From the NCBI GenBank assembly GCA_017462755.1, contig JAFTQM010000011.1, positions 1 to 43,234 of the forward strand: DNA of 43,234 nt, read 5' to 3'. The translations under genes and the position numbers were made by a program. Shown here one piece after another: positions 1 through 43,234 of the stretch; positions within the stretch are counted from its first letter, which is position 1; every line of letters begins with the position of its first letter. The notes under the pieces are model-generated. The model was not told where the DNA came from, searched no databases, and was given only the letters and a program-made list of their open reading frames with translations. The DNA is from Lachnospiraceae bacterium (GTDB lineage: Bacteria; Bacillota; Clostridia; Lachnospirales; Lachnospiraceae).

Positions 1-299
1 CTGATTTTCGCCTTTGTCCGCTGATTAAGCGCTACCGTAAAACGGTGATGCTCCCCCACCCACAAATCTTCGATGCGATTGGCGATTTTCGTATACGGCT
101 TTGAAGCACTGTTCAGATAGTGGATAATGGTTGCATCCTCCGGTGGGATGCAACCATCCGTTAACACCACCTCGTCATCTAATTGATATTCTGCTGCTTG
201 AACCGGAACAGCCCCTAACATAGTAACCAACGACAGACATAATAATCCTACGATTCTCCTTATCTTCACTTTCCCCATTTCTTTTTGCAATAGCTTCAT
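1..299 (-). CDS. Secreted Big2/BspA-like protein, N-terminal part only (cut by window edge)
   Basis: The frame is open from ATG at 299 to the left edge, about 99 codons. It begins with a basic, hydrophobic signal peptide ending near PVQAAEYQL. The following segment, with YLNSASKPYTKIAN and WVGEHHRFTVALNQR, closely matches residues about 55-90 of the next protein (YLNSSMKPYTLIAN, WVGEQHRFTVAANQR). The two are therefore tandem paralogues. By analogy the missing part should hold a Big2-like domain and leucine-rich repeats, which is inference. GGAAGG lies upstream of ATG 299. In-frame ATGs at 329 and 278 are alternative starts; 299 gives the best spacing. The product is probably exported and cell-surface or extracellular. 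Confidence 0.75.
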   Translation of the reverse strand, partial: MKLLQKEMGKVKIRRIVGLLCLSLVTMLGAVPVQAAEYQLDDEVVLTDGCIPPEDATIIHYLNSASKPYTKIANRIEDLWVGEHHRFTVALNQRTKAKI

Positions 300-357
300 A
301 AACACCTTCCACTCCCTTACTTCTTCCATTTTCATTGTTTATTGATTATTTTGCTTC

Positions 358-1749
358 TTATTCGTTCCGATATCTAATCCCATGCTCGATGGCGTAAGCT
401 TCCGCGGCAGAGCCTTTCGGTGTAATAATCATTAATCTGCCCGTACAATCTTCTATTGTATCTGTATAAAAATTATCTTCAATTATCTTAACTGTAGACG
501 GTATTACAATCTCTGTTAGCAACTCGCAGTTCGTAAATGCGCCACCACCAATTTCTTTCACAGAATCTGAAAGAACTATCTTCTTTAATTTGCATCCTGA
601 AAATGCATATTCACCAATACGTTCAACTCCATATGGGATGCGGTAAGCAGAACCTTCTTTTTTTGAAGGATAGGCAACCAAAATATTTTTCCCACCTTCA
701 ACATAATAATCTCCATACATATCGTCGTGATAATAAATATGTTTCCGTTCCATATCTCTCGCATCATACAATGGATAAGAAAAAAGCACTCCAAAAATAC
801 TATAATAATTTGTATTATTTCCATCTACACAAAATTCCAAAACACCTCTATCTATTCCTTCGTAATACTCATCAAAAGAAATTTCATCACCTATCACCTT
901 AACACCACTCGGAATTCTTATCTGGTCACGATTATTAAAAATCAAATCCGAAACCACTTCCACCGCTTCTGGAATATGTGCTATATGAGCACCTATTCTC
1001 CATATCCTGGTACAATTTTGTGGACAAATAACTTCTACTTTCTTATTGTTAGATGAATTCCAGCTATACCAGCACTCGTGTTCCGGCAAACGTAACAATT
1101 TTAAATTTGGAAATGCACTCATAAAATCCTGTTCTGTCGATGTCCTAATATCTATAATAGATTTCCCATCCAGCTCATCCGGAAACCAAAGCATACTGCA
1201 CTTTTCAAACAAAGTTGCATAATCCATATTAAAAATCAACTCAACTCCGGAATAGTCTCCATTCCATATTTCCGTATCTTCCCAAGTGTACCATTTCTCT
1301 GGAATTCTTGGCAAAATTGGTTCTGGAACAACTGTTAGTATATAACTACTTTTGGTATGATTTCTTTTGTCCCTCATTGTAATTCGAGTAGTTCCCGGCG
1401 TATGCGCAACCAACTCCCCTGTTATCTTATCAATGGACGCTACTTCCATATTCGAAGAACTCCACATAATCGAAACCTCTTTTCGCTGATTTGCTGCAAC
1501 AGTAAAACGATGCTGCTCGCCCACCCATAATTCATTTACTTTATTAGCAATCAGCGTATATGGCTTCATAGAACTATTTAACCAATAAACAATGGTCTCG
1601 TCTTTCGTTATTGTCTCTGCACTTATTAAAACACTATCCTCATCTTCTTCATTTAAGTAAAAAGCTGCCTCTGCCAAAATACTATTTTGCATTAAAAATA
1701 ATACAAAACAAAGAATTAACACCACTATCTTTTTGAAAAAATTCCGCAT
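358..1749 (-). CDS. Secreted Big2-like / leucine-rich-repeat (BspA-type) surface protein
   Basis: 463 residues. An N-terminal signal peptide (MRNFFKKIVVLILCFVLF...) is followed at about 65-140 by a bacterial Ig-like (Big2) segment with the typical strand pattern (ASIDKITGELVAHTPGTTRITM). The second half carries BspA-type LRR_5 repeats, clearest near residues 370-430: IPYGVERIGEYAFSGC and VKEIGGGAFTNC are successive 22-24-residue repeat units. The C-terminus (TPKGSAAEAYAIEHGI) is the usual end of such repeat arrays. Such proteins are exported and mostly bind host or polymer surfaces; no catalytic motif is visible. GAGGGAGATAT precedes the ATG, and a sigma-A-like promoter lies at 1767-1795. Base composition is more AT-rich than in the housekeeping genes, which suggests an accessory gene. 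It is a paralogue of the partial gene to its left. Confidence 0.8.
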   Translation of the reverse strand: MRNFFKKIVVLILCFVLFLMQNSILAEAAFYLNEEDEDSVLISAETITKDETIVYWLNSSMKPYTLIANKVNELWVGEQHRFTVAANQRKEVSIMWSSSNMEVASIDKITGELVAHTPGTTRITMRDKRNHTKSSYILTVVPEPILPRIPEKWYTWEDTEIWNGDYSGVELIFNMDYATLFEKCSMLWFPDELDGKSIIDIRTSTEQDFMSAFPNLKLLRLPEHECWYSWNSSNNKKVEVICPQNCTRIWRIGAHIAHIPEAVEVVSDLIFNNRDQIRIPSGVKVIGDEISFDEYYEGIDRGVLEFCVDGNNTNYYSIFGVLFSYPLYDARDMERKHIYYHDDMYGDYYVEGGKNILVAYPSKKEGSAYRIPYGVERIGEYAFSGCKLKKIVLSDSVKEIGGGAFTNCELLTEIVIPSTVKIIEDNFYTDTIEDCTGRLMIITPKGSAAEAYAIEHGIRYRNE

Positions 1750-1766
1750 ATATCTCCCTCGTACAA

Positions 1767-1795
1767 TAAATATTTTTTAGTTACATACTGTTCAA
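1767..1795 (-). promoter_or_regulatory. Probable sigma-A promoter of the LRR protein gene
   Basis: On the minus strand a -35 TTGAAC and a -10 TATTTA are separated by exactly 17 bp, and the -10 ends about 17 bp before the start codon at 1749. Inferred from the sequence only. Confidence 0.45.
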
Positions 1796-1875
1796 TAGGC
1801 TTAGCTAGTTCCATGCCAAATTTGCGTAATAAAGCTACAAATTTTCTGCAAATTCGTGTAGTCCGCCAAGGGCTT

Positions 1876-1910
1876 CTAGGAAAGTACTGAATTAATCAGC
1901 GCTTCCCTAG
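1876..1910. repeat. 35-bp imperfect palindrome in the 290-bp gap 1750-2039
   Basis: CTAGGAAAG at 1876-1884 and CTTCCCTAG at 1902-1910 pair with one mismatch, and CTGA/TCAG pair inside them around an ATTAA centre. No T-run follows on either strand, so it does not look like an intrinsic terminator. Apart from this and the promoter, no gene is seen in the gap. Confidence 0.4.
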
Positions 1911-2039
1911 TAATAATTGCTTCATATATTAGTTTGTTCCCCTAACAGATAAAAGTATCATTTGATTTCACATCCCTTGACTAATTCAACAGACAATTAC
2001 AAAGCTGTAAATTATTTCCAGAAAAAAACAAATCTTCGC

Positions 2040-4481
2040 TTATCGAACTATTGTTGTAGTATATTTATCCCAATCATCCTCCCACCTAAAACCAATTTCT
2101 TGATACATCATTTTTAGTGCATTTAAACGAATTGCATAACTGCTATATCCATTTTTTCCTGGCAAAAAAATCTCTTCATCTAAGGTTATCACAATATCTT
2201 TATCTAAATTAGCAATATCGCTTTCATTTTGTAGTGCAATATCATCTTTGTACTTTTTCAAAATATATTTAACTGTATAATTTGTACCTATACTACATCT
2301 ACTTTTATAAAAATTCGCATTATCTTCATACTTGTCAGCATACGATGCATCGGCCCACCAGCGGATATCTCTAAATTCTACCACTCCATTTTCAACCCCC
2401 ACCACAAAACATTCCCAACATCTATGCGTACATGCTTTGGATGATTTTCCTGCATTAGGATTTCCTGTTTCCGAATCTTCTGCTAATGTTATTCTATTAT
2501 ATGCTTTTTCTGCCACTTTACTAAGGGAGCATGCAATTCCATTTGAAAAATGATTAGAATTAAAATAATTATCTGTAATTGCACTTTCTATTTCTTTTGA
2601 CACCACCTTGTCAGTAGCATTTCTTGGCAATACAGAGCGATGCGCATATACATCTCCAGCTAAATGAAGCGCCGCTCCAAGTATTTTATATGCATTTGCT
2701 TCTGCTGTTGTTTGATCAGTAATTCCTGACACCTTTCCTACTGACAGTTCAAGCAACTTCTTTGTTCTGCTCACGAAAGTATCGGTAATCTCTACGGAAT
2801 TATTTTTTTTCATTACCTCAGCAATAGCGCTTACCTTTTCTTGCTGTTTTTCCACATCTGCATCCGGCATATTTTTCAATGCAACCGCAACCTTATACAA
2901 GAAAATCAAATCGTTTACATAATTATCCATATGCCTTTCTGTTCTACTACCATAATTTCTTCCAGAATGTAAATTCGCAAATTCTGGTCCTGATTTAAAA
3001 TTAGCATTAGTATCCACATATTTTGATACTTTCTTCATTAACGTAAGATATTTGGTTGGATATACCGTTGGTGAAACCTCCTTTCCTTGATCAATCGACG
3101 AGTCATGACCATCATCCGACCATAATCCCTCCACATATCCCGGTTCCTCGCCTACGACATACTCCTCGGTATTCTCCACGATTCCTGCATACTCGGATAC
3201 CCCCGGTACATACTCTGCCTCAAATTCCTCATAGATTTCAAAGGCGTGCTGTACATCCAGCAGACCGTTTCCGTACTCCCCAGTCGAGGTACTCAGCCTG
3301 CGGTTTGCAGAGGCATTCAGCAGCTGGCGGATGAAATCACTGCTCTTCGTCATATCCTTTGCCCAGAGCAGCGCTGCTGCTCCTGCGACGTGCGGTGCCG
3401 CTACACTGGTGCCGCTCACCGCCATTGTACCACCATAAAAACTGTCTGACAATACACATTCGCCCGGTGCCATTAACTCTAACGTAGCTCCGGTTGCAGA
3501 AAACTCTGCGCGGTTGCCCTGATAATCCGTAGCACCTACTGCGATAACCTCCGGATATGCTGCCGGATATTCTACCACACCGCTGTTACCGGCTGCCGCC
3601 ACCATCAGGATGCCTGCTTCTTCTGCTGCCTGAATTGCCTGATGCAGCGCATAGGAATTAACCGTCGTACCAAAGCTCATATTGAGGATATGGATATCGT
3701 TATCAATCGCCCAATAGATACCCTCGATGATGCGGCTGATTGGTGCAGTGTTCGAGTAGTCAAACACCTTGACCGAATACATCGTAACATCCGGTGCGAC
3801 ACCCACGATACCTTCATTGTCGTCGTTCGCCGCCAGCACACCTGCTACCGCTGTACCGTGACCGGTACCATCCTCATCGAACGTGATAATATCCTGCTCC
3901 TCTGCAACCAGATTGATGTACTCCGCTACATCCAAATCCTCACAGACACTGGTACCCGAATCAAGCACTGCCACACGCACCTGACTCTCATCCGTCGGAT
4001 ATGCTGCCAAATCCTCCGGCGTTGCATTTACCGCCGTCAGATTCCATTCATAGGTCTTCTCTTCCTCCGCTTCCGGCTTGGTCAAATCCTCCAGATTCAC
4101 AATGATATCGTCATCATAAACATAATCATAGTCATAATCGTGGTCGTGTCCGTGACCCTTTCTCGCCATTGCAGTAACGATAATATCCTCTTCCACAGAT
4201 ACTACCTGTTCATCCTGCGCAAGCTCTGCTGCCTCGGCTGCCGTCATCGGCAACACCAGATAACCACGCTCCGGCTCGGTACTTGCTTCCGTCTCCGATG
4301 TCCTTGCCAAAGCATACGATGCCGCAGAATAGGTAGCAGCTCCGGCTGCATCCTCACGCATCACAACCAAGTAATTCTTTACCTCCGTATCCTCTGCCAA
4401 AGCCTTTGCAGCAGGTGTTGCGAGAGATGTTGTCATTGCAAACACCAAAGCACCGGATAAAAGTCTCTTATATTTTTTCAT
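2040..4481 (-). CDS. Secreted subtilisin-like serine protease (S8) with an extra helical C-terminal region
   Basis: 813 residues from ATG 4481, chosen because CAGGAGGTTATA directly precedes it; the frame is open 138 bp further upstream, but that stretch overlaps the next gene. A signal peptide (1-30) leads into an inhibitor-I9-like propeptide (about 36-105) and a His/Asp/Tyr-rich spacer (HGHDHDYDYDYVYDDD, 110-125). The catalytic domain has Asp174 (VAVLDSGT), His209 (GHGTAVAG), oxyanion Asn299 (AAAGNSG) and Ser359 (GTSVAAPH), so it should be active. From about residue 475 a 330-residue, mostly helical region follows, with RHMDNYVND and HLAGDVYAH (H606, D610, H614), recalling alpha-helical Zn phospholipase C/S1-P1 folds; that assignment is weak. 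It is the last gene of a possible sigma factor-secreted protein-protease unit. Confidence 0.88.
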   Translation of the reverse strand: MKKYKRLLSGALVFAMTTSLATPAAKALAEDTEVKNYLVVMREDAAGAATYSAASYALARTSETEASTEPERGYLVLPMTAAEAAELAQDEQVVSVEEDIIVTAMARKGHGHDHDYDYDYVYDDDIIVNLEDLTKPEAEEEKTYEWNLTAVNATPEDLAAYPTDESQVRVAVLDSGTSVCEDLDVAEYINLVAEEQDIITFDEDGTGHGTAVAGVLAANDDNEGIVGVAPDVTMYSVKVFDYSNTAPISRIIEGIYWAIDNDIHILNMSFGTTVNSYALHQAIQAAEEAGILMVAAAGNSGVVEYPAAYPEVIAVGATDYQGNRAEFSATGATLELMAPGECVLSDSFYGGTMAVSGTSVAAPHVAGAAALLWAKDMTKSSDFIRQLLNASANRRLSTSTGEYGNGLLDVQHAFEIYEEFEAEYVPGVSEYAGIVENTEEYVVGEEPGYVEGLWSDDGHDSSIDQGKEVSPTVYPTKYLTLMKKVSKYVDTNANFKSGPEFANLHSGRNYGSRTERHMDNYVNDLIFLYKVAVALKNMPDADVEKQQEKVSAIAEVMKKNNSVEITDTFVSRTKKLLELSVGKVSGITDQTTAEANAYKILGAALHLAGDVYAHRSVLPRNATDKVVSKEIESAITDNYFNSNHFSNGIACSLSKVAEKAYNRITLAEDSETGNPNAGKSSKACTHRCWECFVVGVENGVVEFRDIRWWADASYADKYEDNANFYKSRCSIGTNYTVKYILKKYKDDIALQNESDIANLDKDIVITLDEEIFLPGKNGYSSYAIRLNALKMMYQEIGFRWEDDWDKYTTTIVR

Positions 4482-4535
4482 TATAACCTCCTGTTTTTCA
4501 CTGTCTTTTGGGAACAGACAAAATAAGAGGTCTGC

Positions 4536-4570
4536 CAGTACAGACCGCCTCATTTCGTCTGTCTGTACTG
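4536..4570 (-). repeat. Inverted repeat between the small secreted gene and the protease gene
   Basis: CAGTACAGAC at 4536-4545 and GTCTGTACTG at 4561-4570 are perfect 10-bp arms with a 15-nt loop. The left arm on the minus strand overlaps the end of the gene at 4573-4989, and CTTATTTTGT follows a short way downstream. It may act as a weak terminator, attenuator or processing hairpin ahead of the protease gene. Confidence 0.5.
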
Positions 4571-4572
4571 TG

Positions 4573-4989
4573 TTACGTTGTAAGTTGACATCTTTGACTA
4601 ATGGTCTCACTAACACCATTAGATACTACGGTGGCTACTACCATCAGTGTATAAGTACAGTTTTCTTTTACTGCACAGCTTTTGATTGCATTCAAGTATT
4701 CTTTCGTTGTCCGTATGCCGGACCAAGTCTCATCTACAATAACTTTTCCCTTATCTGACACACCCTTCAGATACATCGTCATGTAAATCTCGGTCGTTCC
4801 GTCTTGTCCTCGCACTCTAGCAACGCAACATACCTGACCTCCTTCCACAACCAGCTTCGTTCTTAATGCATCAGATTGCAACAGATATGCTTGTGCATCC
4901 GATGCAAACGTGCTTACACAAGGTTGTCCCGCAAGGAATGCAGCAACGAACAGAAATACTATCACAATACGCTTTTTCCTCTTTCGCAT
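4573..4989 (-). CDS. Small secreted protein of unknown function
   Basis: 138 residues. A clear signal peptide (MRKRKKRIVIVFLFVAAFLA..., cleavage probably after TFA) is followed by a compact, probably beta-rich 110-residue domain with alternating hydrophobic strands (TKLVVEGGQVCCVARVRG, TYTLMVVATVVSNG) and four mature-region cysteines: the CC pair, one in SCAVKENC counted with its partner, plus RCQL near the end. I do not recognise the family. A very strong purine run (GGGGGGGAG) precedes the ATG. The gene lies 102 bp downstream of the sigma factor/sensor gene and 91 bp upstream of the protease, all on one strand, so a joint role is plausible but unproven. Confidence 0.65.
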   Translation of the reverse strand: MRKRKKRIVIVFLFVAAFLAGQPCVSTFASDAQAYLLQSDALRTKLVVEGGQVCCVARVRGQDGTTEIYMTMYLKGVSDKGKVIVDETWSGIRTTKEYLNAIKSCAVKENCTYTLMVVATVVSNGVSETISQRCQLTT

Positions 4990-4999
4990 TCTATCTCCC

Positions 5000-5054
5000 C
5001 CCCTTTCGTTTTTTCATGCTTTTTACAGCACTCACTTTATAAACGAAAAAGGGG
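5000..5054 (-). promoter_or_regulatory. Possible hairpin covering the ribosome binding site of the small secreted gene
   Basis: In the mRNA sense, CCCCTTTTTCGTTT (5054-5041) can pair with AAACGAAAGGGG (5011-5000), giving a stem of about 12 bp with a 2-nt bulge. The 3' arm is part of the G-rich ribosome binding site of the gene starting at 4989, so folding would hide it. Complementarity is seen; a regulatory role is inferred. Confidence 0.4.
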
Positions 5055-5091
5055 TTGCTTTTCTGACAAAATGCGCTACATTTTTACTAAA

Positions 5092-6099
5092 TTATTTTTT
5101 AATTATTTTCATGCCCTCTACAATCCGCTGTATGGTCTCTCTGTCTTCTACTGCGTGCAAGAAATACAAATAACCGTTTTCTTCCCACATCCATATTGCA
5201 GAACCATCCAAGTCCTCCATGATATCAATCTGCCGTCCGCTTATCTGACAATGCTCTATTGTTCGGTAATCCGTATCTATGATACTTCCCATACTGCCGT
5301 TGAGCGGTAAGGTATCCACAGTCAACACTTTACCATCCTGTCTACGGTATGCCAAAAAAAATCCCAATACCTCATGCCGCTCCTCATATTCCAGCGTATA
5401 CCCTTCCGGCAAATAGGTAAACTCGGTCAGATGAACACCTGCTACTGTCTCCACACCTGACTCGTAGCTATTTACCTCCACATAACCATCTCCATACGTC
5501 GTTTCATGACTCAAAAGATAAAAGTGATTCTCTACTGCCTGAATGACACAGGTTGTGATGCATGTCAAACTGCATATTAAAATAATCACACCAAGCAACT
5601 GCTTGCCCGGCATCATTTCTCTCAGCATAGCTAAACCACGCTTTAGGCGCACATCTACCGTATTCCGCTTCAAATCCAATTTCTGTGCAATTTCTATCGG
5701 TTTTTGCTGCTCCTGATAGCAAAGTCGAATAACCTGACGATAGCGAACCGGCAATTCATCCACCAATTGCCAGAGTCCTTTTTTCCGCTCCTGCTGCAAT
5801 ACCAGCTCCTCCGGATTTTCCTCTGACGAAGCCGGTAACACAACCTGTTCTGTCCAATCGCATACCTGTTCTCTCTGCATGCATCTCTTTTTGTCAATTG
5901 CCTGATTCCGTACAGCTACTAACAAATATGCTTTCTGTTCTTCTGCAGACAGCTTCGTCAGTACTTCCTCTCGTCCAAGCACGTTACACAACACTGTTTG
6001 CACAATATCTTCTGCATAGTCTCCTGCGATTCTTTTTGCTTCTCTATATAGTAATGCATAAATATCCGGCGTACACCATTCCACATCGTATTTTCTCAT
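5092..6099 (-). CDS. ECF-type sigma factor fused to a transmembrane helix and an extracytoplasmic DUF4367-like domain
   Basis: 335 residues in one uninterrupted frame. Residues about 10-75 match sigma-70 region 2 (YREAKRIAGDYAEDIVQTVL, AYLLVAVRNQAIDKKR) and 105-160 match region 4 (LPVRYRQVIRLCYQEQ...IEIAQKLDLKRNTVDVRLKRG, the helix-turn-helix). A single transmembrane helix follows at 168-188, itself with three cysteines. An outside domain from about 220 to 335 (FTYLPEGYTLEYEE, SAIWMWEENGYLYFLHA, IVEGMKII) looks like DUF4367, which usually sits in separate anti-sigma/sensor proteins. No separate anti-sigma gene is adjacent. The predicted product is a membrane-tethered transcription factor that would need proteolytic release or would act from the membrane. 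A TATAAT-like box lies at 6130-6135, about 30 bp upstream of the ATG. Confidence 0.85.
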   Translation of the reverse strand: MRKYDVEWCTPDIYALLYREAKRIAGDYAEDIVQTVLCNVLGREEVLTKLSAEEQKAYLLVAVRNQAIDKKRCMQREQVCDWTEQVVLPASSEENPEELVLQQERKKGLWQLVDELPVRYRQVIRLCYQEQQKPIEIAQKLDLKRNTVDVRLKRGLAMLREMMPGKQLLGVIILICSLTCITTCVIQAVENHFYLLSHETTYGDGYVEVNSYESGVETVAGVHLTEFTYLPEGYTLEYEERHEVLGFFLAYRRQDGKVLTVDTLPLNGSMGSIIDTDYRTIEHCQISGRQIDIMEDLDGSAIWMWEENGYLYFLHAVEDRETIQRIVEGMKIIKK

Positions 6100-6179
6100 T
6101 TCCCCTTTTCTCCCGTTTCTTAATCTTTTATTATACTAGCACGATTCCCTCCTATTATCAACATATATTTACTTTTCGA

Positions 6180-6228
6180 AAACAAAACAAAAGCGCAAGC
6201 AACGCGTTCTACGCTACGCTGCCTGCGC
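6180..6228 (-). terminator. Intrinsic terminator after divIC
   Basis: Arms 6217-6228 and 6193-6204 (GCGCAGGCAGCG with CGTTGCTTGCGC, G-U pairs included) are followed on the minus strand by TTTTGTTTTGTTTT. It ends the yabP-yabQ-divIC transcript and separates it from the sigma factor gene. Confidence 0.8.
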
Positions 6229-6265
6229 ATTTTCATTTCTCCTGATGTATTAATATCGCCCTTCC

Positions 6266-6556
6266 CTACTCTTCTTCCTCAAACAATATCTCGTCCGGGT
6301 ATACCAGTCCCAACACCTGACGCGCCATTTCTTCGATAAACTTTCGCGTACCCGTGTAGTTTTGGCGTGCTTCTAACTTCGCCGACTCCTGCTGCTGCTC
6401 TGCAATCTGTGCCTCCAGCTCCGCCTGTATCCGCAGCTTCTCATCACGCTCCTTGCGCAGGGATGCCGATGCTGACGACACTACCACACATAATATCACT
6501 ACCAGAACCACCAGCAGTCCCAAACCTGTATGCTTCTTTTCACGCTTTTTGCTCAT
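6266..6556 (-). CDS. divIC: Septum formation initiator DivIC (FtsB-like)
   Basis: 96 residues from ATG 6556. A short basic cytoplasmic end (MSKKREKKHTG) leads into one transmembrane helix (LGLLVVLVVILCVVVSSASA) and an extracytoplasmic coiled coil (LRKERDEKLRIQAELEAQIA...), ending in the family's ARQVLGLVYPDEI motif. DivIC binds FtsL and DivIB in the divisome and activates septal peptidoglycan synthesis. The start at 6556 is preferred because GAGG lies at good spacing; an in-frame ATG at 6568 has none. The gene overlaps the 3' end of yabQ by 17 bp. The order rqcP-yabP-yabQ-divIC is the same as in Bacillus subtilis. Confidence 0.88.
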   Translation of the reverse strand: MSKKREKKHTGLGLLVVLVVILCVVVSSASASLRKERDEKLRIQAELEAQIAEQQQESAKLEARQNYTGTRKFIEEMARQVLGLVYPDEILFEEEE

Positions 6557-6950
6557 CTCTATCCTCATCTCCGGAATCTTCCGATTTCCTCTGTTTCTTG
6601 TTCCTTCTTTTTATTTTACCCTGTTTCCGCTTCTTTTGCAATTCTTTCTTGATTTTTCCACCCATTGCACACAAGCGTCCACGCATGACCGCCCGGTATC
6701 CCAGCATTCCTCCGAGAATTGCCAGCAGGGAATACGCACGCAATACTCCGCTATTGTAGTCGTGAATCATGATGAATACCCGGATTGCCGCTGCGCACCA
6801 GTACACGACATCGGTCAGCTTTTCTAACCATACCGGGATACCAGACAGGATACGCAGCAAACAGAGCAGGTCGTAGCCCAGCAGACAGAGCACTCCGGCA
6901 AGCAACGATACTCCAAGCAGCAAAAGCTCCGGAAGCACAGCCTCATTCAT
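6540..6950 (-). CDS. yabQ: Spore cortex biosynthesis protein YabQ
   Basis: 136 residues. Three hydrophobic helices (LLLLGVSLLAGVLCLLGYDL, the stretch around VVYWCAAAI, and YSLLAILGGMLGY) are followed by a highly basic tail rich in Lys/Arg and then acidic residues. This is the YabQ layout: a membrane protein of the outer forespore membrane needed for cortex formation. Its place between yabP and divIC confirms the call. It starts 12 bp after yabP ends and its 3' end overlaps divIC, so translation is probably coupled. Confidence 0.85.
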   Translation of the reverse strand: MNEAVLPELLLLGVSLLAGVLCLLGYDLLCLLRILSGIPVWLEKLTDVVYWCAAAIRVFIMIHDYNSGVLRAYSLLAILGGMLGYRAVMRGRLCAMGGKIKKELQKKRKQGKIKRRNKKQRKSEDSGDEDRDEQKA

Positions 6951-6962
6951 GCGCCACCTCCA

Positions 6963-7241
6963 TTATCGCAATAATCTCGCCCAAAAGGATTCTCCACCCT
7001 TGCCACCCTTGCGCTCCGTATAGATGGCACTGTCCACCCTGCCGCTGATATCAAGCTCTCCGTTTTCCAAGGTCAGTCTGCCGATATGTAAACCGCTTCC
7101 CCGCAGCAACAGCGTACCAAGCTCGGTTTCCAAGACAATCTCCTGCTCGTCAAAGGATTTTACATCTACTACGCCGCTTAACTGCAGCTCTTTCCTGTCG
7201 TTCATAAAAAAGCTGTGATGCTTCGGTTTTCTCTCCTCCAT
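6963..7241 (-). CDS. yabP: Sporulation protein YabP
   Basis: 92 residues from ATG 7241, placed by GGAGGAGTCGG in front of it; the longer open frame has no other good start. The protein is a small beta-rich domain of the YabP/YqfC family: HSFFMNDRKELQLSGVVDVKSFD, EIVLETELGTLLLRG and HIGRLTLENGELDISGRVDSAIY, the family's diagnostic blocks. YabP is a mother-cell spore coat/cortex protein acting with YabQ. It is the first gene after the terminator at 7298-7337, so it either has its own promoter in the 56-bp gap or depends on read-through from rqcP; I could not find a convincing sigma-E promoter there. Confidence 0.86.
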   Translation of the reverse strand: MEERKPKHHSFFMNDRKELQLSGVVDVKSFDEQEIVLETELGTLLLRGSGLHIGRLTLENGELDISGRVDSAIYTERKGGKGGESFWARLLR

Positions 7242-7297
7242 CCGACTCCTCCATTCCAAAAGTATCCTCCGTTCTTTCAGCATATGCTCCGAGACAC

Positions 7298-7337
7298 AAA
7301 AAAAGAATCTCACAAGCAGATTCCCTCGTGAGATTCT
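7298..7337 (-). terminator. Strong intrinsic terminator between rqcP and yabP
   Basis: AGAATCTCAC (7304-7313) and GTGAGATTCT (7328-7337) are perfect arms, and seven T residues follow on the minus strand (7298-7304). It lies just after the rqcP stop and splits rqcP from the sporulation genes. Confidence 0.9.
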
Positions 7338-7342
7338 TCGGT

Positions 7343-7582
7343 TTATAAATAACGGTACAGCTCTTTGGCTTCGTCCTTCTTTGTAGTCTCTGCTACATCC
7401 AGCACCTCTACACGCACTGCCTTGCCGCCAAAGCCGATTTCGATAATATCGCCGACCTTCACATTGGTCGATGCCTTTGCCGGCTTGTCATTAATCATGA
7501 CTCTGCCCGCGTCACAGGCATCGTTTGCCACCGTGCGGCGCTTTATCAGACGCGATACCTTCAAATATTTGTCTAAACGCAT
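7343..7582 (-). CDS. rqcP: RqcP-type S4-domain RNA-binding protein (YabO/HslR family)
   Basis: 79 residues from ATG 7582, after GGAGG at 10-nt spacing. The whole protein is one S4 RNA-binding domain: MRLDKYLKVSRLIKRRTVAN, then AGRVMINDKPAKAS and the VKVGDIIEIGFG turn. In Bacillus, RqcP binds obstructed 50S subunits with RqcH and helps add alanine tails in ribosome quality control. The length and the position next to yabP-yabQ-divIC match yabO. The hup gene lies just upstream, as in many Clostridia. Confidence 0.88.
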   Translation of the reverse strand: MRLDKYLKVSRLIKRRTVANDACDAGRVMINDKPAKASTNVKVGDIIEIGFGGKAVRVEVLDVAETTKKDEAKELYRYL

Positions 7583-7608
7583 AAATACCTTACCTCCGTA
7601 ATAATAAT

Positions 7609-7626
7609 GAGTTTGCGCTGCAAACC
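7609..7626. repeat. Possible half copy of the interspersed hairpin repeat
   Basis: GAGTTTGC-GCT-GCAAACC repeats the first hairpin of the elements at 30460 and 42294 (GTTTGC with GCAAAC), but the GCGC hairpin and TCACAAA block are missing. It sits between the hup terminator and rqcP. Confidence 0.4.
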
Positions 7627-7633
7627 GCATGAA

Positions 7634-7668
7634 TCAAAAAGGCTGCTTTGAAATTTCTCAAAGCAGCC
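7634..7668 (-). terminator. Intrinsic terminator after hup
   Basis: GGCTGCTTTGA (7641-7651) and TCAAAGCAGCC (7658-7668) form a perfect 11-bp stem with a 6-nt loop, followed by TTTTTGATT on the minus strand. It lies 22 bp after the hup stop. Confidence 0.93.
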
Positions 7669-7689
7669 GAATATCCATCTATTCAAGAA

Positions 7690-7965
7690 TTACTTGTTAA
7701 CAACATCCTTTAAAGCCTTACCAGCCTTGAACTTAGGAGCCTTGGAAGCCGGAATCTCGATGGTTGTCTTAGTCTGAGGATTTCTACCGGTTCTTGCTGG
7801 TCTCTCAGCTACTTCGAAAGTACCGAAACCAACTAACTGAACCTTCTCACCCTTAACTAATTCCTCGGTTACGACATCGATGAATGCCTTTAATGCCTTC
7901 TCGGAATCCTTCTTGGATAATTCGGTCTTCTCTGCAATTGCTGCAACTAATTCTGCTTTGTTCAT
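7690..7965 (-). CDS. hup: DNA-binding protein HU
   Basis: 91 residues, exactly the usual HU length, from ATG 7965 with GAGGAGGAACATTTC in front; the frame is open further upstream but that part is the promoter. The sequence shows the alpha-helical dimer body ([20 protein letters not shown]), the [11 protein letters not shown] core and the DNA-bending beta arm with RTGRNPQTK (proline at 63). HU is the main nucleoid protein, wrapping and bending DNA without strong specificity. A consensus promoter at 8099-8127 and its own terminator indicate a strong monocistronic gene. Confidence 0.97.
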
Positions 7966-8098
7966 GAAATGTTCCTCCTCTGGAAAATAATACATAATCT
8001 TATGATTACTATTTTGACCCCGTCTGAACAGCCTCAGCCGGGAATAAATAAAATCCCCCATATCCAAACAATAGAACTGAATTTTACCTACAAATCTA

Positions 8099-8127
8099 TT
8101 TATAAACTGATTGACTGCATTTGTCAA
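8099..8127 (-). promoter_or_regulatory. Consensus sigma-A promoter of hup
   Basis: On the minus strand a perfect -35 TTGACA (8127-8122) and a -10 TATAAA (8104-8099) are 17 bp apart. The leader to the hup ATG is about 125 nt. Confidence 0.9.
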
Positions 8128-8180
8128 GGTATTTCGTGCATTTCCGCAGGTTTTTTCGCTGTTTTTTTGCTTTGGCGGCA

Positions 8181-9332
8181 TTAGCGCTTTGGAATTGCCT
8201 GATAATACACCTTTCCTGCAGTTAATTCCTGTCCTCTTACTGCAAACATCTCCTCTACCGTAACCAGCTGATATCCTCTCTCTACCAGCTCCGGCACTAG
8301 ATATTCCACCGCTGCTGCCGTGGTATCATAGAGGTCATGCATTAGTATAATATCACCGTCACTTACATCCTTTAATACCTGCTCAATAATCGCATCGGTA
8401 TTGCGGCTCTGCCAGTCCAGCGAATCTACCGACCAGTGTATCATCGGTACCGGCACGGTCGCGCGAACGGTGGCGTTGGTGGCGCCATATGGCGGTCGCA
8501 GCATGACACTTCCTACCGGAACATATTGATTCAGTTTCTTTTCCGTCTTGTTTATCTGCTCCAGAATGCCAGTGGCATCCAGCTCCTTCAGATTCTTGTG
8601 AGACCAGGTATGGCTCGCCACCTGATGTCCCTCTTCATAAATGCGTTTCAGAGTGTCTGTATAGGATGAAATCCTATTTCCTACGATAAAAAATGTCGCA
8701 TGGGAATCATACTCCTTGAGCACATCCAGAATGCGTCCGGTTACCGGGGTATACGGACCATCGTCAAAGGTAAACGCCACCATCGGCTTTTCCGGGTCCG
8801 CGGTAAAGTCCTTGACCGGGGTCGGAGTTGGTACCTCGGTTGGTTCCGGTGCTACCGTCGGTGTTGGTGTTGCCGTCGGAGTTGGTGTTGCCGCCTCTGT
8901 CGGTTCCGGCGTCGCGGTTGGGCTTGGTATCTCCGCCTCTGTCGGCTCCGGCGTCGCAGTCGGACTTGGCGCCTTCGTCGGGGTCGGACTTGGTGTTACC
9001 GCCTCTGTCGGTGTTACTGTTGGACTTGGTGTTTCTGTCGGTGTCGGTGCCTCCGTCGGGCTTGGTGCCTTCGTTGTCGTTGGCTCCGGAATTGCGGTCG
9101 GTGCCTTGGTTGGAGCTTTGGTCACTACCCGCAATATTTCTTCTGATTCATTCTTTTCCGCGTAGTTCTCTTTGGTGTCTGCACTTGCCGTCATATTCGG
9201 CTGTACCTTATAGTATATTCCGATTACTATCGCTAAAACAAGAAGCGACGAAAGCAGGATAAGCATTAATATCGGCAATGCTTCCTGATTTCGTCGCGTT
9301 TTCTTTTGATTCTGTTTATTTTCTGTCTGCAT
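8181..9332 (-). CDS. Membrane-anchored polysaccharide deacetylase (CE4, NodB domain)
   Basis: 383 residues from ATG 9332 (GGAG 12 nt upstream; an in-frame ATG at 9359 is less well placed). A basic cytoplasmic end is followed by a signal anchor ([20 protein letters not shown]), a Pro/Thr/Glu/Ala linker of about 100 residues ([20 protein letters not shown]-like repeats), and a C-terminal NodB domain. All five CE4 motifs are present: TFDDGP, SHTWSH, RPPYGA, the DSLDW block and ILMHD. It should deacetylate a cell-wall sugar, probably N-acetylglucosamine or N-acetylmuramic acid of peptidoglycan, at the outer membrane face; the substrate is inferred. The linker probably spans the wall. Own promoter at 9384-9412. 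Confidence 0.9.
8818..9130 (-). repeat. Coding low-complexity repeats (Pro-Thr linker of the deacetylase)
   Basis: Imperfect tandem units of 6-24 bp such as GGTGTTGGTGTTGCCGTC on the plus strand encode PT[EAP] repeats. Such tracts change length easily by slippage, so the linker length may vary between strains. Confidence 0.75.
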
Positions 9333-9383
9333 CTTCTTTACGCTCCAATGTTTCCGCATTCGCTTTTGTTTATTGCGTTCTAC

Positions 9384-9412
9384 ATTGTAGCACGAAGTAT
9401 TGCAAAATTCAA
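9384..9412 (-). promoter_or_regulatory. Sigma-A promoter of the deacetylase gene
   Basis: -35 TTGAAT and -10 TACAAT with a 17-bp spacer on the minus strand, in the gap between fliS and the deacetylase gene. Confidence 0.7.
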
Positions 9413-9439
9413 CCGTTCATTCCTTTTTACCACAAAATT

Positions 9440-9916
9440 CTATGCAGTAAAGCCTCGTTTCGAACCGGCATCCAGCAAGGATTCGTTCAGACTGTTCCTG
9501 CCGTAGGTCAGTCCCGCATACACCTGCTCCGTATTCTGCATAACCGGTCCGGAGATATCCTGCTCACTTACTACACGAAATGCCTCGCGTAATTTGTTCA
9601 GCACCATATCCACATCATCTAACGGCTCTGCCTTGCGCTGCATCTGCGCACGAATCAATGCCTTATTTGCAAAGGAGTATAAGCTTAACAGCTCATAGGA
9701 AATCGCATAGCGATAATCCAATGCTCCCATCAGCTCATTCATAAAACGAGCCGCATGCTTTAATTCCTTTTCATATTCTGCGATTTTCCCCTCCGCAAGC
9801 ATTGCTCTTGCGGTCTGGGTATCGGTCAGAATAATATCATACATAATGACAATCAGTTCACTCCGGGACGCCTGCGTCACCCGAAAGGTAAACTCCTGCA
9901 GCTTTTCCTTTTCCAT
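9440..9916 (-). CDS. fliS: Flagellin export chaperone FliS
   Basis: 158 residues, all-helical. The family's N-terminal pattern is present (FTFRVTQASRSELIVIMYDIIL), as are the middle helices (FMNELMGALDYRYAISYELLSLYSFANKAL), and the C-terminal AGLTYGRNSLNE resembles FliS proteins of Lachnospiraceae. FliS binds the C-terminus of flagellin in the cytoplasm, preventing early polymerisation and handing it to FlhA. It lies 85 bp downstream of flagellin on the same strand, the expected neighbour. AGGAGAGCGT precedes the ATG. Confidence 0.85.
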   Translation of the reverse strand: MEKEKLQEFTFRVTQASRSELIVIMYDIILTDTQTARAMLAEGKIAEYEKELKHAARFMNELMGALDYRYAISYELLSLYSFANKALIRAQMQRKAEPLDDVDMVLNKLREAFRVVSEQDISGPVMQNTEQVYAGLTYGRNSLNESLLDAGSKRGFTA

Positions 9917-10001
9917 ACGCTCTCCTTTCTATCGGAGTGCTTTTCAGCACAAGCAACTCACTTTTTTATTCTTCATTGCTCTCCCTGACCGGAGACGTAT
10001 T

Positions 10002-11501
10002 TTAGCCCTGTAACAGAGACAGAATCGTCTGCGGACGCTCATTTGCCTGCGCCAGCATCGCTGTACCTGCCTGTGCCAATACATTCTTCTGCGTATAGGT
10101 GGTCATTTCCTCTGCCATATCGGTATCTTCGATTCTGGACAATGCCTCTGTAATGTTCTCCGAGGAAACATCCAGATTTGCAATCGCATGGTCCAGACGG
10201 TTCTGGTATGCACCCAGCTTCGCACGGATTGCAGACACCTGCATTACTGCTTCATTACACAGTGTAATCGCTCTCTGTGCACCATCATCCGTACATACAT
10301 TTACTACATGAACGCCAAGCGTCTCTGTATTGATACAAGGAATTCTTACCTCCATCGTCTGACCCTCGTTTGCACCAATCTGCAAATCCATCGGTCCCGC
10401 CGATAATACGGTTACCAAAACCTCGGTTTCCGTACTTCCGCCAATAGAAGCCTCCGTACCGCCGTCTGCGGTTGCATCTGTAAAGTCCGTACCTGCCGCA
10501 CCCGGCTTTACTTCGAACTTTACTTCAAAGCTGCCGTAATCGGTTACGGTAACGATGTTACCCTTCGCAGAAACCGTTGCAGTGGTATTAAAGCCTTCTT
10601 CACCAAGCGATGCAACTGCATCCACACCGACTGCTACGGCACCTTCTTCACCGATACCGAACAAATCTCTTAACTCTTCATTATCACACAATACTTCGAT
10701 TCTTTCCTCCGAGCCGTATGCTTCTGTTACCAGAATCAGCTCACCGCCCACCGAAGCATCCTCCAGAGTATAGCCTGCATTCTCCGGCAGACCGCCGCCT
10801 GCGGTGCCGACAAATGCCTTGATATTCATGGTATCACAGGTATTACGGATTCTTTCGTATACCTCACCCATCGTATCGCCGATTCCAACCGGTATCTCTG
10901 CACCATTGATGTTAATCGTACCGGCTACATCAATCTCCTCATCCTCTGAGCCAATCTGCAGACCTGCCATAACCGCCTGTCTTGCATCCTGCTCAATCGT
11001 CAGGGAGTAATCTCCGACATCTACCGTATCCGACAGAGAAATCAAGGATACCGAGCTGTTGCTGGAATAGGACTGACAGTCTACATTTCCATCCAACAGA
11101 GTCTTGGTATTGAACTCTGTGGTCTCCGAAATACGGTCAATTTCGTCATTCAGCTGATTAATTTCTCTCTGGATGGCTGCACGGTCATCTGCGGTATTGG
11201 TACCGTTTGCTGCCTGCACCGAAAGCTCACGCATACGCTGCAGCATGGCGCTTACCTCCTGCAATGCACCCTCTGCCGTCTGAATTACCGAAATACCATC
11301 CGAGGCATTTCTGCTCGCCTGATCCAAACCCTCTATCTGTGTCTTCATCTTCTGCGCAATCGCCATACCTGCTGCATCATCTGCCGCACGGTTAATCTTG
11401 TAACCGGAGGATAATCTCTCCAAGCTCTTATCCAATGCACTGTTGGTCTTGCCCAGCATATTATTTGCCTTTAACGCTGCAATATTGTGATTAATTCTCA
11501 T
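10002..11501 (-). CDS. hag: Flagellin
   Basis: 499 residues. The N-terminal D0/D1 region (1-140) is canonical ([34 protein letters not shown]), with [10 protein letters not shown] at 87-96, the segment recognised by TLR5 in other flagellins. The C-terminal D1/D0 (about 425-499) has [14 protein letters not shown] and ends in QTILSLLQG. The 150-400 region is the variable surface domain and contains FlgN/hook IN-like motifs. Six cysteines are present (residue 142, four in or near the variable region and one in the C-terminal D1 helix), which is unusual since flagellins normally avoid cysteine. The gene lies 35 bp after the FliK-like gene and is probably expressed from the sigma-28 promoter upstream of it, perhaps also from an internal one. 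Confidence 0.95.
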
Positions 11502-11536
11502 TTACCTGCACCTGTCCCTTTCTTCTGCCTGCTGTC

Positions 11537-14500
11537 TTAATTTGCAGAAACTGTCTTAATAATTGTTTTTGCCGCCAGGTACAAATCGTCCGTCCTTGTC
11601 ACTCCCGACTCCTGTGCATCTGCCGCTTCCACACTGCTTCTGCGGTAAATGCTTCCATCCTTGTATATATAGGAGTCTGTTGACCTGGTCTTTAACCCAT
11701 AATTCCACTGGGATATTGCAAAGCCCTGCTCTACCAGGCTTTCCTTCAATTGTGTTTCTTTTTGCTGTAATTTTGAAAGTCCTTCTCTGGAGGAAGTCGT
11801 CACATAACCCTGTATGCTGCGCTCCTCGACCGAAAGCTCTACTGCTACATCCGTACCATCCTCCTGCTTTAAGTGGATGGATACCTTGCCGCTCTGACTT
11901 GCCGAATGAAGCACGGTCAGATTCATCTTCACAAAGCCGCTTTCACTGCGGAGCGGAATCTCGTAAAACTCTCTCTCTGCCAGACCTCCCGATAAGCGAA
12001 TGGTATTTCGCAACCGCAATAATGCGGTGCTGTCCTCGCCGCTCAAGGAAGACCTTCCAAATAACTCATCAATCACTTTATCGGCAGATTTGTTCCATTT
12101 CTCAACCAGCTTTTGCATATTTTCTGCATTTTCTGCGGAAATCTCCTCGATATCTTCCTCTGCCGAAGCCTCCAACGGCTCTGCATTGTACTTTTCTGCC
12201 AGCTTATTTAAGCGCCCTCTGGTACTTTCTGCCGACAACAAATCCTTGGCGGATTGCAGCATGGCAATGCTCTTTTCCTGACCAAAGCCGGAAAGGAATG
12301 CCATTTCCTCTGCACTTTCCTGTGCTGCTGCATTCAGCTGCTCCAGCTTCCACGCCGCATACTGCTCTTCCTCGGCAGTATTGTCTACCGCTGCCATCAC
12401 CTCGTTCAGACGCTCCAGCGACATCTGCTCCGGATTCTGACCGCTCTCCCGAATGCCCGCAAGCTTTTCCGGTGTCAGCTTTGCTAAAATATTTTCTGCC
12501 AGCATATGCTGGTAAGAAAATGCCGTTCCTGCCTGTGATAAGATATCGGTTCCGCGCAGCGTCAGCTGCTCCAAACCACCAAATGCATCATTTACATCCG
12601 CGTCGATGCCGCCCCTGCGCTCCGTCCGCACCGCGGATAAGAGATTTGCCAGAGTAACCTCTCTGCCTGCATTAACTACGGCTCCGAGCGCTGCTCCGTC
12701 ACTCTTGGTTACCTGATGCAACAGACGGTAAATACCGATATAGGAGTCTCTTTCCTCCTGCGTCAGCTCCTTCTTTTGGTCCAGCTTGACCAAATAGCTG
12801 CTGTACTTTTCTCCGGTGGTCGCTCCCTCTGCCTGCAGCTGCTGCAATACTGCATTCAGCTCATCAATCGGCATTTCCAGCGGATTGATGTTTTCCCGAA
12901 TCAGACGGACGGTAGCCGCCGGATTCATGCCATCGAGAAGCTGCTGTACCTTTGCATCGTACAGCTTCATTTCCTGTATGTTCTCTTCGCTCAATTCTAA
13001 TTGATTATAGGACAAAATGCGGATGGCACGACGATTCGCCTCCGTCTGCTCTAAGCCCATTTCCTGCATCAGACTGTCCATATTGCGGAATGCGGTGCGA
13101 ATCGAATCACCCATATCCGCTCTCGGCTTGGTCATAACTGCCTCGTAGGTCTGCTCTGCACGCGCAAATTCTGCGGACATCGTTCTGCCGCTTTCGGCAA
13201 GAGTATCTAATGTCTGTATATTGCGTGCCGTAAAGGTCGCGCCAAGCAGATATGCCGGTGCGGTCTTTACTTCATTTACCGCGCTCTGTGTCCGCGCCAG
13301 CAGCTCGATATCGCCTCTGGTCGCCTCACTTACTACACCGCCTGCCTCACGATATAAATTCTCATAATATTCCTGTTCTAGATTGCGCAGGCCTTCGACG
13401 ATACGGGTCAGTCCATCAGTATCCAGCCGGATACCACGCTCAAGAAGCTTTGCTCCCGACTCTGCCGTGAGCTTTAACTGAATCTCTGCCAGCTGTCTGC
13501 GTGCCGTGACATCCTGAATGGTGGTCGTATCCCCTAACTGCTCCTGCACCCGCTTCAGATAAGCCAATGAAAGCTCTCCGGTTCCTCCCTGCGACTGCAG
13601 CGACTGCACTGCCGCATCCACGGTCTCCATACGAATCTCTGCAAACTCCCGCCGGTACATACGCACCTGCGCCTGCACCTTCAGCTCCTGCGGCGTATTG
13701 CCGAATACCGCCTGCTCTGCCGCCTGTCCCTTCTGCCAGGATTTTGCTACCTGCTCTAATATCTCCTCGGTACTAAGCTCTCCGGAAAATTCGTCCAATT
13801 CCTGCTTGTATGCCAGATTTTCCGGTGTCAGCGGAAGCTCCCGCTCTAACAGCCATCTGGCATCCGCCAAGCCGTCCGCATCCACTGCTCTGTCTGCCTG
13901 CTGCAATACCTGCTCCACCGCCGGCTGCAGCTGCTGCCAATCCGCCTCCGGCATCGGCCGTGCGCTCTCTCTTGCGCCGCTATGTACTGCCCGGTACAGG
14001 TTCTGAATGTCCGGTGCCAGCTCGTTCCGAATCAAATATGCCTTGGCACCCTCTCCAATTGCGCCGAGTCCCTGTCCCAGCTTTACTGCCTGCAAGGCTT
14101 CCTCTATCTTTTCCTCCGTTACCGGAATGTCTGCCTTCACAAAAAGCTCCGCCAGATATTCGGTCAGTGCATTGGTTCCGAGCGCATTCTGCTCCGCAAT
14201 CTTTTTTATCTCTTCTCTGACCCTTGCCTGCTTTTCTACCTGCTGTGTCAATTCTACCTTCTTCTGCGCTCTGCCGGTCTTGATACGCTCCAATGCTCTC
14301 GCCAGACGTTCCAAATTGTAACCCTCCAGCGTAAAGCCCTCTGCCGCCAGCTCGCGGTAATCCTCCGTCGTCATGCGTTCCGCGATTTCCTCCGGATTTT
14401 CTTCCTCCTCCGTCGTCTCTTCTGTCTCCGTATGCTCCTTTACCACCGCTCCGGCACTTGCGTCCACCTGCGTAAAGCTTACTCCTGCCGACTTTGCCTC

Positions 14501-14776
14501 GTCCTTAGCGCCGACCTCCTTCAGCGTCACTCCGTTGGCATCCGCACGCAGCACCTGAAAACGGCGAATCTGACCTTCCTTGGCGTCCTTTACGGAGCTT
14601 GTCGGAAAGTCTACCTTTTTGCCCGAAAAGTCCATCGTTACCTGCTCCGATACCTTCGCTACCGTACCGGTAATAATCTGACCCTCCGTAAACACGCTTG
14701 CAGCGCTTTCACGCTCCTGCACACCTGTATTATGATATTGATTTATACGATTAGAATTTACATGATCAATTATCAT
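11537..14776 (-). CDS. Large FliK-like / DUF6240-type flagellar protein
   Basis: 1079 residues from ATG 14776, preceded by GGGGGAAATACGCA. The frame is open to 14863, but that segment contains the sigma-28 promoter, so the shorter start is right. The N-terminus (EGQIITGTVAKVSEQVTMDF) resembles a small beta domain; the middle, about 120-900, is long, helical, Glu/Gln/Ala-rich and coiled-coil-like; the C-terminus (MNLTVLHSASQSGKVSIHLK, VAVELSVEERSIQGYVTTSS, LKESLVEQGFAI) has the pattern of the FliK hook-length-control domain. I believe the family is DUF6240, seen near flagellar genes in Lachnospiraceae; this is recalled, not searched. A role in hook/filament assembly or length control is inferred from the domain, promoter and flagellin-fliS neighbours. 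Confidence 0.7.
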   Translation of the reverse strand: MIIDHVNSNRINQYHNTGVQERESAASVFTEGQIITGTVAKVSEQVTMDFSGKKVDFPTSSVKDAKEGQIRRFQVLRADANGVTLKEVGAKDEAKSAGVSFTQVDASAGAVVKEHTETEETTEEEENPEEIAERMTTEDYRELAAEGFTLEGYNLERLARALERIKTGRAQKKVELTQQVEKQARVREEIKKIAEQNALGTNALTEYLAELFVKADIPVTEEKIEEALQAVKLGQGLGAIGEGAKAYLIRNELAPDIQNLYRAVHSGARESARPMPEADWQQLQPAVEQVLQQADRAVDADGLADARWLLERELPLTPENLAYKQELDEFSGELSTEEILEQVAKSWQKGQAAEQAVFGNTPQELKVQAQVRMYRREFAEIRMETVDAAVQSLQSQGGTGELSLAYLKRVQEQLGDTTTIQDVTARRQLAEIQLKLTAESGAKLLERGIRLDTDGLTRIVEGLRNLEQEYYENLYREAGGVVSEATRGDIELLARTQSAVNEVKTAPAYLLGATFTARNIQTLDTLAESGRTMSAEFARAEQTYEAVMTKPRADMGDSIRTAFRNMDSLMQEMGLEQTEANRRAIRILSYNQLELSEENIQEMKLYDAKVQQLLDGMNPAATVRLIRENINPLEMPIDELNAVLQQLQAEGATTGEKYSSYLVKLDQKKELTQEERDSYIGIYRLLHQVTKSDGAALGAVVNAGREVTLANLLSAVRTERRGGIDADVNDAFGGLEQLTLRGTDILSQAGTAFSYQHMLAENILAKLTPEKLAGIRESGQNPEQMSLERLNEVMAAVDNTAEEEQYAAWKLEQLNAAAQESAEEMAFLSGFGQEKSIAMLQSAKDLLSAESTRGRLNKLAEKYNAEPLEASAEEDIEEISAENAENMQKLVEKWNKSADKVIDELFGRSSLSGEDSTALLRLRNTIRLSGGLAEREFYEIPLRSESGFVKMNLTVLHSASQSGKVSIHLKQEDGTDVAVELSVEERSIQGYVTTSSREGLSKLQQKETQLKESLVEQGFAISQWNYGLKTRSTDSYIYKDGSIYRRSSVEAADAQESGVTRTDDLYLAAKTIIKTVSAN

Positions 14777-14823
14777 TGCGTATTTCCCCCATTCTGCATG
14801 AGTTGTTCGACACTTCAAGCATA

Positions 14824-14850
14824 ATATCGGCAAATTATTAAAAAAACTTA
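14824..14850 (-). promoter_or_regulatory. Sigma-28 (SigD/FliA) promoter of the FliK-like/flagellin/fliS genes
   Basis: On the minus strand TAAG (14850-14847), a 15-bp spacer and GCCGATAT (14831-14824) match the sigma-28 consensus TAAA-N15-GCCGATAA/T. It ends 48 bp before ATG 14776, which also settles that start. Confidence 0.88.
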
Positions 14851-14862
14851 ATATTTCTCTCA

Positions 14863-14891
14863 TTGTATTTCGTGCTTTACTCTGCTAATAT
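14863..14891 (+). promoter_or_regulatory. Probable sigma-A promoter of the DUF885 lipoprotein gene
   Basis: TTGTAT and TAATAT with a 17-bp spacer on the plus strand, about 90 bp before the start codon and back to back with the sigma-28 promoter. Confidence 0.5.
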
Positions 14892-14981
14892 GGAGTAGGT
14901 AACAACCAAAAGAACCTGCAAAAAAATTCGTAATGCGCACCACTGCTGCATACGATTTTATAAAAGGAAAGGATATGAGGA

Positions 14982-16775
14982 ATGAGTATGAAACGCTTGA
15001 AAAAACAACTGCTTTCCTGTCTGCTTGTATTCGGTCTGACCATCAGCCTGCCGGGCTGTGCCGGAAAAAACGAAGAAAAACAGCAGGAATCGACCACGGC
15101 AGAGACCTTTGAACAGTTTATCGACCGCATTTACCGCGAAGAGGTCAGCTGCGACACCCTGACGCTGCATTATTGCCTGACTAACCCGGAGGCATACGAC
15201 ATTGTAATGGATGAAATTACGATGGGCAGTCTCTCCCAGCAGGAAATTACCGAAGCCGCACCGGAATTAGAGGCACTGATAACACAGCTGAACAGCTATG
15301 ATTATGAGACCCTGTCCGAGGAGGAACAGCTGATTTATGACTGCTTGCAGTTTATTTTAGAAAAAACCGCTGCGCTCAATGCCTATGAGTATTATTCCGA
15401 GCCGCTCGGACCGACCACCGGCTTGCAGGCGCAGCTTCCCATTCTGCTTGCCGAATATGCTTTTTACAACAAAGAGGATATCGCTACTTATTTGGAGCTG
15501 CTAAACTGCACTTTGGACTATTTTGAGGATGTGGCACAGTATGAGCGCGAAAAATCCGCTGCCGGACTGTTTATGAACGATGATGTCGTGGATGAAATCA
15601 TCTCCCAATGCGAAAATTTCATTGCCAATCCGGAAGAAAATCTGCTGATTGAGCATTTCAACAATGTGGTGGAAAACTTTGACGGTCTGTCCACCGACGA
15701 AATCATTCTGTATAAGGAGCAGAACCGCGAGGCGGTAATGAACAGCGTAATTCCTGCGTATGAGCTGCTGATTGAAACACTGACCGAGCTCAAGGGCACC
15801 GCCAAAAACGAGCTTGGTATCTGCGGCTTTGAAGATGGCAAAACCTATTTTGAGCTGCTGGTACAATCCTCTACCGGCTCTTCCATGAGCATCAAGCAAA
15901 TCAAAAAGGCGCTGGAACGCACGGTCAACGCTGCCATGCTTCGTTTAAGTGCGGCACAGCTTACCGACCCGACGATTTACGACCGCTATCTGGCCGTAAC
16001 CTACCCTGAGGGTGAGCCTGCGGATAATCTGGAATACTTAAAGTTAGCTATCGCTGAGGATTTTCCGGCATTGGAATCCGTGGACTATACCGTACAGTAC
16101 CTGCACGAATCCCTGCAGGAGTATTTAAGTCCTGCCATGTATCTGGTGCCGCCGTTTGACGATTGCAACAACAACCGCATTTTTATCAATCCGAATCCGG
16201 AATATGCGGACAGCAGTCTGTTCACCACACTGGCACATGAGGGCTATCCGGGACATCTGTACCAGAATGTTTATTTTCTTTCGACCGACCCGCACCCGCT
16301 CCGTCACATTCTGCGTACCAGCGGTTATACGGAGGGCTGGGGAACCTACGCCGAGCTTTACGGTTACGAGCTTGCCGGACTGGACGATGCCCTCGCCTCC
16401 TTCCTGCAGGACAATCAGGCTGCCATCCTTTGTCTGTACGGACTTTCCGAAATCGGTATCCATGCTGAGGGCTGGGACGAAGCCGATACCATCGAATTCT
16501 GGGCAGGCTACGGTATTCCTTCGGATATCGCCGCTGAAATTTATCTTTCTCTGGTCGCAGAACCGGCCAGTTATCTGCCATACTGCCTCGGTTATGTAGA
16601 GTTTATGAATCTGCGCGACGAAGCGGAAGATACGCTTGATGAAGAATTCTCCATTTTGGAGTTCCACACCTTCCTGTTAGACATCGGACCGGCACCATTT
16701 GAGGTCATCGAAGACCGGATGGAGGACTGGATGGAGGGGCAACATACTACGAAATCGAATTTGTCGCAAAAATAA
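14982..16775 (+). CDS. DUF885-family lipoprotein, predicted zinc metallopeptidase
   Basis: 597 residues. A lipoprotein signal with lipobox LPGC (Cys26) directs it to the outer face of the membrane. The rest matches DUF885: a helical body, then HEGYPGH near residue 418 (the HExxxH-like metal site) and YTEGWGTYAEL about 30 residues later supplying further ligands. Such proteins resemble M3/M32-type gluzincin peptidases and probably degrade peptides; the substrate is unknown. ATG 14982 or ATG 14988 may be the start (GAGG spacing slightly favours 14988). It is monocistronic and divergent from the flagellar unit, with nothing else obviously linked. Confidence 0.85.
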   Translation: MSMKRLKKQLLSCLLVFGLTISLPGCAGKNEEKQQESTTAETFEQFIDRIYREEVSCDTLTLHYCLTNPEAYDIVMDEITMGSLSQQEITEAAPELEALITQLNSYDYETLSEEEQLIYDCLQFILEKTAALNAYEYYSEPLGPTTGLQAQLPILLAEYAFYNKEDIATYLELLNCTLDYFEDVAQYEREKSAAGLFMNDDVVDEIISQCENFIANPEENLLIEHFNNVVENFDGLSTDEIILYKEQNREAVMNSVIPAYELLIETLTELKGTAKNELGICGFEDGKTYFELLVQSSTGSSMSIKQIKKALERTVNAAMLRLSAAQLTDPTIYDRYLAVTYPEGEPADNLEYLKLAIAEDFPALESVDYTVQYLHESLQEYLSPAMYLVPPFDDCNNNRIFINPNPEYADSSLFTTLAHEGYPGHLYQNVYFLSTDPHPLRHILRTSGYTEGWGTYAELYGYELAGLDDALASFLQDNQAAILCLYGLSEIGIHAEGWDEADTIEFWAGYGIPSDIAAEIYLSLVAEPASYLPYCLGYVEFMNLRDEAEDTLDEEFSILEFHTFLLDIGPAPFEVIEDRMEDWMEGQHTTKSNLSQK

Positions 16776-16819
16776 TAGAAATTTTATGATATTCTACATT
16801 TTTTTCACTTTATCGGATA

Positions 16820-16848
16820 TTGACATTTACAACTCGAATAATTATACT
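16820..16848 (+). promoter_or_regulatory. Consensus sigma-A promoter of pckA
   Basis: Perfect -35 TTGACA (16820-16825), 17-bp spacer and -10 TATACT (16843-16848) on the plus strand, consistent with a highly expressed central-metabolism gene. Confidence 0.92.
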
Positions 16849-16879
16849 TAGAGTGTGGATAGAATTGCTATGAACCACT

Positions 16880-16902
16880 TTTACTCTCCTACGGAGAGTA
16901 AA
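16880..16902 (+). promoter_or_regulatory. Perfect 10-bp inverted repeat in the pckA leader
   Basis: TTTACTCTCC, loop TAC, GGAGAGTAAA. It begins about 25 nt after the expected transcription start and ends 34 bp before the start codon. It may be an operator, or an mRNA-stabilising or regulatory hairpin. No T-run follows, so it is not a terminator. Confidence 0.7.
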
Positions 16903-16936
16903 TGGAATACACAAAACACAACAGGAGGATTTGATT

Positions 16937-18655
16937 ATGTCAACAAAGGCTTATTACAAGCATGACGAAATCGGTGCTGGCAAGGTTGGTTTTTCCAAGA
17001 CCCGTTCCATCATCGAAGCAGCCTTCTACGGCAACAACGTAGTTAAGGTAAATACCTTAAAAGAGGCTTATGAATTAGCAAAGAATTCCCCAGGAACCAT
17101 CGTTACCGATATGCCTATCTTAAGAGGCGAAGAGTTCGGTCTTGAGAAGGACGCTAAGGTTCTGTTATTCAACGACGGTGCTGTTACCGGTCGTTACGCT
17201 GCTGCACGCCGTATCAAGGGCGAGCCTGGCGTAGATGATGCTAAGCTTGATAAGGTAATTATGGATGCGATTTACGAGACCCGTTGGAAGACGATGTATC
17301 ATGCAGAGTGCTTCGTAGGTCTTGATCCTGAATTCATGGTAAAGGCTCATCTTCTGATTCCGGAAGGCGAAGAGAACTTACTGTACAACTGGATGATTAA
17401 CTTCCAGTATATGTCCGACGAGTATGTAAAGATGTATAAGAATTCCAAGCCGGTAGGCGATGGCAATGAGCCTGACATCTACATCTTCTCCGACCCACAG
17501 TGGGTACCGGGCAATCGTCCTGACGTAGATTACAGCTGCTTAAGCGATCCGCTTACTCTGTGCTACTTCGATACAAACCAGAACTGTGCTGCTATCCTTG
17601 GTATGAAGTACTTTGGTGAGCACAAGAAGGGTACTCTGACCATGGCTTGGGCTATGGCTAACCGTAACGGTTATGCTTCCTGCCACGGCGGACAGAAGGA
17701 GTACTCCTTAGAGGGTGGAAAGAAGTTCGTAGCTTCCGTATACGGTCTGTCCGGATCCGGTAAGTCCACCTTAACCCACGCTAAGCATAACGGCAAGTAC
17801 GATGCATTCGGCGGTATCAAGGTTCTTCATGATGACGCTTTCATCATCAACACCGATACCTGTGCATCCGTTGCATTGGAGCCTACCTACTTTGATAAGA
17901 CTGCAGATTACCCAACCGGATGCCCAGATAATGATTATCTGCTTTCCGCTCAGAACTGCTCCTGTACTTTGGATGAGAACGGCAAGATTCAGCTGGTTAC
18001 CGAGGATATCCGTAACGGTAACGGCCGTGCAATCAAGTCTAAGCTGTGGTCTCCAAACCGCGTAGATAAGATTGACGCTCCGGTTAACGCTATCTTCTGG
18101 ATTATGAAGGATCCTACCATTCCTCCGGTAGTTAAGTTAAAGGGTGCTGCTTTAGCTTCCGTAATGGGTGCTACTCTGGCTACCAAGACTTCTACCGCAG
18201 AGCGTGTAGCTGCCGGTACTGATATGAACGCACTTCGTATCGTTCCTTATGCTAACCCATTCAGAACCTATCCTCTGGTAAATGACTATGAGAAGTTCAA
18301 GAAGTTAGTAGAAGAGAAGAACGTAGACTGCTACATCGTTAACACCGGTGACTTCATGGGCACCAAGGTTAAGCCTGCTGATACCCTTGGTATCTTAGAG
18401 ACCATCGTAGAGGGCAAGGCTAACTTCGAGAAGTGGGGCAACTTCGATGATATCGAGATCATGAATGACTGGTCCGGTAAGACCGCAGACTTCACTCCAA
18501 ACTTAAACGATCCTGAGTACGTAGCTGCATTAAAGGGCGCTATGGAGAATCGTGTGAAGGCTGTTGAAGACTTCGCTACCAAGAAGGCTGGTTACGATAA
18601 GCTTCCTGATGAGGCACTTGAGGCTGTTAAGAAGCTGGTTGACGCACTCAACTAA
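16937..18655 (+). CDS. pckA: Phosphoenolpyruvate carboxykinase (ATP)
   Basis: 572 residues from ATG 16937 with AGGAGG 8 bp upstream. The kinase-1a/P-loop GLSGSGKST lies at about residues 270-278, followed by the kinase-2 metal site region (GIKVLHDDAFIIN). ALEPTYFDKTADYP, MGATLATKTSTAERV and YANPFRTYPL further match this PEPCK family. It interconverts oxaloacetate plus ATP and PEP, CO2 and ADP in the cytosol; in anaerobic gut Firmicutes it often runs towards oxaloacetate. It is somewhat longer than the ~530-residue enterobacterial enzyme. Codon use is strongly biased (AAG, GGT, GTA, TTA), as in very highly expressed genes, and differs clearly from its neighbours. Confidence 0.92.
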   Translation: MSTKAYYKHDEIGAGKVGFSKTRSIIEAAFYGNNVVKVNTLKEAYELAKNSPGTIVTDMPILRGEEFGLEKDAKVLLFNDGAVTGRYAAARRIKGEPGVDDAKLDKVIMDAIYETRWKTMYHAECFVGLDPEFMVKAHLLIPEGEENLLYNWMINFQYMSDEYVKMYKNSKPVGDGNEPDIYIFSDPQWVPGNRPDVDYSCLSDPLTLCYFDTNQNCAAILGMKYFGEHKKGTLTMAWAMANRNGYASCHGGQKEYSLEGGKKFVASVYGLSGSGKSTLTHAKHNGKYDAFGGIKVLHDDAFIINTDTCASVALEPTYFDKTADYPTGCPDNDYLLSAQNCSCTLDENGKIQLVTEDIRNGNGRAIKSKLWSPNRVDKIDAPVNAIFWIMKDPTIPPVVKLKGAALASVMGATLATKTSTAERVAAGTDMNALRIVPYANPFRTYPLVNDYEKFKKLVEEKNVDCYIVNTGDFMGTKVKPADTLGILETIVEGKANFEKWGNFDDIEIMNDWSGKTADFTPNLNDPEYVAALKGAMENRVKAVEDFATKKAGYDKLPDEALEAVKKLVDALN

Positions 18656-18678
18656 TCAAAGCCAATACAAATATTCCA

Positions 18679-18707
18679 CCCGCGTATCTTTTGATACGCG
18701 GGTTTTT
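18679..18707 (+). terminator. Intrinsic terminator of pckA
   Basis: CCCGCGTATC, loop TTTT, GATACGCGGG followed by TTTTTG on the plus strand; a textbook hairpin 23 bp after the stop. Confidence 0.96.
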
Positions 18708-18712
18708 GTTGA

Positions 18713-18741
18713 TTGAAATCCATTTGCAAAGATGCTACAAT
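18713..18741 (+). promoter_or_regulatory. Sigma-A promoter of the MocR-type regulator
   Basis: TTGAAA, 17-bp spacer, TACAAT on the plus strand, immediately after the pckA terminator. Confidence 0.72.
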
Positions 18742-18796
18742 AAGCCGGTAAGCTATATATCGTAAGGAATTTGTGAAACTTTTCAGGGAGATTTCT

Positions 18797-20293
18797 ATGC
18801 TGACCTATCACTTAGAAGACCGCGGCACTCTGCCGCTCTATGAATATTTGTATCAATGCATCCGTCAGGACATCCTGAACGGTCATTTAAAAAAGGACGA
18901 AAAACTTCCCTCCAAGCGCAGCTTTGCAAAACACTTGGATATCAGCGTTGTCACGATTGAAACCGCCTATGCCCAGCTGCAAATCGAGGGTTATATCTAT
19001 TCCAAGGAAAAAAGCGGCTTTTTTGTGTCGGATATTCGTGAAATGAGCCTGCCGGTCGGCACAACTATCAGCAGTCTTTCCGCATTTACAACCGGTCAGA
19101 CCGTCTCTGCACCAAACGGCAAACACAACCATTTTTGTAACACTGCCGGAGCATACCTCGCTTCCGGCAGTGCAGGCACACTCTCCGATGCCCCTACACA
19201 GCACTACTTCGCGGATTTTCAAACCAACAGAATTGCGGACGATTCCTTCCCTTTCTCCGTCTGGTCCCGTCTTAGTCGTGAAGTACTCTCTGACAAGGAG
19301 CCGGAGCTTTTAAAGGCTCAGCCGAGCAACGGCTCTGCCAGACTGCGCGAAGCCATTAGCGAATATCTCTACCGGTTTCGCGGTATGCAGGTCGTTCCGG
19401 AGCAGATCTTTATCGGTGCCGGTACGGAATATCTGTACAGTCTGCTGGTACAGCTCATTGGCAGAGACCTGGTCTATGCGGTCGAAGATCCCGGTCACCG
19501 CAAGGTAGCTGAGATTTTGACCAGCAATGGTGTCCATTGCGAACACATTCCTCTGGATGCTTATGGGCTTTCCTGCAAGGCACTGGCCGAAAGCACTGCT
19601 TCCGTCGTGCATATTTCTCCGGCGCACCATTTCCCGACCGGTATCATCATGCCGATTCGCCGCCGTCAGGAGCTTCTTGACTGGGCATACAAACAAGAAA
19701 ACCGCTACATCATTGAGGATGATTACGACAGTGAATTCCGATTTCAGGGACGCCCGATTCAACCACTGCAAAGCATCGATACCAACGACCGGGTCATTTA
19801 TATCAATACTTTTTCCAAAAGTCTGACCCCGTCCATCCGTATCAGCTATATGGTGCTGCCTTGGACTCTGGTCAAGCGTTTCCATAAAAGCCTGAGCTTT
19901 TATTCCTGCACTGTATCCGGCTTTGAGCAATATACTCTCGCTGCCTTCATCAGCCGCGGTTACTACGAGCAGCATATCAATCGTATGCGCAACGCCTACA
20001 AGACCAAACGAAATCTGGTCATTCAGGCATTAAAGAACAGTCCGCTGGCTCCCGTTGCCCGCATCCACGAGGAAAACTCCGGTCTGCACTTTCTGCTGGA
20101 GCTGCAAACGGATTTCACAGACGATGAATTAATCGCATCTGCCGCCCGTTGCGGCATCAAAATCACTTGTCTGTCAAAGTATTACCAGACCGACGACACC
20201 CGCAGACAGCATACCTTTATTCTCAATTATTCCGGTGTAGAAAATGATAGAATACCGGAGGCGATTGAGCGGTTGGCAGGGATAATGAAGTGA
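18797..20293 (+). CDS. MocR/PdxR-type regulator (GntR helix-turn-helix fused to aminotransferase domain)
   Basis: 498 residues from ATG 18797, with GGGAGATTTCT in front; an in-frame GTG at 18773 is less likely. The N-terminal 75 residues are a GntR winged helix (LYEYLYQCIRQDILNGHL, KLPSKRSFAKHLDISVVTIE). After a linker comes a fold-type I aminotransferase domain with the PLP-site motifs YIIEDDYDSEFR and NTFSKSLTPSIRISYM (PLP lysine near residue 340). MocR proteins sense PLP or an aminated ligand and control vitamin B6, GABA or amino-acid genes. No pdxST, gabT or similar target is nearby, so the regulon cannot be told from the context. Confidence 0.9.
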   Translation: MLTYHLEDRGTLPLYEYLYQCIRQDILNGHLKKDEKLPSKRSFAKHLDISVVTIETAYAQLQIEGYIYSKEKSGFFVSDIREMSLPVGTTISSLSAFTTGQTVSAPNGKHNHFCNTAGAYLASGSAGTLSDAPTQHYFADFQTNRIADDSFPFSVWSRLSREVLSDKEPELLKAQPSNGSARLREAISEYLYRFRGMQVVPEQIFIGAGTEYLYSLLVQLIGRDLVYAVEDPGHRKVAEILTSNGVHCEHIPLDAYGLSCKALAESTASVVHISPAHHFPTGIIMPIRRRQELLDWAYKQENRYIIEDDYDSEFRFQGRPIQPLQSIDTNDRVIYINTFSKSLTPSIRISYMVLPWTLVKRFHKSLSFYSCTVSGFEQYTLAAFISRGYYEQHINRMRNAYKTKRNLVIQALKNSPLAPVARIHEENSGLHFLLELQTDFTDDELIASAARCGIKITCLSKYYQTDDTRRQHTFILNYSGVENDRIPEAIERLAGIMK

Positions 20294-20294
20294 C

Positions 20295-20328
20295 AAACCG
20301 GAGACTAGCATCCGCCAGTCTCCGGTTT
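20295..20328. terminator. Probable bidirectional terminator between convergent genes
   Basis: AAACCGGAGACT (20295-20306) and AGTCTCCGGTTT (20317-20328) are perfect 12-bp arms with a 10-nt loop, right after the MocR stop and facing the minus-strand Rpn remnant. The T-tracts are short on both sides. Confidence 0.75.
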
Positions 20329-20351
20329 ATTCATACACATTTCAAATTTAC

Positions 20352-20633
20352 TTATTCCTCTTCCATCTTTTCTTGCCAACGTTCAAATACTGCGTCTCCA
20401 TCATACTCCGGCGCATCCAACGCTGCTAATTCACAAATCTTTGCAATCACAGCTTCCTCTTCTTCCAGTTCCTCTGCAATTTGCTCCGGCGATTTACCTC
20501 TGCGTAGCTTTTTACAAACCAACTCTATTAGTTTTTTCCATTCGCCCTCTAATCGCCCTTCTTCTTTGGCATCCTTTCGCTCGAAATATATCTTGTCTTC
20601 CCATGTCATATAGCTTTGTCTCACCTCCGGCAA
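20352..20633 (-). pseudogene. C-terminal remnant of an Rpn-family (YhgA-like) nuclease
   Basis: About 93 codons. The visible part (LPEVRQSYMTWEDKIYFERK, then EEGRLEGEWKKLIELVCKKL and IAEELEEEEAVIAKICELA) resembles the C-terminal tail of the Rpn recombination-promoting nuclease/putative transposase family. The PD-(D/E)xK nuclease domain, normally about 200 residues before it, is absent. The frame stays open upstream into the 3' end of the esterase gene but shows no homology there. It is best read as a 5'-truncated relic, although an independent short protein from ATG 20609 (GGAGGTGAG upstream) cannot be excluded. Lys/Glu-rich low-complexity parts make the assignment moderate. Confidence 0.6.
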
Positions 20634-20653
20634 TAGCTTTACCTGCTCACATG

Positions 20654-21742
20654 CTATATCAACTCTCGCAGCTTCTTCGTCAGCACCTCTGCCGCGATAA
20701 TGTGTGTCTTCTCGCTCGGATGCCAGTCGGATGCAATACCATCCTCCTCGCGCTGTCCTGCAAACTCGACATAGTGCACGTTCTCACCTTCCGCATGCAG
20801 CTCCTGCACCATCTTGTCAATGACCGGACAAAGCGTACGGTCCATAATGCCCAGACAGCACACTACCGGGATTTCCTTGCCATAACGGGAACGCACATCC
20901 GCATACAGCTTGCGGTACGCCTCGACATACAGTGCCTCTCGCTCCGGCTTTTCTCTCGTATAGCTTGCATCATTTGTTCCCAAATGAATGACTACCGCAT
21001 CCGGCAGGAACTTGCCAAAATCCCATGCCTCCTGCTCCATTCCCTGACGTTCACAGAACATCCGGTTCGTATACGGATAGAGCATCGGCATCAATACCGT
21101 CGTATCCGGCTCATCCACCTCTGGCGGAATCCAGTCACTAATCAGTCCGATACCGCTCCACGATACCAGCTGATAATCCGCATCCAATGCATTGGCGGTG
21201 CGCACCGCATAATCCTTCATCGGATTTTCCTGCGCGGTACAAAACTCATCCACATTCCAAACACCCTCGATACCATAACCACAGGTAATCGAGTCACCGA
21301 TAAACTCCAATCTCTTGGCTTTCCTTGGCAGTGCCTCCATCGTCGCATTCTCGTCAACCAGAAGATATCGGATCCCCGCTACACCAAAAGCAACCTCCGA
21401 ATACTTGATGATGCGTACCGCAAGCTTGTCCGGCAAACTCTCTGCCGCTACACCCTTGTAGCGCGCATATTCCTCACGGTCAAACAACAGATACTCTGCT
21501 TCCTCCGCCTCCAACGGAATACGCTTCCACGGCTCGCTATCCTCGCCAACCATCACGCCAATCCAGCCCTGCAGGCGCTCCTCCTTACGAAAATCATCCG
21601 TCAGAATATCTGCAATAATCCGATTTCCCGAATATAAAATACCAATCTCCGAAGCGGAATAGCCCAAATAACAAATACCATCACGGTACAAAATACGTCC
21701 CAGCTGCTTCCCCAAGTCCGGGGTAATCATTACTTTTTTCAT
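20654..21742 (-). CDS. Two-domain SGNH esterase, CE2 acetyl-xylan/carbohydrate esterase type
   Basis: 362 residues with no signal peptide, so cytoplasmic. An N-terminal beta-sandwich of about 130 residues (CE2-type jelly roll) precedes the SGNH hydrolase domain. This contains EFIGDSITCGYG (Ser nucleophile), SWSGIG, VVIHLGTNDASY and the catalytic DWHPS near the C-terminus. Such enzymes remove acetyl groups from oligosaccharides, mostly at the 6-O position. The gene begins 12 bp after the GH95 gene with GGGAGAGG before the ATG, so the pair probably acts together on imported acetylated, fucosylated oligosaccharides such as xyloglucan fragments or host glycans; the substrate is inferred. Confidence 0.85.
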   Translation of the reverse strand: MKKVMITPDLGKQLGRILYRDGICYLGYSASEIGILYSGNRIIADILTDDFRKEERLQGWIGVMVGEDSEPWKRIPLEAEEAEYLLFDREEYARYKGVAAESLPDKLAVRIIKYSEVAFGVAGIRYLLVDENATMEALPRKAKRLEFIGDSITCGYGIEGVWNVDEFCTAQENPMKDYAVRTANALDADYQLVSWSGIGLISDWIPPEVDEPDTTVLMPMLYPYTNRMFCERQGMEQEAWDFGKFLPDAVVIHLGTNDASYTREKPEREALYVEAYRKLYADVRSRYGKEIPVVCCLGIMDRTLCPVIDKMVQELHAEGENVHYVEFAGQREEDGIASDWHPSEKTHIIAAEVLTKKLRELI

Positions 21743-21754
21743 AGATACCTCTCC

Positions 21755-23962
21755 CTAGCCCAGCTCACACTCCGAACCGGCCTTCAACTCAATCTCTTCT
21801 ACTGCTCCATTGTAAAGCAGCTTTGTCTTCAAATCACTCTTTGCACGAATGACACATTTCGTCAGCTTGCCGTCCTTCCACGACAAGTCAAGCTCTGCGC
21901 CGCCGCGTACACATAAGCCCTTGACACTGCCCTCACTCCACTCTGCCGGAAGCGCCGGAAGCAATACAATACGCTCTGCGGTACTCTGTACCAGCATCTC
22001 TGCGATACCGGCTGCCGCACCAAAGTTTCCGTCAATCTGGAACGGTGGATGATTGTCAAACATATTTGGCAGGGTGGAACGCTCATACAATGCCAAAAGG
22101 TTCTCGTATGCTGTATCGCCATCCCACAGCTTTGCATAATGATTGATAATCCATGCACGGCTCCAGCCGGTGTGTCCGCCACCGTGAGACAATCTGCCCT
22201 CGAGCGTTACTCTGGCCGCCTTAGCCAACTCCGGTGTGCCGTCCATCGTAATCTGACTGGACGGATGCAGGCCATACAAATGAGAAATGTGACGGTGTCC
22301 CGGCTCTGCCTCGCCGTATTCCTTGTCCCATTCCAATATCTGCCCCTTGCTTCCAATCTGTGTCGGCACCAGACGCTCTCTCGCTGCCGCAAACTGCTCC
22401 GTCAGCTCATCCTCTTCTCCAAGCAGCTTTGCTGCTTCGATGCACTGTGTAAACAAATCTCTCAAAATCTGATTGTCCATCGTCACACCCATACCATTCG
22501 AGCCATGCACACCGCTCGGCAGGATGTAGGTATTCTCCGGCGAAACCGACGGACAGGTCTTCAAATAACCCTCATGCTCAATCAGGAAATCCAGGAAAAA
22601 CAGCGCAGCTTCCTTCATAATCGGATAATTTTCTCTAAGGAAATCCAAATCCTTCGTATATTCATAATGTGTCCACTGATGCGTACAAAGCCATGCAGCA
22701 CCCATTACCCAATAGGAGCCCGGTACCCAAAGATCCTGTACCGCCGTATCACCCCAGATATCCGTATTGTGATGCGCCACAAAGCCGCGGCAGCCATACA
22801 TCTTCTGCGCCGTTACCTGACCGTTTGGCAGCATCCTCTTCATCAGCTCGAATAACGGCAGATGGCACTCTGACAGATTGCAATTCTCTGCCAGCCAGTA
22901 ATTCATCTGCGTATTGATATTAATCGTATATTTGCAATCCCACGGCCCCAGCATATCCTTGTTCCAGATGCCCTGCAGCGTCGCCGGCAATGTACCCGGT
23001 CGGCTGCACGCAATCAACAGGTATCTGCCGAAATTAAAATACATCTCAGTCAGCCCCAAATCCTTACGGTCAAGCTTCTTTAAACGCTCATTCGTCGGTA
23101 TCTCATCAAAGCGCGTATCCGCTGCCAAGTCTAACTTTACACGGTCAAACAGACTGCAATAGTCCGCAATATGACGCTTCTTTAACTCCTCGTAGGAATG
23201 TGCTGCCGCTGCCACAAGCTTCTCATATACCGTTTCCTTTAAATTCTCATAACGGAAGGTCGTGCCCGCCGTAAAATACAGCGTAATCTCCTTCGCGCCA
23301 CGAATGACCAGACGCTCTCCGATGACCTCACAGGTGCCGCCCACAACCGCACCCTTTAACATCATACACACATCCATACCATCGCCGCCCAGCTTCGCAC
23401 CAAGCACAATCGTATCGTCGCTGTATTTGCCGGCATAATCATAAAACTTATGGCGCATCAGAAGCGGAGCCATATCCATACCGGATGGGTCCTCTGTCAC
23501 AAAATGCATAATAATACAGTCATCGGCACCACTTGCAAAAATCTCACGCTTGTGCTGGTAACCATTGTGCTTGAAGGTTACCGTATGTAATGCATTTGCC
23601 AGCTCCAACTCTCTCTTATACTCGGTTACCTCTCCATTCAAACGTCCAAAATACAAATGCACATCGCCCAGCGTCTGATACGGACGCTGTCCCTGCGGCG
23701 TACCGGACAAGGCATTGACAATCAAATCCTCCGCCTCCGGAATCTGACCGTTCTTGATATATTCACGAATCTTCGGTAAGTTCTTCAATGCATCCGGATT
23801 GTTACGGTCCATCGGACCACCATACCAGACACTATCCTCATTGACCTGTACATGCTCTTCCTGCACTCCGCCAAAAATCATGCCGCCAAGTCGTCCGTTA
23901 CCAATCGGCAACGCCTCATTCCAGTCCCAGGTCGGCTGCTCGTACCATAATTTTGTGCTCAT
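21755..23962 (-). CDS. Glycoside hydrolase family 95 (alpha-L-fucosidase type)
   Basis: 735 residues from ATG 23962, placed by GGAGG and a TATGGGG spacer; the upstream in-frame ATG at 23986 has no site. No signal peptide is present. The N-terminal beta domain carries WNEALPIGNGRLGGMIFGG and VQVNEDSVWYGGP, the family's opening blocks. The (alpha/alpha)6 barrel has NINTQMNYWLAENCNL with the paired Asn residues, SVSPENTY with the general acid Glu, and DGNFGAAAGIAEML with the base-side Asp. GH95 enzymes invert alpha-1,2-L-fucosidic bonds; some members cut alpha-L-galactosides instead. It forms an operon with the CE2 esterase. A fucose isomerase gene lies at the far end of the window. Confidence 0.92.
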   Translation of the reverse strand: MSTKLWYEQPTWDWNEALPIGNGRLGGMIFGGVQEEHVQVNEDSVWYGGPMDRNNPDALKNLPKIREYIKNGQIPEAEDLIVNALSGTPQGQRPYQTLGDVHLYFGRLNGEVTEYKRELELANALHTVTFKHNGYQHKREIFASGADDCIIMHFVTEDPSGMDMAPLLMRHKFYDYAGKYSDDTIVLGAKLGGDGMDVCMMLKGAVVGGTCEVIGERLVIRGAKEITLYFTAGTTFRYENLKETVYEKLVAAAAHSYEELKKRHIADYCSLFDRVKLDLAADTRFDEIPTNERLKKLDRKDLGLTEMYFNFGRYLLIACSRPGTLPATLQGIWNKDMLGPWDCKYTININTQMNYWLAENCNLSECHLPLFELMKRMLPNGQVTAQKMYGCRGFVAHHNTDIWGDTAVQDLWVPGSYWVMGAAWLCTHQWTHYEYTKDLDFLRENYPIMKEAALFFLDFLIEHEGYLKTCPSVSPENTYILPSGVHGSNGMGVTMDNQILRDLFTQCIEAAKLLGEEDELTEQFAAARERLVPTQIGSKGQILEWDKEYGEAEPGHRHISHLYGLHPSSQITMDGTPELAKAARVTLEGRLSHGGGHTGWSRAWIINHYAKLWDGDTAYENLLALYERSTLPNMFDNHPPFQIDGNFGAAAGIAEMLVQSTAERIVLLPALPAEWSEGSVKGLCVRGGAELDLSWKDGKLTKCVIRAKSDLKTKLLYNGAVEEIELKAGSECELG

Positions 23963-24067
23963 CCCCATACCTCCGTAATTCTCCATACTATATTCTTCGT
24001 ATGCCTTACATACGCATTGTTCTTCCTTTATTTTAGCGCGACAAAGAAAGAATGTCCATGTATTATC

Positions 24068-24640
24068 TTACCCCAGCACTCCTAAGTGCTCCAGCAATAT
24101 CTTTGTCCCAAGACAAATCAGAATCACACCGCCTGCAAGCTCTGCCTTGGACTTATATTTTGCACCAAACACATTGCCGACCCGTACTCCGATGGCAGAT
24201 AATACAAAGGTTGTCACACCAATCAGACTCGCTGCGACCGGCATATTTTGATTTAAGAACGCAAAGGTCACGCCTACTGCCAATGCGTCGATACTGGTTG
24301 CCACTGCCATGACAAACATCGTTTTTACATCCAGCGATGCACTCGCTTCCTCCTCTTCGCCCGAAAACGCCTCACGAATCATATTGATACCAATCAGACC
24401 AAGCAATACAAACGCAATCCAATGGTCAATCGCTGTAATCTTATCCTTAAAACGCACACCCAGCAGATAACCGATGGTCGGCATCAATGCCTGGAAGCCT
24501 CCAAACCATAAGCCGACGATGACTGCACTCTTCCAGGACATTTTTTTCATCGCCAGCCCCTTACAGACTGCCACCGCAAAGGCATCCATCGACAAGCCGA
24601 CCGCTAATACAAACAGTGTTATAAATTCTCCAAATCCCAC
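24068..24640 (-). CDS. mntP: Manganese efflux pump MntP
   Basis: 190 residues, six transmembrane helices arranged as two repeats, each with the diagnostic Asp motif ([13 protein letters not shown] and [16 protein letters not shown]). It exports Mn2+ from the cytoplasm. It starts with GTG 24640, with GAGGTAAAAG in front, only 5 bp after the stop of the binding-protein gene, so it is the last gene of a three-gene operon. Unlike many mntP genes it has no yybP-ykoY riboswitch directly in front; one occurs 3.3 kb away before the CaCA antiporter. Confidence 0.93.
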
Positions 24641-24645
24641 ACCTT

Positions 24646-25671
24646 TTACCTCTTTTCAATTCCATAATAAAAATCATCGCCCGGCAGGCTGCCTCCCACA
24701 CTGTTCGGTGCCTGCTCATACAAAACATTCAGATATGCCGATACCTTTGTCTTCATATCCTCTCCGGTCAGGAATACAATATTGCAGTAAGGAATTGCCT
24801 TCTTCGCTACCGCCGCCTTTACAATATCCCGCTTCTCTACGAGTGTTGCCGCAGCTTCTGCATTTGCTGTTACATATTCGGTCGAAGCCTTGTATTCTTC
24901 CAAAAATGCCTTTACCGCATCCGGATGTTCCTCCGCAAACGCTTTGTTGACCAGTACCACACCGGTCACTACGCTGCTGCCGTCTCCGGTATACTTCTCC
25001 CACTCTGCCGCAATATCCAAGGCAATGCGAATGTTCTCATTCTGCGTCATAGCTACCGTTACATACGGCTGTGGCAGCATCGCAATCGCATCGGTGCTTT
25101 CCGCCAGCATAGCTGCTACCTCGGTTGCTTCCGACTTAAATTCAATCGTAACATCCTTTGCCGGGTCAATACCCGCTGTTTCCAGCAGGTAATTCAAGGT
25201 ATATTCCGGTGTCGTTCCCTTGCCGGTTGAATAAATGGTTTTGCCCTTCAAGTCCTCTACCGACTGAATGGTATTTCCGGTCTCTACGATATAAAGCACA
25301 CTGGTCACATTAATCGCTGCAACCTGCACGCCGCCCTGTGTCTTGTTGTAAAGCACGCTTGCGAGATTGCAAGGTACTGCCGCTATCTGAAATTCCCCTT
25401 TAATAATATTGGCAGTAATCTCATCGGCTGCTCCGGCAATCGTAAAATCATAATGATTGGCAGTCTTGCCTGCCTCGGCATCCTCCATCAACTGAACCAT
25501 ACCGATTGCGGTCGGTCCCTTTAACGCAGCTACATTTATCTCCAGCTTTTCTCCCGGAGTCTTCGTTGCTCCCGCATTATTTTCCTTTGCCTGACCACAG
25601 CCGGTCAACACCCCGAGCATCATTATCACTCCCAACAAGCCTGCAAGCCATCTCTTCTTACGCAACTTCAT
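24646..25671 (-). CDS. ABC transporter substrate-binding lipoprotein, NMT1/TauA-like, without partner genes
   Basis: 341 residues. The lipobox LTGC (Cys25) anchors it outside the membrane. The mature part is a type II periplasmic-binding fold: [62 protein letters not shown] and [20 protein letters not shown] are typical of the NMT1/SsuA/ThiY group that binds pyrimidine precursors, sulfonates or similar small ligands. No permease or ATPase gene is adjacent, so it either serves a distant transporter or acts alone. GGAGAAAAAAG precedes the ATG. The ligand cannot be told. Confidence 0.85.
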
Positions 25672-25688
25672 CTTTTTTCTCCGTTTCT

Positions 25689-26735
25689 CTATTTTTTTCT
25701 TTTTCCAAACTTACGTCGGTTCTTTCCCTGCTTTTCTTCTTTCGCTGAGGTTTCTTTTGCAGCAGCCTTTTCAGACATCGCTTCGCCATTCTTTGCGGCT
25801 TCCTCTTCCTCCTGCCACTGAAAATATTCCGCATCAAGGTCTACATTTGCCTCCAGCTGGTCAAAATATGCCTGATTTACCCGTACCTCATAGGTAACCT
25901 TTTTTACCGGAGTATCATATGCTTCTCCTACCTCCTGATATACCGCGGAACCGATATTGCGTACCTTTCTTGGTTCCTCTTCCCAATCAGCATCCTCCGG
26001 CTCAGGACGCGGTCTCCGGCGTTTCTTCTTTGCCGCCGGCTTTGGCGCAGGCGCTTGCTCGGAAGCCTCTGCCGTGCTTTCTGCTTTTTCGCTCTCCGAC
26101 TCCTCTGCAGCTTCTACCGCTTCTACCGCGTCTTCCTCTGCCTCCTCCAAGTCCTCGTCATCCTCATATTCTTCCCAATCGGCATCCTCTAACTCGTCTT
26201 CTAATTCTTCGCCCTCTTCAAAGAACGCATTCCGCAATGCTTCCTTACGCGCGAGCCGTGCGTTCTCCTTACGAATCAGACGCAGATATTTCTCGCCCTC
26301 TGCCATCGCACGCAGCTGCTCTCTGATTTCATTCTGGTTTTCTGCCAGCACTCTTTCCTGCTCCTCGATGCACTTCACAAACCGCGCGTAATCGTCCCGC
26401 AGTCCTTGTCTGGCTGCCGTCATCAGGTCTGCCAGCTCATATATCATATTGTCCGTATAGACTAGGGAAGCTGCATAAACGTCATCCGCTCCCTTGCGCG
26501 CTGTTTCAATCATTTTCTCACCCTTGCGTGCAAACTCCTTGATACCGCGCTCTCTGCTCTCCGTCGTGCTTTCATACTTATCCTGCAACGCCGCCACCGC
26601 ATAGTTCATCTGCTCCAGCAAGTGAAAAAGCTCCTTTTTCGGTACAATAATTTTATTATCCTTCTTCTCACCGTATGTTTCGCATTTTGCAAACAGTACG
26701 TGAATTTTTCTCATAATCTGTTCTAAATCATTCAT
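25689..26735 (-). CDS. Coiled-coil acidic protein, V-type ATPase subunit H/DivIVA-like
   Basis: 348 residues, no signal peptide or membrane helix. Residues 1-175 are a long helical coiled coil (NKIIVPKKELFHLLEQMNYAV, KGEKMIETARKGADDVYAASLVYTDNMIYE), similar to Lachnospiraceae proteins often labelled vacuolar-type H+-ATPase subunit H or DivIVA-like. Residues 175-235 are a run of Glu/Asp (EELEDELEDADWEEYEDDED), followed by basic KKKRRRPRP and a second structured segment with RVNQAYFDQLEANVDLDAEYFQ, ending in a very basic KNRRKFGKRKK. Function unknown; a scaffold or cell-pole/division role is possible. It heads the operon with the binding protein and mntP (17-bp gap), from a promoter at 26826-26854. 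Confidence 0.65.
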   Translation of the reverse strand: MNDLEQIMRKIHVLFAKCETYGEKKDNKIIVPKKELFHLLEQMNYAVAALQDKYESTTESRERGIKEFARKGEKMIETARKGADDVYAASLVYTDNMIYELADLMTAARQGLRDDYARFVKCIEEQERVLAENQNEIREQLRAMAEGEKYLRLIRKENARLARKEALRNAFFEEGEELEDELEDADWEEYEDDEDLEEAEEDAVEAVEAAEESESEKAESTAEASEQAPAPKPAAKKKRRRPRPEPEDADWEEEPRKVRNIGSAVYQEVGEAYDTPVKKVTYEVRVNQAYFDQLEANVDLDAEYFQWQEEEEAAKNGEAMSEKAAAKETSAKEEKQGKNRRKFGKRKK

Positions 26736-26825
26736 ACGATTCCTTCATTTCTAAACATCTGGTCATGAGAAAGCGACCTTAATACCGCTACTCTCTGCAT
26801 TACCTGCTACGATTTTACATTCACA

Positions 26826-26854
26826 AGTGTATCATATCACAACACGATTTTCAA
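26826..26854 (-). promoter_or_regulatory. Sigma-A promoter of the coiled-coil/binding-protein/mntP operon
   Basis: -35 TTGAAA and -10 TACACT, 17-bp spacer, on the minus strand; about 90 bp before the start at 26735. Confidence 0.7.
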
Positions 26855-26870
26855 CGGGAAGAATAAGCAA

Positions 26871-26915
26871 CGCCCGAACCTACTCGCGTAAATTCGGACG
26901 TTTTTCCACTTCAGC
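26871..26915. terminator. Weak candidate terminator after the CaCA antiporter gene
   Basis: ACGCCCGAA and TTCGGACGT pair with one mismatch across a 14-nt loop, with TTTTT on the plus-strand side only. The minus-strand T-tract is poor, so this is a tentative call. Confidence 0.4.
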
Positions 26916-26929
26916 CTTTTATTTCAAAC

Positions 26930-27895
26930 TTATTTCCCAATCAACAAATATACAAAGTATGCAGCATACACCAGTAGCATAATTACACCATGGGAACGCA
27001 CCAGCTTCTTCTTTTTTAATACACAAATCAACAACAGCACTGCTGCCACGATTGCCACAAGCATATCTACACTGAAACCGGTCCAATTTGTAAAATCCGC
27101 CGCAAACGGTACCGGTGTAATCAATGCCGTCGTACCAACAACAAACAAAATATTTACGATGTTACTACCAACAATATTTCCGATTGCAATATCTGCTTTG
27201 CCCTTACGCGCTGCAGCTACGGAGGTTACCAGCTCCGGCAGAGAGGTACCCAGTGCAATCACGGTCAGACCGATAAACTTCTCACTCAATCCTACAATCT
27301 TCGCAAGCTCCGTTGCGGCATCTACCGCCACATCACTGCCCAGTACAACCAGTACAATACCAATAATCAACAAAAGTAACAGACTTCCGACATTACCCTT
27401 CTCGCTCTTCTTTTCTTCCTCTGCTTCCTGTGTCTTCTGATTCTTCGTCATACGCAGCAGATATAACAGATACAGGATAAACAACACCCAGAAAATGCCG
27501 CCTTCTACTCGTCCAATCTCGTTTCCGGTCAGACCCAGCACCAAAAGTACTCCCGTAATCAATATCATAAACGGAATCTCATAACGCACCGTCGATACCT
27601 GTACCGGCACTGCCACAATCACTGCCGTCAGACCCAGAATAATCAATATATTGAGAATGTTGCTACCGACAACATTTCCTACGGTAATATCTGCCGTTCC
27701 TTTAAATGCTGCTGAAATACTTACTGCTGCCTCCGGTGCGCTCGTTCCCATCGCAACAATGGTCAGACCAATTACCAGCTGCGGAATACCAAAGCGCTCT
27801 GCGATTCCTGCTGCTCCGTCTACGAACCAGTCTGCGCCCTTGACCAGCATCACGAATCCAACCACAACTAATACCAACTGTAACAATATGTCCAT
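26930..27895 (-). CDS. CaCA-family cation antiporter (YrbG-like Ca2+/Na+ or Mn2+ exchanger)
   Basis: 321 residues, about ten transmembrane helices in two inverted repeats. Each repeat has the family signature: MGTSAPEAAVSISAAFKG with GNVVGSNILNI in the first, LGTSLPELVTSVAAARKG with GNIVGSNIVNI in the second; the acidic residues are the cation site. Such pumps export Ca2+ in exchange for Na+ or H+. The leader carries a Mn2+-sensing yybP-ykoY-type riboswitch, suggesting that Mn2+ export is at least one role here. A standard GGAGGAAAT site precedes the ATG, and the gene is monocistronic. Confidence 0.92.
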   Translation of the reverse strand: MDILLQLVLVVVGFVMLVKGADWFVDGAAGIAERFGIPQLVIGLTIVAMGTSAPEAAVSISAAFKGTADITVGNVVGSNILNILIILGLTAVIVAVPVQVSTVRYEIPFMILITGVLLVLGLTGNEIGRVEGGIFWVLFILYLLYLLRMTKNQKTQEAEEEKKSEKGNVGSLLLLLIIGIVLVVLGSDVAVDAATELAKIVGLSEKFIGLTVIALGTSLPELVTSVAAARKGKADIAIGNIVGSNIVNILFVVGTTALITPVPFAADFTNWTGFSVDMLVAIVAAVLLLICVLKKKKLVRSHGVIMLLVYAAYFVYLLIGK

Positions 27896-27973
27896 ATTTC
27901 CTCCATTCTGCTGCAGATGCAGCTTACCGTATTTTCAGCGAGTCCATTTCTTTGTATCCCAAGGTTATAACAC

Positions 27974-28100
27974 AAAAAAACGGACTTCTGCCGGAATAAA
28001 TCACGACAAAAGTCTCGTTGCTTGGTCACGAACCGGATTATTATAATCGTACTGACGATTTCGCAAACACCTTGCGGTGCCAACTACTCCCTTTTATCAA
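27974..28100 (-). promoter_or_regulatory. yybP-ykoY (Mn2+) riboswitch with terminator, upstream of the CaCA antiporter
   Basis: In the RNA sense the element opens with AAAAGGGAGTAG (28095-28084) and closes with GCAACGAGACTTTTG (ending at 28007), the two conserved ends of this class; AAAAG/CTTTT forms stem P1. Between them lie a GGCACC..GGTG stem and a second helix. The same CTTTTGTCG strand can instead pair with CGGCAGAAG (27983-27993 region), followed by seven T, an intrinsic terminator. Ligand binding stabilises P1 and should prevent the terminator, so Mn2+ would switch the gene on. The class is recalled from the conserved motifs; the exact inner fold was not computed. Confidence 0.85.
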
Positions 28101-28105
28101 GGTAT

Positions 28106-28135
28106 AGAATAGCAGACTCATGCAGGCTTTGTCAA
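28106..28135 (-). promoter_or_regulatory. Promoter of the riboswitch-controlled antiporter gene
   Basis: -35 TTGACA (28135-28130), 18-bp spacer and -10 TATTCT (28111-28106) on the minus strand. The transcript would begin just at the 5' edge of the riboswitch. Confidence 0.82.
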
Positions 28136-28177
28136 GAAAAAATAGTTTCCCTAAATCGTAAAACGATTTGGGTATCT

Positions 28178-28867
28178 CTATACCTTAAAACGATACCCTA
28201 CTCCCCAAATCGTTTCGATATACTGAGGCTTTGAGGTATTTACTTCCACCTTCTCACGAATTTTCTTGATATGCACGGTTACGGTTGCAATATCTCCAAT
28301 CGACTCCATATCCCAGATTTTCTGGAACAGCTCTTCCTTGGTAAAGACATGATTCGGATTTTCCGCAAGGAAGGTCAGCAAATCAAATTCCTTCGTGGTA
28401 AAGGTCTTTTCTTCTCCGTTGATATAAACACGCCGCGCCGTTTTATCAATGCGGATACCACGAATCTCTATAATCTCGTTCTCCTTCGCATTCGAACCTA
28501 TCAACCGCTCATAGCGCGCCAAGTGTGCTTTTACTCTTGCCACCAGCTCACTCGGACTAAACGGCTTGGTCATGTAGTCGTCCGCACCCAGACCCAGACC
28601 GCGGATTTTGTCAATATCGTCCTTCTTCGCCGACACCATAATGACCGGAATATTCTTGGCTTCCCGAATCTGACGGCAAATCTCAAAGCCGTCCACCTTT
28701 GGCAGCATCAAATCCAAAATTACCAGATTAAAATCCTCTCTCAATGCCAGCTCAAGTCCCGTATCACCACTGTGCTCCATCGTTACTTCAAAGCCGGACA
28801 GCTCCAGATAATCCTTCTCCAGCTCTGCGATTGCTACCTCATCCTCTATAATCAATATTCGGCTCAT
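28178..28867 (-). CDS. OmpR/PhoB-type response regulator
   Basis: 229 residues. The receiver domain has Asp52 as phospho-acceptor (VILDLMLPKVDG), the acidic pair near the N-terminus (IIEDE) and the switch region (IPVIMVSAKKDD). The C-terminal winged helix (EKTFTTKEFDLLTFLAENPN, VTVHIKKIREKVE, IETIWGVGYRFKV) is of the OmpR type. It would be phosphorylated by the sensor kinase, whose 3' end it overlaps by 4 bp (ATGA). AAAGGAGGAAAAGG precedes the ATG. The target genes are unknown; nothing around points to a particular stimulus. Confidence 0.95.
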   Translation of the reverse strand: MSRILIIEDEVAIAELEKDYLELSGFEVTMEHSGDTGLELALREDFNLVILDLMLPKVDGFEICRQIREAKNIPVIMVSAKKDDIDKIRGLGLGADDYMTKPFSPSELVARVKAHLARYERLIGSNAKENEIIEIRGIRIDKTARRVYINGEEKTFTTKEFDLLTFLAENPNHVFTKEELFQKIWDMESIGDIATVTVHIKKIREKVEVNTSKPQYIETIWGVGYRFKV

Positions 28868-30408
28868 CCTTTTCCTCCTTTATGATGCTTTTTTTCTTTC
28901 TCCTGCGGCTCGCTTGCCACTTCCTTCTTTGGCTGCACACCATACTTCGGCAGCGTAAAGCAAATCTTTGTACCGATACCTACCTGACTTTCTGCCCAAA
29001 TACGACCACCATGCTCCTCGATAATCTTCTTTGCAATCGCCAGTCCCAGTCCGGTACCACCCTTCTTCGAGTTACGCGACGCATCTGCCCGGTAAAACCG
29101 GTCAAAGATATACGGCAAATCCTTGGCTGCGATACCGCTTCCGTTGTCTTCTAGCTCCATCCGGATAAAATCACCCGCATCCTTTAAGCGTACCGAAAAA
29201 TGTCCCTTTTCCTTGTCCAGATATTTTACCGAGTTGCTGATAATATTACCAACCACCCGTTTTAACTGCTCCGCATCTGCGGAAATCCTGGTACCTGCCG
29301 GAATCTCATTTTCATACTCCAGCGCAATCTGCTTTACCTCCATATCCAGACTCAGCTCATCAATGCAATCCGAGAAATAATCATTGGCATCCAGCTTTGT
29401 AAAATTGTAAGGCACGGTATTGCTGTCAATCTTTGAGAAAAATGCCAGCTCATCTACCAGCACCGACATATCATTCGCCTTGGTATAGATGGTTTTCACA
29501 TACTTCTCCATCTTTTCCGGCGTATCCGCAATGCCGTCAATCAAGCCCTCTGCATATCCCTTAATCGCCGTCAGCGGTGTCTTCAAATCGTGCGAAATAT
29601 TACTAATCAGCTCCTTCGAATCCTCCTCGTATTGCAGCCGCTCTTCAATCAGCTCCTTCATATGGATTCTCATATTTTCAAAATCCTCACACAGCTGGCC
29701 GATTTCATCCTCCGGGTCGCCGGAAATCGAATAATTCAGATTGCCGACCGTCAGCTCATTGGTCGCTTTTTTCAGCTTATTCAGCGGTCGGATAATTCCC
29801 CGATACAACCATAGAATCAGCACAACCGCGGTCAAATTGATAATCACGACAATACAGATAATAATCTGAATCATCGAATCCTTCAGCTGCGGCACCAAAA
29901 CATTTACATTCGTGACAATAAATGCACTGCCCTCGCTTCCGTCCTGAAAATAAAAATCCTGCTGCTTAATCAGTACGGGATGCTTATCTCCGACATAGAT
30001 GCCGCCATCCATATCCGTATTAGAATTGCCGAACTCCGGCAAAATCGAAAACACGCGGCTCGCATCTTCGGCACCGGCATAATAAACCGTATCCTCCTTC
30101 CGCAAAACCAGATATGAATATTTTTCCAAAAGCTCCTCGTTTAATTCCTGCAGATACCCGGTATCCTCCAACTTTTCCGAATTGCGAATCGCGCACAGCT
30201 TCAGCTGATTATAAACCCCCTGCGTCACCCGGTTCAAAATATGCAGCGGATTTGTGATGACCTGCATCGTATCTGCCTCTACACCATAGGTCTGCTGCAG
30301 CGACATACTCATATATTCAATAATTACCTTACCACTGAGGCACATCATAATGATTGGTACTATAATAATGATGATAAATGCGATTTTTAATCGTTCCTTT
30401 AGCGCCAT
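28864..30408 (-). CDS. Membrane sensor histidine kinase (HAMP-HisKA-HATPase)
   Basis: 514 residues from ATG 30408 (GGAGTGGAGCGG in front; an in-frame GTG at 30417 is unlikely). A first membrane helix (FIIIIIVPIIMMCLSG) is followed by an extracytoplasmic sensor of about 145 residues, a second helix (IIICIVVIINLTAVVLILWL), a HAMP linker, the HisKA box with His273 (ELISNISHDLKTPLTAIKG), and the ATPase domain with N box (VVGNIISNSVKYL), DNGSGI and GGTGLGLAIAKKI. It ends in a Lys/Glu-rich tail. It pairs with the response regulator downstream. The signal is unknown. Confidence 0.93.
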   Translation of the reverse strand: MALKERLKIAFIIIIIVPIIMMCLSGKVIIEYMSMSLQQTYGVEADTMQVITNPLHILNRVTQGVYNQLKLCAIRNSEKLEDTGYLQELNEELLEKYSYLVLRKEDTVYYAGAEDASRVFSILPEFGNSNTDMDGGIYVGDKHPVLIKQQDFYFQDGSEGSAFIVTNVNVLVPQLKDSMIQIIICIVVIINLTAVVLILWLYRGIIRPLNKLKKATNELTVGNLNYSISGDPEDEIGQLCEDFENMRIHMKELIEERLQYEEDSKELISNISHDLKTPLTAIKGYAEGLIDGIADTPEKMEKYVKTIYTKANDMSVLVDELAFFSKIDSNTVPYNFTKLDANDYFSDCIDELSLDMEVKQIALEYENEIPAGTRISADAEQLKRVVGNIISNSVKYLDKEKGHFSVRLKDAGDFIRMELEDNGSGIAAKDLPYIFDRFYRADASRNSKKGGTGLGLAIAKKIIEEHGGRIWAESQVGIGTKICFTLPKYGVQPKKEVASEPQEKEKKHHKGGKG

Positions 30409-30453
30409 CCGCTCCACTCCAGCCTTTTACTTATTTTACCTGCTTGGTTTTAT

Positions 30454-30478
30454 AAAAAAGAGTTTGCACCGCAAACTC
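30454..30478 (-). terminator. Terminator-like hairpin upstream of the two-component genes
   Basis: GAGTTTGC (30460-30467), loop ACC, GCAAACTC (30471-30478), with six T on the minus strand (30459-30454). It also forms the first stem of the interspersed repeat at 30460-30502. It lies after metK and 45 bp before the kinase ATG. Confidence 0.8.
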
Positions 30479-30502
30479 CTGCGCCGTCGCGCGGTCACAA
30501 AA
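30460..30502. repeat. Interspersed two-hairpin repeat, copy A
   Basis: GAGTTTGC-ACC-GCAAACTC, then CTGCGCCGTCGCGCGG (a GCGC hairpin), then TCACAAA. The same order of blocks occurs in copies B and C. On the minus strand the first stem doubles as a terminator. Confidence 0.7.
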
Positions 30503-30578
30503 ATTATAACACGATTTCCTGGCTTTTTGTTGTGGTTTTTCTTTTTTTTAGATGTTTTCCTGCTTTTTTTAGAAATAG

Positions 30579-30638
30579 AACACCCGCATTATACACAGTT
30601 CGCCGTCTTTTGACAGTATGTGCATGAACGCGGGTGTT
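30579..30638 (-). other. Structured 60-bp hairpin element after metK, with an overlapping promoter-like sequence
   Basis: AACACCCGC (30579-30587) and GCGGGTGTT (30630-30638) are perfect 9-bp arms. Inside, GCACA/TGTGT and GTC/GAC can continue the stem up to an AAAA loop, interrupted by two internal loops. On the minus strand the same stretch holds CTGTCA, a 17-bp spacer and TATAAT (30588-30593). It begins 20 bp after the metK stop. It could be the metK 3' hairpin, a promoter for the kinase genes, or a small RNA; these cannot be separated by eye. Confidence 0.5.
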
Positions 30639-30658
30639 TCAATTTCTCTATTTCATAA

Positions 30659-31849
30659 TTACAGGTACTTCTTCAAGTCCTCTACCTTATCCAACTGCTC
30701 CCAAGGCAGGTTCAAATCATTTCTTCCGAAATGTCCGTAGGAAGCGGTCTGCTTGTAAATCGGTCTGCGCAGGTTCAGCATACGGATGATGCCTGCCGGA
30801 CGCAAATCAAAGTTCTCACGAATAATTGCAATCAATTCTTCATTGGACTTCTTACCTGTACCAAAGGTATCGATATTTACGGAGGTCGGCTGTGCTACAC
30901 CGATTGCATAGGACAACTGAATCTCACACTTGTCACAAAGGCCTGCTGCTACCAGATTCTTTGCTACATAACGTGCTGCATAGCATGCGGAACGGTCTAC
31001 CTTCGTACAATCCTTACCGGAGAATGCACCGCCGCCGTGACGTGCATAACCGCCATAGGTATCTACGATAATCTTACGTCCGGTCAGACCACTGTCACCA
31101 TTTGGTCCGCCGATAACAAAACGACCGGTCGGATTGATAAAGAACTTGGTGTTCTCATCTACTAATTCCTTCGGTAATACCGGATCAAGGACATACTTAC
31201 GGATGTCTGCGCGCAGCTGCTCCTGTGTCACCTCCGGGTCATGCTGGGTCGAAAGTACAACTGCATTTAAGTGAACCGGATTGTCATTCTCATCATACTC
31301 TACCGTAACCTGAGACTTTCCGTCCGGACGCAGGTAAGTCAAAGTACCCTCCTTACGCACCTTGGTCAACTGCTTTGTCAGCTTGTGTGCCAAGGAAATC
31401 GGATACGGCATATATTCCTCGGTCTCGTTGGATGCGTAACCAAACATCATACCCTGGTCGCCCGCACCAATTGCCTCGATATCTTCCTCGGACATCTTGT
31501 TTTCCTTTGCCTCAAGTGCCTTGTCTACACCCATGGCAATGTCCTTGGACTGCTCGTCCAATGCTACGATAACACCACAGGTATCGCAGTCAAAACCATA
31601 CTTTGCGCGGTCATAGCCAATCTCACGAATTGTATCACGAACGGTCTTCTGAATGTCCACATAGCCGGTCGTAGTAATCTCACCCATAACCAGAACCAAA
31701 CCGGTCGTAATTGCGGTCTCACAAGCAACACGGCTCATTGGATCCTGCTCCATCAATGCGTCTAACACTGCGTCCGAAATCTGGTCGCAGATTTTGTCCG
31801 GATGTCCTTCGGTTACAGACTCCGATGTAAATAATCTCTTCTCGCTCAT
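30659..31849 (-). CDS. metK: S-adenosylmethionine synthetase
   Basis: 396 residues, the normal length, from ATG 31849 with GAGGAATAACG in front. Family motifs are intact: [20 protein letters not shown] at the N-terminus, [12 protein letters not shown] (methionine/ATP binding), [20 protein letters not shown] (P-loop-like) and [17 protein letters not shown]. It makes SAM from methionine and ATP in the cytosol and supplies all methylations. It is preceded by a SAM-I riboswitch (32028-32124), so high SAM stops its transcription. An unusual feature is the row of palindromes, including a repeat element, between the riboswitch terminator and the start codon. Confidence 0.97.
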
Positions 31850-31881
31850 CGTTATTCCTCCATTTCTAAAATCGGTAAAAT

Positions 31882-31945
31882 AAAAAGTTGCTCGCAACTT
31901 TTTCGCGCCGAGCGCGGTCACAAAGTGACCTCTTCCTCCCGCGCG
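31882..31945. repeat. Interspersed two-hairpin repeat, copy B, inside the metK leader
   Basis: AAAAAGTTGC-TC-GCAACTTTTT is a perfect 10-bp stem, followed by CGCGCCGAGCGCGG and TCACAAAGTGACC, with the CTTCCTCC stretch shared with copy C. On the minus strand the first stem is followed by TTTTTATTTT and so looks like a second terminator about 40 bp before the metK ATG. Two more palindromes, GAGTGCGCACTC and GACTTTGAAGTC, lie just upstream in the leader. Confidence 0.7.
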
Positions 31946-31978
31946 AGTGCGCACTCTCCGACTTTTTTGACTTCAAAG

Positions 31979-32009
31979 TCAAAAAAGTCCGCCTAAAATA
32001 AGCGGACTT
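31979..32009 (-). terminator. Terminator of the SAM-I riboswitch
   Basis: AAGTCCGC (31985-31992) and GCGGACTT (32002-32009) are perfect arms with a 9-nt loop and TTTTTTGAC after them on the minus strand. Confidence 0.93.
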
Positions 32010-32027
32010 GGTTTGTAAGTTCAAATC

Positions 32028-32124
32028 CTCTTATTGTTCGATTGCTCGCTCAACTTGGCACCTTCCACTTCGGGGGTTGCCGTGACTTCACAGAGTCTTT
32101 ACTCTCCATCACTCTGAATAAGAG
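32028..32124 (-). promoter_or_regulatory. SAM-I (S-box) riboswitch aptamer upstream of metK
   Basis: In the RNA sense the element starts with CTCTTATTCAGAGTGATGGA and ends with AACAATAAGAG; CTCTTAT/ATAAGAG form P1. Between them are the class landmarks: GAAGTCACGGCAACC and AAGGTGCCAA. SAM binding stabilises the aptamer and lets the terminator at 31979-32009 form, closing metK when SAM is plentiful. The 31850-32227 gap thus holds promoter, aptamer, terminator and repeat B, and no gene. Confidence 0.93.
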
Positions 32125-32146
32125 TTCATTCATTATCAGTGCAATT

Positions 32147-32175
32147 AGCATATACCAGAATGAAATCCTTGTCAA
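32147..32175 (-). promoter_or_regulatory. Promoter of metK
   Basis: Perfect -35 TTGACA (32175-32170), 17-bp spacer, -10 TATGCT (32152-32147) on the minus strand, about 20 nt before the SAM-I aptamer. Confidence 0.85.
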
Positions 32176-32227
32176 TAAAAATTTTTTCATTCTTTGCTAT
32201 TTTTCGCTAATCGCGTGTTTTTTTATA

Positions 32228-33379
32228 CTAGCCCCTCAGCTGCAGCAGCTTCGCCTTTAACTCGCCCTCGATGCGGTTCAGCTCTGCCTCTGCCTCCTGA
32301 CGCTTCTGATGACCCTCGGTCTGAATCCGCATTACTTCATCTAAAGTAGTAATCAGGGATTCATTGGTCATCTTCAAGGTTTCAATATCTACGATACCGC
32401 GCTCAGATTCCTTTGCCGACTCAATCGTCGCCATCTTTAAGGTCGCCGCATTCTTACGAAGCAGCTCGTTCGTCATATCGGTAACCTCGCGCTGCGCCTT
32501 TGCCGCCTGCTCAGAATGGCTTACGCCCAGTGCTAACACCATCTGACTCTTCCAAAGCGGAATGGTATTTACGATGGTGGACTGAATCTTTTCGGACATC
32601 AGCGTATCACTGCTCTGTACCAGACGAATCTGCGGAGCCGTCTGAATCGAAATCATTCTCGTCAGCTCCAAATCATGAATCTTCTTTTCAAAACGGTTGC
32701 ACATGGAGGACAAATCATTTGCTGCCTGCGCATCTTCCGGCAAACCGGTCTCTGCCGCCTTCTGCACCAGCTTCGGCAGCTCCTCGGTCTGAATCTGTGC
32801 CAGCTTCTTCTTACCAGCCAGAATGTACATGGACAATTCCTTGAAATAGGTCTTGTTCAGCTCATACATCTTGTCAAGCATTGCTACATCCTTTAACAGC
32901 TGCACCTGATGCTCCTCCAGAATCTGCGTAATCCGGTTGACATTGGTCTCTGCCTTCGCATATTTTGCGCGCATCGAAGTCAGGCGGTCCGAAGTCTTCT
33001 TAAAAAATCCAAAGATTCCCTTGCTCTCTTCCTCATCATCAAAGCTCTTTAACTCCGTTACCACCGACGAAAGCATATCACCGATTTCACCCAAATCCTT
33101 GGTTTTTACATTACTCAACGCAGTTTCCGAAAAATCTGCCATCTTCTTCTGCGCACCTGCACCATACTGCAAAATCATCTGCGAATTCGAAAGCTCAATC
33201 TTCGAAGCAAAATCATCTACCATGCGACGCTCCTCCGGCGTCAGGGTACTCTCATCAAACACCTTCTGCTCCGCTACCTCTGCCTCCTGCGGTGCTGCCG
33301 GCATCTGCTTTTCCTCTGCGAACGGCTCAAAGGTCAGCGTAGGTGTTGCTTCTAAATCCTTCAACATATCCTCATTCAT
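32228..33379 (-). CDS. telA: TelA-family toxic anion resistance protein
   Basis: 383 residues from ATG 33379, which has GGAGGATAATGAG in front; ATG 33394 has no site. The protein is soluble and helical throughout and matches the TelA/KlaA family in length and blocks: KGIFGFFKKTSDRLTSMRAK, HQVQLLKDVAMLDKMYELN, TRMISIQTAPQIRLVQSSD and TIPLWKSQMVLALGVSHSEQ. Members were named for tellurite resistance, but their biochemistry is unclear; many work with XpaC in envelope or stress responses. It is the second gene of the xpaC-telA operon, with a 31-bp gap. Confidence 0.9.
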   Translation of the reverse strand: MNEDMLKDLEATPTLTFEPFAEEKQMPAAPQEAEVAEQKVFDESTLTPEERRMVDDFASKIELSNSQMILQYGAGAQKKMADFSETALSNVKTKDLGEIGDMLSSVVTELKSFDDEEESKGIFGFFKKTSDRLTSMRAKYAKAETNVNRITQILEEHQVQLLKDVAMLDKMYELNKTYFKELSMYILAGKKKLAQIQTEELPKLVQKAAETGLPEDAQAANDLSSMCNRFEKKIHDLELTRMISIQTAPQIRLVQSSDTLMSEKIQSTIVNTIPLWKSQMVLALGVSHSEQAAKAQREVTDMTNELLRKNAATLKMATIESAKESERGIVDIETLKMTNESLITTLDEVMRIQTEGHQKRQEAEAELNRIEGELKAKLLQLRG

Positions 33380-33410
33380 CTCATTATCCTCCATTTCAAA
33401 ATATTATCTT

Positions 33411-34937
33411 CTACTTTTCCTTTTCAAATACGCCCTTCGTCAGACCCTCCTGCGCAAACATCGTCTGCAATACAGAAATATCGGTAGAAATGTCCAGCGC
33501 ATCGTCCTCATATAAGCTGTCTAATAATGTTTCGAACGCATACAATATCGTATCCAGCGTCGCTTCAATTTCCTTCTTGGAATTCTGAATGTTCTCTCCC
33601 TGTACCGACTGTGCATCAAACTCGCGATATGCATTGACAAGCTTTAAGGTCGTCGGCAAGTAGTAACGGATAAACTTCTCCAGCTCATCCACCTGCTCCG
33701 GATGTTCCTCGATTCGTGCATAAATCTTTCCGATTACCTGCTCCAACTGGTCTAACTTTGCCGAAATCACCTCGCCCGGAATCGCATCGTTTGCTTCTCG
33801 AATCTGTGCCATGTACTGCTTACCGCTCGAGAGAATCTTAACCACCTCCGGCGGCAGCTGCTTCTTTGAAGTCTCCGTACCGGATGCCGCATTCTGCGAA
33901 TTTCCTGCTGCCTGCTGTACTGCTTCTGCCTGTTTCTGCTGTTCTACAAAACGTTCCGGATGTCTTCTGCGCTCCTCTTCCTCAAGCATACGATTCTGAT
34001 AGCTCGTCTGCGCCTTTCGGTACTGTTCATAGGTCGCACCGTTTAACATCAGACAGGTCTGCTGTTCATCAATATGTCCCTCCGGAAACATTCCGAGCGA
34101 AATCATTTTCCGCAAATCCTTTAATACAAATCGGTCCGACTTACCAATATGCGAAGACAATTCTTTAATCGTGCAATATGCCCGTCCGCGCAGCTGTCTG
34201 ACATACTGGTAAAAACGATTGACCCGTTTCTTCTTTTTTCTTCCGGCAATCAACATTATCGCACCCGCAATCAGACACGGCGACACCAGTCCGCCCATCA
34301 ATCCGTCATAAATCACAGTCGGCATTCCAAACGACGCTGCTACTTCAAAGCCAAAGCTCATAGCTACACTGGCAATCAAGCCCAAAGTACCAAAGACCGT
34401 CAAAACCGTGCCGGATACCTTACCTGCCGGATTTTTGGCAATCGGTACAATCTCCGTCGAATTCCGGCGCTGATGGTTGGCATTCCGCACCGCCTGACTA
34501 TTATAATACTGCTGTCTCTGACGATTTGCCTGCTGCTCCTGCCAATACTGCTGATACTGTGCGCGACGACGCTCCCAGTTGCGTTCTCTCGCCTTTTCCC
34601 GCTCATAAGCCTCGGCACGCTGTCTTGCCTCCTGTGCCTGTCTGCTCTCTCTGCGTGCACGCTCCGCTTCCTCACGCGCAGCGCGACGGCGTGCTTCAAA
34701 ATCTGCCTTCGCATCTCCGTTGACAATCTCGCCGTCTACATGCTCCAGCTCCTCCACTGTCGTTTCCTGCTCTGCATAATCCTGATAAAAACGATTCTGA
34801 TTCGTATTAATCTGCTGCAAAGAGGTATTGACCGCCTCGCTGATGCTCCGATTTAATTGTGAAAAATTCTGGGTATTGATTGCATTCTGCACTGCATTTT
34901 GAATCTGCTCACCCAAATTAACATCATATGCCCCCAT
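33411..34937 (-). CDS. xpaC: XpaC-like membrane protein (partner of TelA)
   Basis: 508 residues from ATG 34937 (GGAGGAATCCC in front). A Gln/Asn-rich N-terminus and an Arg/Glu-rich coiled coil (FEARRRAAREEAERARRESR) precede two membrane helices (around VLTVFGTLGLIASVAMSFG and PCLIAGAIMLIAG). A winged-helix-like segment follows (TIKELSSHIGKSDRFVLKDL) and then the XpaC C-terminal part (SAKLDQLEQVIGKIYARIEE, LEKFIRYYLPTTLKLVNAYR). XpaC was described with hydrolysis of 5-bromo-4-chloroindolyl phosphate, but its true function is unknown. Promoter at 35017-35045. Confidence 0.82.
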   Translation of the reverse strand: MGAYDVNLGEQIQNAVQNAINTQNFSQLNRSISEAVNTSLQQINTNQNRFYQDYAEQETTVEELEHVDGEIVNGDAKADFEARRRAAREEAERARRESRQAQEARQRAEAYEREKARERNWERRRAQYQQYWQEQQANRQRQQYYNSQAVRNANHQRRNSTEIVPIAKNPAGKVSGTVLTVFGTLGLIASVAMSFGFEVAASFGMPTVIYDGLMGGLVSPCLIAGAIMLIAGRKKKKRVNRFYQYVRQLRGRAYCTIKELSSHIGKSDRFVLKDLRKMISLGMFPEGHIDEQQTCLMLNGATYEQYRKAQTSYQNRMLEEEERRRHPERFVEQQKQAEAVQQAAGNSQNAASGTETSKKQLPPEVVKILSSGKQYMAQIREANDAIPGEVISAKLDQLEQVIGKIYARIEEHPEQVDELEKFIRYYLPTTLKLVNAYREFDAQSVQGENIQNSKKEIEATLDTILYAFETLLDSLYEDDALDISTDISVLQTMFAQEGLTKGVFEKEK

Positions 34938-35016
34938 GGGATTCCTCCATGCTATTCTTTCTCCATCTGCTGAAAATTTTATCATATTTTTCAGTGATTT
35001 ACAATTTTTATTCTGT

Positions 35017-35045
35017 ATTATAATGAATTTATAATCTTATTCCAA
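35017..35045 (-). promoter_or_regulatory. Promoter of the xpaC-telA operon
   Basis: -35 TTGGAA, 17-bp spacer and perfect -10 TATAAT on the minus strand, 80 bp before the xpaC ATG. Confidence 0.75.
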
Positions 35046-35067
35046 TCCTTTTCACAACACTTTTTCC

Positions 35068-35703
35068 CTATCGACTCCGTTTCAGATACCAAATAGCTAA
35101 CTGTGTCCGGTCACGCAGTCCCAGCTTTTCCAAAATAACACTGATATAGTTGCGCACCGTTCCTTCACTCAAAAATAAGGTCTCTGCAATTTCCTTGTTG
35201 TTCTGTCCGTCTGCCACCTTTTCGACCACCTGCAGCTCCTTCTCTGACAAACCGCTGTCCGAAAAATCCGGCTTCTGCTCTCTGTTCATCATATCCGGCA
35301 GCTTTGACACAACATCCCGTCCAAACACGCTCTGTCCGGAACGCACTGCCCGCAATGCCGGCAAAATACTTTCAAAATCCTGCTTCAGTATATAACCCTT
35401 TACACCTAGACTCAGCGCTTTGACAATATATTCGTCGTCAGAAAACGTCGTCAGAAACAAAATCGCTGCGTTCGGATACTCTGCCAATATCACCTCGGCT
35501 GCCTCCAGACCATTCATTGTATTCATCTGAATATCCATCAACAGCACCTCCGGCTGCGTCGCCCGGTAAAGCTCCACTGCATCGGCACCATTCCCACCGG
35601 TGCCGATGACCTCTACCTCTCCGGATGCCTCCAATATCATTTTTAAAGACATGGTTACCACATTGTCGTCATCCACGACCAATACCCTCATCTTCTCTCC
35701 CAT
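35068..35703 (-). CDS. NarL/LuxR-type response regulator (LnrK-like)
   Basis: 211 residues from ATG 35703, one base after the kinase stop (TGAGATG), so translation is coupled; ATG 35691, with GGGAGAGAAG in front, is an alternative start. The receiver domain has VLVVDDDN and the phospho-acceptor Asp in LLMDIQMNTMNG, with FLTTFSDDEYI as the switch. The C-terminal LuxR helix-turn-helix is standard (LSEKELQVVEKVADGQNNKE, SEGTVRNYISVILEKL). It is the last gene of the ABC exporter-kinase-regulator operon and probably controls that operon in response to a membrane-active compound. Confidence 0.92.
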   Translation of the reverse strand: MGEKMRVLVVDDDNVVTMSLKMILEASGEVEVIGTGGNGADAVELYRATQPEVLLMDIQMNTMNGLEAAEVILAEYPNAAILFLTTFSDDEYIVKALSLGVKGYILKQDFESILPALRAVRSGQSVFGRDVVSKLPDMMNREQKPDFSDSGLSEKELQVVEKVADGQNNKEIAETLFLSEGTVRNYISVILEKLGLRDRTQLAIWYLKRSR

Positions 35704-35704
35704 C

Positions 35705-36775
35705 TCAATTTTCCTTTACCTCAGAATTTTTTTCGTTTTTCGGCACAATCGCAAAAATACGAAAGCCCTGCTCCCTGCTAATCCGCAGGCTTCCGCCAAA
35801 GGCTTCGACCCGCTCCCGCATATTCTCCAGTCCCATGCCCTCGTGGTCTGCGGCGTGCTTCGCACTGCCATTGTCCGTAATCACAAGCTGGTACATCGCC
35901 GGATGCTCTCTCAAGACAATCGCAACCTTTGTCGCGTCGCTATGCTTCACGGTATTGGTCAGCGCCTCCTGAATAATTGCCACAAAGGAATATTTCAGAT
36001 TCTTCGTTGCACTCTCACTCATATCGTAATCCAACGAAACCTCCAGTCCCGGATAGCCCTCCGTCAGCTTCCTTACCGCCAGCTGCAAATCATATGCCTC
36101 ATCCCGCAAATCATGTACACTTTCCCGAATCCGGTTCATCGCATTATCCAGCGTTTCCTGCAATGCTCCCAGCTGTCCTGCCAACATCTCTTCCTTGCAA
36201 ATCGCGCGCAGTGCGCCCACCTGCAAAATCGAGCGGGAAAGCAGATGACCTACATTGTCATGAATCTCTCTGGCAATACGGTTTCGCTCCGTCAAGGTCG
36301 CTACGTGCACTTCATAATCCTGCGCCTGCAAAAGCTCCGTCTGTCGCGCTGCCGCCTTGCTCTTTAGCTCGGAATGCTCATCCTGCAGCTCATGTAAGCG
36401 GTACAGCGTTCCCTCATACCCGCTTGTCTTCTGACACAGCAAAAGTGCCAACGCCCAAAGCAGCAGTATCCAAGGCTCTCCACCCGCCAACAAAAACGCA
36501 AAGAAAAAAATCGCACTCTGCCAGTACTGCCGCATCAAAAACGCCTCATAAAGCACTACCGGACTCATCCACAAAAATTCCGGCACGGCACAACACGCAA
36601 ATGCATATACAACAAGGAGAGCTGTTTTCACAGCCCTCGCTTCTGTATACAGGAAAATACTACTTAAGCATATCGCTATCAGTACTCCTGTAATATGTCC
36701 TATTTGGGTTCCCTCGCCGAACATCAAAAGTATGCCACAGCCGAGTAAAATCAATCGGTCAAAAATCCCTGCCAT
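35705..36775 (-). CDS. DesK/NarX-type sensor histidine kinase (LnrJ-like)
   Basis: 356 residues from ATG 36775; an in-frame TTG at 36784 is unlikely. The first 140 residues are five to six membrane helices with hardly any outside loops, as in intramembrane-sensing kinases. The HisKA_3 box is NRIAREIHDNVGHLLSRSIL, and the ATPase domain ends in TDNGS and GMGLENMRERVEAFGG. Such kinases with many helices and no large sensor domain often respond to membrane stress or to activity of the linked ABC exporter. It lies 49 bp after the second permease gene. Confidence 0.9.
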   Translation of the reverse strand: MAGIFDRLILLGCGILLMFGEGTQIGHITGVLIAICLSSIFLYTEARAVKTALLVVYAFACCAVPEFLWMSPVVLYEAFLMRQYWQSAIFFFAFLLAGGEPWILLLWALALLLCQKTSGYEGTLYRLHELQDEHSELKSKAAARQTELLQAQDYEVHVATLTERNRIAREIHDNVGHLLSRSILQVGALRAICKEEMLAGQLGALQETLDNAMNRIRESVHDLRDEAYDLQLAVRKLTEGYPGLEVSLDYDMSESATKNLKYSFVAIIQEALTNTVKHSDATKVAIVLREHPAMYQLVITDNGSAKHAADHEGMGLENMRERVEAFGGSLRISREQGFRIFAIVPKNEKNSEVKEN

Positions 36776-36824
36776 ACCGTCCAACCTTTAACAAATTCTA
36801 CCTCATGTCCAAGTTGCTTCCTGC

Positions 36825-37964
36825 TTATTTCTGCTTTCTGGAAGCCACCATTGCGATGGTAAAGAATGCTGCCGCAAACAACAGCTGTATTCCCATTCCT
36901 GCAAACGCACTTCCTGCCTCCGAAAACTCTGCTACGTTTACTATAGCACTATTTGCGGTTACATACCAGTAGGTCGGCAAGAATTTTGCCACTTTTATTA
37001 TACCTTCTCCCATTACCTCAAGCGGTACAAAGACACCGCCCAGGAAAGATGCGCCCAGCGAAACAATGATTGCCACTGCCGACAGCACTGCTTCCTTCTT
37101 TGCCAAAAAACCAATCATAACGCTCAGTGCTACCGTCATCAAAACAAAGCACAACGTATTCATGCCGGTTAACGCAAAGGTGATTGCACTTTCCTGCTTT
37201 GCGTACAGCACCAGAGCAATTACCTCAAACAATACCCAAATCATCAAACCAAACAGTGCCGTTCCCAGCGCAATCTGTAAGTTCCGCTTCGTCATGCTGA
37301 GCGACGAGCAGTTCGCTCTTAAACGTACCTTTTCCCGATTCAACGAAATCATAATATTGCCTAAAGCATTCATTAGCATTGCCAGCAGGATGTACGGCAA
37401 GGTCTGAAAATATCCCTGCATGATGCTATTCGTCGAGGTATTCTCCTTCTGCTGCATCGATACCTCTGCGCTTGCCTGCATTGCTTCCCCGGTCGTCGCA
37501 ATCGCCTCGCTAAGCTCCACTCCGGTTGCCAGACTTGCCCGCAGCGTACTCATATAGCTCTCCACTGCCAAATCCATATAATATCCTACCGAGCTATCCT
37601 TGATTTTGTAATTCTGCAAGGTAGGCTCCTCACCTGCCTTTACACCTTCCTCAAAGCCCTCCGGTATGATTAACACATAGTAAATGTCACGATAATACAT
37701 ATCCATCTGCAGCTCTTCTACTGCGCCGCTGTGCTCAACATATTCATTCTTCTGCGCCAGATATTCCCGCAGTCCTTCCGACAATGCGCTCTTATCCTCA
37801 TCTATTACAGTAAACGGAATTGCTTCATCCTGATACAGCTGCGCAGACGAGCTTTGATTGCTGGATGTTATAACCACCGAAATGATTGCAAAAATCACGA
37901 CATAAATACTGACCGATGGCAAATTTCTCTTTAATAATGTCATAAAAAGCTTAAATGTTTGCAT
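36825..37964 (-). CDS. ABC-2-type exporter permease (LnrN-like)
   Basis: 379 residues from ATG 37964 with GGAGGAAGACT in front. One N-terminal membrane helix (IYVVIFAIISVVITSS) is followed by an extracytoplasmic domain of about 150 residues and then five helices in the C-terminal half, including ILLAMLMNALGNIMISLN and VAIIVSLGASFLGGVFVPLE, the YhfK/ABC2_membrane_3 layout. It forms the membrane channel together with the permease before it (25-bp gap). The pair and its ATPase resemble LnrLMN of Bacillus, which exports linearmycin-type polyenes; the actual substrate here is not known. Confidence 0.88.
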   Translation of the reverse strand: MQTFKLFMTLLKRNLPSVSIYVVIFAIISVVITSSNQSSSAQLYQDEAIPFTVIDEDKSALSEGLREYLAQKNEYVEHSGAVEELQMDMYYRDIYYVLIIPEGFEEGVKAGEEPTLQNYKIKDSSVGYYMDLAVESYMSTLRASLATGVELSEAIATTGEAMQASAEVSMQQKENTSTNSIMQGYFQTLPYILLAMLMNALGNIMISLNREKVRLRANCSSLSMTKRNLQIALGTALFGLMIWVLFEVIALVLYAKQESAITFALTGMNTLCFVLMTVALSVMIGFLAKKEAVLSAVAIIVSLGASFLGGVFVPLEVMGEGIIKVAKFLPTYWYVTANSAIVNVAEFSEAGSAFAGMGIQLLFAAAFFTIAMVASRKQK

Positions 37965-37989
37965 AGTCTTCCTCCATCCATTTCTACGC

Positions 37990-39120
37990 TTATACCTTCT
38001 GCTTACGCAGCACCAGTGCGGCAACTGCTCCAAAAATCACTGCCTCTGCCAAAAGTATTGTTACACACTGCGCGTATTTGCTTAAATCATCAAACACACC
38101 CAGACTGGAGAAGCAATCCGAAATCAACGCTGCCGGATTGATACGATTGAACCAAGGCATATTCTTCTCCATCGTATACTTCATATCCGCTACCATCAGA
38201 CCTGCAAAGAAACAGAGTGACAGTGTGGTACTTGTAATAATTGCACTTTTTACACTGTGCTTTGCCTTAACCACGACACCAATCATATAGCCAAAGGCAA
38301 TACCGTTAAGGCAGGCTACTGCACCACCCAGCAGAATCTCTGCATACTGGCTGCCAAAATGGATTCCGAGAATCAGGGTCAAAAATACATAGAGCAACAA
38401 GAATACTGCATATTCTACCGTAAACGCTGCCAGAAAATCCGTCAGCACCATCAGACCTTTTCTAGTCGGCGCTACTCCGCGGCGTACCGCTACCATGCTC
38501 TGATTTACCTGAATTTCTCTCGTATTGGTCAAGCCTAATGTAGCACCAAACATACAGGTCATTGCCATGAGTGCAAAGAAATAGGATGCATAAGGGTCCA
38601 TATCTCCCGGTGCAATCGACAGCTCCTCATTCTTCATTGCAGTTTCATACAATGCCTTCGCTGCTGCCTGCATTGCCTCCGGTCCCTTTTTCGCCGCCTC
38701 TAACAGGATGGCTTCACCCTGCAGATAACGATTTACCAAATACTTTAGCAGGGTCTGATTCATACCCTCTTTTGCAAATTTTAACGAAACCGTATCCTCC
38801 ATCGTCAGAATACCGGTTACCTCTCCCTTTCTCAGCAGTTCTTCTGCTTCCTCGGCATTTGCAGGCTCTACGATTTCAAGCATACCGTCCTCCGCATTCA
38901 TTTCCTCTAAGAATGCCTGCAATGCAATCTCTCGGTCGCCCTCCTCCTCTAACATTACCGCTACCGGTATACGATTCAGCGACTCTGCCTTTTCTGTAAT
39001 ACTCGAAAACGTCACATGAAAGAAAAATCCCAGTATTATCGGAAAAATCGCCAGCCAGAATAATTCTGTTCTATCATTTACCAACCGCTTTAAGCGGTAG
39101 CCATACATCCGTCCAAACAT
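37990..39120 (-). CDS. ABC-2-type exporter permease (LnrM-like)
   Basis: 376 residues from ATG 39120 (GGAGGACATT in front; ATG 39132 overlaps that site). Same plan as its partner: one N-terminal helix (LFWLAIFPIILGFFFHVTF), an outside domain to about residue 175, then six helices (FFALMAMTCMFGATLGLTN, AVFLLLYVFLTLILGIHF and so on), ending in VLRKQKV. It lies between the ATPase and the second permease in a closely spaced operon. It is an exporter half-subunit acting in the cytoplasmic membrane. Confidence 0.88.
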   Translation of the reverse strand: MFGRMYGYRLKRLVNDRTELFWLAIFPIILGFFFHVTFSSITEKAESLNRIPVAVMLEEEGDREIALQAFLEEMNAEDGMLEIVEPANAEEAEELLRKGEVTGILTMEDTVSLKFAKEGMNQTLLKYLVNRYLQGEAILLEAAKKGPEAMQAAAKALYETAMKNEELSIAPGDMDPYASYFFALMAMTCMFGATLGLTNTREIQVNQSMVAVRRGVAPTRKGLMVLTDFLAAFTVEYAVFLLLYVFLTLILGIHFGSQYAEILLGGAVACLNGIAFGYMIGVVVKAKHSVKSAIITSTTLSLCFFAGLMVADMKYTMEKNMPWFNRINPAALISDCFSSLGVFDDLSKYAQCVTILLAEAVIFGAVAALVLRKQKV

Positions 39121-39157
39121 AATGTCCTCCATTCTGAAGCATGTTCTCTTTTTTAAC

Positions 39158-40102
39158 CTAGTCTCTTAACTCTTTTCCGGTAATCTCTAAGAATACATCA
39201 TTGAGGGTCGGCAGCTCCGAATACACTCTGCCGAAGGTAATGTCATGCTCCTTCAGATAATCGAGCAGACGCACCAGATTTCTCTGTCCCTTGGTATAAT
39301 GCACCTTCAAGTGATTTTCCTCATACTCTGCACGATATACATGCGGTAACGCGCGAATGCTCTCCAACTGCGCCTGTGGGAAATCCAAAATTTCTACCTG
39401 AATGGTTTCACCGGTCTTAATCATATTTTTCAACTCTTCGTTGGTACCAATCGCCAGATTCTTGCCGCCATCCATAATCGCGATACGGGTACAAATCTGC
39501 TCAACCTCTTCCATATAATGCGAGGTGTACACAATCGTCGCGCCCTCCGCATTCAGCTGCTCGATACCCTCAAGAATCTTATTTCGGCTCTGCGGATCTA
39601 CGGCTACCGTCGGCTCATCTAAGAAAATCAGCTTCGGCTTGTGTGCAATTCCGCAGGCAATGTTCAGACGACGAAGCAAACCTCCCGACAGCTTCTTTGG
39701 ATAAAACTTCTTGAATTCCTGCAAACCGACAAACTCCAACGCTTCCTCTACATACTGCTTACGGGTTGCCTTATCATTCACATACAGACCACAGAAGTAA
39801 TCTACATTTTCCAATACCGTCAGCTCCTCGAATACCGCAACCTCCTGCGGCACTACACCAATCATTGCTTTTACCTCGTAGCTGTCCGGTGCCATCTTCT
39901 TTCCGAATACTTCGATATTACCTTTATCATATTTCAGCAACCCAAGAATACAATTCATCGTGGTCGATTTGCCGGAACCGTTTGGTCCGAGCAGACCAAA
40001 GACCTCGCCCTCCTTGACTTCCAGATTGAAATGGTCTAAGGCTACTAATTCCTTATAACGCTTTACTAAATTTTCTACCTTAATTACTGTCTTTCCTTCC
40101 AT
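39158..40102 (-). CDS. ABC transporter ATPase (LnrL-like)
   Basis: 314 residues from ATG 40102; AAGGAGG lies 8 bp upstream. Walker A GPNGSGKST, Q-loop region VVPQEVAVFEEL, signature LSGGLLRRL, Walker B LIFLDEPTVAVDPQ and the H-loop SHYMEE are all intact. The extra C-terminal domain of about 90 residues (PHVYRAEYEENHLKVHYTKG) is typical of drug/antibiotic-export ATPases. First gene of a five-gene operon: ATPase, two permeases, kinase, regulator, the same gene set as lnrLMN plus lnrJK of B. subtilis though in a different order. Confidence 0.93.
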   Translation of the reverse strand: MEGKTVIKVENLVKRYKELVALDHFNLEVKEGEVFGLLGPNGSGKSTTMNCILGLLKYDKGNIEVFGKKMAPDSYEVKAMIGVVPQEVAVFEELTVLENVDYFCGLYVNDKATRKQYVEEALEFVGLQEFKKFYPKKLSGGLLRRLNIACGIAHKPKLIFLDEPTVAVDPQSRNKILEGIEQLNAEGATIVYTSHYMEEVEQICTRIAIMDGGKNLAIGTNEELKNMIKTGETIQVEILDFPQAQLESIRALPHVYRAEYEENHLKVHYTKGQRNLVRLLDYLKEHDITFGRVYSELPTLNDVFLEITGKELRD

Positions 40103-40257
40103 GTACAAAGCCTCCTTATTCTTAGTTGCAGTTTAAAATCCACTCTGTGCTGCATGACTATGTTCCTGTTTCAAACCTTCCGCTCCCACCCGGTCGGTTT
40201 TTCTTACCTGTACCTATCATAACTCATTCCGACTTTTCTCGCCAGTGAGCAAAATCA

Positions 40258-40284
40258 TAAAAAGGATGTGACAAATGTCACATC
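40258..40284 (-). terminator. Terminator after the GntR-ABC operon
   Basis: GATGTGAC (40265-40272), loop AAAT, GTCACATC (40277-40284), followed by CTTTTTATG on the minus strand. It lies 18 bp after the permease stop at 40302. The half-sites also fit TGTGA-N6-TCACA, see the rejected list. Confidence 0.72.
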
Positions 40285-40301
40285 ATTGGATAGGTCAAAT
40301 T

Positions 40302-40973
40302 CTACAGCTCCTTCTTTTCCATAATTCTGATGCTAACGTACATGGTAACAAGCATTACACCTACTGTCAGCAATATCATTATCCCCAAAACACTCCAAAT
40401 ATCCAGTGTAGCAAGCTTTTCTACAATAGCTTTTCCATATGACAATACTCCTTCCAGCTTATCTGCCAATAATTTCAACAAATAGCCTGCAACCACAATG
40501 ATACCTGCAATTCCGATTAGTACAATGCGAGATTTTTCCGCACCAAATTTCATTTGTATCGGCAGCATAATAAACAAAAGTATCAGACAAACTAACAATA
40601 CCGGTACCGCCTGCGTCAACATCTCTTCCATCCATGCCGTCCCGGTTTTACCACCGGCAAATACCATACAGAACACCGTTACCGCCGTCCATACCAAAAT
40701 CACACCCACAAGTGCAAGCACATATTTGCTAACTACATAGCTTTTTCGGGTAACCGGCAAGGTAAAAAGAAAGGTATAACCATTTTCTATTTCATCATAG
40801 CTGACCGTACCCAAAAGCACCATAGCGCTCATAAATGTGGCATATCCAATAATAAACGCCGGATCTGTCATTGCTTGCGTAATCATCAAAAAACAAATAA
40901 TTCCAAACAGCAATAGCAAAAATCTGCGTTGCTGCCGTAATATCTGTAAATCCTTTACTAACAAGCCCTTCAT
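40302..40973 (-). CDS. ABC-2 family permease of the YtrA-like operon
   Basis: 223 residues with six membrane helices (FLLLLFGIICFLMITQA, FIIGYATFMSAMVLLGTVSY, VLALVGVILVWTAVTVFCMV, LLVCLILLFIMLPIQ and so on) and a short cytoplasmic end with KDLQILRQQRRF, as in ABC2_membrane_2-type permeases. Its start overlaps the ATPase stop by 4 bp. With that ATPase it forms a small exporter, probably for a peptide or cell-envelope-active compound; the substrate is not deducible. Confidence 0.83.
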   Translation of the reverse strand: MKGLLVKDLQILRQQRRFLLLLFGIICFLMITQAMTDPAFIIGYATFMSAMVLLGTVSYDEIENGYTFLFTLPVTRKSYVVSKYVLALVGVILVWTAVTVFCMVFAGGKTGTAWMEEMLTQAVPVLLVCLILLFIMLPIQMKFGAEKSRIVLIGIAGIIVVAGYLLKLLADKLEGVLSYGKAIVEKLATLDIWSVLGIMILLTVGVMLVTMYVSIRIMEKKEL

Positions 40974-41821
40974 ACCTTTTCCCCCTTCATTACCATCAAA
41001 ATCAAATCATCAATCGTTCCCTTTTCAACCACAATATCCGGATAATTTTCCTGATAAAAGCTCCGTTCCTTCGTCAAACAGCTGTAGCCATAGTTTTCTT
41101 TTCTCCGATAAAGCAGATAACTTTTATCCAAGGAAGCATACTGTGAGTCCTTTACCTTTAAGATGGCATATTCGTTGAGCAATACATCCGTTTCCTCATG
41201 CAACACTATCTTGCCTTCATTTATCAAATATAGCTCATCGCATAGCCCCTCCAAATCCGAAGAAATATGAGAGCTTATCAAAATACTTCGCTCCTCATCC
41301 TCCTCCATATAGGCACGCAGCATATCTAAAATCTCCTCCCTTGCACCCACGTCCAGCCCTGCCGTCGGTTCGTCCAGAATCAGCAGCTTCGCTCCATGCG
41401 AAATCGCAACCAACACCTTCAGCTTTGCCTTCATACCGGTGGAAAATTCCTTTACCTGCTTATTTAGCGGAATCCGAAAGCGTTCACACAGTTTCTTAAA
41501 CTCCGCCGCATCAAAGACAGGGTACATCTGCCTTAATATGCTTATGATACCTTTTACCGTCAGATAGGAGCTAAATCCGGCTTCTGCCAATGACACACCT
41601 ATCTGCTGTCTGTCCTCTGCCGTCAACTGTGCTACATCCTTTCCAAACAACGTAGCCTTGCCTCCATCCGTCGAAATTAGTCCTAAAATCGCCTTAAATG
41701 TAGTGCTCTTTCCCATTCCGTTCGGACCGATTAAACCTACAATCGTCCCCGGCATTACCTCAAAGGAACAATTCAATTCAAAGCCATCATACACCTTCCT
41801 TAAGCCCTCTGCTTTTATCAT
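40970..41821 (-). CDS. ABC transporter ATPase of the YtrA-like operon
   Basis: 283 residues. Walker A GPNGMGKST, a degenerate signature FSTGMKAKLKV in place of LSGGQ, Walker B LLILDEPTAGLD and H-loop ISSHISSD. The FSTGM signature is common in YtrB/BcrA-like ATPases of GntR-controlled operons. The gene starts 4 bp after the regulator stop, with GGAGTGGTGAAGGT in front. It energises the permease encoded next. Confidence 0.92.
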   Translation of the reverse strand: MIKAEGLRKVYDGFELNCSFEVMPGTIVGLIGPNGMGKSTTFKAILGLISTDGGKATLFGKDVAQLTAEDRQQIGVSLAEAGFSSYLTVKGIISILRQMYPVFDAAEFKKLCERFRIPLNKQVKEFSTGMKAKLKVLVAISHGAKLLILDEPTAGLDVGAREEILDMLRAYMEEDEERSILISSHISSDLEGLCDELYLINEGKIVLHEETDVLLNEYAILKVKDSQYASLDKSYLLYRRKENYGYSCLTKERSFYQENYPDIVVEKGTIDDLILMVMKGEKV

Positions 41822-41825
41822 ACCT

Positions 41826-42200
41826 TCACCACTCCTCCATAATCATTTCAAACAAATCCCTTAACTCTGATTTTTCCAAACCATATCTTTTACTCTTTTC
41901 TACCGTTGCTTCCAATTCCTGCTCGATTTCCTTACGATATTCCTCCTGTAGCTGCTCTGCATTGTTTTTCGCCACATAGCTGCCCTTTCCGTGAACCGTT
42001 ACGGTAAAGCCCTCTTCCTCCAAAATGTCATACGCTTTTTTTACTGTCAGGGCACTGATTTTTAATTCCTTCGCTAACACACGAACCGACGGTAGTACGT
42101 CGTTCTCGACCAGCTCTCGATTTTTTATCATCCCCTTTATCTGCTCTGTCATCTGCTCATAGATGGGCACCATCGACGAATGATTGATAATTATATTCAT
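41826..42200 (-). CDS. GntR-family regulator, YtrA type
   Basis: 124 residues from ATG 42200, with AAGGAGGCAGGGA in front. An N-terminal winged helix (VPIYEQMTEQIKGMIKNREL, DVLPSVRVLAKELKISALTV, AYDILEEEGFTVTVHGKGSY) is followed by a short C-terminal helical tail of about 45 residues, too small for a FadR or UTRA effector domain; this is the YtrA layout. It should repress its own operon, whose promoter overlaps a long inverted repeat at 42224-42270, until cell-wall-active agents relieve it. The inducer is inferred from the family. Confidence 0.92.
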   Translation of the reverse strand: MNIIINHSSMVPIYEQMTEQIKGMIKNRELVENDVLPSVRVLAKELKISALTVKKAYDILEEEGFTVTVHGKGSYVAKNNAEQLQEEYRKEIEQELEATVEKSKRYGLEKSELRDLFEMIMEEW

Positions 42201-42223
42201 TCCCTGCCTCCTTCTTCTTTGTA

Positions 42224-42270
42224 AACAGTATATAACAGCACAGAACATTTGTCAACTGTTTTATACTGTT
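42224..42270 (-). promoter_or_regulatory. Promoter and candidate operator of the GntR-ABC operon
   Basis: On the minus strand -35 TTGACA (42255-42250) and -10 TATACT (42232-42227) are 17 bp apart. Two 15-bp arms, AACAGTATATAACAG (42224-42238) and CTGTTTTATACTGTT (42256-42270), are inverted copies with one mismatch. One covers the -10 and the other abuts the -35. A GntR dimer bound here would block RNA polymerase. Confidence 0.85.
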
Positions 42271-42293
42271 TATTCAAAATATTTTGAAATATG

Positions 42294-42350
42294 GAGTTTA
42301 TAAAGCAAACTCGCGCGCTACCGCGCGATCACAAAGCGCCCCACTCCTCC
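42294..42350. repeat. Interspersed two-hairpin repeat, copy C
   Basis: GAGTTT-ATAAAGC-AAACTC, then CGCGCGCTACCGCGCG, then TCACAAAGCGCCCC and the ACTCCTCC block shared with copy B. It lies between the fucose isomerase terminator and the GntR promoter. Confidence 0.68.
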
Positions 42351-42370
42351 GGGACGGAAGAGCGGGGCGC
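42336..42370 (-). terminator. GC-rich hairpin after fucI
   Basis: Arms 42336-42350 and 42356-42370 (GCGCCCC... with ...GGGGCGC) pair over 15 bp with two G-U pairs and a 5-nt loop. Only TTTG follows on the minus strand. It lies about 28 bp after the stop and overlaps repeat copy C; probably the fucI terminator. Confidence 0.65.
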
Positions 42371-42398
42371 GCATCATCTCATATTCAATTCAGCTTGA

Positions 42399-43234
42399 TT
42401 ATGCGAATGGATTCTCGGTTGGGTATCTAACGCCTGCCGGCTGATTGTAACCAATCTCATCTACCTCTACACCGATGTACTTGAAGATTTCATAAATAGC
42501 CTTGCCGAAGTGACCGAAAGCTACTGCACCGTGATGCGGATAGTTCTTCTCAATCAGTACGTGACGATAGAAACGTCCCATCTCCGGAATAGCGAATACA
42601 CCGATTGCACCGAAGGACTTCGTAGCTACCGGAAGTACCTCGCCCTGTGCGATGTAACCGCGCAGCTTGCAATCTGCAGTGCTCTGCAGACGATAGAAGG
42701 TGATGTCACCAGGTACGATATCTCCCTCAAGAGTACCATTGGTAACCTCTACAGGAAGGTTTCTAGCCATAATCTTCTGATACTTCATGCTGCAAGCAGA
42801 AAGCTTTCTGGATGCAGTATTTCCGCAGTGGAAGCCCATGAAGGTATCCTTATGAGTATAGTCGAACTTGCCTTCGATGGATTCCTTGTACATATCTGCT
42901 GGTACGGAGTTGTTGATATCGAGCAGAGTAACTGCATCCTCGCTGACACAGGTACCGATGAACTCGCTCAAGCAACCATAAATATCTACCTCACAGGATA
43001 CCGGAATACCCATACCGGTCAGACGGCTGTTTACGTAGCAAGGTCTGAAACCAAACTGAGTCTGGAATGCCGGCCAACACTTTCCTGCGATAGCAACATA
43101 CTTTCTGTAGCCTCTGTGCTCGTCTACCCAGTCAAGCAGAGTCAGCTCATACTGAGCAAGCTTAGGAAGAACCTCTGGCTTCATGTTGCCAGCGCCAAGC
43201 TCCTCTTCCATCTCCTTAACCTTTGCAGGAATAC
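42399..43234 (-). CDS. fucI: L-fucose isomerase-like protein, C-terminal part (cut by window edge)
   Basis: About 278 codons; the frame stays open to the right edge (IPAKVKEMEEELG), so ATG 43211 is internal. The visible part matches the C-terminal two thirds of the L-fucose/L-arabinose isomerase family: GKCWPAFQTQFGFRPCYVNS, EVDIYGCLSEFIGTCV, FMGFHCGNTASRKLS and HHGAVAFGHFGKAIYEIF, with the metal-binding Glu/Asp/His among these blocks. It turns L-fucose into L-fuculose with Mn2+ in the cytosol. This links to the GH95 fucosidase at 21755-23962, though they are 18 kb apart. Isomerisation of another aldose cannot be excluded. Confidence 0.88.
   Translation of the reverse strand, partial: IPAKVKEMEEELGAGNMKPEVLPKLAQYELTLLDWVDEHRGYRKYVAIAGKCWPAFQTQFGFRPCYVNSRLTGMGIPVSCEVDIYGCLSEFIGTCVSEDAVTLLDINNSVPADMYKESIEGKFDYTHKDTFMGFHCGNTASRKLSACSMKYQKIMARNLPVEVTNGTLEGDIVPGDITFYRLQSTADCKLRGYIAQGEVLPVATKSFGAIGVFAIPEMGRFYRHVLIEKNYPHHGAVAFGHFGKAIYEIFKYIGVEVDEIGYNQPAGVRYPTENPFA

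Follow-up and report, generated by a model that had tools for sequence, protein, structure and literature searches.

A single-chain ECF sigma factor with its own transmembrane helix and DUF4367 ectodomain in Lachnospiraceae: a candidate for release by intramembrane proteolysis

In a Lachnospiraceae bacterium (GenBank assembly GCA_017462755.1, contig JAFTQM010000011.1), a single protein joins an ECF sigma factor, a transmembrane (TM) helix and a DUF4367 ectodomain. That this is a tethered sigma factor with an ectodomain of its own is well supported by its domains, its topology and its recurrence. We propose it as a candidate ECF sigma factor that is tethered by its own TM helix, gated by its ectodomain and probably freed by intramembrane proteolysis. 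Ectodomain control and proteolytic release are suggested by homology with separate DUF4367 proteins, by a juxtamembrane site and by the precedent of IutY in Pseudomonas putida. The window, i.e. the whole stretch of DNA that was analysed, is 43,234 nucleotides long.

The original prediction was of one continuous 335-codon frame with sigma regions, a TM segment and an extracytoplasmic DUF4367-like domain, and it is borne out by the frame, which is open throughout with no internal stops, by Pfam/NCBIfam matches, and by hydropathy and charge. In profile searches, both Sigma70_r4_2 and DUF4367 (PF14285; gathering score 22.1) exceed their cut-offs, the latter in the C-terminal half, where it had been expected. 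Sigma70_r2 falls just short, which is compensated by the NCBIfam sigma70-ECF model spanning residues 14–163 (70.4 bits versus a cut-off of 42.9). With sigma regions 2 and 4 only, and the ECF model above cut-off, the protein has the profile of an ECF (group 4) sigma factor. Its highest hydrophobic peak (mean Kyte-Doolittle 2.65) lies at residues 168–186, close to the predicted 168–188. The 15 residues before the TM helix contain four Lys/Arg and one Asp/Glu, and the 15 after it no Lys/Arg and two Asp/Glu. This excess of positive charge before the helix indicates an N-in/C-out topology, which by the positive-inside rule places the sigma domains inside the cell and the DUF4367 domain outside. The linker between the region 4 match and the TM helix is only eight residues long and the sigma factor is in the same open reading frame (ORF), so the fusion does not have the two-part layout of a sigma factor with a separate membrane anti-sigma protein.

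Table 1. Coordinates of the fusion gene, its domains and neighbouring features in the window
Feature	Position	Strand	Evidence or remark
Sigma-TM-DUF4367 fusion gene, 335 aa	5092..6099	-	Single frame; Pfam/NCBIfam matches
Sigma region 2, residues 15–75	5875..6057	-	Sigma70_r2, 22.0 bits (cut-off 24); NCBIfam sigma70-ECF
Sigma region 4, residues 109–159	5623..5775	-	Pfam Sigma70_r4_2, 45.8 bits (cut-off 25.7)
TM helix, residues 168–186	5542..5598	-	Hydropathy and charge bias; DNA coordinates derived from the residue numbering
Signal-peptidase-I-like site IQA|V, residues 186–188	5536..5544	-	Pattern test
DUF4367 ectodomain, residues 226–330	5110..5424	-	Pfam, 48.3 bits; also genome search
Sigma-A-like promoter, TTGATA-17-TAGTAT with TG	6133..6161	-	33 bases before fusion start codon; consensus scan; weak
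Predicted RNA hairpin over companion RBS and start codon	4985..5075	-	Fold z -5.6; 0/200 shuffles as low
DUF6147-like small secreted protein gene, 138 aa	4573..4989	-	Iterated HMM; association counts
Long hairpin	4513-4563		Terminator-like at 4529-4546, between DUF6147-like and S8 protease genes
Secreted S8 (subtilase) protease gene	2040..4619	-	Pfam Peptidase_S8; downstream, behind terminator-like hairpin

DUF4367 usually occurs in separate proteins, and is found in 137 of the 397 genomes of the family and 98 of the 299 of the phylum that were scanned. A genome search identified two further DUF4367 genes in the source genome itself. One (L022) has the ordinary layout, i.e. a gene for a 192-aa sigma factor followed by one for a 238-aa protein with a cytoplasmic segment, a TM helix and DUF4367. 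The other (L023, on contig C99), upstream of which no sigma gene was found and behind which lies a DUF6147-like gene, is perhaps an orphan regulator. A sigma ORF lies upstream in 20 of 33 DUF4367 rows, at distances from a 65-base overlap to a 28-base gap; among the other 13, two are the fusion locus itself and 11 have no sigma ORF found, and two of the loci (L046 and L053) represent one gene. In the phylum, 29 of 30 DUF4367 loci have a separate sigma ORF. The largest overlap is seen at L026/L027, where the DUF4367 protein has an unusually long cytoplasmic part of 172 residues; Pfam gave no support to a suspected sigma-4-like stretch in L026.

The separate proteins differ from the fusion in what precedes the membrane. 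We compared 90 distinct ORFs for separate DUF4367 proteins in which the TM helix is clear and whose starts were assigned mechanically. A median of 79 residues precede the helix, and 85 of these ORFs have at least 45; in the 37 separate ORFs used for the tree described below, the range is 51–172 (median 71). The remaining five of the 90 have 0–40 residues, and a short cytoplasmic part is thus not unique to fusions, although one of the five (L042) probably owes its short N terminus to a wrong start. In all six fusions that we know of (see below), the TM helix begins 3–8 residues past the region 4 match (eight here, 3–7 in the five others), which leaves no segment of the kind that could hold a sigma factor in a separate protein. 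To judge by gene order and length, this cytoplasmic segment of the separate proteins presumably binds sigma; in the three that were scanned (L022, L046 and L026) it has no Pfam domain.

A search for the same fusion in other Lachnospiraceae, which the original prediction had called for, returned one genome out of 397, its own (E ≤1e-6, with at most five candidates scored per genome), and the only full-length match among 41 relatives was likewise its own genome. The class sample also yielded only the source genome (1/391, E ≤1e-8). In the order sample, however, five of 392 genomes carry a fusion (E ≤1e-8), namely the source genome and four Defluviitaleaceae with five copies. Among named genomes, a scan with the fusion protein as query detected no copies, and one with Defluviitaleaceae fusions as queries brought out the five corresponding loci (L150–L154). 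The five fusions are found in four of 38 Defluviitaleaceae genomes, on five contigs, all from MAGs. Their ectodomains score below the DUF4367 cut-off of 22.1 (21.9, 20.3, 18.7 and 16.3 bits, and no match for the fifth) but are tied to DUF4367 by the ectodomain tree.

Because the DUF4367 profile is blind to these five ectodomains, a length-based search was added. Among 147 distinct sigma ORFs, at least 60 residues with a hydrophobic peak behind the sigma domains occur only in the six fusions and in two other proteins, L207 and L209. The latter came to light among nine long-frame sigma hits that were opened, and are sigma-TM proteins of the same family without DUF4367; of the other seven, five (L205, L206, L208, L212 and L213) end without any substantial extension after sigma, and in two (L210 and L211) the part after sigma contains no TM helix. 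No ORF with both sigma and DUF4367 was found at 20 long-frame DUF4367 places of the family and 20 of the phylum, and hence no other sigma-DUF4367 fusion among the loci inspected (family, L022–L052 plus these 20; phylum, L155–L184 plus these 20). L207 (G271:C66, positions 874-1797, 307 aa) consists of sigma, ∼75 residues with an Hx3Cx2C motif, and then a TM helix, whereas L209 (G021:C355, positions 586-2106, 506 aa) begins with a zinc-ribbon-like part, which is followed by sigma and by a long tail that includes hydrophobic segments. Hx3Cx2C is described as a zinc anti-sigma signature in the excerpted text of PMC7406223. Both proteins thus share with the fusion an ECF sigma factor and a TM helix in one chain, but L207 keeps a cytoplasmic Hx3Cx2C segment before the membrane and the long tail of L209 lacks DUF4367. 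Their presence in the same family makes the DUF4367 fusion one of several such inventions.

We built trees of 134 sigma domains and of 44 TM+ectodomain halves. In the sigma tree, the five Defluviitaleaceae fusions group together as a clade, with L144 (100/98) as its sister; L144 is a split pair in one of the genomes that carry these fusions. The Lachnospiraceae fusion stands away from this clade on a long branch. The ectodomain tree recovers the same sister relation to L144 (99/94) for the Defluviitaleaceae fusions, which here have a further protein (L140) in their midst. It groups the Lachnospiraceae fusion with the split protein L054 (96/75), with a program warning about the meeting of two long branches. 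Since the close relatives of the Defluviitaleaceae fusions include a split pair, fusion probably happened twice, a reading that sequence comparison favours without proving. A single origin of all six is weakly rejected by the ectodomain tree (AU p 0.037, from a run in which the bootstrap had not settled) and is not rejected by the sigma tree (p 0.263). An alignment combining the fusion with the separate halves failed to match the halves correctly and did not serve as a profile. L140 (G579:C38, positions 1019-2136) has a TM+ectodomain part very like the fused ones and retains the last region 4 helix (LKRAREKMKKKIG), yet the ECF sigma gene that it follows is a different one and lies in another frame; apparently the sigma part was swapped and the gene split again.

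At the outer end of the TM helix, 40 of 44 TM+ectodomain rows, the fusion included, display [AVTSI]xA, which is how a type I signal peptidase site looks; 1000 span-shuffled controls gave 22.8 such rows on average and never more than 31, although the rows share descent and the count therefore overstates their independence. The site reads IQA|V in the Lachnospiraceae fusion and VRA|A in all five Defluviitaleaceae fusions. IQA|V is a short motif with the small residues expected at −3 and −1, its −3 Ile being acceptable by the rule used rather than the canonical Ala. According to the excerpted text of PMC8844934, signal peptidases make the site-1 cut in the anti-sigma proteins RsiV and RsiP, and RasP makes the site-2 cut. 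One M50 protease and two S26 proteases are encoded in the source genome; because these families are common in control genomes (14/14 and 11/14, respectively), their presence is compatible with release but not specific to it.

We propose the following sequence of events. An ordinary sigma/DUF4367 gene pair would have been fused, with loss of the cytoplasmic, presumably sigma-binding, segment. The tether alone, holding region 4 ∼8 residues from the bilayer, would block productive work of the sigma factor with RNA polymerase. A signal at the ectodomain would then expose IQA|V just outside the membrane to a site-1 cut, after which a RasP/RseP-type site-2 protease would cut within the TM helix and free the sigma factor for its putative targets. 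Such a release would require no extra degradation of an anti-sigma fragment. The closest precedent is IutY, a sigma-TM-periplasmic hybrid in which, according to excerpts of PMC5411451, cleavage by Prc and then RseP yields the active sigma factor. The same excerpts state that TM-containing IutY truncations are fully RseP-dependent and that the tethered truncations are undetectable in an rseP mutant, so that tethering and instability are not fully separated even there.

Alternatively, the sigma factor might be active while anchored, with the ectodomain altering its conformation or oligomeric state and RNA polymerase being recruited to the membrane. CadC/ToxR-type regulators do work while membrane-anchored, and no anti-sigma domain remains in the fusion that could sequester sigma. 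The original prediction had offered this route beside proteolytic release. We consider it the less likely of the two, and unlikely overall, because a region 4 only 3–8 residues from the membrane in six of six fusions would leave little room for a promoter-bound holoenzyme, a cleavage-like site is retained, and tethered IutY requires RseP.

Somewhat less probable still is that the sigma part is degenerate or has no function with polymerase, in which case the protein would be a membrane sensor or a decoy. The sigma domain does have an unusual letter make-up and a long branch (2.44 in the sigma tree), which together with the sub-threshold region 2 may point to an altered sigma function. On the other hand, the ECF model is above cut-off across the sigma part and region 4 is strong. 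In the five Defluviitaleaceae fusions, moreover, region 2 passes the Pfam cut-off (5/5) and sigma is the best conserved segment in each of the ten pairwise comparisons (tied with or above TM), with 56–72% for sigma, 42–57% for TM and 37–57% for the ectodomain.

It is improbable that the ectodomain is a mere anchor rather than a signal receiver, with activity set by transcription or constitutive turnover. The sigma-A-like promoter just upstream would fit such a reading, but sites of this kind are no more numerous around the fusion than in shuffles (10 found versus 11.2 expected), and DUF4367 is retained not only in the fusion but also in many separate TM proteins encoded next to sigma genes. 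A regular-expression search detected no ECF-type promoter motif in eight upstream stretches (of the fusion, the companion gene, the protease gene and the five other fusions), which leaves autoregulation unsupported.

Finally, although the source genome is a fragmented MAG (99 contigs, 81.7% complete) and the genus and family samples yielded no full-length relative, an artefact of sequencing, assembly or binning that joined two genes, the frameshift or assembly error against which the original prediction had warned, is very improbable, because a lost stop or frameshift in an ordinary pair would normally keep the cytoplasmic N terminus of the partner, which is missing here, the frame is open, and the same anatomy is found on five contigs of four other MAGs.

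The genomic surroundings agree with the original prediction in that the fusion gene has no separate anti-sigma gene beside it. Genes for HU, S4, YabP, YabQ and DivIC, all in the orientation of the fusion, lie upstream. Downstream are a gene for a DUF6147-like secreted protein (hereafter the companion) and then one for an S8 protease, whose membership in the transcription unit of the fusion is uncertain. The C-terminal stretch of this protease, ∼400 residues, has no Pfam match above cut-off.

The companion protein has no Pfam match of its own above cut-off (none to PF19644, DUF6147). Of nine relatives scanned, three (L047, L042 and L033) match DUF6147 with 40.1–43.7 bits versus a cut-off of 24 and six do not match. 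The companion itself is joined to this family only by an iterated HMM. We seeded the profile with three secreted proteins (from the fusion locus, L023 and L145). The first round detected such a gene in 14 of 31 DUF4367 loci of the family (L023 being a seed), seven of 30 of the phylum, and none of 45 control loci, which had been fetched by sigma similarity. After iteration on the same loci, the numbers were 20/31, 12/30 and 0/45, respectively. Two loci with DUF4367 genes (L053 and L054) had been excluded from the controls. In the 45 that were kept, our own profile saw no DUF4367 gene, but one of them (L055) has one by Pfam.

Among the 20 family loci, the distance is available for 17, and in 16 of these the companion starts 10–169 bases behind the DUF4367 gene and in one at 797 bases. 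Among the 12 phylum loci, it lies directly behind the DUF4367 gene in seven and on the other strand or upstream in five. Sequence comparison of these loci (L022–L052 and L155–L184) suggests that DUF4367, DUF6147-like and sigma genes constitute an unnamed three-gene module, in which the companion may be an output, a ligand or a co-sensor. The predicted hairpin in the gap behind the fusion gene makes translational control of the companion possible. With the iterated profile, no DUF6147-like gene was found at the five Defluviitaleaceae fusion loci. Other small proteins trail all five of these fusions and the split pair L144, with DUF3879-like matches in L152, at cut-off in L144 and weakly in L151. 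Several of the trailing small proteins, which belong to different families, end alike (FDATV, FDVTV, FNTTV, FSTSV and VNAVV).

Compared with known systems, the fusion resembles IutY (ECF243) in having a cytosolic ECF sigma factor, one TM helix and a C-terminal extracytoplasmic domain in one chain. It differs from IutY by its DUF4367 ectodomain, its Bacillota host and a site 1 that appears to be signal-peptidase-like rather than Prc-type. Excerpts of PMC9249621 describe the IutY ectodomain as FecR-like and answering to a TonB-dependent receptor, and in those of PMC5411451 a variant ending at residue 168 corresponds to the sigma domain alone; no Pfam match to FecR was found in the fusion protein at E up to 1. 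The actinobacterial groups ECF52 (SCO4117), ECF48 and ECF53 also combine an ECF sigma factor with a C-terminal extension containing TM. According to the excerpted texts of PMC5826349 and PMC8999054, these have other ectodomains and, separating sigma from TM, a zinc-finger domain that is likely an anti-sigma domain; at this place the fusion, unlike them, has its short linker and no zinc-finger match by Pfam.

The sigmaV-RsiV and sigmaP-RsiP systems of Bacillus share with the fusion a signal-peptidase or signal-peptidase-like site 1 outside the TM helix of a membrane regulator, but RsiV and RsiP are separate anti-sigma proteins with other ectodomains. Separate sigma/DUF4367 pairs of Bacillota share the TM helix, the DUF4367 ectodomain and the signal-peptidase-like site, but are encoded by two genes, with sigma mostly directly upstream, and usually have at least 45 cytoplasmic residues before the membrane. 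Pro-sigmaK of Bacillus subtilis is tethered by an N-terminal pro-sequence, is not an ECF factor and has no sensor ectodomain. Like the proposed mode of the fusion, however, its activation has an intramembrane protease acting on the sigma factor itself (PMC6242693 and PMC12632252).

An ECF sigma factor with its own TM helix and ectodomain but no cytoplasmic anti-sigma domain is already known from IutY. Within the literature searched, the novelty lies in an ectodomain of the DUF4367 type, a host in Bacillota, a site 1 that is likely cut by signal peptidase, and recurrence beside close split relatives. Neither DUF4367 nor DUF6147 is named in any open-access paper searched, a search outside which lay the 2021 ECF classification, reportedly by Casas-Pastor et al.

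A wider reading, which we put forward only tentatively, is that sigma-TM-sensor proteins without any anti-sigma domain arose several times, with two origins in a single bacterial order and another in IutY, because an ECF sigma factor can be silenced by tethering alone. Signal peptidase would then be the site-1 switch of the DUF4367 versions, and the DUF6147-like secreted neighbour would gate the cut as partner or ligand. The fusions, which are directly comparable with the related split pair L144, offer a natural experiment on the question of whether tethering suffices for an ECF sigma factor or a sequestering anti-sigma domain is required. They extend the principle of IutY to Bacillota with a different sensor domain, and they suggest that two Pfam domains without a known function, DUF4367 and DUF6147, belong to a single envelope module that is widespread and associated with sigma factors. 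Here, one chain would do the work that usually takes two proteins, in a design that recurs in a second, related bacterial family.
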